Source: Cellulomonas sp. PhB150 (GTDB lineage: Bacteria; Actinomycetota; Actinomycetes; Actinomycetales; Cellulomonadaceae). Taken from it: a stretch of 64,000 nt of DNA. A program made the position numbers and the translations under genes. Of this stretch, positions 1 through 64,000 are shown in pieces. The notes beneath the pieces were generated by a model, which was not told where the DNA came from, searched no databases, and worked only from the letters and a program-made list of their open reading frames with translations. Every line of letters begins with the position of its first letter. Within the stretch, counting starts at the first letter, position 1. Where the stretch lies: contig NZ_RKHX01000003.1 of the NCBI RefSeq assembly GCF_003755175.1, positions 62,001 through 126,000 on the forward strand. The letters are read 5' to 3'.

Positions 1-963
1 GTCGCCGTACTTGGCCTTGAAGTCCGCGACGAACTTCTTGTTCGCCGGGCTGTCGACCGTCTGGTAGTAGTTCCACGCCGTGAGCTGGCCCTCGACGTTG
101 TCGACACCGATGCCGCCGACCTCCTCCTCGGCGATCGACACCGAGACGACCGGCATCGCGTCGGCCGACATGCCGGCGTTCTTGTACTCCTTGAAGAACG
201 CGACGTTGGAGTCGCCGTTGAGGGTGTTGAACACCGCGTCGGCGCCCGAGCCCTTGAGCTTGTTGACGATCGTCGCGAAGTCGGTGTGGCCGAGCGGGGC
301 GTACTCCTCGCCGACGATCTCGATCCCGTTCGCCTTGGCGTAGGCGATGATCTCCTTGTTGGCCGTGCGCGGGAACACGTAGTCCGAGCCGACCAGGAAG
401 ACCTTCTTCTTGCCCTGCTCCTTGAGGTAGTCCATCGCGGGGATGATCTGCTGGTTGGTCGTCGCGCCGGTGTAGAAGATGTTCTTCGACGCCTCGAGGC
501 CCTCGTACTGCACGGGGTAGAACAGCAGCGAGTCGTGGCCCTCGAAGACGGGCAGCATCGCCTTGCGGGACGACGAGGTCCAGCCGCCGAAGACGGCCGC
601 GACGCAGTCGGACGTGATGAGCTTCTCCGCCTTCTCGGCGAACACCGTCGGCTCGGACGCGCCGTCCTCCGCCACGATGGTGAGCTTCTTGCCGAGCACG
701 CCGCCGGCCGCGTTGATCTCGTCGGCCGCCATGTCGAGCGAGTCGCGGACCGTCTGCTCGGAGATGGCCATCGTGCCGGACAGGGAGTTGAGGAACCCGA
801 TCTTGATCGAGTCTCCCGACGTGTCGACGCAGGACGCGCCGCCCGTCCCGCCGCCGGCGGCGGCGCCCGGGGTGTCGTCGGTCTTGGAGCCGCAGCCGGT
901 CAGGCCGACGGACACGGTGAGCGCGGCAACGAGTGCGAGTGCGCGCGTGAGAGGTCTGGTCAA
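1..963 (-). CDS. urtA: Urea ABC transporter substrate-binding protein UrtA (5' part; 3' end outside window)
   Basis: The 321 visible codons encode a lipoprotein: an N-terminal signal peptide ending in the lipobox LTGC near residue 23, then a type I periplasmic-binding fold. Segments such as [39 protein letters not shown] and YYQTVDSP are typical of the urea/short-chain-amide binding family UrtA rather than of branched-chain amino acid binders. The family is about 420 residues, so roughly 100 are missing beyond the left edge. Start chosen: TTG at 963 with an AAAGG-type ribosome site six bases upstream. It would deliver urea to the UrtBCDE permease/ATPases, expected to the left and not visible. 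It is divergent from an aminotransferase. Confidence 0.93.
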
Positions 964-1181
964 CGAAGTGCCTTTCGCTGGGGACGAGCGGAGCAGATCC
1001 GGACGGGCAGGCTCAGGCAGCACGCGCACCGCGCTGTGTCCCGTGCTGTATACATCCCTGTGCCCATGCCCGATGACGCTAGGGACCGGGTGTTTCGGAC
1101 AGGCACGACCTCCGGTAAACGCCTCGTTTCGCCCTGGTCCCGATTCGGCGTCGCTCGGGCCCGCCCGGATACCCTGCGGAC

Positions 1182-2405
1182 ATGCCCCTGCGCGCGCTGG
1201 ACCAGTCGTCCAAGCTGAAGAACGTCCTCTACGAGATCCGCGGCAAGGCCCTCGACGAGGTCGCCCGGCTCGAGGCCGACGGCTACAGCGTGCTCAAGCT
1301 CAACACCGGCAACCCGGCCGCGTTCGGGTTCGACGCCCCGCACCAGATCGTGCGCGACGTGGTGGCCGCGATCCCCACCGCGCACGGGTACACCGACAGC
1401 CGCGGCATCCTGTCCGCTCGTCGGGCCGTCGTCACGCGCTACGAGACCGAGCCCGGCTTCCCGCAGATCGACGTCGACGACGTCTACCTGGGCAACGGCG
1501 TGTCCGAGCTCATCACGATGGTCATGCAGGCGCTGCTCGACGAGGGCGACGAGGTGCTCATCCCCTCACCGGACTACCCGTTGTGGACCGCGATGACGTC
1601 GCTGTCCGACGGCAAGCCGGTGCACTACCGGTGCGACGAGTCCGCCGGCTGGGAGCCCGACCTCGAGCACATCCGCTCGCTCGTCACGCCGCGCACCAAG
1701 GCGATCGTCGTCATCAACCCGAACAACCCGACCGGCGCGGTCTACTCACGCGAGGTCCTCGAGGGCATCGCCGCGATCGCGCGCGAGCACTCCCTGCTCC
1801 TGCTGTCCGACGAGATCTACGACCGGATCCTGTTCGACGGCGCGACCCACACCCCGATGGCCACGGTCGCCCCCGACCTGCTGTGCCTGACGTTCAACGG
1901 GCTGTCCAAGACGTACCGCGTGGCGGGCTACCGGTCCGGGTGGATGGTCGTGACCGGTCCCCGCGACCACGCCACCGGCTTCCTCGAGGGCATCACGCTG
2001 CTCGCGTCGACCCGGCTGTGCCCGAACGTCCCCGCGCAGCACGCCGTGCAGGCGGCGCTCGGCGGGGTGCAGTCGATCGAGGGCCTCGTCGCCCCCGGCG
2101 GCAGGCTGCACGAGCAGCGCGACGTCGCCCACCGCGGGCTGACGTCCATCCCCGGGGTCACGTGCGTCCGCCCCGACGGCGCGCTGTACCTGTTCCCACG
2201 CCTGGATCCCGAGGTGCACGAGATCCGCGACGACGCCCGCCTGGTCTACGACCTGCTGGTGAGCGAGCACATCCTGCTGGTGCAGGGCACGGGCTTCAAC
2301 TGGCCGTCGCCGGACCACCTGCGGATCGTCACCCTGCCCGAGGCGCGGGTGCTGTCCGAGGCGATCGAGCGGTTGGGCAATTTCCTGTCGTCGTACCGGC
2401 AGTAG
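1182..2405 (+). CDS. PLP-dependent class I aminotransferase, alanine aminotransferase-like
   Basis: A 407-residue fold-type I aminotransferase of AlaT/AlaA type. It starts with the typical [18 protein letters not shown] stretch, has NPNNPTG at about 179-185, DEIYD at 210-214 and the PLP lysine in [10 protein letters not shown] (K243). It probably exchanges alanine or glutamate amino groups with pyruvate or 2-oxoglutarate in the cytoplasm. Length is normal for the family. The stop lies only 6 bp from the convergent end of the MFS gene, with no obvious terminator between. AlaT-like is the best assignment, but substrate preference cannot be read from sequence alone. Confidence 0.9.
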
Positions 2406-2411
2406 GGCCGG

Positions 2412-3827
2412 TCAGGAGGTCTGGCCCCGGTCACGGGGCATGGCCGCCGCGGCGACCACGGTCAGCACCGCGACCACCACGAGCGCTATCACGACGTCGT
2501 GCACCGCCACCTTCAGCAGCGCCGGGTGGGTGTCACCGTCGAGCCCGCGCAGCGACGCGTTGACGATCGCGCCCAGCACGGCGACGCCCACCGCGGAGCC
2601 CATCGACCGCGCGAACAGGTTCGCGCCCGTCACCACGCCGCGCTCCCCCCAGTCCACGCTCGACTGCGCGGCGATGAGCGTCGGTGAGGCGGTCAGCCCG
2701 AGCCCCAGCCCGACGACGAGGCACGCCGCCCCGACCGACACGAGCGACGGGTGCGAGGAGGCGAGCAGCAGCCCCAGGCAGCCGAGCACGACGATCGTCG
2801 TGCCGATCAGCGCGGTGATCCGGAAGCCGACCCGCAGGTAGAGCCGGCCGGACTGCGAGGCCGAGATCGGCCAGCCGATGGTCAGCAGCGCGAGGGTGAG
2901 GCCCGACTGGAGCGGCGAGACCCCGAGCAGCGCCTCGAGGAACGAGGGCACGTAGGAGGTCAGCCCGATGAGGATGACGCCGACCCCCACCGAGACGAGC
3001 GCCGCGGTCGCGAGCAGGCGGCGGGAGAGGAGCGCGAGCGGCAGGACCGGCTCCTCGGCGCGCATCTCGACCCGCAGGAAGGCGACCAGGAGCACGAGCC
3101 CGCCGCCGAGCACGGCGAGGCTCTCACCGGACAGCCAGGCCCACGCGTTGCCGCCCTCGAGGATGCCCAGGATGAGCAGGCTGAGCGAGGCCGTGAGCAG
3201 CGCGCCCCCGAGCCAGTCGACGCGGTGCGGCCGTCGCTCGACCTGCTCGTGCAGCCGACGCCACAGCAGCCACGCGGCGACGACGCAGAGCGGCACGTTG
3301 ACGAAGAAGATCCACCGCCAGGACAGGAACTGGCTGAACACGCCCCCGAGCGTGGGACCGACCACCGACGAGATCGCCCAGACGCTCGCGATGTACCCCT
3401 GCACCTTCGCGCGCTCGGCCACCGTGTAGATGTCGCCCGCGATCGTCACGGCCATCGGCTGCACCGCCCCCGCGCCGAGGCCCTGCACCGCACGGAACGC
3501 GATGAGGGCCGGCATCGACCAAGCGAACCCGCACAGCACCGAGCCCACGCCGAACAGCCCGATGCCGATCAGGACCACGGGCTTGCGGCCCCACGTGTCG
3601 GCCAGCTTGGAGTAGATGGGCACGGTCACGGCCTGCGTGAGCAGGTACAGCGAGAAGAGCCACGGGAACGACGAGAAGCCGCCGAGCTCGCGCACGATCG
3701 TCGGGACCGCCGTCGCGAGGATCGTCGAGTCGATCGCGACGAGGCCGGTCGTGACCATGAGCGCGACGAGCACCGGTCCCCGCTCGGACCGGAAGCCGAC
3801 GACCGACCGCTCGACGGGGACGCTCAC
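2412..3827 (-). CDS. MFS drug/proton antiporter, DHA2 (EmrB/QacA) family
   Basis: A 471-residue polytopic membrane protein with the DHA2 signature of helix 1 (TTGLVAIDSTILATAVPTI), the motif-A loop (YSKLADTWGRKPVVLIG) and motif C in helix 5 (SSVVGPTLGGVFSQF). About 14 hydrophobic segments are visible, as expected for 14-TM exporters. It likely exports drugs or a metabolite using the proton gradient. The reading frame stays open to 4040, but the extra N-terminal residues are low-complexity Pro/Ser and overlap the SIMPL gene, so GTG at 3827 (VSVPVERS) is preferred. No clear ribosome site is visible. Substrate unknown. Confidence 0.85.
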   Translation of the reverse strand: MSVPVERSVVGFRSERGPVLVALMVTTGLVAIDSTILATAVPTIVRELGGFSSFPWLFSLYLLTQAVTVPIYSKLADTWGRKPVVLIGIGLFGVGSVLCGFAWSMPALIAFRAVQGLGAGAVQPMAVTIAGDIYTVAERAKVQGYIASVWAISSVVGPTLGGVFSQFLSWRWIFFVNVPLCVVAAWLLWRRLHEQVERRPHRVDWLGGALLTASLSLLILGILEGGNAWAWLSGESLAVLGGGLVLLVAFLRVEMRAEEPVLPLALLSRRLLATAALVSVGVGVILIGLTSYVPSFLEALLGVSPLQSGLTLALLTIGWPISASQSGRLYLRVGFRITALIGTTIVVLGCLGLLLASSHPSLVSVGAACLVVGLGLGLTASPTLIAAQSSVDWGERGVVTGANLFARSMGSAVGVAVLGAIVNASLRGLDGDTHPALLKVAVHDVVIALVVVAVLTVVAAAAMPRDRGQTS

Positions 3828-3963
3828 CGGGCTGGCTCGTGGAGGGGCACCCGCCCACTCAACGTCCCGCGACCGCCCCGGGCAACCGCAGCCCACCCCT
3901 CGGTCGTCGGGCACCGCCGCACCACCCGGCACGCCACCCGGCCCGCCACCGGCGCTACGGCAC

Positions 3964-4638
3964 CTACGAGGCGGCGAAGCGGGCGTGGACGCGGGCCTCG
4001 ATGGTGATGTCGGCGGGCTTGAGCTGGAGCTCGGGACCACCGGCCGCCGCCGAGCGGAGCATCGCGCCGCCGCCGGCGTCGCTCGTCGGGCGGCTCTCGT
4101 CGCCCAGCATGCCGGGGTCGGCGACCGCGAGCGGCCGGACCTGGGTGAGGCCCAGGCTCGTCGCGTACGCGCCGGCCTTGGCGACCGCGTCCTGCACCGC
4201 GCGGTGCCGGGAGTCGGCGACGAGCCGGGTGCGCGTCGCGACGGTCAGCGCCCATTCGATCCCGCCGACCCTGACGCCGTCGCGCACCGAGACGCCCTCG
4301 AGCCAGGACGCGAGCCGGTCGAGGTCGCTGAACTTCACGTCGAGGGTGACCGAGCAGTGGTGCACGAGCGGGAGCTGCTTGCCGTCCTTGTTCCAGGGCC
4401 GCGAGCTCCACACGCGCATGCGGTCCGACGACCACCAGGTGACCGGCCCCGCGCTCGGCACGTGCATCGCCTGCACCTCGCCGCTGAGCGCCGCGTGCAG
4501 CTCCGTCGTGCGCCGCACGACTGCCGCCCGGTCGCCACCCTCGAAACCCGCCGTGAGCGAGACGGTGCCGCGCTCGGCGCGGTGGTGGTGGTCGAAGCGG
4601 CCCTCCACGGTGATCACGGTCTGGTCCACGGACGGCAC
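3964..4638 (-). CDS. SIMPL (DUF541) domain protein
   Basis: A 224-residue protein matching the SIMPL/DUF541 family: an N-terminal ITVEG strand, a central region of alternating beta strands, and the C-terminal GLTQVRPLAVADPG and ELQLKPADITIEARVHARF segments of the fold. Many relatives are periplasmic or membrane-linked, but no signal peptide is seen here, so a cytoplasmic location is likely. Molecular role is not established for the family. Transcribed toward the MFS gene with a gap of about 135 bp of strongly C-biased sequence, so co-transcription is possible but unproven. Confidence 0.8.
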   Translation of the reverse strand: MPSVDQTVITVEGRFDHHHRAERGTVSLTAGFEGGDRAAVVRRTTELHAALSGEVQAMHVPSAGPVTWWSSDRMRVWSSRPWNKDGKQLPLVHHCSVTLDVKFSDLDRLASWLEGVSVRDGVRVGGIEWALTVATRTRLVADSRHRAVQDAVAKAGAYATSLGLTQVRPLAVADPGMLGDESRPTSDAGGGAMLRSAAAGGPELQLKPADITIEARVHARFAAS

Positions 4639-4694
4639 GCTACCGCCACGGCGCGCCCTGGACCCGTCCCCCCGGCGCGTGCCAGGCTCCGACC

Positions 4695-4877
4695 ATGGCC
4701 ACGCAGACGCCGGCGGACGCCGGGACGCCGCGGCAGGACCCGACGGCGCAGTACCGCACGCTCCCCGAGCCCGTCCGGCTCGAGGACACGATCCCCCTGG
4801 TGGAGACCGTCGAGGCCCGCGACCCGGAGATGGGCCGCGACACGGACCGCGACTTCATGCTCCGCCACCTCGCCTGA
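4695..4877 (+). CDS. Small hypothetical protein (60 aa)
   Basis: An ORF of 60 codons with an ATG start, good high-GC codon bias and an acidic, non-membrane product (ending GRDTDRDFMLRHLA). It lies alone between the divergent SIMPL gene and the groEL terminator. Nothing in it matches a domain I recognise. The tidy start and codon use make it a plausible gene rather than a shadow, but only comparative conservation could settle this. Confidence 0.5.
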   Translation: MATQTPADAGTPRQDPTAQYRTLPEPVRLEDTIPLVETVEARDPEMGRDTDRDFMLRHLA

Positions 4878-4984
4878 CCCCGACCCCACCCCACCCCCGA
4901 CACCCGGCGAGTGCGCCCGTCTTTGAGCGCCGCACTCGGGCGGTAAGGACAGCACTCGCGGGTGCGGGGCGCGCGGGGACGCGA

Positions 4985-5016
4985 ACGGGCCGGTCACCCG
5001 AAGGTGACCGGCCCGT
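4985..5016 (-). terminator. Terminator hairpin downstream of groEL
   Basis: A perfect 14-bp stem (4985-4998 with 5003-5016) closed by a CGAA loop lies about 45 bp past the groEL stop. There is no long T run, as is common in high-GC actinobacteria. Confidence 0.7.
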
Positions 5017-5062
5017 CCTGGCTGGCTCAGCGGCTCAGGGCCGCCGGGGGTTCAGCTGCGGA

Positions 5063-6832
<1,770 letters not shown>

Positions 6833-6840
6833 GTCAATGG

Positions 6841-6867
6841 TTAGCACTCGGCACCCGAGAGTGCAAG
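6841..6867. promoter_or_regulatory. CIRCE operator 2 (HrcA)
   Basis: Left half TTAGCACTC is a perfect match, then a 9-nt spacer, then GAGTGCAAG (outer end degenerate). It sits 8 bp from the first CIRCE, so the two inner half-sites also face each other as GAGTGCTAA-N8-TTAGCACTC. Confidence 0.8.
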
Positions 6868-6985
6868 CAGGGTTCGCTCAGAGCGGTGCCCGACGAGGCC
6901 GCCCGAGACCCTCCCGGGCGTCGGCGCCGCCGGAGTCGCCGCGGCGCGGCCCGGTGTGGCCCGGTGCGCCGCTAGGGTTTCGCGC

Positions 6986-8428
6986 GTGCCCGGTGATGAC
7001 GCCGCGGTCGACGAGGTCGTCGTCCCGCCCGCAGGGCCTTCGACGCGCCCGCAGTCCGGACCGCGTCGGCGGGCACGAGCTCGCCTCGGGGCGCTCGTCG
7101 GCGCCGCGACCGTCGTCGCCGTGGCCCTGCTGCCGCACGCTGTCCCCGCCCGGGCGAGCGCCCCGGCCCCGGCGCTCGACGCGCCGCTCCCCCTGCACCA
7201 GGACGGTGTCGCGCTGCTCGCCGACGGCACCCGCGCGGGGATCGCCGACGACCTGATCCCCGCGTTCCTCCCCGGCAGCCGCGTGCTCGACCCGGCGGTC
7301 CAGCGGGCCGCGCAGGCGCTCGGCGCACCCGCCGCCGCGGTCACCGACACCGCGGGGGCGCGGTCCGCGGCCGCCGAGCAGCGCGCTTGGCTGGACTCCG
7401 GCACCGTGCCCGGGGCCGGTGGGCCGTACGAGGACCTCGCACGGGACGCGCTCCTCGACCTCCGCACGCTCCTGCTCGACGACGGCGCGACCGTCGCCGG
7501 CTGGTCGCCGTACTGGCGCTATGTCTGGCCGCGCGACGCCTCGTTCGTGGCGGTCGCCCTCGCCCGCACGGGGCACGTCGACGACGCGCTCGACGTGCTC
7601 ACCTTCCTCGCGCGGGTGCAGTCGCCCGACGGCTCGTTCCAGGCGCGGTACCTGCCCGACGGCTCCGGCCCGCCCGACGACCGGGGCGTCCAGGTGGACG
7701 GCGCCGGCTGGGCGCTGTGGGCCGCGGGGCTCGTCGTCGACCAGATCTCCGACGGCGACGCCCGGGCGCGCGCCGTCCGGGACCTGCATCCTCTCGTCGA
7801 GCGCTCGACCCAGTACCTCGACGGCCTGATCGGGGCCGACGGCCTGCCGCCGGTGTCGCCCGACTACTGGGAGGTCGCCGAGTCCGAGCTCACGCTCGGG
7901 ACCGCCGCTCCGCTGGTGGCGGGCCTGCAGTCGGCCACCGGCCTCGCCGGCCTGGCGCACGACGACGACCTCGCCCGCACCGCGTCGCGGGCCGGCGACC
8001 GCCTGCGCGCGGCGGTCGTCTCGGGCTTCGAGCCGACGGGCTGGGCGCGCTACGCCCGGGGCGGCCACGTCGACGCCGCGGTCGCCTTCACGCTCGCCCC
8101 GTTCTGGCGCGAGCCGGCCGCGAGCGCGCAGCTGACCTGGCGTTCGTCCGCCGGGGCCATGCGCCGCCCCGCCGGCGGCCTCGCGCCCGGCGCCGCGTGG
8201 CGCGACGACGGCATCAGCTGGACGCCGCAGACCACGCTGTACGCGTGGGTCGCCGCCGAGCAGGGCGACGCGGCGCTCGCGGCCCGCTGGCTCGACGTCG
8301 TCGACAGCCACCGGACACCGTCGGGTGCGATCCCCGAGAAGATCCTCGCCGACGGGTCGCCCGCGTCCGTCGCGCCCCTGTCGTGGAGCGCGGCGTGCGT
8401 GGTGCTCGCGGTCGACGCCCTGGGCTGA
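6986..8428 (+). CDS. Exported glycoside hydrolase family 15-like protein (glucoamylase/trehalase fold)
   Basis: A 480-residue protein. An Arg-rich start and hydrophobic stretch (ARLGALVGAATVVAVALLPHAVPARA) look like a signal peptide. The rest is an alpha/alpha-barrel with GH15 hallmarks: YWRYVWPRDASFVAVAL, a GSFQARY...VDGAGW segment, DYWEVAESELTLG (candidate acid Glu) and the C-terminal SGAIPEKI...PLSWSAACVV region. It lacks the large N-terminal beta-sandwich of many bacterial glucoamylases, so it is shorter than usual. Probable role: extracellular alpha-glucoside hydrolysis; the substrate (starch, dextrin or trehalose) is unknown. GTG at 6986 is chosen as the start; an upstream in-frame ATG at 6956 would add ten residues before the Arg-rich start. 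Confidence 0.78.
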   Translation: MPGDDAAVDEVVVPPAGPSTRPQSGPRRRARARLGALVGAATVVAVALLPHAVPARASAPAPALDAPLPLHQDGVALLADGTRAGIADDLIPAFLPGSRVLDPAVQRAAQALGAPAAAVTDTAGARSAAAEQRAWLDSGTVPGAGGPYEDLARDALLDLRTLLLDDGATVAGWSPYWRYVWPRDASFVAVALARTGHVDDALDVLTFLARVQSPDGSFQARYLPDGSGPPDDRGVQVDGAGWALWAAGLVVDQISDGDARARAVRDLHPLVERSTQYLDGLIGADGLPPVSPDYWEVAESELTLGTAAPLVAGLQSATGLAGLAHDDDLARTASRAGDRLRAAVVSGFEPTGWARYARGGHVDAAVAFTLAPFWREPAASAQLTWRSSAGAMRRPAGGLAPGAAWRDDGISWTPQTTLYAWVAAEQGDAALAARWLDVVDSHRTPSGAIPEKILADGSPASVAPLSWSAACVVLAVDALG

Positions 8429-8480
8429 GACCGCAGGCGGGCTGCTGGGGGCGAACTGCTGCGGGCGGGGCTGCTGCGGG

Positions 8481-9080
8481 CTACGGCTGCGTGATGAGGA
8501 CCGCGCTGACGCCGTCCTCCGCGTCGCTCTCCGAGAGAGTGACGGTGTCGATGCCGATCGTCCGGGCGACGAGGTCGGCCGTGGCCTTGAGGTCGTCGCT
8601 CGCGTAGTAGACCGTCGACTCGCCCGGCTTGGTGCCCACGTAGTTGGCTGCCGTCACGTTCGTGAACCCGGCGCCCTTGAGATCGGTGACGGTGCTGGCC
8701 GCCAGGCCGCTGATGCCGGCCGCGTTGAACACGGTCACCGGCGTCGCCAGGGCGACCTCGGCGGTGGGCTCCTCGGAGGCGGACTCAGCCGGCTCCGACG
8801 GCTCGCTCGACGACTCGGCCGAGGGCGACGTCGACGGCTTCGACGCCGACGCGCTCGGGGCCTTGCTCGTCGTGCTCGAGGTCGGCGTGCTCGGCGAGTT
8901 GTCGCGCGACGCGAAGGTCACGAGCCCGTAGGCGATCGCCGGCACGACGAGGATGACGACGAGGAAGGGCCACCACCGGCTCCACGCCGACCGCGGCGCG
9001 CGGTGCACACCTCGGGGGACGTCGGGGCCCGTCGGCGCGTCGAACTCGTCATCGGCGTAGGGGTAGTCGGCCTTGCTCAC
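8481..9080 (-). CDS. LytR C-terminal domain membrane protein
   Basis: A 199-residue protein: acidic cytoplasmic N-terminus, one membrane span at about 36-58 (WWPFLVVILVVPAIAYGLV), an extracytoplasmic Ser/Thr/Pro/Glu-rich linker to about residue 108, then a LytR_C domain (VTVFNAAGISGLAASTV...STVYYASDDLKATADLVAR). LytR_C proteins are envelope-associated and of uncertain biochemical role. It lies downstream of the DUF3263 gene on the same strand, a neighbour pair common in actinobacteria, so the two probably share a transcript. Confidence 0.88.
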   Translation of the reverse strand: MSKADYPYADDEFDAPTGPDVPRGVHRAPRSAWSRWWPFLVVILVVPAIAYGLVTFASRDNSPSTPTSSTTSKAPSASASKPSTSPSAESSSEPSEPAESASEEPTAEVALATPVTVFNAAGISGLAASTVTDLKGAGFTNVTAANYVGTKPGESTVYYASDDLKATADLVARTIGIDTVTLSESDAEDGVSAVLITQP

Positions 9081-9240
9081 GGCCGCAAGGCTAACGTCTG
9101 CGCTGCTCTACCCGCGTCAGGCCGCACGGATCGGGACGCGCGGCGCGCGGCGAGAGGGGTCGATACGCACGCTTTTCGCCCAGGAGGTGCGTCGATCACC
9201 GCGAGCGGGAGAGATCCGTCACGCGGCGGCGTGGACCCGG

Positions 9241-9543
9241 TCAGCCCTGGGTGCTGAGGCGACGAGCCGTGCGGGCACGCTGGCGCGACGAGCGCATCCG
9301 GCGGAGCCGCTTGACGAGCATGGGGTCGTGGGCGAGGGCGGCCGGGTCGTCGATCAGGGCGTTGAGCACCTGGTAGTACCGCGTGGCCGACATGTCGAAC
9401 AGCTCGCGGATCGCCTGCTCCTTGGCGCCCGCGTACTTCCACCACTGGCGCTCGAACGCGAGAACCTGCTCGTCGCGCTCGGCGAGGCCGGAGGGTGCGC
9501 CGGTGGTGGGCAGCGACTCGAGCGTCATCGTCGCGGCGTCCAT
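9241..9543 (-). CDS. DUF3263 family protein (100 aa)
   Basis: A 100-residue protein with the DUF3263 core: LAERDEQVLAFERQWWKYAGAKE, then IRELFDMSATRYYQVLNALIDDPAAL and a basic C-terminus. The central RELFDMSATRYYQVLN looks helix-turn-helix-like, so a DNA-binding role is plausible but unproven. Start ATG 9543 is supported by AGGAGG five bases upstream. The frame continues far upstream without homology, so longer versions are rejected. First gene of a likely operon with the LytR_C gene. Confidence 0.87.
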   Translation of the reverse strand: MDAATMTLESLPTTGAPSGLAERDEQVLAFERQWWKYAGAKEQAIRELFDMSATRYYQVLNALIDDPAALAHDPMLVKRLRRMRSSRQRARTARRLSTQG

Positions 9544-9575
9544 GCGTCCTCCTGGTGTCCTGCTGCTGTCCTGCA

Positions 9576-9608
9576 GTGGTCGTGCGGTGGTCGTGCGGTG
9601 GTCGTGCT
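9576..9608. repeat. Three tandem copies of an 11-bp unit upstream of the DUF3263 gene
   Basis: Units GTGGTCGTGCG at 9576-9586 and 9587-9597, and GTGGTCGTGCT at 9598-9608, about 30-65 bp upstream of the DUF3263 start. They could be slippage-prone leader sequence or iterated regulator sites. Confidence 0.8.
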
Positions 9609-9655
9609 GTCCGAGCCCGGCACCGCGAGGGCGCCGAGCGACATCGTACGACCGT

Positions 9656-9673
9656 AATGACACTCGTGTCATT
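9656..9673. promoter_or_regulatory. Perfect 8-bp inverted repeat between DUF3263 gene and ung
   Basis: AATGACAC, TC, GTGTCATT in a divergent promoter region, 50 bp before ung and 113 bp before the DUF3263 gene. It is A/T-richer than its surroundings and shaped like a dimeric regulator operator. The regulator is unknown. Confidence 0.55.
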
Positions 9674-9723
9674 CGCCGTCCGGGTGGATCTGGGCCCCTC
9701 GGCCCCCGGTAGCGTTCGTCGCC

Positions 9724-10401
9724 GTGAACGCCTCTGCGCTGGACGAGCTCGTCGCACCCGACTGGGCCGCGGCCCTCGCCCCCGTCGAGCCGCAGATCCG
9801 GGCGGCCGGCGAGTTCCTGCGGGACGAGGTCGCCGCAGGCAGGACGTACCTGCCCGCGAGCGAGTCGATCCTGCGGGCCTTCTCCCGCCCGATGTCCGAC
9901 GTCCGCGTCCTCGTCGTCGGGCAGGACCCCTACCCGACTCCCGGGCACCCGATGGGGCTGTCGTTCTCCGTCCAGCCCGACGTGCGCCCGATCCCCCGCT
10001 CCCTCGCGAACATCTTCCGCGAGCTCGTCGAGGACACCGGCGTCGCGATGCCGACGACCGGCGACCTGTCCCCGTGGGCCGACCGCGGCGTCATGCTGCT
10101 CAACCGGGTCCTGACCGTCCGGCCCGGCGAGCCCGCATCGCACCGAAGGCAGGGCTGGGAGGCCGTGACCGAGCGCGCGATCGCCGCCCTCGTGGACCGG
10201 GGCGGGCCCCTCGTCGCGCTGCTGTGGGGTCGTGACGCGCAGTCGCTCAAGCCGTCGCTCGGCGACATTCCGTACGTCGAGAGCGTGCACCCGAGCCCGC
10301 TCTCGGCGAGCCGCGGCTTCTTCGGGTCGCGCCCGTTCAGCCGCGTCAACGAGCTCCTCGTCGCGCAAGGGGCAGCACCGATCGACTGGTCCCTCCCCTG
10401 A
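9724..10401 (+). CDS. ung: Uracil-DNA glycosylase (family 1)
   Basis: A 225-residue UDG. It has the water-activating loop [17 protein letters not shown] at about residues 73-89 (catalytic Asp inside), and the leucine/DNA-intercalation loop [18 protein letters not shown] near residues 190-207. It removes uracil from DNA in base-excision repair. GTG at 9724 is the start; family length is normal. Convergent with the DUF222/HNH gene, separated by two sets of short repeats. Confidence 0.96.
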
Positions 10402-10460
10402 TCGACGGCTCATCGACGGCTCATCGACCGCTGATCGACGCCCCGACCGACGACCGCCGA

Positions 10461-10540
10461 GTATGCAGGTCAGAAGCATGCAGGTCAGAAGCGTGCGGGG
10501 TCAGAAGCGTGCGGGGGTCAGAAGCGTGCGGGGGTCAGAA
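10461..10540. repeat. Five tandem copies of a 15-17-bp unit at the 3' end of the HNH gene
   Basis: Units: GTATGCAGGTCAGAA (10461), GCATGCAGGTCAGAA (10476), GCGTGCGGGGTCAGAA (10491), then GCGTGCGGGGGTCAGAA twice (10507, 10524). The unit grows by added G residues toward the gene, and the last copy contains the HNH stop codon (10535-10537). This looks like recent tandem duplication by slippage of the gene's terminal segment. A second short array (ATCGACSGCT-like, about 10401-10440) lies just beside it. Confidence 0.85.
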
Positions 10541-11944
10541 CGGTGGCGGGACGTCCTCGCCCGGCGGACGCGGCACGGGCGGGCGGTGCTCGAGCAGGCT
10601 CGATCCGACCAGCAACCTGATCGGTGCGCGTGAGTACGTGATGCCGAGCGGGCTCGTCCAGGTGCACGTCCCGGTGACCGGGTCTCTGGTCGCGTTCCAC
10701 ACCTTGTCGGTCTTCGACTGGTGGTGGTGCTTGCAGCCCGCCCCGAGGTTGTCGTCGGTGGTCTGGCCGTCCGCGGGACGGGCGTGGTCGTACGGCACGA
10801 GGTGGTCGATCTCGCACCGAGCCGCCGGCTGGCGGCAACCCGGTGCGGTGCAGGTGACGTCGCGGGCCAGGACCGTGCCCGTGAGGTCGGCTCCGGGGCG
10901 GTAGGTGACCCGACCGCGCTCCACGAACGTCCCGTTGCGCGGGTCCGTGAGGATCCGACGCCAGGTGCCGTCCTGCGCGAGCTCACGCGCGACGTACGCC
11001 GGGATCGGCCCGTAGCTCTCGAGCTCGCCGGGCAGCTCGTCGAGGCCCAGCAGAGTCGTGGCGGCGACGGTCACGTGGAGCGCGACCTTGCGCCCGTGCC
11101 GGGTCGCCAGGTGCGCGCCTGCGGCGGTCCGGCCGGTGTCGAGGACGTGGCGGAAGATGTCCGCGAACGCATCCGCTCGGCGCTGGTCGACGGTGCGGGT
11201 GTCGCCCGGGGACTTCGCCGCCTCGGCGAGCGCGTCGAGCGCGGTGTACGCGGCGACCGCGTCGGCGGCCGGGAGGAAGGCACCGAACGAGGCCATGGAG
11301 TCAGGACGCCAGGTGAGGTCGATCCCACGGTCCTCCTTGGCCCGCTCGTGGCGCACCTTCGCGGTGCTCGGGTCCGCCGCGAGGCACTCCCGGCGGACGA
11401 CCCGCGTCAGCTGCGGCGCGGTCAGCCCCTCGGACTCCTCGACCGCCCGAGCGATGACGTCGTCCCGCACCTCGCCCTCGGCGAGCGGGAGGGTCTCCTT
11501 AAGAATCAGGTCGACCTTGCGGGCGTCGATCCTTCCCGCGCGCAGCGCGTCTCGCAGCACGGGGTGCGCGGCGACGCCCACGGCACGGTCGGCGAGGACA
11601 CCGGCCGAGTACGAGGTGAGGGTGAGCGCCGCCGCTATCTCGTCCTCGACGTAGCCACGCATCGGACCGGGGCGGTCGATCATGTGGGCGATCGCCGCCG
11701 ACTGCCCCGCGATCGCCATGCTGATGACCTGCTGCCAGGCCGCGACGACCTCGAGCGAGTCCCGCGGGGAGAGCTCGTCGATGGCGAGCCGCTCGACGTG
11801 ACGGGCGATCTCCGCCACCGAGGCCCGTACGGGGAAGATCGGCTGCGTCATCTCGGGGTCCCCGGGGGCGAAGGGGTCCCCGTCGACGTCCGCCGAGACC
11901 GCACGGCTGGACGTCACGAAGCCACCGGCTCGTTCCTTGGCCAC
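10535..11944 (-). CDS. DUF222/13E12-type protein with C-terminal HNH nuclease domain
   Basis: A 469-residue protein. DUF222 spans roughly residues 45-350 (LSPRDSLEVVAAWQQVISMAIAG, ARKVDLILKET, TVDQRRADAFADIF). A C-terminal HNH module has CTAPGC at 365-370, CEIDHLVPY at about 377-385 and GAGCKHHHQSKTD at 401-413. Start GTG 11944 (VAKERAGG) follows AGAGGGGG. The frame stays open to 12760 but without homology. These proteins are abundant in actinobacteria and linked with mobile DNA, and in mycobacteria several are in the LexA regulon. A LexA-like box 30 bp upstream fits that. The target is unknown. Confidence 0.88.
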   Translation of the reverse strand: MAKERAGGFVTSSRAVSADVDGDPFAPGDPEMTQPIFPVRASVAEIARHVERLAIDELSPRDSLEVVAAWQQVISMAIAGQSAAIAHMIDRPGPMRGYVEDEIAAALTLTSYSAGVLADRAVGVAAHPVLRDALRAGRIDARKVDLILKETLPLAEGEVRDDVIARAVEESEGLTAPQLTRVVRRECLAADPSTAKVRHERAKEDRGIDLTWRPDSMASFGAFLPAADAVAAYTALDALAEAAKSPGDTRTVDQRRADAFADIFRHVLDTGRTAAGAHLATRHGRKVALHVTVAATTLLGLDELPGELESYGPIPAYVARELAQDGTWRRILTDPRNGTFVERGRVTYRPGADLTGTVLARDVTCTAPGCRQPAARCEIDHLVPYDHARPADGQTTDDNLGAGCKHHHQSKTDKVWNATRDPVTGTCTWTSPLGITYSRAPIRLLVGSSLLEHRPPVPRPPGEDVPPPF

Positions 11945-11974
11945 GGCTGCCCCCTCTCGTCGTCGTGCGGCTCT

Positions 11975-11990
11975 TCGAACAACTGTACGA
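11975..11990. promoter_or_regulatory. LexA/SOS box
   Basis: TCGAAC, AACT, GTACGA matches the actinobacterial SOS consensus TCGAAC-N4-GTTCGA with one change. It sits 31 bp upstream of the HNH-gene GTG and 57 bp before the divergent SGNH gene, so it could control either or both. Confidence 0.75.
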
Positions 11991-12046
11991 CCGACCACTG
12001 ACACGACCGTCGAGCCCTCGGGTGGGAAGGAGTGCAGAATGCTGCG

Positions 12047-12850
12047 GTGAGCACGACGTCCGACGCCCCCCGCTGGTCCCGCTACGTCGCCATCGGCGAC
12101 TCCTTCACCGAAGGGCTCTGGGACGGCCCGGACGGGCCCGACGCACCGCAGCGCGGCTGGGCGGACCTGCTCGCCTCCCACCTCTCCGCACGCCGCACGG
12201 CCGCGGGCGAGGCACCGCTCGAGTACGCGAACCTCGCGATCCGCGGCCGGCTGCTGCGCCCGATCCTCGTCGAGCAGGTCCCGGCCGCGCTCGCGATGAA
12301 GCCCGACCTCGTGAGCCTCGTCGGCGGCGGCAACGACATCCTGCGCCCGACCGCCGACGTCGACCGGATGGCCCGCAACCTCGAGGCCGGCGTGGTCCGG
12401 CTGCGCGAGGCGGGCGTGGACGTGCTGCTCGGCACGGGTGTCGACGCGGCGGGCAGCCCCCTGGTCAAGGCCACGCGCAACCGCGTCGCAATCTACAACG
12501 CGCTCATCTGGTCGATGGCCCGCCGCCACGGCGCCTACGTCGTGGACCTGTGGGGCATGCGTGCGCTGCAGGACTGGCGCATGTGGGCCGAGGACCGCAT
12601 CCACCTCACCACCGACGGCCACGCCCGGGTCGCGCAGGGCGCGCTCGTCGGGCTGGGGCTGACGCCCGACGACGCCGCGTGGGACGACCCGCTCACGCCC
12701 CTGCCCCCGACCCCGCGGATGCAGCAGGCGCGCGAGGACGCGGCGTGGGTGCGCGAGCACCTCTACCCCTGGGCGACGCGCCGCCTGCGCGGGAAGTCCT
12801 CGGGGGACCTGCGGGTGCCGAAGCGCCCGGAGATCAGCCCAGTCGAGTGA
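12047..12850 (+). CDS. SGNH/GDSL-family hydrolase
   Basis: A 267-residue esterase/lipase fold: block I GDSFTEG with the nucleophile Ser, block III GGGND, and block V DRIHLTTDGH with the catalytic Asp/His. No signal peptide, so likely cytoplasmic. The substrate is not predictable; this family covers acyl esters and carbohydrate esters. Two GTG starts are possible. 12047 gives VSTTSDAP with GGAAGGAG about 14 bases upstream. 12032 would add five residues but overlaps that motif. It ends 3 bp before the convergent exported-protein gene. Confidence 0.88.
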   Translation: MSTTSDAPRWSRYVAIGDSFTEGLWDGPDGPDAPQRGWADLLASHLSARRTAAGEAPLEYANLAIRGRLLRPILVEQVPAALAMKPDLVSLVGGGNDILRPTADVDRMARNLEAGVVRLREAGVDVLLGTGVDAAGSPLVKATRNRVAIYNALIWSMARRHGAYVVDLWGMRALQDWRMWAEDRIHLTTDGHARVAQGALVGLGLTPDDAAWDDPLTPLPPTPRMQQAREDAAWVREHLYPWATRRLRGKSSGDLRVPKRPEISPVE

Positions 12851-12853
12851 CCG

Positions 12854-13969
12854 CTACTTGACGCACGCGACGAACGTCACGGTCCGCGCGGCGTCACCGC
12901 CGCCCGCGTCGCGCACGCCGTACGTGCCCCAGTCGTTCGGCGTGAACCGGTACGTGCTCCCGGACAGCGGCGCGAGCAGGATGCCGCCCGTGCGCACCTC
13001 GACCGTGGCCGCGCTCAGGCCCGCGCTCGTCCGCAGGGCGATCGCCGCCGACATGTCGACGTCGGCCCGCCAGCCTGCGTAGAAGGGATAGGCGCCGGTG
13101 ACGGCCACCGTCGTCGTGATGCACGCGTTGTTGGCGTCGGAGCTGACGGTGGAGCTCTGCGAGTAGGTCAGGGTCGGGTCGTAGGCCGGGGCGGGCGCCG
13201 CGTAGTTGCAGACCGAGATCGTGTACGTCTGCCCGGACGTGATCGTCGCCTTGCTGCCGGTGCCCGTGATCTTGAGCAGACCGCCGACGGCGTTCGCGGT
13301 GGTCCACTGGTAGCCGTTCCACGTGTCCAGCTGGTAGGCGCTCGCGCTTCCCTCGCCGTTGAACGGACGCTGGTTGACGTGCAGGTCCGCGGTCCACGAG
13401 GTCGGGGTCGTCGAGGTGCCGGTGACCGAGATCGTCACGCAGACCTGCTTGCCGTTGCCGGTCGGGGCCCAGACGGGCGTGTTCGGCGGCAGGACCACGT
13501 TGGTCCCCGGGGTCACGGGGCCGTCGGGCGTCGCCGCGAGCGGGGTGTAGCTCCAGGTCGCCGGGACGGGCCAGCCGCCGATGGTCACGTAGACCTTCTC
13601 GGTGGTGGTGGCCGTGAAGGCCGACGACGTCAGGGTGGCCGTCGCGGCCGACACCGTGGTCGTCGCCTCGAACCGCTTGGCGGCGGTCCAGGTCGAGGCG
13701 GTGGGCTCGTAGACCGTCACGACGAGCGCCTTGCCGGCGCACGCCGACGCGTCCAGGTTGCTCACGACGACGCTGGTGGACGTGCCCGACGTGCTGGGGG
13801 TGGACGCGGTGACCGTCTGGCCCGAGCACCGGGCCACGGACGTCAGGTACTGCCGCTTCGAGGTGGTCAGCGACATCGCGGACGCGCTCGCGACCGAGGC
13901 CGTGAGCATCGCGACCAGCGCGATGGCCACGGCGACGACGACGCGCGGTCGCAGGACGCGCCCCGTCAC
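12854..13969 (-). CDS. Secreted Ser/Thr-rich protein of the SipW-type locus
   Basis: A 371-residue protein with a signal peptide (hydrophobic 8-29, ending ASASA), then a beta-rich, very Ser/Thr/Val-rich mature part without membrane anchor or sortase motif. Paired cysteines (for example CSGQ, DASACAG, VCVTIS, VCNYA, NACITT, FVACVK) suggest several disulfides. No known domain recognised. It shares a 4-nt start/stop overlap with the signal peptidase gene, so it is translationally coupled to it. Probable role: surface or fibre component or adhesin handled by that peptidase; this is inferred from context only. Confidence 0.72.
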   Translation of the reverse strand: MTGRVLRPRVVVAVAIALVAMLTASVASASAMSLTTSKRQYLTSVARCSGQTVTASTPSTSGTSTSVVVSNLDASACAGKALVVTVYEPTASTWTAAKRFEATTTVSAATATLTSSAFTATTTEKVYVTIGGWPVPATWSYTPLAATPDGPVTPGTNVVLPPNTPVWAPTGNGKQVCVTISVTGTSTTPTSWTADLHVNQRPFNGEGSASAYQLDTWNGYQWTTANAVGGLLKITGTGSKATITSGQTYTISVCNYAAPAPAYDPTLTYSQSSTVSSDANNACITTTVAVTGAYPFYAGWRADVDMSAAIALRTSAGLSAATVEVRTGGILLAPLSGSTYRFTPNDWGTYGVRDAGGGDAARTVTFVACVK

Positions 13970-14631
13970 GACCGCGCCGCTTCCTGGAGCGCGTCCGGGT
14001 CGGTCGCACCGAGCTCGGGCTCGTCCTGCTTCTGGGACGGCAGCGCGAGGGAGTCCGGCTGCTCGACGGGGTCGGCGGGCGCCTCGTCCTCGGGCGCCTC
14101 AGCCGAACCGCCCGAAACAGGCGCGGCGTCCTCGTCGTCGTTGCGCGGCCACATCAGGAGGGCGAGCGACAGCGCGATCATCCCGCACCAGACGTACGGG
14201 CTCGTGAGCGCAGACCCGAGGAGCGCGAGCTTGGGGATGCGGATCTTCGCGATGCCCACGACGTCGGCGTCCGTGGGCGTGAACGCGTCGATGAAGTCGT
14301 TGTTGTCGCCCTGCAGCGTCCAGCCGTCCGGCGTCCCGTCGACGATGCGGTGGATGATGCGGGCGTCGCCGCCGATGCCCGGGGGCGAGTAGACGACGAT
14401 GTCGCCGACGGCCGGCTGGCCGCACCGCGCGAGCACGATGTCACCGGTGTAGAACGTGGGCTCCATCGAGTGCCCGGACACGACGGTCATCGTCGTGCAG
14501 CCGCCGAGGCTCGTCGGCCACAGGAACCACGCGGCCAGGGCGATCGCGCCGTAGAACAGGACCGAGACGCCAGCACGCAGCACCCGCCGGCGGGTGCCGG
14601 CGGGTGCTGCGGGTGGCGTCTCGGTCGTCAC
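13966..14631 (-). CDS. SipW/ER-type signal peptidase I (S26B)
   Basis: A 221-residue membrane peptidase: N-terminal span at about 22-38, box B SGHSMEPTF with nucleophile Ser55, and RIIHRIVDG placing His94 where ordinary bacterial SPases have Lys. That Ser/His arrangement and the later GDNND motif define the SipW/S26B group. A second span (about 150-170) and a long acidic cytoplasmic tail follow. In Firmicutes SipW processes TasA/TapA biofilm-fibre proteins. Here it lies between two exported proteins: 13 bp after the upstream gene and overlapping the downstream one by 4 nt. It likely matures one or both. Confidence 0.9.
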   Translation of the reverse strand: MTTETPPAAPAGTRRRVLRAGVSVLFYGAIALAAWFLWPTSLGGCTTMTVVSGHSMEPTFYTGDIVLARCGQPAVGDIVVYSPPGIGGDARIIHRIVDGTPDGWTLQGDNNDFIDAFTPTDADVVGIAKIRIPKLALLGSALTSPYVWCGMIALSLALLMWPRNDDEDAAPVSGGSAEAPEDEAPADPVEQPDSLALPSQKQDEPELGATDPDALQEAARS

Positions 14632-14644
14632 AGGCGAGGGTGGG

Positions 14645-15097
14645 TCAGCTGTAGATCGTCAGGCTGACACCCGAGATGTCGTTCGCGACGACGCCGGCGG
14701 GGATCGCGACGGTGAGGACGGACGTCGAGCCGGCCGCGGTGGTCGTCGGGACCGTGGGCGTGCCGGTGGTGACCTCGGACCAGCCGCTCGGCGTCTTGAC
14801 CGCGACCTTGTAGGTGAGGCCGCCGCACTCGGCAGCCAGCGACTTCACGCCGCTGAAGATCACGCTCTGCGCCGAGTAGACACCGGTCGTCGAGTTGAGC
14901 GTCGGCGTGCCGAACGTGACGGGGATGGCCGTCGTGCCCTGGCAGTCGGCGGTGATGGTCGTCGAACCGGCCTGGAACTTGGTGTTGTTCGTCAGGCTCA
15001 GCTGCGACGCGGCGGCGAGCGACATGCCTGCCACGCCGACGACGGCCAGGCCGACTGCGAGCGCCTTGCGGGTCTTCTTCGACTTCGTGGAAGCCAT
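14645..15097 (-). CDS. SipW-dependent-type exported protein (150 aa), TasA-like by context
   Basis: A 150-residue precursor: basic Lys/Arg start (ASTKSKKTRK), a hydrophobic core LAVGLAVVGVAGMSLAAAS, then a small all-beta-looking domain (TITADCQG, FGTPTLNSTTGVYSAQ, LTVAIPAGVVANDISG). This is the shape of alternate-signal-peptide proteins encoded with SipW peptidases. Two cysteines may form a disulfide. ATG 15097 follows AGGAGAAC, so the upstream frame to 15280 is rejected. First gene of a three-gene operon with the peptidase and the 371-residue protein. A polymerising surface subunit is a reasonable guess; sequence alone does not prove it. Confidence 0.72.
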   Translation of the reverse strand: MASTKSKKTRKALAVGLAVVGVAGMSLAAASQLSLTNNTKFQAGSTTITADCQGTTAIPVTFGTPTLNSTTGVYSAQSVIFSGVKSLAAECGGLTYKVAVKTPSGWSEVTTGTPTVPTTTAAGSTSVLTVAIPAGVVANDISGVSLTIYS

Positions 15098-15364
15098 GAT
15101 GTTCTCCTGGGGGTGCGTAGCGAGGGGACTGAGCCCTCGACTCCCCGCCGAAGACCCGTTCACGTTGGTGTGGCCGTGAGGCCGATCGCGAACGTATGTG
15201 GTATCGGCAAGGCACCCCTTCGCGCGGTGGGTGGCTGCACCCAGGGCGTCCGGGATGCCGTTTTCTTTCACCCGGAGCAAATCCTCATCAGGCGCCCAAC
15301 TCGGCCGATCCGGGCGCCACGGATGGACGCGGTCTCCGTCACCCGTCCAGGTGAGAGGCGCGTG

Positions 15365-16516
15365 CTACTCGGGCGGCGCGCCCAGCTTCATGCGGGCCTC
15401 GAGGCGCGCGCCGCGGACCTCACCGGGCGTCAGCGACACCGTCCCGCCCTGCATCTCGAGCCGGCGACGCAGGCGGGCCGTCCCGGACGCGATGCCCGCG
15501 AGCTCGGGGTCGAACAGGGGTCCGTCGTTCTGGACGGCGACGATCAGCCAGCCGTCGACGAGGTCGAGCTCGACCTGGATCGACCCGGCGGGACCGTACT
15601 TGAGCGCGTTGGTCACGCCCTCCTCGACCACCCGGACAGCGAGGAGGCGGTCGGCGACGCCGATGCAGCTCGACGCGGGGTCGTCGAGCGACCGCACCGC
15701 GTCGGACGCGGTCAGCCGGGTGGCGATGCTCGCGGGGATACGGCCGAACAGCGCGCGGACGGCGGGCACGAGGCCCAGCTCGATGCGCTCGGGGTACAGC
15801 AGCCGGCTCATCTGCCGGACGTCGACCTCGCTCGCCTCCGCCAGCTCGTCGCGCACCCACGCGAGGGTCTTCGCGTCGTCGGGGTCGAGCCGGCCGGCGG
15901 CCAGGACCTCGTCGATGCGCGCGTCGATCACCACGAGCTTGCCCTGGAGGGTGCCGTGCAGGCCCTCGGCCACCTCGCGGCGCACGCGGATCTCCTCCTG
16001 CTCGAGCGCGTGGACGGCCATCTCCACCTCGACGGCGTGGCGCTCGGCGGCCCGCGTCGAGCGGCGGTTGCCCCGTCGGACGACGATCGCCCAGCACCCG
16101 ATGGCGGCGGACACCACCCCGATGATGAAGCCGCCCAGCAGCTCCGCCTCGAAGGTGCTCTGCTGCGGGTCGGCGTAGACGTCGAGCGCGGCCTGCGCGA
16201 CGACGCGCACGACCGAGCACACGGCCGCGGACGCGATGACGCCGACCGCGAAGGTCCCGAGGTGCTGGGCCCGGTGCACGCGCATGACGACGAGCCCGAC
16301 GAGCAGCGCCGTGACGCCGATGATGTTGGCCAGGACCCGCCGCCACAGCGAGATCCCCTGCCATCCCGGCACGAAGGTGCTGTAGATGTAGGTGCTCTGC
16401 AGCGACGCGCCGATCGCGTACCCGAGGGCCACGATCGCGGTCGCCCGCACGATCGCCCGGCGGTCGCCGGCGATGTCCTTCGCGCGCTGCGCGACGGCGA
16501 GAGCGGTCTCCGGCAC
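15365..16516 (-). CDS. Sensor histidine kinase (HisKA_3/NarL-type)
   Basis: A 383-residue membrane sensor. Four hydrophobic spans in residues 22-147 form the sensing part. The dimerisation helix carries EVAEGLHGTLQ (His187), and the ATPase domain has VVEEGVTNALKYG (N box) and VQNDGPLF. GTG 16516 follows GGGAGG, so the longer frame to 16870 is rejected. Divergent from its likely response regulator (100 bp between starts) and pointing toward the SipW operon. The kinase lacks the classic DLHD phosphoacceptor spelling but keeps His in place. Signal unknown. Confidence 0.88.
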   Translation of the reverse strand: MPETALAVAQRAKDIAGDRRAIVRATAIVALGYAIGASLQSTYIYSTFVPGWQGISLWRRVLANIIGVTALLVGLVVMRVHRAQHLGTFAVGVIASAAVCSVVRVVAQAALDVYADPQQSTFEAELLGGFIIGVVSAAIGCWAIVVRRGNRRSTRAAERHAVEVEMAVHALEQEEIRVRREVAEGLHGTLQGKLVVIDARIDEVLAAGRLDPDDAKTLAWVRDELAEASEVDVRQMSRLLYPERIELGLVPAVRALFGRIPASIATRLTASDAVRSLDDPASSCIGVADRLLAVRVVEEGVTNALKYGPAGSIQVELDLVDGWLIVAVQNDGPLFDPELAGIASGTARLRRRLEMQGGTVSLTPGEVRGARLEARMKLGAPPE

Positions 16517-16616
16517 GGGCTGCCTCCCTCTGGCCGTCGTGGTCCCCATCGGCCGGGTCGGCACGCTCGTGAGCGTGTCACGCGACGGAAAGACGGGGCA
16601 GACCATACTGGACCCG

Positions 16617-17288
16617 ATGATCAAGCCAGCCACCGGCCCCGTCCGCGTCGCCCTGGTCGAGGACCAGCCGCTGTTCCGCACCATGCTCGAACGGACCCTG
16701 GCGGGCGCCACGGGTCTGCACGTCGTGGCGGCGGTCGGGACGACGACCGAGGCGATGCGCCTGCTGCGCCCCGGGTTCGCCGACGTGGTCGTCCTCGACA
16801 TCGACCTGCCCGACGGCAACGGCATCGCGCTCGGCGTCACGCTGCGCCGCCGCCAGCCGAACCTCGGCATCCTGCTGCTCTCGGCGCACGACGCGATGGA
16901 CCTGCTGCTGGACCTCCCCCAGGACGTCGCCTCGGGCTGGGGCTACCTGTCGAAGACGTCCACGACGAGCGAGGAGGTGCTGATCGGCGCCGTCCAGGCC
17001 GCCGCCGTCGGCGAGACCGTCCTCGACCCGGCCCTGCTCGCGAAGGTCAAGCCGCGCGCCGGGTCGGACGTCGCCCGCCTCACGGACCGGCAGTACGAGG
17101 TCCTGCGCCTGCTGGCCGCCGGGCTGTCCAACGCGGGAATCGGCGAGAAGCTCGGCATCACCGAGAAGTCGGTCCAGAACCACGTCAACGCGACCTACGC
17201 GACGCTCGGCATCGACGCCGACCCGCAGCGCAACCCCCGCGTCAGCGCCGCGCTGCGCCTCCTCGAGGAGTCCGGCCCGGCGCACTGA
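16617..17288 (+). CDS. NarL/LuxR-family response regulator
   Basis: A 223-residue protein. The receiver domain begins VRVALVEDQPLF, with phospho-acceptor Asp61 in VVVLDIDLPDG and the switch Ser in LLLSAHD; the conserved Lys appears in YLSKTS. The C-terminal LuxR helix-turn-helix is LTDRQYEVLRLLAAGLSNAGI...SVQNHVNATYATLGI. Start ATG 16617. It pairs with the divergent histidine kinase and is the best candidate regulator of the neighbouring SipW locus; no binding site could be deduced. Confidence 0.93.
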   Translation: MIKPATGPVRVALVEDQPLFRTMLERTLAGATGLHVVAAVGTTTEAMRLLRPGFADVVVLDIDLPDGNGIALGVTLRRRQPNLGILLLSAHDAMDLLLDLPQDVASGWGYLSKTSTTSEEVLIGAVQAAAVGETVLDPALLAKVKPRAGSDVARLTDRQYEVLRLLAAGLSNAGIGEKLGITEKSVQNHVNATYATLGIDADPQRNPRVSAALRLLEESGPAH

Positions 17289-17321
17289 CGCTCCTCGAGC
17301 TTCTGTCCGGGTGAGACGTGG

Positions 17322-17395
17322 AGCCCCCTATCGGATTCGAACCGATGACCCCCTGTTTACAAGACAGGTGCTCTGGCCGACTGAGCTAAGGAGGC
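17322..17395 (-). tRNA. tRNA-Thr (anticodon TGT)
   Basis: The reverse strand folds as a full cloverleaf: acceptor GCCTCCT pairs with AGGGGGC, D-arm with AGCTCAGTCGG, anticodon stem CCTGT/ACAGG around loop CTTGTAA, T-loop GGTTCGAATCC. CCA is not encoded. It lies between the response regulator and the dsbA-like gene. Confidence 0.97.
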
Positions 17396-17415
17396 GGGCG
17401 GGAACAGCGTACCGA

Positions 17416-17450
17416 GGCCCGGCCCCCGCGGACGCAGCGGGGGCCGGGCC
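17416..17450 (-). terminator. Terminator after the DsbA-like gene
   Basis: A 14-bp GC-only stem (17416-17429 with 17437-17450) with a 7-nt loop, ending six bases past the DsbA-like stop, so it would end that operon before the tRNA. Confidence 0.7.
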
Positions 17451-17455
17451 GGCGG

Positions 17456-18358
17456 TCACTTGGCGGCAGCGGCCTCGACGGCGGCCTTGAGCTCGCCCGG
17501 GTTCTGCCAGGAGCCCGCGAACTCCTTGTCGTCGATGAGGATCGTCGGCGTGGAGACCTTGCCGATGACCGTCTTCATCTCCTCGGTGTTCGCGGCGATC
17601 CAGGGGGAGAAGGTCCGCCACGTGCCGGACTTCTCCGCGTCCGAGCCGTTGACCTTGTAGGTCCCGGTGACCGTGTCGGTGAACGTGTCGGACACGGACG
17701 TCGGCACGCCCGCGCTCGTGGCGATCTCGGCGATCTTCTCGTCGGGCAGGCCGTCGCTGTTCTCGGCGGGCTGGTCGGCGTACAGCGCGGTGAGGAACGG
17801 CGTGAAGTGCTCCGGGTCCTTGTCCGCGACGATCGACACCGCGTTGGCGGCGCGCGAGGAGTAGTAGGTGCCGCTCGAGACGCTGTCGAGGAAGGACACC
17901 GGGAAGTACTTGACCGTGATGCCGTCCTCCTTCGCGAGCGCGTCGAGGTCGGCGCCGTTGATCGCGTCGAACTGCTGGCAGATCGGGCACTGGGTGTCGA
18001 AGTAGACGCTCACCGTGGTGTCGCCGTCGCCGGCCTCGCCGACGCCCGCCTTGCTCACGGGGATGAAGGCGCCCGTCGCGGTCGAGGGTGCCGTCACGTC
18101 CGCGAGCGCGGGCGGCACGACGTCGCTGCCACCGCCGCCGTAGGCGACGTTCCCGTACTGCTCGGCCTTGTCGTTGTTCGTCTTGACGATGAAGCCGACG
18201 ACGCCCGCGAGGGCGACGACGATGACCGCACCGAAGGCGATCACGGCGATGCGGGTGCGCTTGGCCTTGCGCTCCTGCTCGATGCGGAGGAGGCGGGCCT
18301 TCTCGCGCGCCTCGTCACGGCGCTGGTTCTTGCTCGGCTTGGGGTCGTTCGTGGGCAT
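17456..18358 (-). CDS. Membrane-anchored DsbA-like thiol-disulfide protein
   Basis: A 300-residue protein: highly charged cytoplasmic N-terminus (about 1-36), one span at about 37-58 (IAVIAFGAVIVVALAGVVGFIV), then an extracytoplasmic DsbA/thioredoxin-4 domain with active site CPIC in YFDTQCPICQQF and the cis-Pro loop STPTILID. It would oxidise or shuffle disulfides in exported proteins. ATG 18358 follows AGGAG. Last gene of a likely operon with the small membrane protein and the Ser/Thr kinase. Natural clients in this window are the two-cysteine propellers and the SipW-locus proteins, though that is inference. Confidence 0.92.
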   Translation of the reverse strand: MPTNDPKPSKNQRRDEAREKARLLRIEQERKAKRTRIAVIAFGAVIVVALAGVVGFIVKTNNDKAEQYGNVAYGGGGSDVVPPALADVTAPSTATGAFIPVSKAGVGEAGDGDTTVSVYFDTQCPICQQFDAINGADLDALAKEDGITVKYFPVSFLDSVSSGTYYSSRAANAVSIVADKDPEHFTPFLTALYADQPAENSDGLPDEKIAEIATSAGVPTSVSDTFTDTVTGTYKVNGSDAEKSGTWRTFSPWIAANTEEMKTVIGKVSTPTILIDDKEFAGSWQNPGELKAAVEAAAAK

Positions 18359-18398
18359 GGGTGCTCCTGGGTCGGGTGGGGCGAAGGGTGGCGGGGGG

Positions 18399-18899
18399 TC
18401 AGGCCGCCACGGGAGGCCCGCGCCGGGCGATGCCCGCGACGAGCACCCGTCCCACGGGACGGGCCACGAGATGACCGGGGAAGTTCAGCGGCCGCGCGAC
18501 GACCACGTGCACGCGCGAGGTGCGGGCGACGGCACGGCGGACCAGCTGCCGCAGGACGGCTCCCACGCGGGCGACGACCGTCAGCGCGCCGAAGCCGCCG
18601 ATCCCGAGCGCCGCGTAGGCGAGGAGCATCGGCAGGGCGATGCTGAGCAGCAGGACCGCGCTCGTCGACGTCGGACCGGCCCCGAGCGTGCCGTCGGGGC
18701 AGTCGGCCGCGCGGCGCAGGACGGCGAGCCGCATGCCCATGACGCCCGCGGCGCCGTGGGCGTCCACGCACCCCTGCAGCAGCAGCCGCGAGGACACCGT
18801 CGCGAGCGTGCCGACGAGCAGCGCGAGCGCGCCGAGCGCCACGGCGAACGCCGGGCGCGCGGCAGCGGCCACGGGGCGGCGTCGCGCGGTCATGGGCAC
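18399..18899 (-). CDS. Small membrane protein of unknown function (166 aa)
   Basis: A 166-residue protein with two strong membrane spans (about 13-36 and 80-110), an extracytoplasmic loop bearing two cysteines (LQGCVDAHG and AADCPDG), and a basic C-terminal segment rich in Val/Arg. It has no VKOR or DsbB motif. Start is ATG 18899 or ATG 18893. It is 28 bp after the kinase stop and 40 bp before the dsbA-like gene. The two loop cysteines next to a DsbA-like gene hint at a redox partner, without proof. Confidence 0.6.
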   Translation of the reverse strand: MPMTARRRPVAAAARPAFAVALGALALLVGTLATVSSRLLLQGCVDAHGAAGVMGMRLAVLRRAADCPDGTLGAGPTSTSAVLLLSIALPMLLAYAALGIGGFGALTVVARVGAVLRQLVRRAVARTSRVHVVVARPLNFPGHLVARPVGRVLVAGIARRGPPVAA

Positions 18900-18927
18900 A
18901 GGGTAGAGGTCGAAGGTGTGCGGCGGG

Positions 18928-20637
18928 TCACGGGTACGTGGGCGGCGTGAGCGGCCACCACACGATCTCCACGTCGTTCATCACCAGCGCGACGAGCACG
19001 ACCGACACGACGAGGCACAGCACGACGAGGATCGCCGCGCCCAGCCGTCCGGGCGCGACGACGGCGAGCACCCGCCGGGCACCGGTCCGGGTCATCCCCG
19101 ACAACGGCCCGAACCACACGATGAGCACCCCGAGCAGCGCGACCGAGCCGACCAGGATCGAGGCGGCCGTGCCCTGCAGCTCGTCGCCCGTGGTCAGGTC
19201 GCCGAGCACCCAGGTGCCCTCGGAGAACAGCCACCAGATCACGCCGACGACGATGACGACGACGCTCGCGCTCACCATGAGCGCCGGGATCAGCCCCGCC
19301 GCTGCGCGCAGGAGGTGCCACGGCCCGGTGGCCACGGCCCGGGCCGTGTCCCCGCGCCGCACGCCCGACCGCTCACGCCGCGTGTGCATGGACTCCACGG
19401 TCGAGCCGATCGCCCGCTCCACGAGCAGGAGCACCCCGACGACGATGAGCGTGACCAGCGGGAACAGCGCCGCGGCGGTGCCGACGACGAGCGCGAGCGC
19501 GAGCAGCGAGCCCCAGCGCCGCCGCGCCGGTGGGCGCTCGTAGCCGGACCCCTCACCCGCGTCACCCTCGGACGCGTCGAGGTCGTCCTCGATCCAGTCC
19601 ACCCCGTCGGGGTCGTCGTCCAGGTCGTCCTCGTCCTCGTCCGGCGCGACCTTCACGAGGCTCGCCGGCATCGCGACGGTGTTCCCGTCCTGGGCGGCGG
19701 GCGCGAGCGCACGCGTGGACGCCGGCTCGGCGGGCGCGATCACGGTCGTCGCCCCGGCCATCGGCACGGCCGAGGCCATCCCGGCGTCGAGCACCACGGT
19801 CCCGTCCTCGTCGGGCGGCAGGTCCCCCTCCGCAGCGACGGTGGTCAGCGCGAGCACGACGTCGTCGGGCGAGGTGCGCGCGTCGACGTCCGGGTCCAGC
19901 GCGCCGACGAGGGCCGCGGCGGTCAGCGCGCCGAGGCCGTCGACGTCCACCTCGCCGGACCGTGCGCGGGCGAGGACCGCCTCGACGGGTCGGGTCCCGA
20001 ACGGCGCCCGCCCGGTCGCGGCGAACACCAGCACGGCGGCCCAGCCCCACAGGTCGCTCGCGGGCGACGGCTCGTCGCCGTCGAGCAGCTCGGGCGCGAG
20101 GTAGCCGGGGGTGCCCACGACGAGGCCCGTCGAGGTCAGCGGCACGCCGTCGTCGGCCGCCTGCGCGATGCCGAAGTCGATGAGCACCGGGCCGTCGTCG
20201 GTGACGAGGACGTTCGACGGCTTGAGGTCGCGGTGCACCACGCCGGCGCCGTGCACGGCGTGCAGCGCGTCGAGCAGCCCCGCGGCGAGCGCGAGCAGGT
20301 CGTCGGCGTCCAGCGGCCCCCGCTCGCGCACGTGGTCGGCGAGGTTCTCGCCGTCGACCAGCTCGGTGACGATGAACGCCTCGGTCGAGTCCGCCTCCGC
20401 GTCGAGCACGGCGGCGACTGCAGGGTGGCGCAGGCGCTGCAGCGCGGCGACCTCACGACGCAGGCGCTCGCGACCGGCGGCGTCGGCACCGATGTGCGGG
20501 TGCAGCAGCTTGAGCGCGACGGTGCTGCCGCCCCCGTCGACCGCGCGGTACACGGTCCCCATGCCGCCCGAGCCCAGCGGCGCCACGACGGTGTACCCGC
20601 CGATCTCCGACCCCGGTGCCAGCCCGATCCGCTCCAT
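18928..20637 (-). CDS. Ser/Thr protein kinase with polytopic C-terminal membrane domain
   Basis: A 569-residue Hanks-type kinase. P-loop [12 protein letters not shown] at 21-32, ATP Lys43, HRDLKPSN at 135-142, DFG at 154-156 and [10 protein letters not shown] activation segment all present, so catalytically complete. After an acidic linker (with [12 protein letters not shown]) come about five to six membrane spans from residue 370 on. Most actinobacterial Pkn proteins have one span and PASTA or sensor domains outside; here the tail is almost entirely membrane. First gene of the likely kinase-membrane protein-DsbA operon. Targets unknown. Confidence 0.93.
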
Positions 20638-20740
20638 GCGCAGCCACGCTAGCCGTCCGACCTGCGATCCGAGCGCTCACCCCCGGGCGTGCCGCGGCAA
20701 CCGCGACTAGGGTCGAGCCAGATCCCGAGGAGTTGATGCT

Positions 20741-22189
20741 GTGCCGAGCGCTGTGCCCGATCGCGGCTACGACCTGGTCGTCGTCGCCAACCGTCTGCCC
20801 GTGGACGTGACCATCGGCGAGGACGGTGAGCCGACCTGGACCCGCTCTCCCGGTGGCCTGGTGACCGCCCTCAACCCCGTCATGGCGAAGGCCGAGGGCG
20901 CGTGGGTGGGCTGGTCCGGCGCGCCGGACCACGACGTCGAGCCGTTCGAGGTCGACGGGACCGAGCTGATCCCCGTGACCCTGTCCGCGGAGGACATCGA
21001 GAAGTTCTACGAGGGCTTCTCCAACGACACCCTGTGGCCGCTCTACCACGACGTCATCTCCCCGCCCACGTTCCACCGCACCTGGTGGGAGGCCTACCAG
21101 CGGGTCAACCGCCGGTTCGCGGAGGCCGCCGCCGGCCAGGCCGCGCACGGCGCGACGGTCTGGGTGCACGACTACCAGCTGCAGCTGGTCCCCAAGATGC
21201 TGCGCGACCTGCGGCCGGACCTGAGGATCGGGTACTTCCACCACATCCCGTGGCCGCCGCTCGAGCTGTTCATCCAGCTCCCGTGGCGCAAGCAGGTCGT
21301 CGAGGGCCTGCTCGGCGCGGACCTCATCGGCTTCCAGCGCGGTGGCGACGCCGCCAACTTCGTCCGCGTCGTCCGCCGCCTCACCGGCCTGACCACGCGC
21401 GGGCAGGTCATCACGCTGTCCAAGCACGGCAAGGTCGAGCGGCACGTGCGTGCGGCCGCCTTCCCGATCTCGATCGACTCGGGCGCGTTCGACGAGCTGG
21501 CGCGCACCCCCGAGGTGCAGGCCCGCGCCAAGCAGATCCGCACCGAGCTCGGCGACCCCGAGGTGCTCCTGCTCGGCGTCGACCGGCTCGACTACACCAA
21601 GGGGATCCGCCACCGGATCAAGGCGTACGGCGAGCTCCTGCACGACGGCCGGCTCTCGGCGACGTCGACGACCCTGGTCCAGGTGGCCAGCCCGAGCCGC
21701 GAGAACGTGGACGCCTACGCCCAGCTGCGCGACGAGGTCGAGCAGCTGGTCGGCCGGATCAACGGCGACTACGGCCAGGTGGGCCACGCGCCCGTGCAGT
21801 ACCTGCACCAGTCGTTCCCCATGGAGGAGATGGCGGCCCTGTACCTGGCGGCCGACGTCATGCTCGTCACCGCCCTGCGTGACGGCATGAACCTCGTGGC
21901 CAAGGAGTACGTCGCCGCCCGGTCCGACGACCGAGGCGCGCTGGTGCTGTCCGAGTTCACAGGTGCGGCCGACGAGCTGACCGGCGCGATCCTCGTCAAC
22001 CCGCACGACATCGACGGCATGAAGGACGCGATCACCTACGCCGTGCACATCGACCCCCGTGAGTCCCGCAAGCGCATGCGCCGTCTGCGCCGCCGCGTGC
22101 TCGGCCACGACGTGAACGCCTGGTCGCAGGAGTTCCTCGCGGTGCTGACGGCGGTCCCGAACCGGGAAGGACGAGGTGGACATGTCTGA
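20741..22189 (+). CDS. otsA: Trehalose-6-phosphate synthase
   Basis: A 482-residue GT20 enzyme joining UDP- or GDP-glucose to glucose-6-phosphate. Visible signatures: ANRLPVDV near the start, [40 protein letters not shown] and the nucleotide-sugar loop [17 protein letters not shown] 20741 gives [20 protein letters not shown]. It overlaps otsB by 8 nt, so the two are coupled. Cytoplasmic; makes trehalose for stress protection. Confidence 0.97.
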
Positions 22190-22928
22190 CCTCACCACCG
22201 CCATCGCGGCCACCGACCGGCCGCTGCTCGTCGCGCTCGACTTCGACGGCACGCTCGCCCCGCTCCAGGACGACCCGAGCGCCTCGCGGATCATCCCCGC
22301 GGGCGTGGACGTCCTGGCCCGGGTCGCCGCGCAGCCGGAGGTGTCGCTCGCGCTCGTCTCGGGCCGCGCGCTGCACGACCTGCACGCTCTCGCCGAGGTC
22401 CCCGCCGGGACGTACCTGATCGGCAGCCACGGCGCCGAGCGTGCGCGGGTCACCCGGTTCGGGCTCGACCGCGACGTGGTGCAGCTGACCGACGACGAGG
22501 CCGACCGGCTCGCCGCTCTCGGTGCCCGCGCCGCCGGCATCGTGCGCGGCAAGGACGGCGTGTGGGTGGAGACCAAGCCGACCGCCGTCGTGGTGCACAC
22601 GCGGCTCGCGCAGGACGAGGACCGGCACGAGGCGGAGGCCGCGGCGCTCGCGCTGGGCGCCGAGCTCGGCTCCGGCGTGCTGCACGGCAAGGACGTGGTC
22701 GAGATCTCCGTGCTGCACGCGAGCAAGGGCGAGGCCCTGGCCGCGCTGCGCGACGAGCTCGGCGCGCACGCCGTCGTGTTCGCGGGTGACGACACCACCG
22801 ACGAGCGCGCGTTCGAGGTGCTGCGCGGGGGCGACGTGGCGATCAAGGTGGGCCCGGGCGAGACGATCGCGCGCCACCGCGTGGACTCGCCCGACGAGCT
22901 CGTCGAGGCCCTCTCCGCTCTCGCCTGA
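22182..22928 (+). CDS. otsB: Trehalose-6-phosphate phosphatase
   Basis: A 248-residue HAD-family phosphatase. Motif I is [11 protein letters not shown] (nucleophile and acid Asp), motif II lies in VSGRALHDL, and the magnesium-binding motif is [13 protein letters not shown]. The ATG at 22182 overlaps the otsA stop; a GTG six bases upstream is an alternative. It removes phosphate from trehalose-6-phosphate, completing the OtsAB route. Confidence 0.96.
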
Positions 22929-23048
22929 GCGGCACTTCGGACCTTTCGGACGCATCGCCCGGGGCGAGCCCGGCTGGCGCGTGATTCCGGCCTGCGGGGC
23001 CTCGTGCGTGTGGAAGAGTGCGCACACGATCTCGACCCTGGAGCACCT

Positions 23049-25250
23049 GTGCCTGTCACCACCCCTCGCCCGATGCGGCGTCTTCTCGCGATCACCGCGA
23101 CCCTCGCCACGCTCGCCGCGGGCGCGGCGGTGGCCCCGGCGGCGGGAGCCGTCGCGCCCTGCGCCGACGGCACCTGCACGTACACCGACGGCTACCGCAA
23201 CGGGCCGGGCACGTGGACGGTCCCCGCGGACGTCACGTCCGTGCACGCGGTCCTGGCCGGCGGCTCGGGCGCGGGCACCGACGGGTCCGGCGGCCGCGGC
23301 GGCGTCGTCGCGGCCGACCTGGCCGTGACCCCGGGCGAGACCCTCACCCTCCGCGTCGGCGCCAAGGGCGACGGCGGCGGCTACGGCGGGGGCAGCGACG
23401 GCACGACCAGCGGTGGCGGGGGCGGCACGTTCCTCGCCGACGCCGACGGCCTGCTCCTCGTGGCCGGCGGAGGCGGCGGTGCGGGTGACGGCGGCCAGGG
23501 CGGCAACGGTGGCGGCGGGCAGTCGCTCGCGGGCGCTCCCGGCACCGGACCGGCCGCGGGCGGCGGCGCGACGACGACGGCGGTGGGGACGGCCGGCGAC
23601 GGCGCGACGGCCGCGACCGGCCCGGCGACCACGACCGCCTTCGGCGTCGGAGGCATCGGTGCGACCGGCGCCGGCAACGGCGGCGGCGGGTACCTCGGCG
23701 GCGGCGGAGGCGGCCTCGTCGCGACGGTCACCGGCGGAGCAGGCGGCGGCTCGGGGTACGCAGCGGCCGGGATCACGCCCGAGGCGACCACGGCGCTCCA
23801 CTCCGGCGACGGCTCGATCACGATCACGTGGGACGAGCCCTCGGCGACCACGACGGCGACCATCGCGCTCGGCTCCGACCACGCCGTCGCAGGCAAGGCG
23901 ACGACGGCGAAGGTCACGATCACGGCCCACGGTGAGACCGACCTCGCCGGCGGCACGGTCCAGCTCCTCGTCGACGGCAAGAAGTCGGGCGCTCCCGTCC
24001 CGGCCACGGTCGACGGCACCACGGCCACGGCGACCCTCACGGTCCCGGCCACGAGCGTCGGCGTGCACCAGGTCTCCGCGTCCTTCGGCGCGGACGACGC
24101 GGACCTCGCCTCGACCGCGGGCACGGCCGCCTTCACCGTGCTGCCCGCGACCCTGCCGTGGACGATCGTCGACGCGAAGGGCCGTCCGGCCACCTCGCCG
24201 CTCGCCTCGCCCGAGGTGTTCGCCCGCGCGACCGGCCAGCTGCCGGGCGCGACGGTGCACGCCGAGGTCAAGGTCGACGGCGAGTGGGTCGTCGGGTTCG
24301 ACGAGGAGGGTGAGGTCGGAGCCGACGGCACCGTCGAGATCGCCCTCGTCACGCCCCTGCTCTTCGCGCTCGTCGACGAGGACATCGCGGCCGACCACGC
24401 CGTCGAGGTCCGGCTCGTCGCCGAGTCCCCGTTCGGCTCGTCCGGCGACCTGGCCAGCACGTCGAAGACCGTGACCGTCCCGGGCGTCAAGATGCCCATC
24501 GACCTGCAGGTCGACCCCGGCCCCTACCGCGCGGGCGACGGCGTCGACAACGCGGTCAAGGTCACGATCACCTGGTTCGACGAGGACCTCGTGGCCGCGA
24601 GCGTGGACGACATCGTCGACATGCTCGACCAGGGCCAGCTCACGCTGCGCGTCGACGGCGACGTCGTCGACCCGCGGGACATCGACGCCGACGCGGCCGA
24701 CGACGAGACGGCCGTGCTGACGTTCGCCGCACCGACGACGCCCGGCGACCACACGGTCCAGGCGATCATCGAGGCGACCGAGCCGACGTTCTACAGCGCC
24801 TCGAAGGTCCGCCACTTCACCGTCGCGCCGAGCACCTTCGACGCCGCGCTGCTCGACGACGCGGGCAATCCCGTCACCACGATCCACCCGGGCGACACGC
24901 TCCACGCCGCCGCAGCGGGCCTGCTCCCGGGGACGAAGGTGGGCTTCGAGCTGCACTCGACGCCCACCGACCTCGGCTCGGCCACGGCCGACGAGGACGG
25001 CATCGCGGTCGCCGCGGTGACGATCCCGAAGGACGCCACCGCCGGCTCGCACATGCTCGTCGTCACGGCGACGGACGCGCTCGGCGACGTCCACGTGCAG
25101 AAGGTCGCCCTGACGGTCGTCGTCGCGGCGGACCCGGGCGACGCGCTCGCGGTGACCGGCTCGAACGTGGCGCCGATGCTCGGTCTCGGTGCGCTCCTGC
25201 TGCTGGTCGGCGCTGGGCTGCTCGTCGTGGCTCGCCGCCGTCGGGCCTGA
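23049..25250 (+). CDS. Sortase-anchored glycine-rich surface protein with Ig-like repeats (LAVTG)
   Basis: A 733-residue surface protein: signal peptide (MRRLLAITATLATLAAGAAVAP), a Gly-rich domain at about 50-250 (runs of GGGGG, GAGDGGQGGNGGGG) resembling receptor-type Gly-rich modules, then Ser/Thr/Ala beta-rich modules of Big_3/Ig-like type (for example GGTVQLLVDGKKSG, VGVHQVSASFGADDADL, PGDHTVQAIIEAT). The C-terminus is a cell-wall sorting signal: LAVTG at 700-704, hydrophobic span, and Arg tail (RRRRA). The LAxTG spelling is that of class E sortases. GTG 23049 follows GGAG. No sortase gene is in the window. Likely adhesin or cell-surface matrix. Confidence 0.85.
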   Translation: MPVTTPRPMRRLLAITATLATLAAGAAVAPAAGAVAPCADGTCTYTDGYRNGPGTWTVPADVTSVHAVLAGGSGAGTDGSGGRGGVVAADLAVTPGETLTLRVGAKGDGGGYGGGSDGTTSGGGGGTFLADADGLLLVAGGGGGAGDGGQGGNGGGGQSLAGAPGTGPAAGGGATTTAVGTAGDGATAATGPATTTAFGVGGIGATGAGNGGGGYLGGGGGGLVATVTGGAGGGSGYAAAGITPEATTALHSGDGSITITWDEPSATTTATIALGSDHAVAGKATTAKVTITAHGETDLAGGTVQLLVDGKKSGAPVPATVDGTTATATLTVPATSVGVHQVSASFGADDADLASTAGTAAFTVLPATLPWTIVDAKGRPATSPLASPEVFARATGQLPGATVHAEVKVDGEWVVGFDEEGEVGADGTVEIALVTPLLFALVDEDIAADHAVEVRLVAESPFGSSGDLASTSKTVTVPGVKMPIDLQVDPGPYRAGDGVDNAVKVTITWFDEDLVAASVDDIVDMLDQGQLTLRVDGDVVDPRDIDADAADDETAVLTFAAPTTPGDHTVQAIIEATEPTFYSASKVRHFTVAPSTFDAALLDDAGNPVTTIHPGDTLHAAAAGLLPGTKVGFELHSTPTDLGSATADEDGIAVAAVTIPKDATAGSHMLVVTATDALGDVHVQKVALTVVVAADPGDALAVTGSNVAPMLGLGALLLLVGAGLLVVARRRRA

Positions 25251-25270
25251 CCGCCCCAGAATCACCCCCT

Positions 25271-25308
25271 GCGAGCGCCGGGTAGCCCCCTGGGCACCCG
25301 GCGCTCGC
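25271..25308. terminator. Terminator hairpin before the propeller array
   Basis: A perfect 13-bp stem (25271-25283 with 25296-25308) and 12-nt loop, 20 bp after the LAVTG gene stop and 26 bp before the first propeller gene. It separates the surface-protein transcript from the array. Confidence 0.75.
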
Positions 25309-25333
25309 GCGTTCCCGGGACTACCGTCGGAGC

Positions 25334-26737
25334 ATGTCGACGATGCGGTCGGTGGAGCTCGTCGAGGCGGACGCGCCGCTCGTCGACGAGCCTGCGCCCC
25401 GCCCGTCCTGGCTCCGCCGGCACGCCGGCTGGGGGGCGGCGGCCGCGGCCGTCGTCGTCGCCGTCGTCGTCACCGTCCAGACGTCGTCGGCCGCGCACGA
25501 CCGGGCCCGGGTGGCAGCCCTCGCGACCGTCCCGGGCGTCCTGGCTCCGCTCGACGGGACCCTCGAGGTCGCCTGGCAGCTCGACTTCGCGCACTCGAGC
25601 GCGATCTGGAGCGGCCCGGCCGACGGCGTGCTCGTCTCGGGGGCGTCCCAGCAGGGCGGGTTCGTCCTGCGCGGCACCGACGTGACGACCGGCGGCCAGG
25701 TCTGGACCACCCCGGTCACCCCCGACCCCGGCCCGAACGCGTGGGCGTGGTGCCTGCCCGTCGGCACGGGAGCGAGCGCCGTCGCGGTGTGCACGGCCGG
25801 CAACAACTCGGGCCTCTGGGAGGTCACCGCGCCGGACCGCGTGCTGTGGGTCGTCCAGCCGCGCACCGGTGGCGTGCTGACCCAGCGAACGCTGCCGATG
25901 ACCGCCCAGATCGCTGCGCTCGACGGCCACCTGCTCGTCGCCGAGCCGGCCGACGACGACCACTGGCAGGTCCAGGCCGTCGACCCCGTGTCGGGCGAAC
26001 CGGCCTGGACGTACACGTCGGAGCGGGTCCCGGGCGGCGCGCACGTCCTGGACTCGCCCCAGCTGACCCCCGTGCAGGACGGCGTCCTGCTCGTCGTGCC
26101 GGGCCACATGTGGTCGATCGACGGGGACGGACAGCTGGTCGCCTCGGTCGCGGACGGGGACGAGGCGTGGTGGACGGGCCTGCGTGCGGGCGCCGCGATG
26201 GGGTTCACCGAGCAGGGCGACGAGGGCTACCGCAGCACCGTGGTGCTCGCCGACGGCACCCGGTTCGCGAGCACCGAGGGCGAGCTCGCCGTGTTCCCCG
26301 ACGACGGCTCGGACCCGGACCTGTTCTTCACGACCGACCGCGCGGACGGCGGGAGCCTGGTCGCCAGATCCGCGGTCGACGGCTCGGTCGTGTGGCGCTC
26401 GCGAGTCGCGCCGACCTCCGCCGTGCTGGTCGCCGGCACCCTGTACGCCGGGACGGCCGACGCGCTCGTCGCCCTCGACGCGGGCAGCGGCGACCAGCGG
26501 TGGCGCCGCTCCGTCGACCACCCCGTCGCCCAGCTCTCGACCGACGGGCGCTACCTCGCCGCGACCGACGGGTCCTCCGAGGTGGACGCGTACGCGATGC
26601 ACGACGGCACGCGCGCCTGGTCCGTGGACCTGCGCGACGTGCTGCACACCGAGACGCTCGGATCCGTGGGCTTCTTCGGCGCGACGCGGTTCCTGCTGGC
26701 CTCCCTGCCCGACGGAGCGGTGGTGGCCCTGCGATGA
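25334..26737 (+). CDS. Propeller array member 1: membrane-anchored PQQ-like beta-propeller protein
   Basis: 467 residues: cytoplasmic tag RSVELVEAD at 5-13, one span at about 32-52, then an extracytoplasmic domain of PQQ-like blades (VDPVSGEPAWTY, LDAGSGDQRWRR, MHDGTRAWSVDL). Only two cysteines, C140 and C153, probably disulfide-bonded. Further shared motifs: PGHMWSIDG and FPDDGSDPDLFF (acidic DDGS loop, possibly metal-binding). No catalytic residues recognised; PQQ-like here means blade fold, not necessarily cofactor. Overlaps member 2 by 4 nt. Closest to member 2. Confidence 0.85.
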   Translation: MSTMRSVELVEADAPLVDEPAPRPSWLRRHAGWGAAAAAVVVAVVVTVQTSSAAHDRARVAALATVPGVLAPLDGTLEVAWQLDFAHSSAIWSGPADGVLVSGASQQGGFVLRGTDVTTGGQVWTTPVTPDPGPNAWAWCLPVGTGASAVAVCTAGNNSGLWEVTAPDRVLWVVQPRTGGVLTQRTLPMTAQIAALDGHLLVAEPADDDHWQVQAVDPVSGEPAWTYTSERVPGGAHVLDSPQLTPVQDGVLLVVPGHMWSIDGDGQLVASVADGDEAWWTGLRAGAAMGFTEQGDEGYRSTVVLADGTRFASTEGELAVFPDDGSDPDLFFTTDRADGGSLVARSAVDGSVVWRSRVAPTSAVLVAGTLYAGTADALVALDAGSGDQRWRRSVDHPVAQLSTDGRYLAATDGSSEVDAYAMHDGTRAWSVDLRDVLHTETLGSVGFFGATRFLLASLPDGAVVALR

Positions 26738-28140
26738 GCCGGTCCGCGATGCACGACGTGGAGCTGCTCGAGGGAGACGTGCCACCCGACGAGGACGCCG
26801 GCCCGTCGCGACCGCGCCGCGCACGGACGTGGTGGGCGGTGGGGGTCGCCGCGGCGCTCGTCGTGGGCGGAGCCGTGGCCGTCCAGCACCGCAGCGACGC
26901 CGCAGCCGACGAGCGCGCCGCGAAGCTCGAGCTGGTGCCCGGCGTCCTCGCCCCCGCCGACGGCTCCCTGCGCGCGCTGTGGCGGCTCGAGCAGACCGAG
27001 GCCGCCGTGACCTACGGCGGTGCCGCGGACGGCGTCCTGCTCGGCGGGACGTCGTCGGGCGACGGCTTCGACCTGCACGGCGTCGACGCGGTGAGCGGCG
27101 AGGTGCTGTGGCGCACGCCGGTGGACGTGCCTGTCGACGAGACCCTGTGGTCCTGGTGCAACCCGGTGCGGGACGACGGCGGCCGCGACCTGGCCGTGTG
27201 CACAGCAGGGCCGGACGCGCCGGCGGCCTCGATCGCGCTGTCGTCGCGGACGGTCTGGACCGTCGAGCCGCGCACGGGCGAGATCCTCACGAGCCGCCGC
27301 GTGCGCGGCGACTCGACGGTGCTGGTCACCGCCGACCAGCTCGTCGTCGCCGAGAGCCCGGACACGGGCGTGTGGCGGGTCCAGTCGCTCGACCCGTCGT
27401 CGGGCGAGCCGCGCTGGACCTTCACGCCGCCCATCCCCCGCACCCACGCCGACTTCTCCCAGCCGCAGCTGCTCGACGAGGGCACGGGCAACGTGCTCGT
27501 CTCGCTCGGCGGCCACCTCTGGCTGCTCGACAGCACGGGCAGGGCGCTGGTCGACCGCACGACGACGGACGGCACCTGGTGGGTCACGCTCCGGGCCGGG
27601 ACGTCGCTGGGCCGCTCGTTCTCCAGCGGTGGGGCCGACGGGGTCGCCCTCCTGCCCGACCACGCGACCGTCCCGATCAGCGAGCAGCCGGTCTACGTCT
27701 TCCCCGACGACGGCACCGCACCCGACGCCCTGTTCACGCTCGACACCCGCGCCGACGGCACGTGGCTCGTCGGCCGCTCGGCGGCTACCGGCACGCAGCG
27801 GTGGACGCTCCGCGAGAACGCGCTCACGTCGCTGCTCGTCGAGGGCACGCTCTACATCGGCACGTCCGACAGCATCATCGCGCTCGACCCCGCGAGCGGT
27901 GACGTGCGCTGGCGGCGAGACGTCGGCCACGCCGTGGACCAGATGAGCACCGACGGCGACGACCTCGTGGTCGTCGCGCCCCCGACGACCGTCGTCGCCT
28001 ACTCCCGGCACGACGGCCACCCGGCGTGGAGCTCGGACCTGGCCGACGAGCTCAGCGGGCTCGCGTCGGTCGGCTTCGCGCCCGGCACGCGGCACGTCGT
28101 CGCGTGGGGGCTGGACGGTTCCGTCACCGCGGTGGGCTGA
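26734..28140 (+). CDS. Propeller array member 2: membrane-anchored PQQ-like beta-propeller protein
   Basis: 468 residues with the same plan as member 1: tag HDVELLEGD at 7-15, span at about 33-50, propeller with VDAVSGEVLWRTP, LDPSSGEPRWTF and LDPASGDVRWRR. Exactly two cysteines, C142 and C156; GGHLWLLDS and FPDDGTAPDALF. The ATG overlaps the preceding stop as ATGA, the tightest coupling in the array. With member 1 it forms subgroup A, sharing AVCTAG and PRTGxxLT. Confidence 0.85.
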   Translation: MSRSAMHDVELLEGDVPPDEDAGPSRPRRARTWWAVGVAAALVVGGAVAVQHRSDAAADERAAKLELVPGVLAPADGSLRALWRLEQTEAAVTYGGAADGVLLGGTSSGDGFDLHGVDAVSGEVLWRTPVDVPVDETLWSWCNPVRDDGGRDLAVCTAGPDAPAASIALSSRTVWTVEPRTGEILTSRRVRGDSTVLVTADQLVVAESPDTGVWRVQSLDPSSGEPRWTFTPPIPRTHADFSQPQLLDEGTGNVLVSLGGHLWLLDSTGRALVDRTTTDGTWWVTLRAGTSLGRSFSSGGADGVALLPDHATVPISEQPVYVFPDDGTAPDALFTLDTRADGTWLVGRSAATGTQRWTLRENALTSLLVEGTLYIGTSDSIIALDPASGDVRWRRDVGHAVDQMSTDGDDLVVVAPPTTVVAYSRHDGHPAWSSDLADELSGLASVGFAPGTRHVVAWGLDGSVTAVG

Positions 28141-28160
28141 GTCCCCTACGCTTCGGCGGC

Positions 28161-29582
28161 ATGGGGGCACTGCGGGACGTGGAGCTGGTCGAGGAGGACG
28201 TCGCCGGCGAGGGGACGCCGCCGGTGCGGCGACGGCGCTGGTGGTGGCTGGTCGCTGCGGCGGTCGCCGTGGCGGGGCTGCTCGTCGGCGGGCAGGCGTG
28301 GGCCGATGCGCGGCACGCCGCGCACCTCGCGCGGTTCGACGACGTCGCCGGCGTGGTGCCGCCCATCCCCGAGCACCCGGCCAAGCTCTGGACCTACCAG
28401 CCCTACGGCTCGGAGATGGACGGTGCGACCGAGGTCGGTTCCCGCCTCGTCGCGGGCACGGTCTCCGCGGCGACCAGGGAGTACCGGATCCGGCAGATCG
28501 ACCGGGCGACCGGGGCGACGGTCTGGAGCGCACGAGGCACGGTCGACCCATCGGTCGACCTGGGCACCGAGGCCTACGCCGTGTGCCGACCGCTCGACGA
28601 GGGCCACTCGTCGCTCGTCGCCTGCGCGCTGGGCCAGGACAGCGGCGGCGTGGAGGGCATCGACGCGGAGCAGGGGCAGATCGTCACGCTGGACGCCGCG
28701 GACGGGTCGAACCGCGGGTCCGTCGTCGGCCGGTGGGCCCAGTGGGACGCCGCCGGCGGCCGCCTCGTCACCGCCCGGCCGGTGACCACGGGCACCACGG
28801 TGACGTGGACGCTCCGAGCGACCGACCCGCGTGGGCACGAGACCTGGGCGCGCACGCTCCCCCCGGTGGACGTCCAGCCCGAGCCCGAGGCCGACGACGA
28901 CGGCGTCATCGCGCAGTCGCAGTACTTCTCGACCGACATGGAGGCCGCGGGCTCGCGGACGGTGCTCGCGGACCAGGGCCACCTGTTCGTGCTCGACGAC
29001 GCAGTCGTGACGGCCTCCCTCGACGTCGGTCGGGGGCTCTGGCCACGACTGGAGCGTGGCGCGGTGGTGCTCCACGACTACGAGGACCTCTCCACCTCCA
29101 CCCTCGTGACCGGCACGGGCCGTGCGGTCTCCATCCCCGGTACGACCCTCTACCTGCCGGTCGACGACGGGAGCGACTCGGACGTCCTGCTCGTCCAGGA
29201 GCTCGGACGGGTCTCGGCGCGCGACGCCACGACGGGCGCGGTGCTGTGGTCGACGCTGACGAACGGGTCGTCGGCGGTGGTCCTGGGAGGCCGGGCCTAC
29301 CTGGGGATGGACACGATGCTCGGTGCGTTCGACCTCCGCACGGGCGACGTCCTCTGGCGCGAGCCGTCCTCCTCTGCTCCGTCGCTCGTGACCGATGGCC
29401 GTGGGGTCTGGGCGAGCGGCGAGACGTCGTTGCAGGGCTTCGCGCTCGACGACGGCAGCGCCCTGCCGGCACGCGACGTCACCGACCTGGTCCCGCACGA
29501 GGACGGCGGCTACTCGCCGCTGGACGCACGCCTCGGCATGCTCGCTGCCTCCGACGACCGCACGGTCCAGGTCGTCGGCTGA
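28161..29582 (+). CDS. Propeller array member 3: membrane-anchored PQQ-like beta-propeller protein
   Basis: 473 residues: tag RDVELVEED at 5-13, Trp-rich interface RRRRWWW, span at about 27-47, ARFDDVAGVV, then blades (IDRATGATVWSA, RDATTGAVLWST, DLRTGDVLWRE). Exactly two cysteines, C142 and C155; DQGHLFVLDD and VDDGSDSDVLL. It begins 20 bp after member 2. Most similar to member 5 (subgroup B: GGQ..DARH and RFDDV shared). Confidence 0.85.
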   Translation: MGALRDVELVEEDVAGEGTPPVRRRRWWWLVAAAVAVAGLLVGGQAWADARHAAHLARFDDVAGVVPPIPEHPAKLWTYQPYGSEMDGATEVGSRLVAGTVSAATREYRIRQIDRATGATVWSARGTVDPSVDLGTEAYAVCRPLDEGHSSLVACALGQDSGGVEGIDAEQGQIVTLDAADGSNRGSVVGRWAQWDAAGGRLVTARPVTTGTTVTWTLRATDPRGHETWARTLPPVDVQPEPEADDDGVIAQSQYFSTDMEAAGSRTVLADQGHLFVLDDAVVTASLDVGRGLWPRLERGAVVLHDYEDLSTSTLVTGTGRAVSIPGTTLYLPVDDGSDSDVLLVQELGRVSARDATTGAVLWSTLTNGSSAVVLGGRAYLGMDTMLGAFDLRTGDVLWREPSSSAPSLVTDGRGVWASGETSLQGFALDDGSALPARDVTDLVPHEDGGYSPLDARLGMLAASDDRTVQVVG

Positions 29583-29605
29583 GCGGCAGGTCTACGATCC
29601 CGCGC

Positions 29606-31024
29606 ATGGGGGACATGCGGACGGTCGAGCTGGACGACGGCACGCCGGGGGCCGACCCGCCCCGGCGCCACCGGCGGCGGTGGCCGTGGGTCGCCGGCGC
29701 CGTGGTCGCCGTCGCCGCCGTGCTCGTGACGTGGCAGCTCGTGGTGAACCATCGCGAGCAGTCCGCGCAGGACCGCGTGGCGCAGGCGTCCGACGTGCTC
29801 CTGCCCGTGCCCGAGCAGCTCCACGTCCTCTGGACGGCGCCGACCCGGGCGAACGCCTACGTCGGCGGCTCCGCCGTCGGCCCGCACCTGCTCGCGGGCA
29901 GCACGGCCGACGACGGCTCGACCTACGAGATCCACGAGGTCGACCGGCACACGGGCGAACCCGGGTGGAGCGTGACCGGGACGAGGCCCGCGGGCTCCAC
30001 CACCGGCGTCGAGTGCCGCGGCGTCTCCGTCACCGGTGGCCCTCCGACGTTCGCTGCGTGCGCGATCGGCGCGGAACAAGCCACCGGCCTGCTCCCGACC
30101 GAGTCCACGGACGTGCGGATCGTCGTGCTCGTCGCGGCGACGGGTGAGGTCGTCTCGACCACCGACACCACCCTGGCCGCGTGGGCCGTCGCGGGCGACA
30201 AGATCGTCACGGCCACCTCCGAGCGGGACGGCGACGACGTCACGTGGTCGCTGCGGACGATCGACGCCACGAGCGGCGCACCGACGTGGTCGCTCGTGCT
30301 GCCCACGGTGCCGGTCGAGCCCCCGGACACCGACGCGAACGGGTTCCTCACCGGCGGGTTCTTCTTCTCGTCGCTCGAAGGGACGCTCGGCCGGGTCGTC
30401 CTGATGGACCAGGGTCACGTCTGGGTGGTCGACGAGGGGGCGCTGACGACGACCGTCCGCGTGAAGGCCAGCTGGACCGCGACGCTCGACCGGTCCGGCG
30501 TGGCGCAGCTCGCGCTCGGCGAGGCGACGTCGGCGACCGCCTCGCAGCTCGTCCTCACCGACGGCAGCATCGTCGACGTGGCCGCCCAGCAGGTCGACCT
30601 CCCCGTCGACGACGGCACCGCCTCGAACCTCGTGCTCGTCCGCGCCTGGAAGGGCCCGACGCTCCAGGCCCGGGACCCGCGCACCGGCGTGGTCCGGTGG
30701 GAGGTGCCGCAGGCCGGCGCACAGGCGCTCGTGCTGGCCGGGCGGGTCGTCGTGCGCAGCGGCGACGACCTCGTCGCCGTCGACGCGGGCGACGGCCACG
30801 TCGTGTGGCGCACCCGCTCGGTCATGGACCCGGCCGTCGCGCTCAGCACCGACGGGGCCAACGTCTACGTCCCGGTGCCCGGGCGGCTGCGCGCGTACGC
30901 GGTGTCCGACGGGCACCGCCTCCCGGACCGGGTCCTGCCCGACGAGTACGGCGGCGACTCGCCCAGCGCGTCCTACGGCGTGCTCAGCGTGTACGTCGGC
31001 GACCCCGCTCCGATCCTGGGCTGA
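29606..31024 (+). CDS. Propeller array member 4: membrane-anchored PQQ-like beta-propeller protein
   Basis: 472 residues: tag RTVELDDGT at 5-13 (the divergent tag of the five), span at about 27-47, then blades (VDRHTGEPGWSV, RDPRTGVVRWEV, VDAGDGHVVWRT). Exactly two cysteines, C137 and C152; DQGHVWVVDE and VDDGTASNLVL. It begins 23 bp after member 3. Belongs with members 3 and 5 but is the most diverged of that subgroup. Confidence 0.84.
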   Translation: MGDMRTVELDDGTPGADPPRRHRRRWPWVAGAVVAVAAVLVTWQLVVNHREQSAQDRVAQASDVLLPVPEQLHVLWTAPTRANAYVGGSAVGPHLLAGSTADDGSTYEIHEVDRHTGEPGWSVTGTRPAGSTTGVECRGVSVTGGPPTFAACAIGAEQATGLLPTESTDVRIVVLVAATGEVVSTTDTTLAAWAVAGDKIVTATSERDGDDVTWSLRTIDATSGAPTWSLVLPTVPVEPPDTDANGFLTGGFFFSSLEGTLGRVVLMDQGHVWVVDEGALTTTVRVKASWTATLDRSGVAQLALGEATSATASQLVLTDGSIVDVAAQQVDLPVDDGTASNLVLVRAWKGPTLQARDPRTGVVRWEVPQAGAQALVLAGRVVVRSGDDLVAVDAGDGHVVWRTRSVMDPAVALSTDGANVYVPVPGRLRAYAVSDGHRLPDRVLPDEYGGDSPSASYGVLSVYVGDPAPILG

Positions 31025-31041
31025 GGCTAGGGTCGGGCGCC

Positions 31042-32478
31042 ATGGCGGGGCTGCAGCAGGTCGAGCTGGTCGAGGACGGGCCGCTCGACGTCGCGCCCGC
31101 CGGGCCACGCCCCTCGCGCCGGCGCTGGGCATGGGCGACGGGCGGTCTCGTGGCCGTCGTCGGTCTTCTGGTCGGGGGCCAGGTCGCGCTCGACGCCCGG
31201 CACGTCCGGCACGAGACCCGGTTCGACGACGTCCCGGGCGTGCTGCTCCCCCTGCCTCAGCGCCCCTCGGCGCTGTGGACCACGAAGGCCGACGGGACCG
31301 AGCTGGACGGTGCGACGCAGGTCGGCCGGCACCTGGTGGCCGTGACGACGTCCGACGAGGTCTTCACGGTCCGGGAGATCGACCGGGCGTCGGGGGCGGC
31401 CGTGTGGACGACGGCCGTTCCGGTGGACGACGACGCGCGCACCGACGGGGGCACGCAGTCCTTCTGCGTCCCCGCGGGAGCGGACGACCTGGCGGTGTGC
31501 GCCGTCGGCCCCATCGGACCGAACTGGATCCCGGCCGAGAACATGAGCACCCAGCTCGTCGTGGTCGACGCCGGCACGGGCGAGCTGGTCGCGACCTGGG
31601 TGACGCCGCTGCGCACGTGGACGGCCGGCGACGGGGAGGTCCAGACCGCGTCGTCGCGCACCGCGGGCGACGTCGTCACCTGGACGCTGACGACGTTCGA
31701 CACCGCGGGTCAGCGCAGGGCCCGGCAGGAGCTGGGCAGCGTCGCGGCGCCACCCGGAACCGACGACGCCCCGGGCTACGACATCGGCGTCCAGGCGGTC
31801 GACGGCTACACCGCGTTCACCGACCAGGGTGCGGTCTGGCGCCTGCGCGACGGCGCCGTCATCGACGAGCTCGAGATCCCGTCCGAGACGTCGATCGAGC
31901 TCGGGCCGCGCGGCCTGATCCGCAGCACCCCCTGGAACCTGGGCCCCGACACCGCCGACACGACGCTGTTCTTCGCCGACGGGACGACCCGCGCCGTCGA
32001 GGGTGGGCCGGTCTACGCGATGGTCGACGACGGCTCGGCGGACGACGTCGTCCTCACGATGGAGCGCCCCGGCTCGCTCGTCGCGCGCGACGCCTCGTCG
32101 GGCCGGCCCCTGTGGTCGCAGCCCGGCACGCCGCTGGGTGGCGACCTGGTCCTCGACGGCGTCGTGTACCTCACCGCCTCGGACGGCTTCGGCGTCACGC
32201 CCGCGTCCACCACCTCGGTCGTCGCGCTCGACGCGCGCACCGGCGAGATCCGCTGGGCCCGGCCGACGAACGTCGGCGGCTGGCCCATGACCGACGGGCG
32301 CGCGGTCTACGTCGACGCCACCACCAGCCTGCGCGCTTTCGCCCTCGACGACGGCACCACCCTCCCCGACCGCGACCTGACCGGTCTGACCCAGGACGCG
32401 TCGATCAGCACCGGTCTCGGGATGCTCTCGGTGTACTCGGGGACCGACGACGACCGGAGCGCCGCCGTCATCGGTTGA
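31042..32478 (+). CDS. Propeller array member 5: membrane-anchored PQQ-like beta-propeller protein
   Basis: 478 residues: tag QQVELVEDG at 5-13, span at about 30-49, RFDDVPGVL, blades (IDRASGAAVWTT, RDASSGRPLWSQ, LDARTGEIRWAR). Exactly two cysteines, C142 and C153; DQGAVWRLRD and VDDGSADDVVLT. It starts 17 bp after member 4 and ends the array; the following 185 bp carry the msiK promoter. Confidence 0.85.
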   Translation: MAGLQQVELVEDGPLDVAPAGPRPSRRRWAWATGGLVAVVGLLVGGQVALDARHVRHETRFDDVPGVLLPLPQRPSALWTTKADGTELDGATQVGRHLVAVTTSDEVFTVREIDRASGAAVWTTAVPVDDDARTDGGTQSFCVPAGADDLAVCAVGPIGPNWIPAENMSTQLVVVDAGTGELVATWVTPLRTWTAGDGEVQTASSRTAGDVVTWTLTTFDTAGQRRARQELGSVAAPPGTDDAPGYDIGVQAVDGYTAFTDQGAVWRLRDGAVIDELEIPSETSIELGPRGLIRSTPWNLGPDTADTTLFFADGTTRAVEGGPVYAMVDDGSADDVVLTMERPGSLVARDASSGRPLWSQPGTPLGGDLVLDGVVYLTASDGFGVTPASTTSVVALDARTGEIRWARPTNVGGWPMTDGRAVYVDATTSLRAFALDDGTTLPDRDLTGLTQDASISTGLGMLSVYSGTDDDRSAAVIG

Positions 32479-32663
32479 ATCGAAGCGGCCTGACCAGCAT
32501 CGATACCCCACCGTGACCACGACCGCGTGCGGGGTGTGGCATCATGGCACCAGACCGAGGGGGGCCTTCGTGGCCCGCCTCGATCTGTGTCAGTGAAGAC
32601 ACTCGACACCTTTCACAACGGATCGTCCGGCACGTACCTGCCGGTGAAGGGACTGGTTCCACC

Positions 32664-33785
<1,122 letters not shown>

Positions 33786-33801
33786 TCCACCGCACCACGC
33801 A

Positions 33802-33839
33802 CACGACGGCGGGCTCGGGTTTCCGGGCCCGCCGTCGTG
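33802..33839 (+). terminator. Terminator after msiK
   Basis: A 13-bp perfect stem (33802-33814 with 33827-33839), extended inside by further G-C pairs around a short T-containing loop, beginning 17 bp after the msiK stop. Confidence 0.75.
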
Positions 33840-33891
33840 CTGTCCCCAGCGATGCCGTGCCCGCGTCAGACGGGCCTGCGAGGATGACCCC

Positions 33892-35178
33892 ATGAGCCCC
33901 ACACCCCAGCGATTGCAGATCACGGCAGCGCGGCCGGATCCTGCACTGCTGGACCTGCCCTGGCACATCCCGCTCGAGGACTGGCCGGCCGAGACGCTCG
34001 CCGCCCTCCCCCGCGGCATCAGCCGGCACATCGTGCGGTTCGCGCGCCTGTCGGGACGGGTCGTCGCGATCAAGGAGATCGGCGAGACCGTCGCGCACCG
34101 CGAGTACGAGCTGCTGCGCCAGCTCGAACGCATCGACGTGCCGTCCGTCGAGCCCGTCGGGGTCATCACCGGCCGACGCAGCCCCGAGGGCGAGCCGCTC
34201 GAGGCTGTGCTCATCACCAAGCACCTGCAGTTCTCGCTGCCGTACCGCGCGCTGTTCAGCCAGTCGCTGCGCCCGGACACCGCCACGCGCCTCATCGACG
34301 CACTCGCCGTGCTTCTCGTGCGCCTGCACCTGGCGGGCTTCTACTGGGGCGACGTGTCGCTGTCGAACACGTTGTTCCGCCGTGACGCCGAGACGTTCGA
34401 GGCCTACCTCGTGGACGCCGAGACGGGTGACCTGCACGACGAGCTGTCCGAGGGCCAGCGCGCGTACGACCTCGAGGTCGCGCGCGTGAACATCATCGGC
34501 GAGCTCATGGACCTGCAGGCCGGCGAGTTCCTCGAGGCCGACGTCGACGCCGTCGCGATCGGCAACGCGCTCGCCGAGCGGTACACCGACCTGTGGCGCG
34601 CCCTCACCGAGGTCGAGTCGTTCGGGTACGGCGACCGCTGGCGGGTGCAGGCCCGCATCGACCGCCTCAACGACCTCGGCTTCGACGTGGGTGAGCTCGA
34701 CATCACCACGGACGTCGACGGCACCACGGTGCGCATCCAGCCCAAGGTCGTCGACGCCGGGCACCACTCGCGCCGGCTCATGCGTCTGACCGGCCTCGAC
34801 GTGGGCGAGAACCAGGCCCGCCGCCTGCTCAACGACCTCGACGAGTACCGGGCCGCGACCGACCGGCAGGCCGAGGACGAGTCCTTCGTCGCGCACGACT
34901 GGCTCACCGGCGTCTTCGAGCCCGCCGTCCGCCGCGTCCCGCGCGAGCTGCGCGGCAAGCTCGAGCCCGCGCAGATCTTCCACGAGCTGCTCGACCACCG
35001 CTGGTACCTCTCGGAGCAGCAGAACCGCGACGTCCCGATGAAGGAGGCCGCGAAGAGCTACGTGAAGAACATCCTGCCCAACCGGCCCGACGAGCAGTCG
35101 ATCCTGGGTGTCCAGGCCGGCGACCTGCGCGAGGGCTCTCAGCAGCCGCCCGTCGACGAGGACGAGATCATCGGCTGA
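33892..35178 (+). CDS. DUF4032 protein with kinase-like (lipopolysaccharide kinase-type) fold
   Basis: A 428-residue cytoplasmic protein. The N-terminal half is kinase-like: VVAIKEIGE (candidate Lys), HREYELLRQLE, FYWGDVSLSNTLFRR (catalytic-loop analogue with Asp and Asn) and AYLVDAETGD (metal Asp analogue). DUF4032 follows to the end. Activity is unproven for the family. The last codons and stop form a hairpin with the convergent membrane-protein gene. It is adjacent to msiK on the same strand, but a terminator separates them. Confidence 0.85.
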   Translation: MSPTPQRLQITAARPDPALLDLPWHIPLEDWPAETLAALPRGISRHIVRFARLSGRVVAIKEIGETVAHREYELLRQLERIDVPSVEPVGVITGRRSPEGEPLEAVLITKHLQFSLPYRALFSQSLRPDTATRLIDALAVLLVRLHLAGFYWGDVSLSNTLFRRDAETFEAYLVDAETGDLHDELSEGQRAYDLEVARVNIIGELMDLQAGEFLEADVDAVAIGNALAERYTDLWRALTEVESFGYGDRWRVQARIDRLNDLGFDVGELDITTDVDGTTVRIQPKVVDAGHHSRRLMRLTGLDVGENQARRLLNDLDEYRAATDRQAEDESFVAHDWLTGVFEPAVRRVPRELRGKLEPAQIFHELLDHRWYLSEQQNRDVPMKEAAKSYVKNILPNRPDEQSILGVQAGDLREGSQQPPVDEDEIIG

Positions 35179-35194
35179 TGCCGGTCAGCCGATG
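35169..35194. terminator. Bidirectional hairpin containing both convergent stop codons
   Basis: CATCGGCTGA, loop TGCCGG, TCAGCCGATG: a perfect 10-bp stem. The left arm holds the DUF4032 stop (35176-35178) and the right arm the membrane-protein stop (35185-35187). One structure could end both transcripts. Confidence 0.65.
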
Positions 35195-35661
35195 GCGAGC
35201 TCGTCCGTGCGCTCGACGTCCGGCACGGCTCGCGCCTGCCCACCGCACCGCCGCACGATCCAGGCGATGATCTGGGCATCGTGCCGGGCGATCGGCTTGC
35301 TCCGGTAGTCGTCCAGGTGCTCGTCGATCGCACTGCGCGCCGCGTCGCCCGTGAGGCCGAGCTCGCCCAGCACGTACTCCCGCCGATGGGCGCGGACGTG
35401 CCGGAGTCGGCTGGCCTCGACGCGGTAGAACACCTCGGGCCGCGGCGTCCACCAACGAAGCCGCGCCCAGGCGATCGCGATCAGTCCCACGAGCCCGCCC
35501 AGCAGCGACATCGCTCCGAGCCAGCCCATGACGGACAGCGGAACCGACAACCACCACGGTCGATCGGCCCCGCCGACGGCCCACGCTCCAGCGCACACGA
35601 GCAGGCCGACGGCAAGCGCCGCAGCCGCCTGCCGAGCCGTGAGCGAGTCCCGCGTGCTCAC
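35185..35661 (-). CDS. Small two-span membrane protein of unknown function (158 aa)
   Basis: A 158-residue protein: two hydrophobic segments (about 11-31 and 40-65; VPLSVMGWLGAMSLLGGLVGLIAIAW), then a basic soluble C-terminal part (FYRVEASRLRHVRAHRREYVLGELGLTGDAARSAIDEHL). No domain recognised. Its GTG (35661) lies 2 bp after the rlmB stop, so it is coupled to rlmB. It is convergent with the DUF4032 gene through a shared hairpin. Confidence 0.65.
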   Translation of the reverse strand: MSTRDSLTARQAAAALAVGLLVCAGAWAVGGADRPWWLSVPLSVMGWLGAMSLLGGLVGLIAIAWARLRWWTPRPEVFYRVEASRLRHVRAHRREYVLGELGLTGDAARSAIDEHLDDYRSKPIARHDAQIIAWIVRRCGGQARAVPDVERTDELAIG

Positions 35662-35663
35662 CG

Positions 35664-36650
35664 TCAGGCGCGCTGCCGGCTGACCTCGTACAGCGCGATG
35701 CCCGCGGCCACGCCGGCGTTGAGCGACTCGACCGCCGAGGCGATCGGGATCGAGGCGATCGCGTCGCACTGCTCGCGGACCAGGCGCGACAGCCCCTTGC
35801 CCTCGGAGCCGACGACCAGCACGAGCGGGTCGGTCGCGTACGGCAGGTCGGCGATCGCGACGTCGCCGCCGCCGTCGAGCCCGACCACGAACGCGCCGGC
35901 CTGCTTGTAGGCCTGCAGCGTGCGGGTCAGGTTGGTCACGCGCGCCACCGGCACCCGCGCCGCGGCACCGGCCGAGACCTTCCACGCGGAGGCGGTGACG
36001 CCCGCGGCCCGGCGCTCGGGGACGAGCACGCCGTGGGCACCGAACGCGCCCGCGGAGCGCAGCACGGCGCCGAGGTTGCGGGGGTCGGTCACGCCGTCGA
36101 GCGCGACGATGAGCGGCGCCTGGCCGAGGCTCTCGGCGATGTCGAGGAGGTCCTCGTCGTCCGCGTAGGCGTACGGCGGCACCTGGATGGCCACGCCCTG
36201 GTGGACGGAGCCGTCGGTGAGGCGGTCGAGCTCGGCGCGGCTCACCTCGAGCAGGGGGTAGCCCTCGTTGCCCGCGGCGGAGATGATCTCGCGCGTGCGG
36301 TCGTCGGCCTCGAGCTTGGAGGCCAGGTACACCGTCGAGACGGGGATGCCCGCGCGCAGCGCCTCGACCACGGAGTTGCGCCCGGAGACGATCTCGTGGG
36401 TCGACGACCCGCGCCCGCCGCGGCTGCCCGAGGCGCTGCGCGACGATCCCGACGAGGGACGGCCGGAGGTGGCGCTCTTCTCGGCCGAGACCGGCTTCTT
36501 GTACGCCTTGTGGTACGTGCGCTCCTCGGCCTTGGGCGTCGGGCCCTTGCCCTCGAGCGACTTGCGGCCGTGACCGCCCGTGCCGACCTTGGCGCCCTTC
36601 TTGGTGCCCGCCTTGCGGGTGGCGCCTCGGCGCTGGGAGTTGCCGGCCAT
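35664..36650 (-). CDS. rlmB: 23S rRNA (guanosine-2'-O-)-methyltransferase RlmB (TrmH family)
   Basis: A 328-residue SPOUT methyltransferase. A very basic, disordered N-terminal extension (about 1-85, Lys/Arg/Gly/Ser) precedes the substrate-binding domain (EIVSGRNSVVEAL) and the catalytic domain with motif 1 LDGVTDPRNLGAVLRSA, motif 2 LVVGSEGKGLSRLV and motif 3 IPIASAVESLNAGVAAGIALYE. It methylates G2251 in the peptidyl-transferase loop. Start ATG 36650. Downstream of cysS by 61 bp, the usual actinobacterial pairing. Confidence 0.94.
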   Translation of the reverse strand: MAGNSQRRGATRKAGTKKGAKVGTGGHGRKSLEGKGPTPKAEERTYHKAYKKPVSAEKSATSGRPSSGSSRSASGSRGGRGSSTHEIVSGRNSVVEALRAGIPVSTVYLASKLEADDRTREIISAAGNEGYPLLEVSRAELDRLTDGSVHQGVAIQVPPYAYADDEDLLDIAESLGQAPLIVALDGVTDPRNLGAVLRSAGAFGAHGVLVPERRAAGVTASAWKVSAGAAARVPVARVTNLTRTLQAYKQAGAFVVGLDGGGDVAIADLPYATDPLVLVVGSEGKGLSRLVREQCDAIASIPIASAVESLNAGVAAGIALYEVSRQRA

Positions 36651-36711
36651 GAGATGACTTCCTTCGTTTCTACGTATGAGGTGGTGCGACGCCCCGCGTG
36701 GGGGCCAGAGA

Positions 36712-38136
36712 TCAGGGTGCGGCGAGCGACCAGCGTGCGCCGGTCGGCGAGTCCTCGACCACGATGCCGGCCGCCGCGAGGCGGTCCCGGATCGCGTCCG
36801 AGGTGGCGAAGTCGCGTGCGGCGCGGGCCGCGGCCCGTGCCTCGAGCTCGGCGGCCACGACGGCCTCGAGGGCCGTGGCGTACCGCTCGTCGGCGCCCTT
36901 GGAACGCCACTGGACGCTGCCCGGGTCGAGACCGAGCACGTCGAGCATGGCACGCAGGACGACCATCGCCGAACGCGCGCCGTCCAGATCACGCGCCGCG
37001 AGCGCGGAGTTCCCGGCCCGCAGGTGCTCGAAGACCACCGCGAGGGCGGCCGGCACGTTGAGGTCGTCGTCCATCGCGGCGACGAACTCCGCAGGCAGCT
37101 CGACCTTCGCGACCTCGTCGTCGTCCGCGGCGCCGACCTTCTCCACGGCTCGCTCGACGAACCCTGCGAGGCGGTCCCACGTCGTCTCCGCCTCGGCGAG
37201 CGTCGCGTCGGTCCACTCGAGCATCGAGCGGTACTGCACGGCGGTCATCGCGTAGCGGAGCACGGCGGGGCGGACGTTGGCCAGGACGGTGGAGACGAGC
37301 AGCCCGTTGCCGAGCGACTTGCTCATCTTGGCGCCGCCCTGCGTGACCCAGCCGTTGTGCAGCCAGTGACCGGCGAAGCCGTAGCCGGCCGCCCGGGACT
37401 GCGCCTGCTCGTTCTCGTGGTGCGGGAAGCGCAGGTCCAGGCCGCCGCCGTGGATGTCGAACGACTCGCCGAGGTACCGCAGCGCCATCGCGGAGCACTC
37501 GAGGTGCCAGCCGGGCCGGCCGCGACCGAACGGGGTGTCCCAGGACGCGGTCTCGGGCTCGCCCGGCTTCGGCGCCTTCCACAGCGCGAAGTCGCGATCG
37601 TCGCGCTTGTCGTCGCCGGCCGGAGCGCTGTCCGGCGCGGGGACCATGTCCTCGACCCGCTGGTTGGTCAGGGCGCCGTACTCGGCGAACGAGGCGACGT
37701 CGAAGTACACGTCCCCCGAGTCGAGCGCGTAGGCGTGCCCGCGCTCGACGAGGCGCTCCATGAGCTCGACCATCCCGGGGATGTGCCCGGTGGCGCGCGG
37801 CTCGTACGACGGCGGCAGGACGCCGAGCGCGTCGTACGCGGCGGTGAACGCGCGCTCGTTGATCGCGGCCCACGCCCACCACTGCTCGCCGGCGTCGGCG
37901 GCCTTGGCCAGGATCTTGTCGTCGATGTCGGTGACGTTGCGGACCAGGGTCACGCGGTGGCCCGTGCGGCGCAGCCAGCGCACCAGCACGTCGAACGCGA
38001 CGCTCGAGCGCATGTGCCCGATGTGCGGGGGCGCCTGGACCGTGGCACCGCACAGGTAGATGCCGACCTCGCCCGCGACGAGCGGGACGAAGTCGGTCAC
38101 CTGGCGGGTGGCGGAGTCGAACAGGCGCAGGGTCAC
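36712..38136 (-). CDS. cysS: Cysteinyl-tRNA synthetase
   Basis: A 474-residue class I synthetase: zinc-ligand Cys in [18 protein letters not shown] with the HIGH motif, [18 protein letters not shown] zinc segment, and the KMSKS loop in [12 protein letters not shown]-terminal DALR-type domain present. It charges tRNA-Cys. Family members with an HIGH element and a glycine-rich zinc loop also include MshC, but the full C-terminal domain and rlmB neighbour support CysS. Confidence 0.95.
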
Positions 38137-38200
38137 CGGGCAAGGTTACCGGCCGCGCTGGTCAGCGCCCGCGCACTCGCGCACGCGACCCGCGGCCGGA

Positions 38201-39379
38201 TCAGCCGAACGTGCCGCCCTCGCCCCGGTACGTCGGCACGCTCGCCTCGACGGCCTCGCCGCGCACCAGGTGCACGGTCGAGAAGCGCTCCATGACCTCG
38301 CCCGACTTGGCGTGCCGGAACCAGACCCTGTCCCCGACACGCACGTCGCCGCCGCGGGGCACCAGCAGCGGGGTCTGCACCTCGCCGGCGCCCTCCCGGT
38401 CCGTGAGCGTCAGCCCGGCCGGCCACACGGGTCGCGGCTGGCGGGACTTGGTGGCGGGACCCGACGCGATGTAGCCGCCGCCGAACGCCGTGGCGTACCC
38501 GGGCGCCGGGATCCGCACCACGTCGAGGCCGAAGAACGCGGCCGGACGCGGCTCGAACGAGCGGTAGGAGTCGAACAGCGTGGGCACGAACAGGCCCGAG
38601 CCGGCGGTCACCTCCGTGACGGAGGCCGCCTGCGCGCTGCTCTGGATCGACCCCGAGCCGCCGGAGTTCACGAGCTCGAGCGGGTGGCCCACGGCTGCGG
38701 CCACCGCGTCGACGACCGCGGTCCGGCGGGTGGCCAGGTCGGCGATGGAGAGCCGCTTGACCAGGCGGACGGCGGGCGACGAGTCGGGCAGCCCGGCGAC
38801 CTGCGCCTCGTAGAACATGACGCCGCGGACGTCGATGCCGTCGCGTCGGACGATCGCCGCGGCGAGCTCGCCGGCCTGCTCGGCGGTGTGGATCGGCGAG
38901 CGGCGCACGCCCAGGTGGGTGCGGAACCTGCCGCGCCCGATCTGCAGCGAGGCGTCGATGTCGAGGCAGACGCGCAGCGTCGCGCCGTGCGCGGCGGCAG
39001 CCTTCGCGGCGAGGTCGACCTGCGCGAGGTCGTCGACCATGAGCGTGACGGCCGCCGCGGCGCGGGGGTCGCGCGCGAGGTCGTCGAGCGCGGCGGTGTC
39101 GACCGTCGGGTAGCCGAGCAGGACGTCGTCGACGCCCTGCGAGACGAGCCAGAGCGCCTCGCGCAGCGAGTAGCCCATGACGCCCGCGAAGCCCGGCCGG
39201 GCGAGCACGCGCGTGAGCACCTCGCGCACGCGCACCGACTTGCTCGCGACCCGGATGGGCATGCCGCCGGCGCGGCGCACGAGGTCGTCCGCGTTGGCTT
39301 CGAGCGCGTCGAGGTCGACGACCGCGAGCGGGGCCGGGAGGTGGCCGGTGGCGGCGTCGAGACGGGCTCCGAGGGTCAT
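38201..39379 (-). CDS. PLP-dependent amino acid deaminase/aldolase (alanine-racemase N-domain fold)
   Basis: A 392-residue fold-type III PLP protein. The PLP Lys is in PIRVASKSVRVREV near residue 48; the barrel continues with GYSLREALWLVSQG, LLGYPTVD and RVCLDIDASL. A C-terminal D-serine-dehydratase-like domain contains VRVGDRVWFRHAKSGEVMERF. Relatives are D-threonine aldolases and D-amino-acid deaminases; the exact substrate is unknown. Its ATG overlaps the MFS stop by 4 nt, and the three genes TetR-MFS-this form an operon. Catabolism of an imported D-amino acid or beta-hydroxy amino acid is a sensible guess. Confidence 0.8.
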   Translation of the reverse strand: MTLGARLDAATGHLPAPLAVVDLDALEANADDLVRRAGGMPIRVASKSVRVREVLTRVLARPGFAGVMGYSLREALWLVSQGVDDVLLGYPTVDTAALDDLARDPRAAAAVTLMVDDLAQVDLAAKAAAAHGATLRVCLDIDASLQIGRGRFRTHLGVRRSPIHTAEQAGELAAAIVRRDGIDVRGVMFYEAQVAGLPDSSPAVRLVKRLSIADLATRRTAVVDAVAAAVGHPLELVNSGGSGSIQSSAQAASVTEVTAGSGLFVPTLFDSYRSFEPRPAAFFGLDVVRIPAPGYATAFGGGYIASGPATKSRQPRPVWPAGLTLTDREGAGEVQTPLLVPRGGDVRVGDRVWFRHAKSGEVMERFSTVHLVRGEAVEASVPTYRGEGGTFG

Positions 39380-40605
39380 GCCGGGATCTCCTTGCGCGGT
39401 GCAGGGTCGGGTGCAGGGTCGGACGCGGGGTCGGACGCGTCCGTGGACGTGGTCCTGCGGCCGGCGAAGCCGCCGGCGACCGCGGCGATCACGAGCGCCA
39501 GGACGAGCGGCAGCGTGAAGGCAACGCGATAGCTGGTCGCCGTGCCGATCAGGGGCAGCAGCACGGCGCCGAGCAGCGTGCCGACGTAGTTGAAGACGTT
39601 GAGCCGAGCCACGACGGCGTCGGCGTGGTCCGGTGCGAGCACGCCGGCGGTCGCGAAGCACAGGGGCGCGACGAGGCCGAGCCCCGCGCCCGCGATCGCG
39701 AACCCGATGACCGCGACGAACGCGACGGGAGCCGCGACGACGACCAGGAAGCCGCCGGCGCCCACCAGCGCGGCCGCGCGGACCACGCGGACCCTGCCCC
39801 AGCGGCGCACGCTCGCGTCGCCGACGAGCCGCGACGCCAGCGTCGTACCGAGGTAGGCCGCGGCACCCAGCGGCGCCATCCACGACGCGGAGTCGAGGGT
39901 CTTCTCCAGGTACGTGGTGCTCCAGGACTGCGTGCCGTTGTCGATCGCGAAGTAGGCGATCACGGCGATGGCGAGCACGCCCACGGAGCGCCACGGCACG
40001 TGCGACCCGGGGGTGTCGTCGACCGCGACGGGCGCGGCGTCGTGCGAGCGCCGACCGTCGCGCGAGACGAGCGCTGCGGCGACGAGCGCCACCGGCGTGG
40101 CCGCCAGGAAGATGAGCGTGACCGGCTCGATCGCGAGCCGGTTGCCGTCGACGGCCGACAGCAGCGCCGCCGCGATGCCACCGGCGGACCAGGCGGCGTA
40201 GAAGCTGGACAGCAACGGCCGGCCGTAGGCGCGCTGCACCGCGACGGCCTGCATGTTGGACGCCGCGTCGACCATGCCGAGCGCGACGCCGTAGAGGGCG
40301 AAGGACGCCACCCCGAGCGCGAACGTCGGCGCGAGCGCGATCAGCGGGACGAAGAGCGCGATGAGTGCGAGCCCGGCGGCGAGCGCGGCCCGGCTGCCGC
40401 CGCGCGAGCGCGCGACGCGGTCGGCGATCCAGGTGCCGAGTGCCGCGGCGAGGAGCACGCCGAGGATGGCGTAGCTGATGGTGTCGTCGTCGACCCCGTA
40501 CCGGTCCTGCACGCTGCCGAGGTTGGTCAGCAGCAGCATCAGGGCGAAGCCCTGCGCGGCGAAGGCGCCGCTGGTCGCGACCCGCGCGCGGGCGTCGGCG
40601 CTCAC
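39376..40605 (-). CDS. MFS transporter (12-TM)
   Basis: A 409-residue transporter with about 12 spans and a charged C-terminal tail (TTSTDASDPASDPAPDPAP, Asp/Pro repeats). Motif-A-type loops appear as WIADRVARSRGGSRA after helix 2. Not a DHA2 protein. GTG 40605 overlaps the TetR stop (GTGA), and the stop overlaps the deaminase start (ATGA), so it is coupled on both sides. Transported substrate unknown, presumably the ligand of the TetR protein or the deaminase substrate. Confidence 0.82.
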   Translation of the reverse strand: MSADARARVATSGAFAAQGFALMLLLTNLGSVQDRYGVDDDTISYAILGVLLAAALGTWIADRVARSRGGSRAALAAGLALIALFVPLIALAPTFALGVASFALYGVALGMVDAASNMQAVAVQRAYGRPLLSSFYAAWSAGGIAAALLSAVDGNRLAIEPVTLIFLAATPVALVAAALVSRDGRRSHDAAPVAVDDTPGSHVPWRSVGVLAIAVIAYFAIDNGTQSWSTTYLEKTLDSASWMAPLGAAAYLGTTLASRLVGDASVRRWGRVRVVRAAALVGAGGFLVVVAAPVAFVAVIGFAIAGAGLGLVAPLCFATAGVLAPDHADAVVARLNVFNYVGTLLGAVLLPLIGTATSYRVAFTLPLVLALVIAAVAGGFAGRRTTSTDASDPASDPAPDPAPRKEIPA

Positions 40606-41243
40606 GCGCCGACCGGGGCGGGGAGCACGGCGTCGTCCGCCGAGCCGTCGTTGGGGGTGGTGAGCGTGGCGAGGTAGGTGCCGAACCCCTGCAGCCCCGT
40701 GAGCGCGGCGTCGGCGTTCCCGTCGACGAGCCACGCGAGCGAGTAGCCGTCGACGACCGCGACGACGACCCGGGCGAGGTCCTCGATCGGCACGACCCAC
40801 CGCACGTTCCCGGCGCGCCCGACGACCTCGAGGACCTGCTGGGCCGTGGACCACTGGCCGCGGTACTGCTCGGCCGCGACCTGGTTGAGCTCCGGATGGC
40901 GCAGCGACGACGTGGTGAGCTCGTAGCTGAGCAGCTGCGAGCCGCGGGTCCCGGAGATCGACGCCCACAGCGCACCGATCGCCGCCTCGAGCACGGTCGC
41001 CACCGGGAGACCGGAGGGGATCTGGTCGAGGCCCTGCACCGCGTTGCGCTCCGTGATGGCGTGCGCCATGGCACGCAGGAGCTCGTCCTTGTCCTGGAAG
41101 CAGTAGTGGACGACGCCGAGCGAGACGCCGGCTTCGGCCGCCACGGCGCGCACGGTGGCGGCCTCGATCCCGTCGCGGCTCGCGACGGCCAGAGCGGCCT
41201 CGACGAGCTGTTCGCGACGTTCGGCAACGGGCATGCGATTCAT
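40602..41243 (-). CDS. TetR-family transcriptional regulator
   Basis: A 213-residue regulator: N-terminal HTH (RREQLVEAALAVASRDGIEAATVRAVAAEAGVS..., continuing LGVVHYCFQDKDELLRA) and a variable ligand domain. Start ATG 41243 (MNRMPVAERR) follows GGGAGGGG; a second ATG nine bases downstream is possible, and the open frame to 41408 is rejected. It heads the TetR-MFS-deaminase operon and faces the FAD oxidase gene across a region with a 9-bp inverted repeat, so it probably represses both directions. Confidence 0.9.
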   Translation of the reverse strand: MNRMPVAERREQLVEAALAVASRDGIEAATVRAVAAEAGVSLGVVHYCFQDKDELLRAMAHAITERNAVQGLDQIPSGLPVATVLEAAIGALWASISGTRGSQLLSYELTTSSLRHPELNQVAAEQYRGQWSTAQQVLEVVGRAGNVRWVVPIEDLARVVVAVVDGYSLAWLVDGNADAALTGLQGFGTYLATLTTPNDGSADDAVLPAPVGA

Positions 41244-41327
41244 GCGGGTCCCCTCCCTCACGTGCACCGACCCCGATGACCGGGCACGCGCCCCTGCGAT
41301 CACGCCCAAGTGAAGCACGTGCTCGAC

Positions 41328-41353
41328 TTGACTTGGACAACCGCCCAAGTCAA
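41328..41353. promoter_or_regulatory. TetR operator (9-bp inverted repeat)
   Basis: TTGACTTGG, 8-nt spacer, CCAAGTCAA: a perfect inverted repeat in the TetR-oxidase divergent region, overlapping the first possible ATG of the oxidase gene. A partial extra half-site (CCAAGTGAAG) lies at about 41306-41315. Confidence 0.75.
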
Positions 41354-42702
41354 TGTCTGTTCTCATGGCACACATGCAGCGCGCAACCTGGCGCAACTGG
41401 GCACGCACTGCTGCTGCCTCCCCTTACCGTAGCGACACGCCTCGTGACCTGCAGGAATTGTCGGCGACGGTCCAGCGCGCCGCGGCCGACGGCCGCCGGG
41501 TCCGCGCCGTCGGCGGTGGCCACTCGTTCACCCCCGCGGCGGTCACCGAGGGCATCCACCTGCACCTGGACCACCTGACCGGCCTCGAGAGCATCGAGCG
41601 CTTCGCTGACGGCACGGCCCACGTGACGGTCGGCGCCGGGACGCACCTGTACGCGCTCAACTCCCTGCTGGCCGCCCACGGCCTCGCGATGCGCAACCTC
41701 GGCGACATCGACAAGCAGACGGTGGCCGGCGCGATCTCCACCGGGACGCACGGCACGGGTGCCCGTCTGGGCGGCCTCGCGACCCAGGTCGTCGCCGTCC
41801 GCCTGGTCACGGCGACGGGTGAGGTCGTCGACGTGTCGCGTGACGAGCGTCCCGAGCTGTTCGAGCTCGCGCGCCTCGGCCTCGGCTCCGTGGGCGTGCT
41901 CGCCGCCGTGACGATCGAGGTCGTCCCCGCGTTCCGACTCGAGGCGGTCGAGGAGCCGTGGGCCCTCGACGACGTGCTCGACGGGCTCGACGGGCTCGTC
42001 GACGGCAACGACCACTTCGAGTTCTACTGGTTCCCGCACACGCGCCGGGCGCTGACCAAGCGCAACAACCGCGTGGCCGACGGCGAGGTCGCCGAGCTCA
42101 ACCGCGTGCGTGCGTGGGTGGACGACGAGCTGCTGTCCAACGCGCTGTTCGGGCTGACGAACAACATCGCCACCCTCGTGCCGCCGATCACACCACGGAT
42201 CAACGCGATCGCGGCCCGCGCGCTGAGCGCCCGCCGGTTCATCGCCCCGTCCGCCGAGGTGTTCATCTCCCCGCGCCGGATCGTGTTCCGCGAGATGGAG
42301 TACGCGGTCCCCCGCGCGGAGCTGCCGGGTGTGCTCGCGGAGATCGAGTCGTGGCTGCGTTCGTCGGGCGAGCACGTGCCCTTCCCGCTCGAGGTGCGCT
42401 TCGCCGCGGCCGACGACCTGTGGCTGTCCACCGCCCACGGCCGCGAGACGGCCTACGTCGCCGCGCACCAGTACGTGAAGATGCCGTTCAAGCGCTACTT
42501 CGACGCGGTCGAGCAGATCATGGGCCAGGTCGACGGGCGCCCGCACTGGGGCAAGATGCACTGGCTCGACGCCGAGCGCTTCGGCCAGCTCTACCCGCGG
42601 TTCGCCGACGCGCAGCGGGTCCGCGCGCAGGCCGACCCGGACGGCGTGTTCGGCAACCCGTACACCGACCACGTCTTCGGGGACCGTCACTCGCACGGGT
42701 GA
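41353..42702 (+). CDS. FAD-binding sugar-lactone oxidase (L-gulono/D-arabinono-1,4-lactone oxidase family)
   Basis: A 449-residue flavoenzyme of the VAO/ALO group: FAD loop VGGGHSFTPAAVTEG (His is the usual covalent-flavin site), THGTGARLGGLATQ, and the C-terminal HWGKMHWLDAERFGQLYP segment that marks aldonolactone oxidases. No signal peptide. It oxidises a sugar lactone or alditol with O2. ATG 41353 overlaps the operator; ATGs at 41365 and 41374 are alternatives and no clear ribosome site is visible, so translation may be leaderless. Regulated by the divergent TetR protein, most likely. Confidence 0.87.
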   Translation: MSVLMAHMQRATWRNWARTAAASPYRSDTPRDLQELSATVQRAAADGRRVRAVGGGHSFTPAAVTEGIHLHLDHLTGLESIERFADGTAHVTVGAGTHLYALNSLLAAHGLAMRNLGDIDKQTVAGAISTGTHGTGARLGGLATQVVAVRLVTATGEVVDVSRDERPELFELARLGLGSVGVLAAVTIEVVPAFRLEAVEEPWALDDVLDGLDGLVDGNDHFEFYWFPHTRRALTKRNNRVADGEVAELNRVRAWVDDELLSNALFGLTNNIATLVPPITPRINAIAARALSARRFIAPSAEVFISPRRIVFREMEYAVPRAELPGVLAEIESWLRSSGEHVPFPLEVRFAAADDLWLSTAHGRETAYVAAHQYVKMPFKRYFDAVEQIMGQVDGRPHWGKMHWLDAERFGQLYPRFADAQRVRAQADPDGVFGNPYTDHVFGDRHSHG

Positions 42703-42752
42703 TTGGCGAGCGCGCCCTGGCTTCTCACAGATGCCCGGTGCACTCTGTGCGG

Positions 42753-43697
42753 GTGACAGCGAGCAACCGCGTCGTGGTGGCCACCGCATTCGGTGGCCCC
42801 GAGGTCCTTCAGCTCATCGACGTCCCGGCCGTCGAGCCGGGCCCGGGCAACGTCGTCGTCGACGTCAGAGCCGCAGGCATCAACCCGATCGACTGGAAGA
42901 CGTACGCCGAGGGGCCGGGCACCGACCGCTCGCGCCTCCCGCTGCGCCTCGGGTTCGAGGTGGCCGGCGTGGTGAGCGCGGTCGGGCCGTCCGTGCGCTG
43001 GCTCGCCGAGGGCGACGAGGTCATCGCCTGGCGCGTGCACGGCGGGTACGCCGACCGCCTGGAGGTCTCGGAGCTGGTCACGGTCCGTCGCCCCGCGGAG
43101 CTCGGGTGGGCGGCTGCGTCGGGCCTGATGCTGACCGGCGCGACGGCGGTGCACACCCTGACCGCGTCCAACGTGCGCACCGGCGACGTCGTGCTCGTGC
43201 ACGGCGGGTCCGGCGGCGTGGGCCGGATGATCGTCCAGCTCGCCGAGCTGCGCGGCGCTGCCGTGGTCGCGACCGCCTCGCCGCACGCGCACGACGACCT
43301 GCGCGCCCTCGGTGCGATCCCCGTGGAGTACGGGCCCGGGCTCGTCGAGCGCGTGCGCGCGGCCGCCCCGTCGCCCGTGACCGTCGCGATCGACACGGTC
43401 GGCACCGACGAGGCGCTCGACACGTCCGTGGAGCTCGTCGCCGATCGGTCCCGCATCGTCTCGATCGCCGGGTTCGGGCGCGGCCCCTCGCTCGGCATCC
43501 AGCTGCTCGGCGGCGGCCCGGGCGCGGACCCGGGCACGGCCGTGCGCGAGGCCGCTCGTGCGCAGCTCGTCGACCTCGCGGCGGACGGCGTCCTCGACGT
43601 GCGTGTCGCCCGGACGTACCCGCTCGACCAGGTCGCCGACGCCCACCGCGAGGGTCGCGGCGGTCACCCGGGCGGGAAGCTCGTCCTGCTGCCCTGA
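42753..43697 (+). CDS. NAD(P)-dependent quinone/zinc-type alcohol dehydrogenase-like oxidoreductase
   Basis: A 314-residue MDR-family protein: GroES-like N-terminus (VVDVRAAGINPIDWKTY, GFEVAGVVSAVG), Rossmann core VLVHGGSGGVGRMIVQLA and C-terminal HREGRGGHPGGKLVLLP. The zinc-ligand cysteines are absent, so it belongs to the zinc-free quinone-oxidoreductase (QOR) branch. GTG 42753. It follows the oxidase by 50 bp on the same strand, and its 3' end overlaps the convergent LysR gene by 34 nt. Confidence 0.88.
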   Translation: MTASNRVVVATAFGGPEVLQLIDVPAVEPGPGNVVVDVRAAGINPIDWKTYAEGPGTDRSRLPLRLGFEVAGVVSAVGPSVRWLAEGDEVIAWRVHGGYADRLEVSELVTVRRPAELGWAAASGLMLTGATAVHTLTASNVRTGDVVLVHGGSGGVGRMIVQLAELRGAAVVATASPHAHDDLRALGAIPVEYGPGLVERVRAAAPSPVTVAIDTVGTDEALDTSVELVADRSRIVSIAGFGRGPSLGIQLLGGGPGADPGTAVREAARAQLVDLAADGVLDVRVARTYPLDQVADAHREGRGGHPGGKLVLLP

Positions 43698-44584
43698 CGG
43701 TCGATCTCGGCCGCCAGCGCGCGCAGCTCCCCCAGCACGCTGCGCACCACGAGCCGCTCGGCCCGGTCGGGCCGCAGCAGCGCGTCGATGCGCCGCCCCG
43801 CACGCACGCCGGTGAGCGGCAGGAGACGCACGTCGTCGCCGCTCCCGTGGGAGTGCCGGGGCAGCAGCGAGACCCCGTGCCCGGCCGCGACGAGCGAGGC
43901 GGCGACGTGGAAGTCGTTGATCCGGTGCACGATCCGCGGCTCGCTCCCCGACGCGGCCGCGACCGCCGCCAGCACCGTCGAGACGGGGAACCCCTCGCGC
44001 ACCGAGATCCACGCCTCCCCCGCGAGGTCCGCCGGGTGCACGCTCGTCTGCCCGGCCAGCCGGTGCCCCGCCGGCACGGCCACGTCGAGCGGCTCGCGCA
44101 GCAGCGGGACGACGCGGACCCGGTCGCCCCAGGAGCCGGCGCCGTCCGGGCGGTGCGCGACGACGATGTCGATCCGGTCGGTCAGCCCGACGAAGTCCGC
44201 CTGCGCGACGTCCTCGTCGGCGCACTCGATGTCGATCCCGTCCGGTGCCCGGCCGAGCAGCCCTGGCAGCAGCACCTGCGCCGCGCTCGCGAACGCACTG
44301 ACGCGCACGGTCCCCCGCGGCGCGGCGAGGAACCCGTCGCAGGCCGCCTGCGCGCGCTCGAGCGCGACCGCCACGTCGAGCGCCGCGTCCGCGAGCGCCT
44401 CCCCGGCGGGCGTGAGCCGCAGCCCGCGCCCGACGCGCTCGGTCAGTGCGACGCCGACCTCCCGCTGCAGGACGGCCACCTGCTGGGAGACCGCCGACGG
44501 CGTCAGGTGGAGCACGTCGGCCGCGGCCGTCACGCCGCCCTGGGTGCGGACGGCCCGCAACGTCTCGAGCGCGCGGGGATCCAT
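43664..44584 (-). CDS. LysR-family transcriptional regulator
   Basis: A 306-residue LTTR: N-terminal winged HTH (ALETLRAVRTQGGVTAAADVLHLTPSAVSQQVAVLQ) and a type 2 periplasmic-binding-like effector domain. Start ATG 44584. It is divergent from the EamA transporter (60 bp between starts), the classic LTTR arrangement, so the transporter is its likely target. Confidence 0.93.
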   Translation of the reverse strand: MDPRALETLRAVRTQGGVTAAADVLHLTPSAVSQQVAVLQREVGVALTERVGRGLRLTPAGEALADAALDVAVALERAQAACDGFLAAPRGTVRVSAFASAAQVLLPGLLGRAPDGIDIECADEDVAQADFVGLTDRIDIVVAHRPDGAGSWGDRVRVVPLLREPLDVAVPAGHRLAGQTSVHPADLAGEAWISVREGFPVSTVLAAVAAASGSEPRIVHRINDFHVAASLVAAGHGVSLLPRHSHGSGDDVRLLPLTGVRAGRRIDALLRPDRAERLVVRSVLGELRALAAEIDRQGSRTSFPPG

Positions 44585-44595
44585 GCAGCGACGCT

Positions 44596-44618
44596 ACATC
44601 GTCCGTGCAGGACATTTC
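44596..44618. promoter_or_regulatory. Candidate LysR-type site
   Basis: Within the 60-bp divergent spacer, ATCG...CGAT flanks an inner GTCC-N5-GGAC repeat (about 44600-44612), a T-N11-A-like imperfect dyad. Position fits autoregulation; the match is weak. Confidence 0.35.
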
Positions 44619-44644
44619 GATGGTGCTGGATCTTCCGGCGGGCG

Positions 44645-45685
44645 ATGCTCGGTCACGTGAACCGCCACGACCGCCTGCTCGCCGCCCTCGTCGCCGTGTG
44701 CTGGGGGCTGAACTTCCCGGCGATCCACCTCTCGCTCGAGCAGTTCCCGCCGTTCTTCCTCGTCGCCCTGCGTTTCGCCCTGATCGCGCTGCCGACCCTC
44801 GTCCTGGTCCGCCGCCCTGCGGTGCCCTGGCGGTGGCTGCTCGCCTACGGGTTCGGGTTTGGCGTCGTGCAGTTCGTCTTCCTCTACTGGGCGATGACCG
44901 TGGGCATGCCCACGGGGCTCGCCTCGCTCGTCCTGCAGTCCTCGGCGCCGTTCACCGTGGTCCTGGCGGCCGTCCTGCTGCGTGAGCGGCTCACGGGCCG
45001 CCAGGGGCTGGGCGTGCTCGTCGCGGTCACCGGGCTCGCGGGCATCGCGCTGCACCGGGCGGGCGTCGACGGCGGCGCGACCCTGGTGCCCGTGCTGCTC
45101 ACGCTGTGCGGCGGGCTGGGTTGGGCGTTCGGCAACCTCGGCAGCCGCCTCGCGGTGCGGGAGGCGCCCGGCGAGTCGTTCCGCCTCCTGCTGTGGATGT
45201 CGGTCGTGCCGCCGCTGCCCATGCTGGCGCTGTCCCTGGCGGTCGAGGGACCGGACCGGATCGCCCGGTCCTTCACCGGGCTGGGAAGCCGCACCGGGCT
45301 GCTCGCCCTGGCCGGGCTCGCGTTCACCGTCGTGGTCGCCACGCTGCTGGGCTCCGGGCTGTGGACCGCGCTGATGAGCCGGAACGCGTCGAGTGTCGTC
45401 GCGCCGTTCTCGATGCTCGTGCCGGTGGTCGGGATCGCGTCGTCCTGGCTGCTGCTGCGCGAGCGGACGTCGCCCGCCGAGCTGGCCTGGGGGGCCTTGG
45501 TGGTCGCCGGCGTGCTGCTGGGGAGCCTGCGGCGTCAGCCGCGCGCGACGACGATCGCCGACGCGATCGCCGCGACGCCCTCGCCGCGCCCGGTGAGCCC
45601 GAGCCCGTCGGTCGTGGTCGCGGAGACCGACACGGGCGCCCCTGCGGCCGACGAGAGGGCCGCCTCGGCCTCCGCGCGGCGCTGA
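44645..45685 (+). CDS. EamA/DMT-family transporter
   Basis: A 346-residue transporter with ten spans in two EamA repeats ([19 protein letters not shown]; then [22 protein letters not shown]). It likely exports amino acids or metabolites; substrate unknown. ATG 44645 or GTG 44657 may be the start. The last span ends near residue 297 ([14 protein letters not shown]); the final 50 residues are low-complexity and exist because no stop occurs until 45685, 151 nt inside the convergent ispF gene. Confidence 0.88.
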
Positions 45686-46023
45686 CCGACCTTGGGCCGG
45701 TTCCCGATCACCTGGACCGCGACGTTGCCGATCTCGAAGCCCGCGTCGCGCACCCGCCGGGCCGCCTCGGCGAGGAGCGTCGCTCCGGCGGCACCGGCCC
45801 ACTGCGGCTCGGAGGTCCCGAAGTTCGAGCCGAGGTCACCGAGGCCCGCCGCGGACAGGAGCGCGTCGGCCGCCGCGTGCGCCGCGACGTCGGCGTCGGA
45901 GTGGCCCGCCAGCGGCCGCTCCCCCGGCCAGGCCAGGCCGGCCAGGTGCAGGACTGCGTCCGGGGCGGGGTGCTCGTCGTAGGCGTGCACGTCGACGCCG
46001 ATGCCGGTGCGCGGGATGGCCAT
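45535..46023 (-). CDS. ispF: 2-C-methyl-D-erythritol 2,4-cyclodiphosphate synthase
   Basis: A 162-residue IspF of the MEP isoprenoid pathway: metal-binding GIGVDVHAY near the start, [20 protein letters not shown], and the C-terminal [14 protein letters not shown] and [15 protein letters not shown]. Full length. ATG 46023 is 1 bp after the ispD stop, so tightly coupled. Its 3' end overlaps the convergent EamA ORF by 151 nt. Confidence 0.95.
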
Positions 46024-46024
46024 G

Positions 46025-46741
46025 TCAGGTGCCCTTCGTGTCGCTCGCGAGCAGCTCGGCGACCGCGAGGTCCCGTGCCGTGGTGATCTTCGCGGCCCGC
46101 TCGTCGCCCGGGACCACCCAGACCGGCAGCCCGAGCCGCTCGACCAGCCCGGCGTCGTCGGAGGCGGCCACGGACTCGTCGGCGGCGTCCTGGGCGGCCG
46201 CGGCGTGCGCGCGCTCGAGGGTCGCCCGCGCGAAGCCCTGCGGGGTCTGGACCGCGCGCAGCTCGGCCCGGTCGACGGTGGCCTCGACGGGCCACCCGCC
46301 GGTGCCGGGGCCGACCCGCTTGATGGTGTCCGTCACGGCCAGGCCGGGGACCACCGCGTCGTGCCCGGCCGTCACCGCCGCCACCACGCGCTCGACCAGG
46401 TCGGCGGGGGCGAAGGGGCGGGCGGCGTCGTGCACGAGCACCACGTCGATGCCCTCGTCGGGCAGCGCCGCGAGCGCAGCGGCCACGGACGCCTGCCGCG
46501 TGGGCCCGCCGGGGACCACGACGACGTCCGGGCCCAGCAGGGTGCGGAACTGCTCGAGGTGGCCGGGCGGCGCGGAGACGACCAGGGCCGCCAGCGGCGC
46601 ACCGCCGGGCCGCGCCGCCAGCAGCCGGCGCGCGGCGTGCACGACGACGGGCTCGCCCAGCACCGGCACGAGCGCCTTGGGCAGGGCATGACCGAGACGG
46701 GTGCCGCTGCCCGCGGCCGTGAGGATCGCCGCGGTCGTCAT
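46025..46741 (-). CDS. ispD: 2-C-methyl-D-erythritol 4-phosphate cytidylyltransferase
   Basis: A 238-residue nucleotidyltransferase: CTP loop [40 protein letters not shown] and the C-terminal [15 protein letters not shown] and [12 protein letters not shown]. Start ATG 46741; the open frame beyond is rejected. Operon carD-ispD-ispF. Confidence 0.95.
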
Positions 46742-46826
46742 GACCGACCCCACAGACGGATCGACCGCACCGCGGTGGGTACCGGGGTGCGGTCGAGCAC
46801 GTGTGTGTGGCTGGCGTGCGCTCGCG

Positions 46827-47309
46827 TCAGGACGCGAGGACCTCGTCGAGGATGGCTTCCGCCTTCTCCTCCTCGGTGTGCTCGGCGAGTGCGAGCTCCG
46901 AGACGAGGATCTGGCGGGCCTTGGCGAGCATGCGCTTCTCGCCCGCGGACAGGCCGCGGTCGGCGTCACGACGCGAGAGGTCACGGACGACCTCGGCCAC
47001 CTTGATGACGTCGCCGGAGGCGAGCTTCTCGAGGTTGGCCTTGTAACGACGCGACCAGTTGGTCGGCTCTTCGGTGTACGGCGCCCGCAGGACCTCGAAC
47101 ACGCGGTCCAGGCCTTCCTGGCCGACGACGTCGCGGACGCCCACGAGGTCGACGTTCTCAGCGGGAACTTCGATGGTCAGATCACCCTGAGCTACCTTGA
47201 GCTTCAGGTAGAGCTTGGCCTCTCCGCGGATGGTTCTGGTCTTGATCTCTTCGATCAAGGCTGCACCGTGGTGCGGGTAGACAACGGTCTCCCCAACAGT
47301 GAAAGTCAT
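46827..47309 (-). CDS. carD: CarD-family RNA polymerase-binding regulator
   Basis: A 160-residue protein: N-terminal RNAP-interaction domain ([22 protein letters not shown]), middle linker ([16 protein letters not shown]) and the helical DNA-binding C-terminus ([34 protein letters not shown]). CarD stabilises open promoter complexes at rRNA and many other genes. The ATG follows AGGGGACACC. An extended -10-like TGATAAGAT lies at 47338-47346. It leads the ispDF operon. Confidence 0.96.
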
Positions 47310-47337
47310 CTGCAGGTGTCCCCTTTCGCAGAGGCGT

Positions 47338-47346
47338 ATCTTATCA
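47338..47346 (-). promoter_or_regulatory. Extended -10 element of the carD promoter
   Basis: TGATAAGAT on the minus strand, about 30 bp upstream of the carD ATG, in a locally A/T-richer patch. No clear -35 box; extended -10 promoters do not need one. Confidence 0.5.
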
Positions 47347-47537
47347 CGCCGCATTTCACCCGAATCCGGTGCACCGGCGCCGTCAGCGCTGGTCAGACCG
47401 CCCCCGTCCGGTCGTCCCGAGGACGGGCACAGCGGCGCGCGCACGGGGCGGCTCCGGCTAGTCTTGCGGTGCGACCGCGCCGGCCCCGGGCCGACGTCCG
47501 GACGCACCAGCCGTCCCGTCGCCCCCGAGGAGTCATC

Positions 47538-48035
47538 GTGACCTCGCCCCGCCCCCGCTCCCGCCGGCTCCTGATCGCCGCGGGCCTGTGCGTCGCCGGC
47601 GTCGTGCTGGCTGGTTGCTCCGCGACCAACCCCATCACCACCGAGCACGAGTACAGCGCGTCCGACGGCGTGCGCGCCACGGTCGGCGACGTGCGCGCCT
47701 CGAACCTCATCGTGCTCTCGAGCGCGAAGGGGTCAGAGGGCCTGCTCATCGGCGGCCTGACGAACGACGGCGTCGACCCGCGCACCGTGACCCTGACGTT
47801 CGGCGACCAGCAGGCCACCGTGCAGGTCGACGGCAAGGCCACCGTGCTGCTGGACGGCACGACGGCGGACGGCCACGCCGACGTGCGCGTCACGTCCGTC
47901 TCGGTCCCCCCGGGCGCCGTGCTGCCGACGACGGTCGCCACGGACGTCGCGGGCAGCCAGGACGTGTCGATCCCCGTCCTGGACGGCTCGCAGCCGGACT
48001 ACGCGACGCTGGTCCCCACGCCGCCCGCCTCCTGA
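47538..48035 (+). CDS. Small hypothetical lipoprotein
   Basis: A 165-residue lipoprotein: Arg-rich start, hydrophobic stretch [17 protein letters not shown] with lipobox LAGC, then a beta-rich extracytoplasmic domain ([54 protein letters not shown]). Resembles the DUF4352-like exported all-beta lipoproteins common in actinobacteria, but the family cannot be named with certainty. GTG 47538 follows GAGGAG. Convergent with pstB, sharing a terminator. Confidence 0.75.
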
Positions 48036-48044
48036 CGCAGGTGC

Positions 48045-48083
48045 ACGAGAGGCCCCGGACCGTGCTGGTCCGGGGCCTCTCGT
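48045..48083. terminator. Bidirectional terminator between lipoprotein gene and pstB
   Basis: A perfect 17-bp stem (48045-48061 with 48067-48083) and 5-nt loop, between convergent stops. Confidence 0.8.
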
Positions 48084-48109
48084 CGTTCAGCGCTCAGAGC
48101 ACCCTCAGC

Positions 48110-48889
48110 TCACCCGAAGCGGCCGGAGATGTAGTCCTCCGTGGCCTGCTCGCGCGGCGAGGAGAAGATCGTCGCGGTGTCGTCGATCTCGATGAGGCGG
48201 CCCGGCTGGCCGGTGCCCGCCAGGTTGAAGAAGGCCGTGCGGTCCGAGACGCGGGCGGCCTGCTGCATGTTGTGGGTCACGATGACGATCGTGTACTGCG
48301 ACTTGAGCTCGGCGATGAGGTCCTCGATCGCGAGCGTCGAGATGGGGTCGAGCGCGGAGCAGGGCTCGTCCATCAGCAGCACCTGCGGCTTGACCGCGAT
48401 GGCGCGGGCGATGCACAGCCGCTGCTGCTGACCGCCCGAGAGGCCGGAGCCGGGACGGTCGAGGCGGTCCTTGACCTCGTTCCAGAGGTTGGCGCCCTGC
48501 AGCGACTGCTCGACCATGTCCTGCGCGTCGCCCTTGGAGATCCGCTTGTTGTTGAGGCGGACACCCGCGAGCACGTTCTCGGCGATGGACATCGTCGGGA
48601 ACGGGTTGGGGCGCTGGAAGACCATGCCGACCTGGCGGCGCACGGCGACCGGGTCGATGTCGTTGCCGTACAGGTCCACGCCGTCCATCGTCACGCTGCC
48701 CTGGACGTGCGCGCCCGGGATCACCTCGTGCATGCGGTTGAGCGTGCGCAGGAAGGTCGACTTGCCGCAGCCGGAGGGGCCGATGAAGGCCGTCACCGAG
48801 CGAGGCTCGACGGCCATCTCGATGTCCGCGACCGCCTTGAAGTCGCGGTAGAAGATGTTCAGGTCCTTGACGTCGATGCGCTGAGCCAT
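48110..48889 (-). CDS. pstB: Phosphate ABC transporter ATP-binding protein
   Basis: A 259-residue ABC ATPase: Walker [10 protein letters not shown], signature [14 protein letters not shown], Walker [14 protein letters not shown], switch [16 protein letters not shown] and the PstB-specific [14 protein letters not shown] region. Last gene of pstSCAB. Energises high-affinity phosphate uptake. Confidence 0.97.
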
Positions 48890-48899
48890 GGGGGGGTCC

Positions 48900-49856
48900 T
48901 TAGCCGAGGTTCTTGGGAGCGAAGAAGCGGGTGACGAGGCGGGCGATGAGGTTGAGCAGCATGACGATGAGGATCAGCGTCAGGGCTCCGGCCCAGGCCC
49001 GGTCGTAGGCGATGGTCGCGATGCAGTCCGCCTGGTCGGGCGTGCACGGCACGAGGCCCTGCTGGAACTGCCGGTAGACGTACACCGGCAGTGTCATCAT
49101 GCGACCGTCGAAGAGGTTGAAGTTGATCGAGTCGATGACGCCGACCGTGATGAGCAGCGGGGCGGTCTCGCCGATCACGCGGGAGACGGCGATCATCACG
49201 CCGGTCACGATGCCGGCCACGGCGGTGCGGAGCACGACCTTGATGACCACGAGCCAGCGCGGGACGCCCAGGGCGAGCGCTGCCTCGCGCAGCTCGTTCG
49301 GCACGAGCCGCAGCATCTCCTCCGAGGACCGCACGACGACCGGGATCATCAGCACCGAGAGCGCCACCGAGCCGACCACGCCCATCCGGACGCCGGGCCC
49401 GAAGAACACGGCGAACAGCGCGTAGGCGAACAGGCCGGCGACGATGGACGGGATGCCCGTCATGACGTCGACGAAGAACGTGACCGCACGGGCCAGGTGG
49501 CCGCGGCCGTACTCGACCAGGTAGATGGCGGTCAGCAGGCCGATCGGCACCGAGATCAGGGCTGCGAACAGCGTGATCTCCACCGTGCCGACGATCGCGT
49601 GGTAGACGCCGCCGGCGTCCATCCCGCCGAACACGCCGCGCATCGAGTGCGTGAGGAAGTAGACGTTGAAGCGCTCGATGCCGTGCTTGACCACGGTCCA
49701 GGCGACGGACACGAGCGGGATGACAGCGAGGACGAACGCGCCGATGATCAGGCCGCGCATGAGGCGGTCCTTGCGGTGGCGGCGCTTGTCGACCTGCTGG
49801 AGCAGGGTGCGCAGCTCGGCGTTCCCGGCCAGGGCCTCGGGGGCGACGGTGGTCAT
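48900..49856 (-). CDS. pstA: Phosphate ABC transporter permease PstA
   Basis: A 318-residue permease with six spans and the EAA-type loop [14 protein letters not shown]. The start ATG 49856 overlaps the pstC stop by one base (TGATG), and the gene ends 10 bp before the pstB start. Open frame to 50678 is rejected. Partner of PstC in the channel. Confidence 0.95.
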
Positions 49857-50878
49857 CAGTTGGCTCCCGAGAAGTCCTTGCGGCGCGCGACGATCGCGCG
49901 GGCGGCCATGTTGACCAGCAGGGTGATGACGAACAGCGCCAGGCCGGTCGCGATGAGCGTCGAGACGCCCATCGGGTTGGCCTCGGGGAACTGCGCGGCG
50001 ATGTTCGCGGCGATCGACTGCTGCTGGCCGGCCTCGAGGATGCGGAACGAGTAGAGGAAGCCGGGCGACAGGATCATCAGCACGGCCATCGTCTCGCCGA
50101 GCGCGCGGCCCAGGCCGAGCATCGCGGCCGAGATGACACCGGAGCGGCCGAACGGGAGGACCGCGGTGCGGATCATCTCCCAGCGCGTCGCGCCGAGGGC
50201 CAGGGCGGCCTCCTCGTGCAGGCGGGGCGTCTGGAGGAACACCTCGCGGCTGACCGCGGTGATGATCGGCAGGATCATGACGGCCAGGACGATGGCGACG
50301 GTGAGCAGCACGCGCGCCGTCGGCGAGACGGTGCCGGAGAACAGCGGGAACCAGCCGAGGTTCTCGTTGAGCCAGGCCCACACGGGCTGGACGAGGGGCG
50401 AGAGGACCAGGGCGCCCCACAGGCCGTAGACGACCGACGGCACGGCGGCCAGGAGGTCGATCACGTAGCCGAGGCCGTTCGCGAGCCGGCGGGGTGCGTA
50501 GTGCGAGATGAAGAGCGCGATGCCGATGGCGACCGGCACGGCGATCGCCAGTGCGAGTGCCGCAGCGAGGACCGTGCCGAAGATCAGGGGCCCGACGTAG
50601 TCGAGCAGCGAGCTCGAGTTGCGCAGCAGGCCGACCTGCTCGGCCAGCTCGTCGTACGGCGTCGTCAGCGCGGGCCACGCCTTGACGACGAGGAAGAGCG
50701 CGACGGCCGCGAGCAGGACGAGGATGAGGGCGCCGGCACCCGTGGTGAACCAGCGGAACACGCGGCTCGCACCGCGGTCGGTGGCACGGCGGCGGCTCTT
50801 GAGGCGGCGCGCGCTGGTGGGCTCCGGACCGCTGTCAGCGGTCGAGCTCCGAGCCGGCGGGCTCTTGGTGGTGGACAC
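49856..50878 (-). CDS. pstC: Phosphate ABC transporter permease PstC
   Basis: A 340-residue permease with about six spans after a charged N-terminal tail (SARRLKSRRRATDRG). The EAA-type loop is LHEEAALALGATRWEM. It follows pstS after a hairpin and overlaps pstA by one base. Forms the phosphate channel with PstA. Confidence 0.95.
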   Translation of the reverse strand: MSTTKSPPARSSTADSGPEPTSARRLKSRRRATDRGASRVFRWFTTGAGALILVLLAAVALFLVVKAWPALTTPYDELAEQVGLLRNSSSLLDYVGPLIFGTVLAAALALAIAVPVAIGIALFISHYAPRRLANGLGYVIDLLAAVPSVVYGLWGALVLSPLVQPVWAWLNENLGWFPLFSGTVSPTARVLLTVAIVLAVMILPIITAVSREVFLQTPRLHEEAALALGATRWEMIRTAVLPFGRSGVISAAMLGLGRALGETMAVLMILSPGFLYSFRILEAGQQQSIAANIAAQFPEANPMGVSTLIATGLALFVITLLVNMAARAIVARRKDFSGAN

Positions 50879-50917
50879 GATGCTCCTGCGTGAATCAGGG
50901 GGTGGGGGGGACGGCCG

Positions 50918-50961
50918 CCGGTGGTCGGCCCGGGTCCCCCCCGGGACGGGCCGACCACCGG
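50918..50961 (-). terminator. Hairpin between pstS and pstC (attenuator or partial terminator)
   Basis: A perfect 15-bp stem (50918-50932 with 50947-50961) and 14-nt loop, directly after the pstS stop. Such intercistronic stems often let pstS, the abundant binding protein, be expressed above the permease genes. Confidence 0.7.
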
Positions 50962-50973
50962 CTGATGAAGCGG

Positions 50974-52089
50974 TCAGGCGCCTGCGATGGCGTCGACCGC
51001 GGTCTTCGCGTCAGCGGCGAGCTTCTCCGGCAGCGGAGCAGAGCCGGCGGCCGACTGCGCGGCAGACTGGCCCTCGGCGCTGACGATGTAGCCGAGCAGG
51101 CCCTTGACCAGGTTCGCCTTGGCGTCGTCGGCGTAGGTGCTGCACGCGACGGCGTAGGAGACCAGGATCAGCGGGTAGGCGCCCGCGACGGTCGTGGTGC
51201 GGTCGACCTTCACGACGACGTCGTTCGCACCGCGCTCCTCGTCACGCGGCGAGGCGTCCACCGCGATGGCGGCGGCCTCGGCCGTCGGGCCGACGAACGC
51301 GTCGCCGACCTTGATGCTGACCTTGCCGAGCGTCCCGGCGGCCGACTCGTCGGCGTAGCCGATCGTGCCCTGGCCACCCTGCACGGCCTGGATCAGGCCC
51401 GACGTGCCGGTGCCCGACTCGCCACCCTGCAGCGGCCAGTCGTCAGCACCCTCGGCGGTCCAGGCGCCGTTGGCGGCCTTGTTGAGGTAGTCGGTGAAGT
51501 TCTTCGTGGTGCCCGAGCCGTCCTGGCGGTGGACCGGGGTGATCGCGGTCGACGGGAGCTTCGCGTCGGGGTTGTCGGCCTTGATGGCCGCGTCGTCCCA
51601 GGTCTTGACCTTGCCCGCGAAGATGTTCGCGATGGTCTCGGCCGAGAGGTTGAGCGAGGTGACGCCGTCCAGGTTGAACACGACCGCGATCGGGCTCACG
51701 TAGACGGGGATGTCGATGGCGTCGCTCTTGCACGTCTCCTTGGCCGACGTCAGCTCCTCCGGCTTGAGTGCCGAGTCGGAACCGGCCCAGTCCGCGCCAC
51801 CCTCGATGAACTGGGTGCGGCCGGCGGAGGAGCCCGCGGGGTCGTAGTTGACGGTCACGTCGGGGTTGGCCGTCTGGAAGCCGGCGCGCCAGGCGTCCAT
51901 GGCCTTCTCCTGCGCGGAGGAGCCGACGCCGTTGAGCTCGCCGCTCATGGCACCCGCCATGTCGGTCGAGCCACCGCTCGCGCTGGGGGCGTCTCCGACC
52001 GGGTCGTCCGATCCGCACGCCGTCAGCGAGAGGGCGAGCACACCGGCAAGGGCGACCGCACCGACGCGGCTGGGAAGGGAGAGCTTCAC
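50974..52089 (-). CDS. pstS: Phosphate ABC transporter substrate-binding lipoprotein PstS
   Basis: A 371-residue lipoprotein: signal peptide ending LSLTACGS (lipobox LTAC), then the PstS fold with VNYDPAGSSAGRTQFIEG, ADWAGSDSALKPEE, PVHRQDGSGTTKNFTDYLN and the phosphate-contact loop GTIGYADES. GTG 52089 is the likely start; ATG 52113 is possible. A PHO-box-like repeat lies about 95-110 bp upstream. Operon pstSCAB. Confidence 0.96.
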   Translation of the reverse strand: MKLSLPSRVGAVALAGVLALSLTACGSDDPVGDAPSASGGSTDMAGAMSGELNGVGSSAQEKAMDAWRAGFQTANPDVTVNYDPAGSSAGRTQFIEGGADWAGSDSALKPEELTSAKETCKSDAIDIPVYVSPIAVVFNLDGVTSLNLSAETIANIFAGKVKTWDDAAIKADNPDAKLPSTAITPVHRQDGSGTTKNFTDYLNKAANGAWTAEGADDWPLQGGESGTGTSGLIQAVQGGQGTIGYADESAAGTLGKVSIKVGDAFVGPTAEAAAIAVDASPRDEERGANDVVVKVDRTTTVAGAYPLILVSYAVACSTYADDAKANLVKGLLGYIVSAEGQSAAQSAAGSAPLPEKLAADAKTAVDAIAGA

Positions 52090-52180
52090 TGTGAGATTCC
52101 GTCCTGTCGTCATCTGTGCGCACTGGGGATCGTGCGCAACGAGAAGGACGCTAGGAAGCGGATGTGACCAGCCGGTCGGT

Positions 52181-52202
52181 GCAAGTTGAACCCCGGGTGA
52201 AC
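52181..52202 (-). promoter_or_regulatory. PHO box upstream of pstS
   Basis: Two direct 11-bp units on the minus strand, GTTCACCCGGG and GTTCAACTTGC, matching the actinobacterial PhoP/RegX3-type repeat. Position fits activation of pstSCAB. Confidence 0.75.
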
Positions 52203-52262
52203 GCTGGCCGACAGTTGCGCACGCGTCCAGGTCGGGCCACCGCCCCGCTGGATACATCAGAA

Positions 52263-52318
52263 CGCCGAATCCGCATGATCTCGGGGGTTTGAATCCCCGA
52301 GATCATGCGGAATCGGCG
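52263..52318. terminator. 24-bp inverted repeat after regX3
   Basis: Left arm 52263-52286 and right arm 52295-52318 pair with one mismatch around an 8-nt loop. It lies just downstream of regX3 and upstream of the pstS promoter, so terminating regX3 transcription before pstS is the plain reading; an imperfect dyad this long can also be a repeat-family element. Confidence 0.7.
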
Positions 52319-52348
52319 AGATGACGAGCGTGGTCGCTGCGCTCCGGG

Positions 52349-53071
52349 TCAGCCCTCGGGGGTGAGCTTGTAGCCGAGGCCGCGGACCGTGACCAGCAGG
52401 GTCGGGTTGGCCGGGTCGGGCTCGACCTTCGCCCGGACGCGCTTGACGTGGACGTCGAGCGTCTTGGTGTCCCCGACGTAGTCGGAGCCCCAGATCCGGT
52501 CGATGAGCTGCCCGCGGGTCAGCACCCGGCCCGCGTTGCGCAGCAGGAGCTCGAGCAGCTCGAACTCCTTGAGGGGGAACGAGACCAGCTGGTCGTGCAC
52601 GCGCACGGTGTGCCGCTCCACGTCCATCCGGATCGGCCCGGCGACGAGCAGGTCGTCGTCCTCGTCGTCGACCTCGGGGACCTCTCCCCCGCCGGGCGCG
52701 ACGACCGCGACGGCCCGCCGGCGCAGCACGGCGCGCACGCGGGCCAGCAGCTCGCGCGACGAGTACGGCTTGGTGATGTAGTCGTCGGCGCCCAGCTCCA
52801 GGCCGACCACCTTGTCGATCTCGTCGTCCTTGGCCGTGAGCATGATGACCGGCACGTCGGACGTGAGCCGGATCGTGCGGCACACCTCGGTGCCGGACAG
52901 GCCGGGCAGCATGAGGTCCAGCAGGACCAGGTCCACACCGCCCTCGTGGAAGCGGTCCAGGGCGTCGGGGCCGGTGGCGGCCTCGACGACCTCGAACCCC
53001 TCCCGCTCGAGCTGGTAGGTCAGGGGGTCGCGGTAGGACTCCTCGTCCTCGACCACGAGGATCCGCGTCAT
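52349..53071 (-). CDS. regX3: Phosphate response regulator RegX3/PhoB-type (OmpR family)
   Basis: A 240-residue regulator: receiver TRILVVEDEESYRDPL, phospho-Asp in VLLDLMLPGLSG (about residue 52), Lys in YITKPYSSREL, and a winged-helix DNA-binding domain (FPLKEFELLELLLRNAGRVLTRGQLIDRIWG...VDVHVKRVRAK-type end). ATG 53071 overlaps the kinase stop by 4 nt. Binds GTTCAC-type repeats, several of which occur near this cluster. Confidence 0.94.
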   Translation of the reverse strand: MTRILVVEDEESYRDPLTYQLEREGFEVVEAATGPDALDRFHEGGVDLVLLDLMLPGLSGTEVCRTIRLTSDVPVIMLTAKDDEIDKVVGLELGADDYITKPYSSRELLARVRAVLRRRAVAVVAPGGGEVPEVDDEDDDLLVAGPIRMDVERHTVRVHDQLVSFPLKEFELLELLLRNAGRVLTRGQLIDRIWGSDYVGDTKTLDVHVKRVRAKVEPDPANPTLLVTVRGLGYKLTPEG

Positions 53072-54252
53072 GACGCGCTCCTGTGCACGTGAGCTCCTTC
53101 GTCGGGTGCAGCGTCGGGTACAGCAGGGGCAGCCGCGCGGGGGAGGCGCAGCGTGAAGGTGGAACCGCGGCCGGGTTGCGACCAGACGGTCACGTCGCCG
53201 CCGTGGTCGGCCGCGACGTGCTTGACGATGGACAGGCCGAGACCGGTCCCGCCGGTCGCGCGCGAGCGCGCCGGGTCGACGCGGTAGAAGCGCTCGAAGA
53301 CGCGCTCCTGGTCGGTCTGCGAGATGCCGATGCCCTCGTCGACCACGGCGATCTCGACGATGTCGTCCTGCAGCCGGACGCCGACGCCGACGTGCGACGC
53401 CTCGCCCGAGTAGGCCACGGCGTTGTCGACGAGGTTGCGCACCGCGGTCACGAGCAGGTCGTGCTGGCCGAACACCTGGACGCCGTGCTGGCCGCCCACG
53501 CTCAGGCGCACGCGCTTGCCGTCGGCGGTGGTCCGGGCGCGGTCGACGGCCTCCTGCACCACCTGGTCGACCTCGACGGTCGCGAGCTCGGTGAGTGCGC
53601 CGGCCACCTGCAGCCGGGACAGCTCGATGATCTCGTGCACGAGCGCGGAGAGCCGGACCGCCTCGGTCTGCATGCGTCCGGCGAACCGGCGCACCGCCTC
53701 GGGGTCGTCGGCCGCGTCCTGCACGGTCTCGGCCAGCAGCGTCAGCGCGCCGACCGGGGTCTTGAGCTCGTGGGAGATGTTGACGACGAAGTCGCGGCGG
53801 ATCGCCTCGAGCCGCTTGGCCTGGGTCTGGTCCTCGGCGAGCACGACGAGGTGGTCGGGCGTGACCTGGGCGACGCGGACCTGCATGAGCAGCGTGCCGG
53901 CGCCGAGCGGGCCGCGAGGGACCTCGAGCTCCTCGTCGCGGATCACGCCGTCGCGCCGGACCCCGGCGATGAGCTCGCGGATCGCGGGCGGGACCACGGC
54001 GCCGTCGCGGACCAGGCCGAGCGCGTAGGCGGGCGCGCTCGCGCGGACCACCCGCTCGTCCTCGTCGAGCACCACCGCTGCGGACCGCAGCACGGCCAGC
54101 ATGCGCACGAGCCCGTCGTCGAGCTCGCGGGCCGGGGCCTGGGGAACGCTGTGCAGCTCGCGCTGGCTCAGCCAGTACGCGGCGACGGCGAAGGCGCCGA
54201 CGAGGATGCCGAGGCACCCCGCGACGATGAGCTGCCAGCCCTGCGCGTCCAC
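53068..54252 (-). CDS. senX3: Phosphate sensor histidine kinase SenX3/PhoR-type
   Basis: A 394-residue kinase: one or two N-terminal spans (IVAGCLGILVGAFAVAAYWL), PAS-like region (RSAAVVLDEDERVVRASAPAYALGL), HisKA with phospho-His in FVVNISHELKTPVGAL, and ATPase with NLVDNAVAYS, VVDEGIGIS and GGTGLGLSIVKHV. The open frame runs to 54291, but that extension crosses a 17-bp hairpin, so GTG 54252 is preferred. Overlaps regX3 by 4 nt. Receives the phosphate state from the Pst/PhoU system. Confidence 0.9.
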   Translation of the reverse strand: MDAQGWQLIVAGCLGILVGAFAVAAYWLSQRELHSVPQAPARELDDGLVRMLAVLRSAAVVLDEDERVVRASAPAYALGLVRDGAVVPPAIRELIAGVRRDGVIRDEELEVPRGPLGAGTLLMQVRVAQVTPDHLVVLAEDQTQAKRLEAIRRDFVVNISHELKTPVGALTLLAETVQDAADDPEAVRRFAGRMQTEAVRLSALVHEIIELSRLQVAGALTELATVEVDQVVQEAVDRARTTADGKRVRLSVGGQHGVQVFGQHDLLVTAVRNLVDNAVAYSGEASHVGVGVRLQDDIVEIAVVDEGIGISQTDQERVFERFYRVDPARSRATGGTGLGLSIVKHVAADHGGDVTVWSQPGRGSTFTLRLPRAAAPAVPDAAPDEGAHVHRSAS

Positions 54253-54271
54253 GAGCCCAACCCTAGAGCGC

Positions 54272-54307
54272 ACGTGAGGCCCGATCCGCACGGATCGGGC
54301 CTCACGT
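54272..54307. terminator. 17-bp hairpin upstream of senX3
   Basis: A perfect 17-bp stem (54272-54288 with 54291-54307) with a 2-nt loop. It would terminate the small-gene operon coming from 54729, or sit in the senX3 leader, since a PHO-box-like repeat lies just upstream of it. Confidence 0.75.
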
Positions 54308-54326
54308 CGGCCACCCGCCGACGAGC

Positions 54327-54348
54327 ATTCACCGGCAGTTCACCCGGG
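54327..54348 (+). promoter_or_regulatory. PHO box upstream of senX3-regX3
   Basis: Direct 11-bp units ATTCACCGGCA and GTTCACCCGGG, about 75 bp upstream of the senX3 start and in the opposite orientation to the gene. Suggests autoregulation; confidence limited by the orientation and the hairpin in between. Confidence 0.6.
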
Positions 54349-54366
54349 CGGGCGGAACCGGCGTCG

Positions 54367-54729
54367 TCAGCTGAGGATCTTCGCCTTCGCCGCGGCGAAC
54401 TCCGCGTCGTCGAGGATCCCCTGGGCGTGCAGCTGGCCGAGCTGCGTGAGCTTGGCCATGAGGTCGTCCTGCGCGGGAGCGGCGGCGGGCGCGACCGCAG
54501 CCGGCGCGGCGTACGCGGCCTGCTCCGCGGCGGCCTGGCGGGCCGCCTCCTGCATCGCGAGCTGCTGCTGCTGCGCCTCCCAGGCCTGCTGCTCGGCCGA
54601 GGCCTGCTGCTTGCCGGCCTGGCGGCGGTTCATCGCACCGGTCGTGGCGTTCACGGTGCCGGCGACGACGGCGGTGCGCGCGGCGAGCCCGATCAGGCCG
54701 GGTCGTCCCATCCTGCGCATGGGGGGCAT
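54367..54729 (-). CDS. SHOCT-domain small protein
   Basis: A 120-residue protein: hydrophobic N-terminal stretch (PGLIGLAARTAVVAGTVNAT), a Gln/Ala-rich central helix (KQQASAEQQAWEAQQQQLAMQEAARQ region), and a C-terminal SHOCT motif (LTQLGQLHAQGILDDAEFAAAKAKIL). SHOCT is an oligomerisation module of unclear role. Start ATG 54729, 10 bp after the DUF6325 gene. Same strand as DUF6325 and DUF7144 genes; likely one operon. Confidence 0.82.
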   Translation of the reverse strand: MPPMRRMGRPGLIGLAARTAVVAGTVNATTGAMNRRQAGKQQASAEQQAWEAQQQQLAMQEAARQAAAEQAAYAAPAAVAPAAAPAQDDLMAKLTQLGQLHAQGILDDAEFAAAKAKILS

Positions 54730-54739
54730 GGTGATCTCC

Positions 54740-55180
54740 TCAGTTCTCGGGGTTGGCGTCGAGCTCAGCGAGCTCGGCGACGGAGGCGACGACCTCGGCG
54801 GGGATCCGCTCGGAGGCCACGAGCACGCCACCGCTCGCACGGATGGCGTCGGCGATCCCGACCGACCACAGGTGCTCGATGACGAGGATCAGGGCGGACG
54901 AGCCGATCTCGAGGTCGCCCGCGATCGCGTCGATGTCCTCCTCGCCCGCGAGGCCCGTGCCCTCGAGCTCGGTCTCGATGAACTCGAGCTCACCGCCCAG
55001 GTCGTCCAGCTCGATGATGTCGAGGGTCTCGGCGTCGGGATGGCGCACCACGACGAGGTCGACGATGCGGACCTGCTCCGTGGCGACGAGGAGGGCGACC
55101 TGCGCCTTGACCTCGTCCGGGATGCGATCGTGCGGGAACGCGAGCGCGATGAGCTCGACCGGACCGAATGACGGTGCCAC
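54740..55180 (-). CDS. DUF6325 family protein
   Basis: A 146-residue acidic protein with the DUF6325 layout: FGPVELIALAFPHDR, EQVRIVDLVVVRHP, a middle acidic stretch (LDDLGGELEFIETELEGTG) and EIGSSALILVIEHLWSVGIADAIRASGGVLVASERIP. Often found with SHOCT proteins. Function unknown. Confidence 0.8.
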   Translation of the reverse strand: MAPSFGPVELIALAFPHDRIPDEVKAQVALLVATEQVRIVDLVVVRHPDAETLDIIELDDLGGELEFIETELEGTGLAGEEDIDAIAGDLEIGSSALILVIEHLWSVGIADAIRASGGVLVASERIPAEVVASVAELAELDANPEN

Positions 55181-55220
55181 TTCTACTCTCCTCGGTAGGG
55201 GATGAAACCTTGGGGATGCG

Positions 55221-55625
55221 TCAGGCCGCTGCGCGCTCGGCCTCGTCGCCGTGCACGATCAGCGCCCACAGGATGACCAGGTCGAGGGCGATGACGACGA
55301 TCGACCACCACGGTGTCACAGGCAGGGACACGAACTGCGCGAGAAGGTTGAGGACGACCAGCACGACCGCGGTCGCGCGCACCCACGGCGCCCCGCCGAA
55401 CAGCACGAACCCGACGAGGGTGATGATCGCGCCCAGGATCAGGTGCACCCACCCCCACGTCGAGACGTCGATGATCGCCAGGCCCGAGTTGGTCCACGCC
55501 AGGACCTTCTCCGAGCTGAAGATCGCGACGAGCCCCGCGACGACGTTGAAGAGGCCGACCGTGATGAGGGCGAAGGCAGCGAACCACACCCACCCGACCC
55601 AGGCAGTGACCTTGTTCGTGGGCAT
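55221..55625 (-). CDS. DUF7144-like four-span membrane protein
   Basis: A 134-residue protein with four spans (GWVWFAAFALITVGLFNVVAG; GWVHLILGAIITLVGFVLF; ATAVVLVVLNLLAQFVSL; SIVVIALDLVILWALIV), typical of the DUF7144 family, function unknown. ATG 55625 follows GGGAGG. First gene of the DUF7144-DUF6325-SHOCT set, divergent from phoU across a PHO box. Confidence 0.78.
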   Translation of the reverse strand: MPTNKVTAWVGWVWFAAFALITVGLFNVVAGLVAIFSSEKVLAWTNSGLAIIDVSTWGWVHLILGAIITLVGFVLFGGAPWVRATAVVLVVLNLLAQFVSLPVTPWWSIVVIALDLVILWALIVHGDEAERAAA

Positions 55626-55753
55626 CGAGCGACCTCCCTGTTGAACCTGCTCCGACGTCTGACCTGCGCGATGATGGTCAGTCTGCACCTTTCGCCCCGA
55701 CCGTGGGGAGCGTTGGCGCAGATCAGCGCCTGCACATCCAACTGCCGCCGCGC

Positions 55754-55786
55754 GTTCACCTGGCAGCGCCCAACCGTTCACCTGCC
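55754..55786 (+). promoter_or_regulatory. PHO box upstream of phoU
   Basis: GTTCACCTGGC (55754) and GTTCACCTGCC (55776), exactly two 11-bp periods apart with a degenerate middle unit, 50-80 bp before the phoU ATG. It could also serve the divergent DUF7144 gene. Confidence 0.75.
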
Positions 55787-55834
55787 GGTGCGAGCCTGAC
55801 CATCGCCATCCGGCACCAGCACGAGAGGGATCCA

Positions 55835-56500
55835 ATGCGGGACATCTTCGAGGCCGAGCTCACCCAGCTCGGCGAGGACCTCGCGGCCATGAGCCGCCTG
55901 GTCGAGCACGCCATCACGAACGCGGGCATCGCGCTCCTGACCGCCGACCTCGCACTGGCCGAGTCCGTGATCGTGGACGACGCCGCGATCGACGCCATCG
56001 AGGCAGACATCGACGAGCGCTGCGTGCAGCTGCTCGCGCAGCAGGCCCCCGTGGCGACCGACCTGCGCGTCGTCGTCACGTCGCTGCGCATCAGCGCCTC
56101 GCTCGAGCGGATGGGCGACCTCGCCCGCCACGTCGCCCAGGTGGCGCGCGGCCGCTACCCGCGCCAGGCCGTCCCCCAGAGCATGTCGGGCACGTTCGCC
56201 GAGATGCACGACGCGGCCGTCCGGGTCGCGCGTCGCACGTCGACCCTGCTGACCAACCGCGAGCTCGCGCTCGCGGAGAGCATCGAGACGGACGACGACC
56301 TGCTCGACGAGCTGCACGAGGACACCTTCACCGCCCTCCTGGGCGGCTCGTGGGCCGGCAACCCGCAGGAGACGATCGATGTCACCCTGCTCGGCCGCTA
56401 CTACGAGCGCTTCGGCGACCACGCGGTGTCCGTCGCCAAGCGCGTCGTGTACCTGGTCACCGGCGTCAACGCCGACGAGCTGGACCGCTCGGTCTCCTGA
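55835..56500 (+). CDS. phoU: Phosphate-transport regulator PhoU
   Basis: A 221-residue all-helical protein with two PhoU repeats: MRDIFEAELTQLGEDLAAMSRLVEHAI, LASLERMGDLARHVA-type metal-site helix (SASLERMGDLARHV) and second-half LLGRYYERFGDHAVSVAKRVVYLVTG. It dampens SenX3 signalling through the Pst transporter. ATG 55835 follows GAGAGG. Separated from the pst operon and in the opposite orientation. Confidence 0.96.
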   Translation: MRDIFEAELTQLGEDLAAMSRLVEHAITNAGIALLTADLALAESVIVDDAAIDAIEADIDERCVQLLAQQAPVATDLRVVVTSLRISASLERMGDLARHVAQVARGRYPRQAVPQSMSGTFAEMHDAAVRVARRTSTLLTNRELALAESIETDDDLLDELHEDTFTALLGGSWAGNPQETIDVTLLGRYYERFGDHAVSVAKRVVYLVTGVNADELDRSVS

Positions 56501-56531
56501 GCCCCGCGGACGCGGCGTACGGTCGGGTCGC

Positions 56532-56714
56532 ATGAGCGATCCCGCCGTCCGCCAGCTCCGCGTGGTCCTGACCGTCGCCGACGGCACCACCCGGCGGCTC
56601 GAGGCGGCCGGAACCGTCGTCGTCGCGCCGCCCGTCCGCACCCCGTGGGACTCGCTCAACTCGCGCCTCGCCGGACCGGAAGGTGTCGCTGTCACGCTCC
56701 TCGAGGAGCACTGA
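56532..56714 (+). CDS. Small hypothetical protein (60 aa)
   Basis: A 60-residue ORF (MSDPAVRQLRVVLTVADG...VAVTLLEEH), 31 bp after phoU on the same strand. Soluble, beta-prone, no domain recognised. Start ATG. Clean codon use supports it; only conservation would prove it. Confidence 0.5.
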   Translation: MSDPAVRQLRVVLTVADGTTRRLEAAGTVVVAPPVRTPWDSLNSRLAGPEGVAVTLLEEH

Positions 56715-56762
56715 CCGGACGATCCCGGCACCCGCACGTCCCGAACCTGCTTGACTCCCGGC

Positions 56763-57140
56763 ATGACCACCGCCACCGCACCGCTGGAGCAGAGGTCCGG
56801 CCGACGGGCGTCGATCGGCACGATCGTCGGCGCCCTCGTCGTCAGTGCGGGACTGGGCTGGATGTGGTGGGGCTACTTCGGCCATCCGCCCTGCCTCGCT
56901 GACCCCACGTTCACCACGGACGGCGTCGACATCACGCCCAGCTGTGGCGGACCGGAGCTCGACGACGCGGCAGTCTCGTTGCCGCTGCTCCTGATCCTGG
57001 TGGCGGTTGGCGTGGTCGTGGCCCTGGGCGCCCGCCGGTATACCCCCCGGGCGCGATGGAGCGCTCGCGCGGGGCTCGCCGTCCTCGCCGTCGCGTCCGT
57101 GCTCGCGGTCGCGTGGTGGCCGCGGGACACCTACCTCTGA
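56763..57140 (+). CDS. Small two- to three-span membrane protein (125 aa)
   Basis: A 125-residue protein: span at about 17-35 (GTIVGALVVSAGLGWMWWGYF), an extracytoplasmic loop with two cysteines (PPCLADP, PSCGGPELD), span at about 70-90 (LPLLLILVAVGVVVALGA), and a last one (AGLAVLAVASVLAVAWW). Function unknown. ATG 56763; an upstream GTG-type start at 56751 is possible. Confidence 0.6.
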   Translation: MTTATAPLEQRSGRRASIGTIVGALVVSAGLGWMWWGYFGHPPCLADPTFTTDGVDITPSCGGPELDDAAVSLPLLLILVAVGVVVALGARRYTPRARWSARAGLAVLAVASVLAVAWWPRDTYL

Positions 57141-57154
57141 GGCGCGGACGACGA

Positions 57155-57189
57155 CGCCCCGGCCACCCTGGGACAGGGCGACCGGGGCG
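57155..57189. terminator. Bidirectional terminator between the membrane-protein gene and gpmA
   Basis: An 8-bp CG-only outer stem (57155-57162 with 57182-57189) plus a further inner CCCTG/CAGGG pairing, between convergent stops. Confidence 0.6.
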
Positions 57190-57201
57190 TGCGCGAGAAG
57201 G

Positions 57202-57942
57202 TCAGCGACCCTGGTTGGCGACGGCCTTGATGGCCTCGGCCGCGGCCTCGGGGTCGAGGTACGTGCCGCCCGGGTTGGTGGGCTTGAGCGTCTCCTCGTC
57301 GAGCGTGTAGAGCAGCGGGATGCCCGTCGGGATGTTGATCCCGGCGATCGTGCCGGAGTCGACGTCGTCCAGGTGCTTGACCAGGGCGCGGATCGAGTTG
57401 CCGTGCGCGGCGACCAGGACGGTCTTGCCGGTCTTGAGGTCGGGGACGATCTCCGACTCCCAGTAGGGCAGCGCGCGGACGAGCACCTGCTCGAGCGCCT
57501 CGGCGCGCGGGATCGGCTCGCCGGCGTAGCGGGGGTCCGTGTCCTGCGAGAACTCCGAGCCGAGCTCGATGTCCGGCGGCGGGAAGTCGTACGAGCGGCG
57601 CCAGAGCATGAACTGCTCCTCGCCGTACTCGTCGAGCGTCTGCTTCTTGTCCTTGCCCTGCAGCGCGCCGTAGTGGCGCTCGTTCAGGCGCCAGGAGCGC
57701 TTGACGGGGATCCAGTGCCGGTCGGCGGCGTCGAGCGCCAGGTTGGCGGTCGTGATGGCCCGGCGCAGCAGCGACGTGTGCACGACGTCGGGCAGCACGC
57801 CCGCGTCCGTGAGCAGCGTCCCGCCGCGCTTGGCCTCCGCGACGCCCTTCTCCGAGAGGGCCACGTCGACCCAGCCGGTGAACAGGTTCTTCGCATTCCA
57901 CTCGCTCTCGCCGTGGCGGAGCAGCACGAGGGTGTAGGTCAT
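57202..57942 (-). CDS. gpmA: 2,3-bisphosphoglycerate-dependent phosphoglycerate mutase
   Basis: A 246-residue histidine phosphatase-fold enzyme: [21 protein letters not shown] with catalytic His, [17 protein letters not shown], and [15 protein letters not shown] with the second His. Interconverts 3- and 2-phosphoglycerate in glycolysis. Convergent with the small membrane protein gene. Confidence 0.96.
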
Positions 57943-57984
57943 GGGTCCATCCTGCCGCAGCGGGTGTCCCCCGTCGCAGGGACG

Positions 57985-59325
57985 TCAGTCCCTGGACGGT
58001 CGGTGGGGCTCCCGGGCGACCGAGTAGACCTTGAGCAGCTGGTCGGCCGCCGTGTCCCAGCCGAACCGCTCCGCGACCGGGCGCGCGGCGTCCCCGTAGG
58101 CGAGCAGGCGTGGGCGGTCGGCGAGCAGGTCGGCGAGCTCGTCGGCCCAGCGTGCCGGGTCGTGGCCGCGGACCAGCCGACCCGAGACCCCGTCGTCGAC
58201 GATCGAGCGCAGGCCGCCCACGGCCGCGGCGACGACGGGCACGCCGGCCGCCTGGGCCTCCGCAGCGACGAGCCCGAACGACTCCGAGCGCGAGGGCATC
58301 GCGACGAGGTCGGCCGCGTGGTACCAGGTGGCGAGGGTGTCGCGGTCGGCGGGCGGGCGGACCATGACGTCGTCGGCCACGCCCGTCACCGCAGCCAGGG
58401 CGAGCAGCTCACGGACCGACGTCGAGCGGCCGGACGGCCCACCGAGGACGACGAGCAGCGGCACGGGACGGCCCGCGGCGCGGAGCACGCCGAGCGCGCG
58501 GACGAGCACGTCGGGGGCCTTGAGGGCCTGCACACGGCCGGCGAACAGCACGATGTCGCGGTCGACGGGCAGCCCGAGCGTGCGGCGGGCGGCGACCCGC
58601 CCGGCCGCAGGCACGGGTGCGAAGCGGCGCAGGTCCACACCGGGCTCCACGACGTGCACACGGGAGGGGTCGGCGCCGTAGAGCTCGACGAGCTCGCGCG
58701 CCTCGGCCGGGGTCGAGGCGACCAACGCGTCGGCCTCGGCGACCACCTGCTCCTCGCCCAGCTCGCGCGCGGCCGGCTCGGCCTCGTCGCCCGGTGCGAG
58801 AGCGGCGTTCTTGACCCGCGCGAGGGTGTGCGCGGTGTGCACGAGCGGGACCTCCCAGCGGTCGGCCGCGATGCGACCGACCTGGCCGGAGAGCCAGTAG
58901 TGCGAGTGCACGACGTCGTACCAGCCGGGCCGGCGGGCCGACTCGGTGCGCAGGACGCCGGCCGCCATCCCGCACAGGACACCGGGCAGGTCGTTCTTGT
59001 CGAGGCGCTCGAACGGCCCGGCCGGGACGTGGTGCACGAGCACCGGCGGCACGACGCCGGCCGGGACGTCGTCGGCCAGGAGCACCGCGCGGCTCTCGTC
59101 GGGCGACAACGCCTCCCCCGACGCATCGGCGCCCGGCAGCACCACGGTCTCGGGCAGCTCCGAGGAGGTCGCGCGCGTGAACACCTCGACGCGTGCGCCG
59201 CGGGCTGCGAGCGCGCGGGACAGCTCGAGGACGTAGACGTTCATGCCGCCGGCGTCGCCGGTGCCGGGCTGCTCGAGCGGCGAGGTGTGCACCGAGAGCA
59301 TGGCGACGCGGGGTGCGCGGGTCAC
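57985..59325 (-). CDS. mshA: D-inositol-3-phosphate glycosyltransferase (mycothiol synthesis)
   Basis: A 446-residue GT4 enzyme: [67 protein letters not shown] and nucleotide-sugar EX7E region [23 protein letters not shown]. It adds GlcNAc to inositol-3-phosphate, the first mycothiol step. GTG 59325 follows GGAG; the longer frame to 59361 adds 12 residues. Confidence 0.95.
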
Positions 59326-59405
59326 GTGGGCTCCTGTCGGCGGGTGGTCTTCTCCCGCCATTCTCCCGCAGTGCGGCCGTGCTCGCTCCGGGACCTCCGG
59401 GCGTC

Positions 59406-60395
59406 TCAGGGAATGGGCACGATGCAGGCGGGGGCCGGGAGCGGGAGCCGTGAGACGACGGACCCGTCCGGCGCCATCACCGTCAGCGCGCCACCGATCT
59501 GCTCGGCGACGACCGTCCAGCCGTCGACGACCTCGTGGTGCCGCGGCCAGGAGCCCGGCAGCTCGTCGTCGGCGACCGTCGCGAGGAGACCGTCGGCGCC
59601 GACGGCCAGGCGCGCGATCACGTCGCCGCCGCGGACGCCGACCAGCAGGCGGTCACCGTCGAGCAGGACGTGCGCGAGCAGGGAGTCCGTGGCGACCGGC
59701 ACGCGCTGCAGCTCGGTGCCCGCGGGCCAGGCCAGGACGTGCATCGAGTTGTCGAGCTCTCCCACGACGTACGCGTGCCGCCCGTCGGCCGCGAACGCGA
59801 CGTGCCGCGGGCCGGTGCCGGGCGCGAACGTCGCCGCGGTCCCGTCCGGTCGCAGACCGCCGGCCGTGCGGGCGTAGCGGCGGATCTCGTCGGTGCCGAG
59901 GTCGACGACCAGCACGTGGTCGCCGCCCGGGTCGAGCGCGACGAAGTGCGCGTGCGGACCCTCCTGCCGCTCGGTGACCGGCCCGCTCCCCTCGTGCCCG
60001 AAGACCGCTGCCTCTCCGGCGAACGCACCGTCCTCGTCGAGCGGGATCGCGGCCAGGGTGCCCGAGCTGTAGTTGGCGACCAGCAGGGTGCGGCCGTCGA
60101 CGACGACGTGGCACGGGTCGTCGCCGCCGGACGGGACCACCGCGCGCTCGACGAGCCCGTCGTGCGTCACGTCGAACGCGGTGACGGTGCCGTCGGTGTG
60201 CTCGTTGACCGCGTAGACCACCCGGCCGTTCGGGTGCGCCGCGACGAACGACGGCGACGGGGTCGTGGCGACCTGGCGCGGAGCGCGCAGCTCGCCGGTC
60301 GCGGGGTCGAGCTCGACGGTCCAGACGCCCTCGCCGAGGCCGACGGGCGTGCCGGCACCGGCCGACGGGTAGGTACCGATCCAGAGGTGGGTCAC
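59406..60395 (-). CDS. Lactonase-family (6-phosphogluconolactonase-type) beta-propeller protein
   Basis: A 329-residue YbhE/Pgl-type seven-bladed propeller: [12 protein letters not shown] start, [33 protein letters not shown] and [22 protein letters not shown]. In other bacteria the fold hydrolyses 6-phosphogluconolactone. Soluble, cytoplasmic, no signal peptide, unlike the five anchored propellers at 25.3-32.5 kb. Confidence 0.85.
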
Positions 60396-60406
60396 GGCGG
60401 ACGAGC

Positions 60407-62113
60407 CTACGGTGCCGAACGTTCGAGCCGGCGCCGCTCGGCCAGCTCGTAGGCCTCGCGGACCGCTCCGAGCACCACCGAGGACTGCTCGACGACGGCG
60501 TCCCCGAGCACATCGACCAGCCCGCTGCGGGCGAGCACCTCACGGGTCGTCGGCGAGACGCCCGCCAGGACCAGCACGTTGCCCTCGTCGCGCAGCTGGC
60601 GCGCCACCCGCTCGAGCGCCTTGAGGAGCGTGGAGGACGGGATGCCGGTCGCCCCGCGCACGGACAGGACCACAGCGGCGTCGTGCGCGCCGGTCGTGTC
60701 CGGCCACTCCTCCTCGAACCGGCCCACCTCGGCGAAGAACCCGGAGCCGAACACGTGCAGCACCGTGGTGCGGCCGCTCGGCAGGGTCGCCGGGGCGTCC
60801 TCGATGCGCCACCCACCCTCGTCGTCCGGCACCAGTGCGACGATCCGCGCCTGCTTGGACACCTCGACCGCGTACAGCAGGATCGAGAGCCCGGCGCCCA
60901 GGAAGATCGCGTCCTGCAGCGGCAGCGCGGTGGTGGCCAGGAACGTCACGAGCATCGCGAGCGCGGACAGCCACGACGTCCGCACGACGAGCACGATGTC
61001 GGCCTTGCGGCCCCAGACGAGCTCGCCGCCGATGACGAGCAGCAGCCCGCCGATGACGGCCATCGGGATGATCCCGGCGACCGGGCCGACGGCCAGGACG
61101 AGCACCAGCAGCCAGATGCCGGCGAAGATGCCCGACCACCGGGTCTGCGCGCCCGCGCTCGTGCCGACGCCCGTGCGGGACAGCGAGCCGCCGGTCGGCA
61201 GCGCGGAGAAGAACCCGCCGGCGATGTTGGCCAGGCCCTGCGCGGTGAAGTCCTTGGACGCGTCGGGCCGCGAACCGTCCGGGTTCGGCACGGCCGCGCC
61301 GATGCCCGCGGACTGCGCGAGCGCGACGAGCGCGATCGCGATGGCACCCGTGGCGAGGTCGGGGATCGTCGACAGGTCGGGGAGGCTGAACGGGGGCAGC
61401 GTTCGCGTGATCGCGGCGATGTCGGAGACGCGCTCGATGTCGAAGCCCGCCGCGACGGCGACGACGGTCGCGACCACGAGCGCGACGAGGGTCGCGAGCG
61501 ACTCGAGCCGCTTGACGAGGCGCGCGAGCGCCCAGATGACGACGGTCCCCACGGCGACCGCCGTGGTCAGGGGGTCCCAGGACCCGATGTGGGCGAACGA
61601 GTCGACCACCTTGCCGAGGGTGTTCGAGCTCTGCGGCGCGTAGCCCGTGGCGTCCTTGAGCACGCCCGTGATGATCTGCAGCGCGATGCCGGTGGTGAAC
61701 CCGGTCATCACCGCGGTCGAGACGAACGACATGACCGACCCGAGCTTGAGCAGCCCGAGGATCAGCATCACGAGGCCGACGAGGACGGCGAGCGTGGCCA
61801 GCGCGCCGAGGTCGCCCGGCTGCAGCCCGGCCGAGGCCATCACGCTCTGCGACGACAGCGCGATGGCGCTGGTGAGCGTCGTGACCATGAGCACCGTGCG
61901 GGCGAAGACCGACCCGACGATCGTCGGCACGATGCCCGAGTACAGGCCCAGCGGCGCCGCGAAGCCGCCGATGCTCGCGTAGGCCATCCCCTCGGGGATG
62001 CTGAACAGCCCGGTGACGAAGCCCGAGACCGCGTCGCGGGGGGTCGGGCGCCCGAGCTTCTGCTTCGTCGCGGGGCGCGGGGCCGGCTCCTCGGTGGTCA
62101 CGCTCGCGAGCAT
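60407..62113 (-). CDS. SulP-family anion transporter with C-terminal STAS-like domain
   Basis: A 568-residue permease of SLC26/SulP type: SIPEGMAYASIGGFAAPLGLYSG, repeated helices with SALPTGGSLSRTGVGTSAGAQT, and a C-terminal STAS-like region (VVLSVRGATGIPSSTLLKALERVARQLRDEGNVLVLAGV). Substrate may be sulfate, bicarbonate or another anion. It starts 25 bp after the ROK stop on the same strand and ends 11 bp before the lactonase gene. Confidence 0.9.
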   Translation of the reverse strand: MLASVTTEEPAPRPATKQKLGRPTPRDAVSGFVTGLFSIPEGMAYASIGGFAAPLGLYSGIVPTIVGSVFARTVLMVTTLTSAIALSSQSVMASAGLQPGDLGALATLAVLVGLVMLILGLLKLGSVMSFVSTAVMTGFTTGIALQIITGVLKDATGYAPQSSNTLGKVVDSFAHIGSWDPLTTAVAVGTVVIWALARLVKRLESLATLVALVVATVVAVAAGFDIERVSDIAAITRTLPPFSLPDLSTIPDLATGAIAIALVALAQSAGIGAAVPNPDGSRPDASKDFTAQGLANIAGGFFSALPTGGSLSRTGVGTSAGAQTRWSGIFAGIWLLVLVLAVGPVAGIIPMAVIGGLLLVIGGELVWGRKADIVLVVRTSWLSALAMLVTFLATTALPLQDAIFLGAGLSILLYAVEVSKQARIVALVPDDEGGWRIEDAPATLPSGRTTVLHVFGSGFFAEVGRFEEEWPDTTGAHDAAVVLSVRGATGIPSSTLLKALERVARQLRDEGNVLVLAGVSPTTREVLARSGLVDVLGDAVVEQSSVVLGAVREAYELAERRRLERSAP

Positions 62114-62138
62114 GCCAGGGCGGACCCACCCGTGTCTG

Positions 62139-63320
62139 TCAGGCCCGCGGTTCCGCCAGCCAGTCGGCGGGGTCGGCGAGCACGCGCGCCAGCTGGGCGA
62201 GCGCGCCGCCCGTCATCGCCGGCAGCTCGCCTGCGAGCGCGACGTCGACGCGCGGCTCGGCCCAGGGGGCGGCCAGGACGTGCGTCCGCAGCGCGGCCAG
62301 GACCGGCTCGCGCAGCCACGGGGCGAGGCGCGCGTACGTGCCGCCCAGGACGAGCTCGGAGACGTCGACGACGTTGACGACGTTCGCGAGCCCGAGCCCG
62401 AGCGCCGCGCCCGCCGCCTCGAGGGCCGCCGTCGCGCTCACCTCGCCGCGCCCGGCCGCCGCGACGAGCGCGTCGAGGCCCGCGTCCGGGTCCAGGCCGG
62501 CCGCGCGGAGCATCGCGTCCTGGCCGGCGACCTGCTCCAGGGTGCGCCCGTCGGCGACGACGGTGTGCCCGACCTCGCCCGCCCACCCGTGCCGGCCGCC
62601 GAACAGCTCGCCGCCGAGCACGAGCGCCGAGCCGATGCCGATCTCGCCCGAGACGTACAGGAAGCTGGGGCGGTCCTGGCCGGCCACGTGCCGCGCGGCC
62701 GACTCCGCGCGCGCGGCGAGGTCGGCCTCGTTCGCGAGCATCGGCGGGTGGGCTGCGAACGTGGGCGACGCGTCCGCGAGCGCGCGGGTCACGTCGACGT
62801 CGCGCCAGCCGAGGTTGGGGGCCAGGCGCAGGACGCCCGACGAGCGGTCGACCAGACCTGGGAGCGCGAGCGCGGTCCCGACGAGGCGTGGGCCGCCCGC
62901 CACGTCCTCGACGAGCGCGCCGAGGAGCGCCAGGGTGGCGGCCGGGTCGCTGCCGCGCAGGTCGGTGCGCCGGATGCGCTCGTCGAGCACGGTGCCGGCG
63001 AGGTCGACGACGCGCACGCCCAGGTAGTCGACGTTGATCTCGGTGCCGATCGCGGCGAGCGTGCCCGTGGGGGCGGTCAGCGGCACGGCAGGGCGGCCGG
63101 CTCGCTGGGGTGCGGCGGGGGCGAGCTCGGCGAGCAGTCCCCCGGCGACGAGCCGGTCGACGAGCGCCGACACCGTGGCCTTCGCCAGCCCGGTCGCGGC
63201 CGCCACGTCGGCGCGCGAGGGTGGGAGCTGGTGGGCGGCGCGCACGTCCAGGACCGTGCGCAGCACGAGGCCCAGGTTGTGCTCGCGCAGGCTGCCCTGC
63301 CGCGCCGCTGTCGCTCTCAT
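62139..63320 (-). CDS. ROK-family transcriptional repressor (XylR-like)
   Basis: A 393-residue repressor: N-terminal winged HTH ([29 protein letters not shown]) and a ROK sugar-kinase-like domain ([46 protein letters not shown]). The usual Cys-rich zinc motif after GEVGH is missing: the segment [22 protein letters not shown] has no cysteines. Divergent from xylA by 77 bp, so likely the xylose-responsive repressor. Confidence 0.9.
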
Positions 63321-63348
63321 GGGACTTGACCCTAGCCGTTCCCGGGCA

Positions 63349-63369
63349 TAAGTTCATTCATACAACTAA
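63349..63369. promoter_or_regulatory. Candidate ROK/XylR operator before xylA
   Basis: TAAGTT, 9-nt spacer, AACTAA: an imperfect dyad in an unusually A/T-rich stretch midway between the ROK and xylA starts. Position fits a XylR operator; sequence match is approximate. Confidence 0.5.
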
Positions 63370-63397
63370 TCCCGTCTCAACGTTGAGAGGTCGCGTG

Positions 63398-64000
63398 ATG
63401 GTGCGCAAGCCCACCCCCGATGACAAGTTCTCCTTCGGCCTGTGGACCGTGGGCTGGAACGCGCAGGACCAGTTCGGTTCCGCGTCCCGCCCGTGGCTCG
63501 ACCCGGTCGAGTCCGTGCACAAGCTCGCCGAGCTGGGCGCCTCGCACGTGACGTTCCACGACGACGACGTCGTCCCGTTCGGCTCGTCGGACGCCGAGCG
63601 CGACAAGATCCTCGACCGCTTCCGCGGCGCGCTGGCCGAGACCGGCATCACGGTCGAGATGGTCACGACGAACACGTTCAGCCACCCGATCTTCAAGGAC
63701 GGCGGCTTCACGTCGAACGACCGTCGCGTGCGCCGCTACGGCCTGCGCAAGGTCATCCGCAACGTGGACCTCGCCGCGTCGCTGGGCGCCGACACGTTCG
63801 TCATGTGGGGCGGGCGCGAGGGCGCGGAGTACGACTCCGCCAAGGACCTCAACGCCGCGCACGACCGCTACGCCGAGGGCATCGACACCGTCGCCGCGTA
63901 CATCAAGGACAAGGGCTACGGCCTGCGCATCGCGATCGAGCCCAAGCCCAACGAGCCCCGCGGCGACATCCTGCTGCCGACGGTCGGGCACGCGCTGGCG
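63398..64000 (+). CDS. xylA: Xylose isomerase (5' part; runs off the right edge)
   Basis: The first 201 residues of a class I xylose isomerase: [18 protein letters not shown], the active-site loop [50 protein letters not shown] and the metal-ligand [11 protein letters not shown]. Converts D-xylose to D-xylulose in the cytoplasm. ATG 63398 follows GAGAGG. Divergent from the ROK repressor; xylB probably follows outside the window. Confidence 0.97.

Follow-up and report, generated by a model that had tools for sequence, protein, structure and literature searches.

The five tandem genes at positions 25334-32478 of the window, the whole 64,000-nucleotide stretch of Cellulomonas sp. PhB150 DNA that was analysed, belong to an apparently undescribed, Cellulomonas-centred family of predicted single-span membrane proteins with extracytoplasmic PQQ-like beta-propellers and a short V-E-L tag in the N-terminal tail. 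An earlier note, made from the sequence of the window, had described five paralogues sharing this tag, one span and a two-cysteine propeller. That finding is confirmed and extends further than it claimed. Almost every Cellulomonas copy examined retains the tag and the cysteine pair, whether it is a singleton or a member of an array of up to six genes. The array itself arose by tandem amplification in place, at a site where copy number varies from zero to six between genomes. Tandem amplification is ordinary in itself; the unusual part is a tail tag kept through deep divergence. The architecture and the spread of the family are well supported; its function and a partner for the tag are inferred. 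Full-text searches of the literature available found no paper on the family, and the earlier note knew of no described system with such an arrangement.

The array, its tag and its cysteines

All five genes lie on the forward strand and encode VEL-tag propellers of the lengths originally claimed. They comprise g1 (25334..26737, 467 residues; alternative start at 25343) and g3 (28161..29582, 473 residues), along with two whose structures were modelled, g2 (26734..28140, 468 residues; alternative start at 26749) and g5 (31042..32478, 478 residues), and g4 (29606..31024, 472 residues; alternative start at 29615). Successive spacers are −4, 20, 23 and 17 bp. Pairwise identity is 43% between g1 and g2, 33-38% within g3-g5 and 25-28% across the two sets, by which measure the two proposed subgroups are real. 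Every one of the five reaches the gathering score of PF13360 (PQQ_2; 28.2-60.5 bits against a cut-off of 27.6), and each has a single strong span after an arginine-rich stretch, which fits the N-in topology proposed for them. The further proposal of a single operon is plausible by spacing; a simple promoter and terminator scan returned zero sites of any kind and is thus uninformative, speaking neither for it nor against it.

The tag reads VELVE in g1 (25352..25366), g3 (28179..28193) and g5 (31060..31074), VELLE in g2 (26758..26772) and VELDD in g4 (29624..29638), all on the forward strand. A further in-frame ATG lies three codons 5′ of the tag valine in g1, g2 and g4, where g3 and g5 have CTG. 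The tag may therefore form the extreme N-terminus of those three proteins, in which case the gap between g1 and g2 becomes +11.

To follow these features across the family, 134 homologues were collected from 23 genomes, that of PhB150 included. Three fragments were dropped, and an alignment was built from the 131 in which the match begins close to the N-terminal end of the profile. Among the 131, the tag columns hold V in 126, E in 103, L in 109 and an acidic residue two positions after L in 124, the four proteins lacking a chosen tag candidate being left out of these counts and of the linker statistics (127 used). The entropy of the tag is 1.17, a value biased low because the tag alignment was anchored by the choice of motif. 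A literal VEL occurs within the 60 residues N-terminal to the span in 87 of the 131, whereas 300 shuffles gave 2.1 on average and never more than 9; this count is independent of the tag alignment. The linker from tag to span ranges from 13 to 88 residues (median 26) and the tag is kept regardless, a pattern resembling that of a tethered short motif. Tag valines are encoded by GTC (101) rather than GTG (22), and tag leucines by CTC (70), CTG (31) or CTT (2), a skew towards C-ending codons that may reflect some constraint at the nucleotide level.

A DNA search of the PhB150 genome with a strict tag pattern gave 54 hits, compared with 20 for the reversed control; the pattern recovers seven of the nine known members and is thus not exhaustive. 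Thirty returned loci were checked, as were 19 of the 24 remaining; the window genes account for the last five. Outside the window, a strict tag at most 12 codons from the start called by a simple gene caller was found in L212 and L218, both of this family, and in one span-less gene that by eye looks like hisA. None was seen near the start of a non-family membrane protein in the loci checked. As far as such pattern matches go, this distribution agrees with a family-specific tag, and it names no partner.

The cysteines proved equally constant. Each window protein has precisely two, at the positions first reported: Cys140 and Cys153 in g1 (25751..25792), Cys142 and Cys156 in g2 (27157..27201), Cys142 and Cys155 in g3 (28584..28625), Cys137 and Cys152 in g4 (30014..30061) and Cys142 and Cys153 in g5 (31465..31500), all forward. 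Both columns are invariant in the alignment (131/131 each), as is the second aspartate of a DDG sequence (131/131), and S or T follows DDG in 129. Cysteines C-terminal to the span number two in 104 of the 127 proteins, three in 16 and four in 7, with the paired ones 8-30 residues apart by alignment column. The DDG(S/T)xxD loop that had been proposed stands as regards its DDG aspartate and its S/T position, and its final D is not general; VDDGSVPG is the most frequent 8-mer of this region, in 22 of 193 called members. A second proposed motif, GH-h-W/F, does not extend to the whole family: of the 131 proteins, 22 have the H and 43 the W. Outside the cysteine pair and the DDG loop, the propeller positions closest to invariance are for the most part glycines, aspartates and tryptophans of repeat turns.

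Propeller models and known relatives

AlphaFold2 models of the kind suggested in the earlier note were produced for g2 (pLDDT 90.1, pTM 0.86) and g5 (87.5 and 0.84) from an input alignment of 47 rows. Both consist of a low-confidence tail, one unbroken helix and a propeller. The helix covers 38 residues in g2 (model residues 24-61; 26818..26931, forward strand), where it would comprise the transmembrane span and a stalk, and 33 residues in g5 (24-56). In the g2 model a single beta-hairpin holds the two cysteines (model residues 137 and 151), one in strand 134-141 and the other in the neighbouring strand 147-154, and they face each other by hairpin register (137+151 = 141+147 = 288); those of g5 are off register by one residue or less (139+150 against 141+147). 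Because the cysteines are opposed in register, a disulfide across this one hairpin is likely.

Strands of at least three residues number 34 in g2 and 35 in g5, besides a few two-residue strands. Nine four-stranded blades need 36 strands and eight need 32. When the modelled strands are read against the sequence, eight internal C-turn-D units emerge, plus one blade closed by the N-terminal D strand, which suggests a nine-bladed propeller. A blade-unit HMM run on the 131 proteins found units near positions 114 (123 proteins), 174 (67), 216 (109), 264 (19), 345 (125), 383 (128) and 420 (111), and none of the 131 gave a unit near 303, where the strand reading places one. The count of nine rests on the models, since the HMM missed one internal unit in all proteins and another, that near 264, in all but 19. 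In published work, a single protein was given eight or nine blades by different AlphaFold versions (PMC9218822).

Sequence variation is unevenly distributed over the propeller. Mean column entropy is highest in the B-C (3.10) and D-A (2.94) loops, which also vary most in length, intermediate in the A-B loops (2.40) and lowest in the C-D turns (2.04). The B-C and D-A loops of such propellers share one face, and the pattern is as would be expected if that face diversifies.

The nearest described relative is BamB (YfgL; PF13360, TIGR03300), which has in common with the family the PQQ-like propeller fold, an extracytoplasmic location and D-x-x-T-G repeat turns. It is the leading natural match in the PDB, designed Cake propellers scoring higher in the profile search. 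Unlike BamB, the family has a transmembrane span instead of a lipoprotein anchor, a cytoplasmic tag, a conserved cysteine pair and an actinobacterial host; whereas BamB carries a lipobox, the cysteines of the window proteins fall at residues 137-156, with none near the N-terminus. Scores against TIGR03300 reach 26.5-36.9 bits for g2, g3 and g5 (cut-off 285.2), and g1 and g4 are unmatched at E up to 0.1. Among the 50 structural matches listed, BamB and the other propellers give TM-scores of 0.30-0.46 by query and at most 0.57 by target, with an rmsd of 7-13 Å. BamB has eight blades, compared with the nine read from the strands of the g2 and g5 models; the low TM-scores would fit a difference in blade number and are no proof of it.

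Other relatives are more distant. Of the five, only g1 resembles the actinobacterial Rv3212 family (NF050114), weakly and in its propeller (14.1 bits, cut-off 150). YxaL of Bacillus velezensis (PDB 7dxn, 7eq5), a Gram-positive PQQ-like propeller, is matched by both profile and fold. It is described as secreted (PMC6483160). YxaL is not known to have a tag or span of the VEL-family kind. Nine-bladed propellers, solved or predicted, include eIF3b and eIF2A, which differ in being eukaryotic translation factors, Trypanosoma cruzi Tc323, which has six propeller domains and is reported to be active with PQQ, and repetitive N-terminal domains of cyanobacterial chitinases (PMC13384848 and PMC9218822 for all but eIF2A).

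Spread of the family and its genomic sites

A profile of the five genes found four further copies in the PhB150 genome, a tandem trio on contig C2 and a singleton on contig C1. Three of their N-termini read MQTVELDD, MQEVEILD and SQVELLED, the fourth is looser (MQEVVVDD), and all four proteins have at least two cysteines. Part of the third C2 gene came up as a separate match in the same search. One other candidate, L241, was rejected as a member, since nothing but its span had matched the profile; judged by eye, it encodes a PP2C-type phosphatase.

With a nine-row profile the family was detected in 22 of 24 other Cellulomonas genomes, and 14 genomes of the order outside this GTDB family gave no match. 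Within the GTDB family it occurs in 28 of 61 genomes and 11 of 25 genera, PhB150 and its genus included. An order-wide search found it in 5 of 149 genomes; four belong to the same GTDB family, and the fifth, outside it, gave a weak partial match. Absences in this search are soft, as the best 10 candidates per genome were scored. The 34 named loci found with a closer alignment comprise 31 labelled Cellulomonas and one each from Cellulosimicrobium cellulans, Actinotalea and an Actinomycetales MAG. A genome can hold at least 13 paralogues, copy numbers being lower bounds drawn from the best 41 candidates per genome in the genus and order comparison and the best 26 in that of the GTDB family. A tblastn search with g1 against a plasmid collection gave no match.

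In other genera of the GTDB family, 40 regions were taken from part of the matches. All 50 full-length members from these genera have at least two cysteines, 25 contain a literal VEL and 32 contain DDG[ST]; a looser pattern, used with no shuffle control, finds a tag-like motif in 38 and leaves 12 without it. The earlier note had held that the array would be an ordinary family expansion if homologues commonly lacked the tag and cysteines or occurred as unlinked single genes with a known function. Such loss is not common among homologues of the genus, but single genes are frequent. Allowing one intervening gene, and within regions chosen for having matches, the members fall into 116 gene groups, of which 77 are singletons and 39 contain two to six genes; 116 of the 193 members are in groups of at least two.

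The window array occupies what we call site A, which in 22 genomes has the order otsA-otsB-[family genes]-ugpC-DUF4032. In the window these conserved flanks, all on the forward strand, are an otsA-type gene (Glyco_transf_20; 20741..22189) and a putative otsB-type gene (22176..22928) upstream, and a UgpC-type ABC ATPase gene (32544..33785) and a DUF4032 or Kdo-kinase-like gene (33892..35178) downstream. A forward-strand gene for a surface protein with an LAVTG sorting-type C-terminus (23073..25250) lies between otsB and the array; a sortase-type surface gene in this place is found in the window, G002 and G023 only (3/22).

Site A holds one copy in eight genomes, two in six, three in four, five in three and six in one. 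In two genomes (G008 and G020) the family genes are separated from otsB by other genes, the array of G023 is interrupted by one gene on the opposite strand, and in G013 the site is cut by a contig end, groups at contig ends being possibly short. Seven genomes that were checked (G003, G004, G006, G007, G011, G016 and G019) have an empty site: tblastn with g1 and g3 found no copy in these loci of ~3.7 kb, and otsA, otsB and ugpC are consecutive, with otsB and ugpC separated, by aligned ends, by 174-276 bp in six and by 497 bp in G004. Because copy number at this site runs from zero to six and most of the gene groups are singletons, the five-gene array as such is not a unit.

Site B, found in 21 genomes, has one to three copies before LeuA/RecO, the downstream neighbour being LeuA or DUF7937. 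The gene next upstream encodes an RDD-FHA protein in 14 of these 21 loci (11 from Cellulomonas and three from one other genus: G054, G076 and G092), with TgpA and DUF58 genes further upstream. At four loci from other genera (G043, G045, G049 and G070) the upstream genes are instead YbeY-CorC (or YbeY alone), Era and an alpha/beta hydrolase. At site C, in seven genomes, family genes lie beside genes for a GH18-CBM2 chitinase and an alpha-1,3-glucanase in the same direction, and in three of the seven an ECF-type sigma gene is found 34 bp upstream.

A FastTree tree of 188 members (five of the 193 were left out) has site labels that mostly follow clades. It places g1-g2 and g3-g5 in two clades, each with counterparts from G002 and G023, so at least the split between the two subgroups took place before those species diverged. 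The neighbouring genes serve functions as different as trehalose synthesis, leucine synthesis and chitin breakdown by chitinase, and since none is common to sites A, B and C, they indicate no partner or ligand. Docking of the tag to an FHA domain was considered and rejected as a general mechanism: a hydrolase gene takes the place of RDD-FHA at four site B loci, and sites A and C have no adjoining FHA gene. FHA docking confined to site B could still apply.

Possible roles of the family

We propose, at about even confidence, that these Cellulomonas-centred, tandemly amplified bitopic propellers are non-enzymatic receptors or scaffolds. Each protein would begin with a short acidic cytoplasmic tail opening with the V-E-L-x-E/D tag, continue through a flexible Pro/Arg-rich linker into the transmembrane-plus-stalk helix, and end in an extracytoplasmic PQQ-like propeller stapled by one disulfide across a hairpin. 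Through their variable loops the propellers would bind different ligands, from the envelope or the environment; the tag, common to all, would dock one shared cytoplasmic partner, as the earlier note had also suggested.

An ordinary expansion is the chief competitor, and a substantial one, although we think it the less probable account. The proteins would then be redundant envelope scaffolds, BamB-like platforms or folding helpers, and the tag a topogenic or translation-start element with no partner. The prevalence of single genes (77 of 116 groups), neighbours that differ from site to site, BamB at the head of the natural PDB matches, zero to six copies at one site and the codon skew in the tag all fit such an expansion. 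However, a topogenic element needs no V-E-L at a fixed register in paralogues 25-43% identical, the literal VEL exceeds shuffled expectation by far (87 of 131 against 2.1), and the linker after the tag is free to vary.

It is improbable, in our estimation, that the propellers are polysaccharide sensors tied to carbohydrate use and relaying to a sigma factor or kinase. Site C adjoins chitinase and alpha-1,3-glucanase genes in its seven genomes, with the sigma gene close upstream in three, and site A lies between otsA/otsB and the UgpC-type ABC ATPase gene. Yet neither RsgI_N nor any other anti-sigma domain is found in the five window proteins (Pfam, E up to 1), and the one sigma gene that recurs lies next to 3 of 116 groups (annotation covered the neighbours in recurrent clusters, and others may exist elsewhere), for which reasons an anti-sigma role was set aside. 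Site B neighbours, moreover, are mostly housekeeping genes. An anti-phage role is likewise unsupported, as PADLOC models matched none of the five window proteins at E up to 0.1.

Quinoprotein dehydrogenases have adjacent cysteines, and a PQQ-dependent or other enzymatic activity is very improbable despite profile similarity to PQQ dehydrogenases, because scores against PQQ dehydrogenase and acido-empty models are 16.5-24.9 bits where 480-833 are called for (16.7-19.8 against 480 and 833 for TIGR03075 and TIGR03074, g2 and g3 only), the paired cysteines are 8-30 residues apart, and the conserved propeller positions outside the cysteine pair and DDG loop are mostly repeat-turn residues.

Returning to receptors or scaffolds that share a partner, we offer a more specific form of that proposal tentatively, and consider it rather unlikely as it stands: the family may be a modular receptor system in which diversified nine-bladed propellers plug, through a near-invariant VEL-x-E/D tag, into a single shared partner. 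Were this true, tandem duplication at fixed sites would let a species alter the set of propellers it carries and leave the relay unchanged. If the strand reading holds, these would, in addition, be PQQ-type propellers of bacteria that naturally have nine blades. A fixed site with zero to six copies offers a natural series for studying what the copies do. A tail motif that stays constant as identity falls to ~25% and linkers vary between 13 and 88 residues points to a single contact conserved in the cytoplasm; identifying it would explain so paralogue-rich a family in actinobacteria known as cellulose degraders and could reveal a new route of envelope sensing or scaffolding.

Gene neighbourhoods at site B and beside polysaccharide hydrolase genes

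At site B, where genes of the VEL-tag propeller family lie before LeuA, 14 of the 21 loci carry an RDD-FHA gene directly 5′ of the family genes (one to three copies) and LeuA, and at these same loci the RDD-FHA gene is itself preceded by TgpA and DUF58 genes (for example, L062:5494-13999). Eleven of the 14 come from Cellulomonas and three from one other genus. A hydrolase gene takes the place of the RDD-FHA gene at four site-B loci, all from other genera. Also in other genera, loci L121, L123, L126 and L128 have a DUF7937 / LRV_2-type gene 3′ of the family gene, a label that derives from a Pfam run on the L126 copy.

In three further loci (L088, L104 and L111), an ECF-type sigma factor (DUF6596) gene is followed, after 34 bp, by three to four family genes, and this segment is flanked by a chitinase gene and an alpha-1,3-glucanase gene.

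Surroundings of the window array at site A

At site A, family genes are located between otsA-otsB and ugpC. The window interval from otsB to the array is occupied by a gene for a large surface protein (23073-25250) with an LAVTG sorting-type C terminus and weak Ig-like similarity. Among 22 site-A genomes, a surface protein gene is present at this interval only in Cellulomonas sp. PhB150 and two relatives, G002 and G023. A Ser/Thr protein kinase gene (window 18928-20637, minus strand), identified by a Pkinase domain match, forms a divergent pair with otsA.

Start codons and tag codons

The codon that constitutes the second ATG, a possible alternative start, of array genes g1, g2 and g4 is CTG in g3 (predicted start at window 28161) and g5 (predicted start at window 31042). 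Across 127 homologues, the tag, a short N-terminal V-E-L-x-E/D motif predicted to be cytoplasmic, shows a codon bias towards GTC for Val and CTC for Leu relative to the remainder of the genes.
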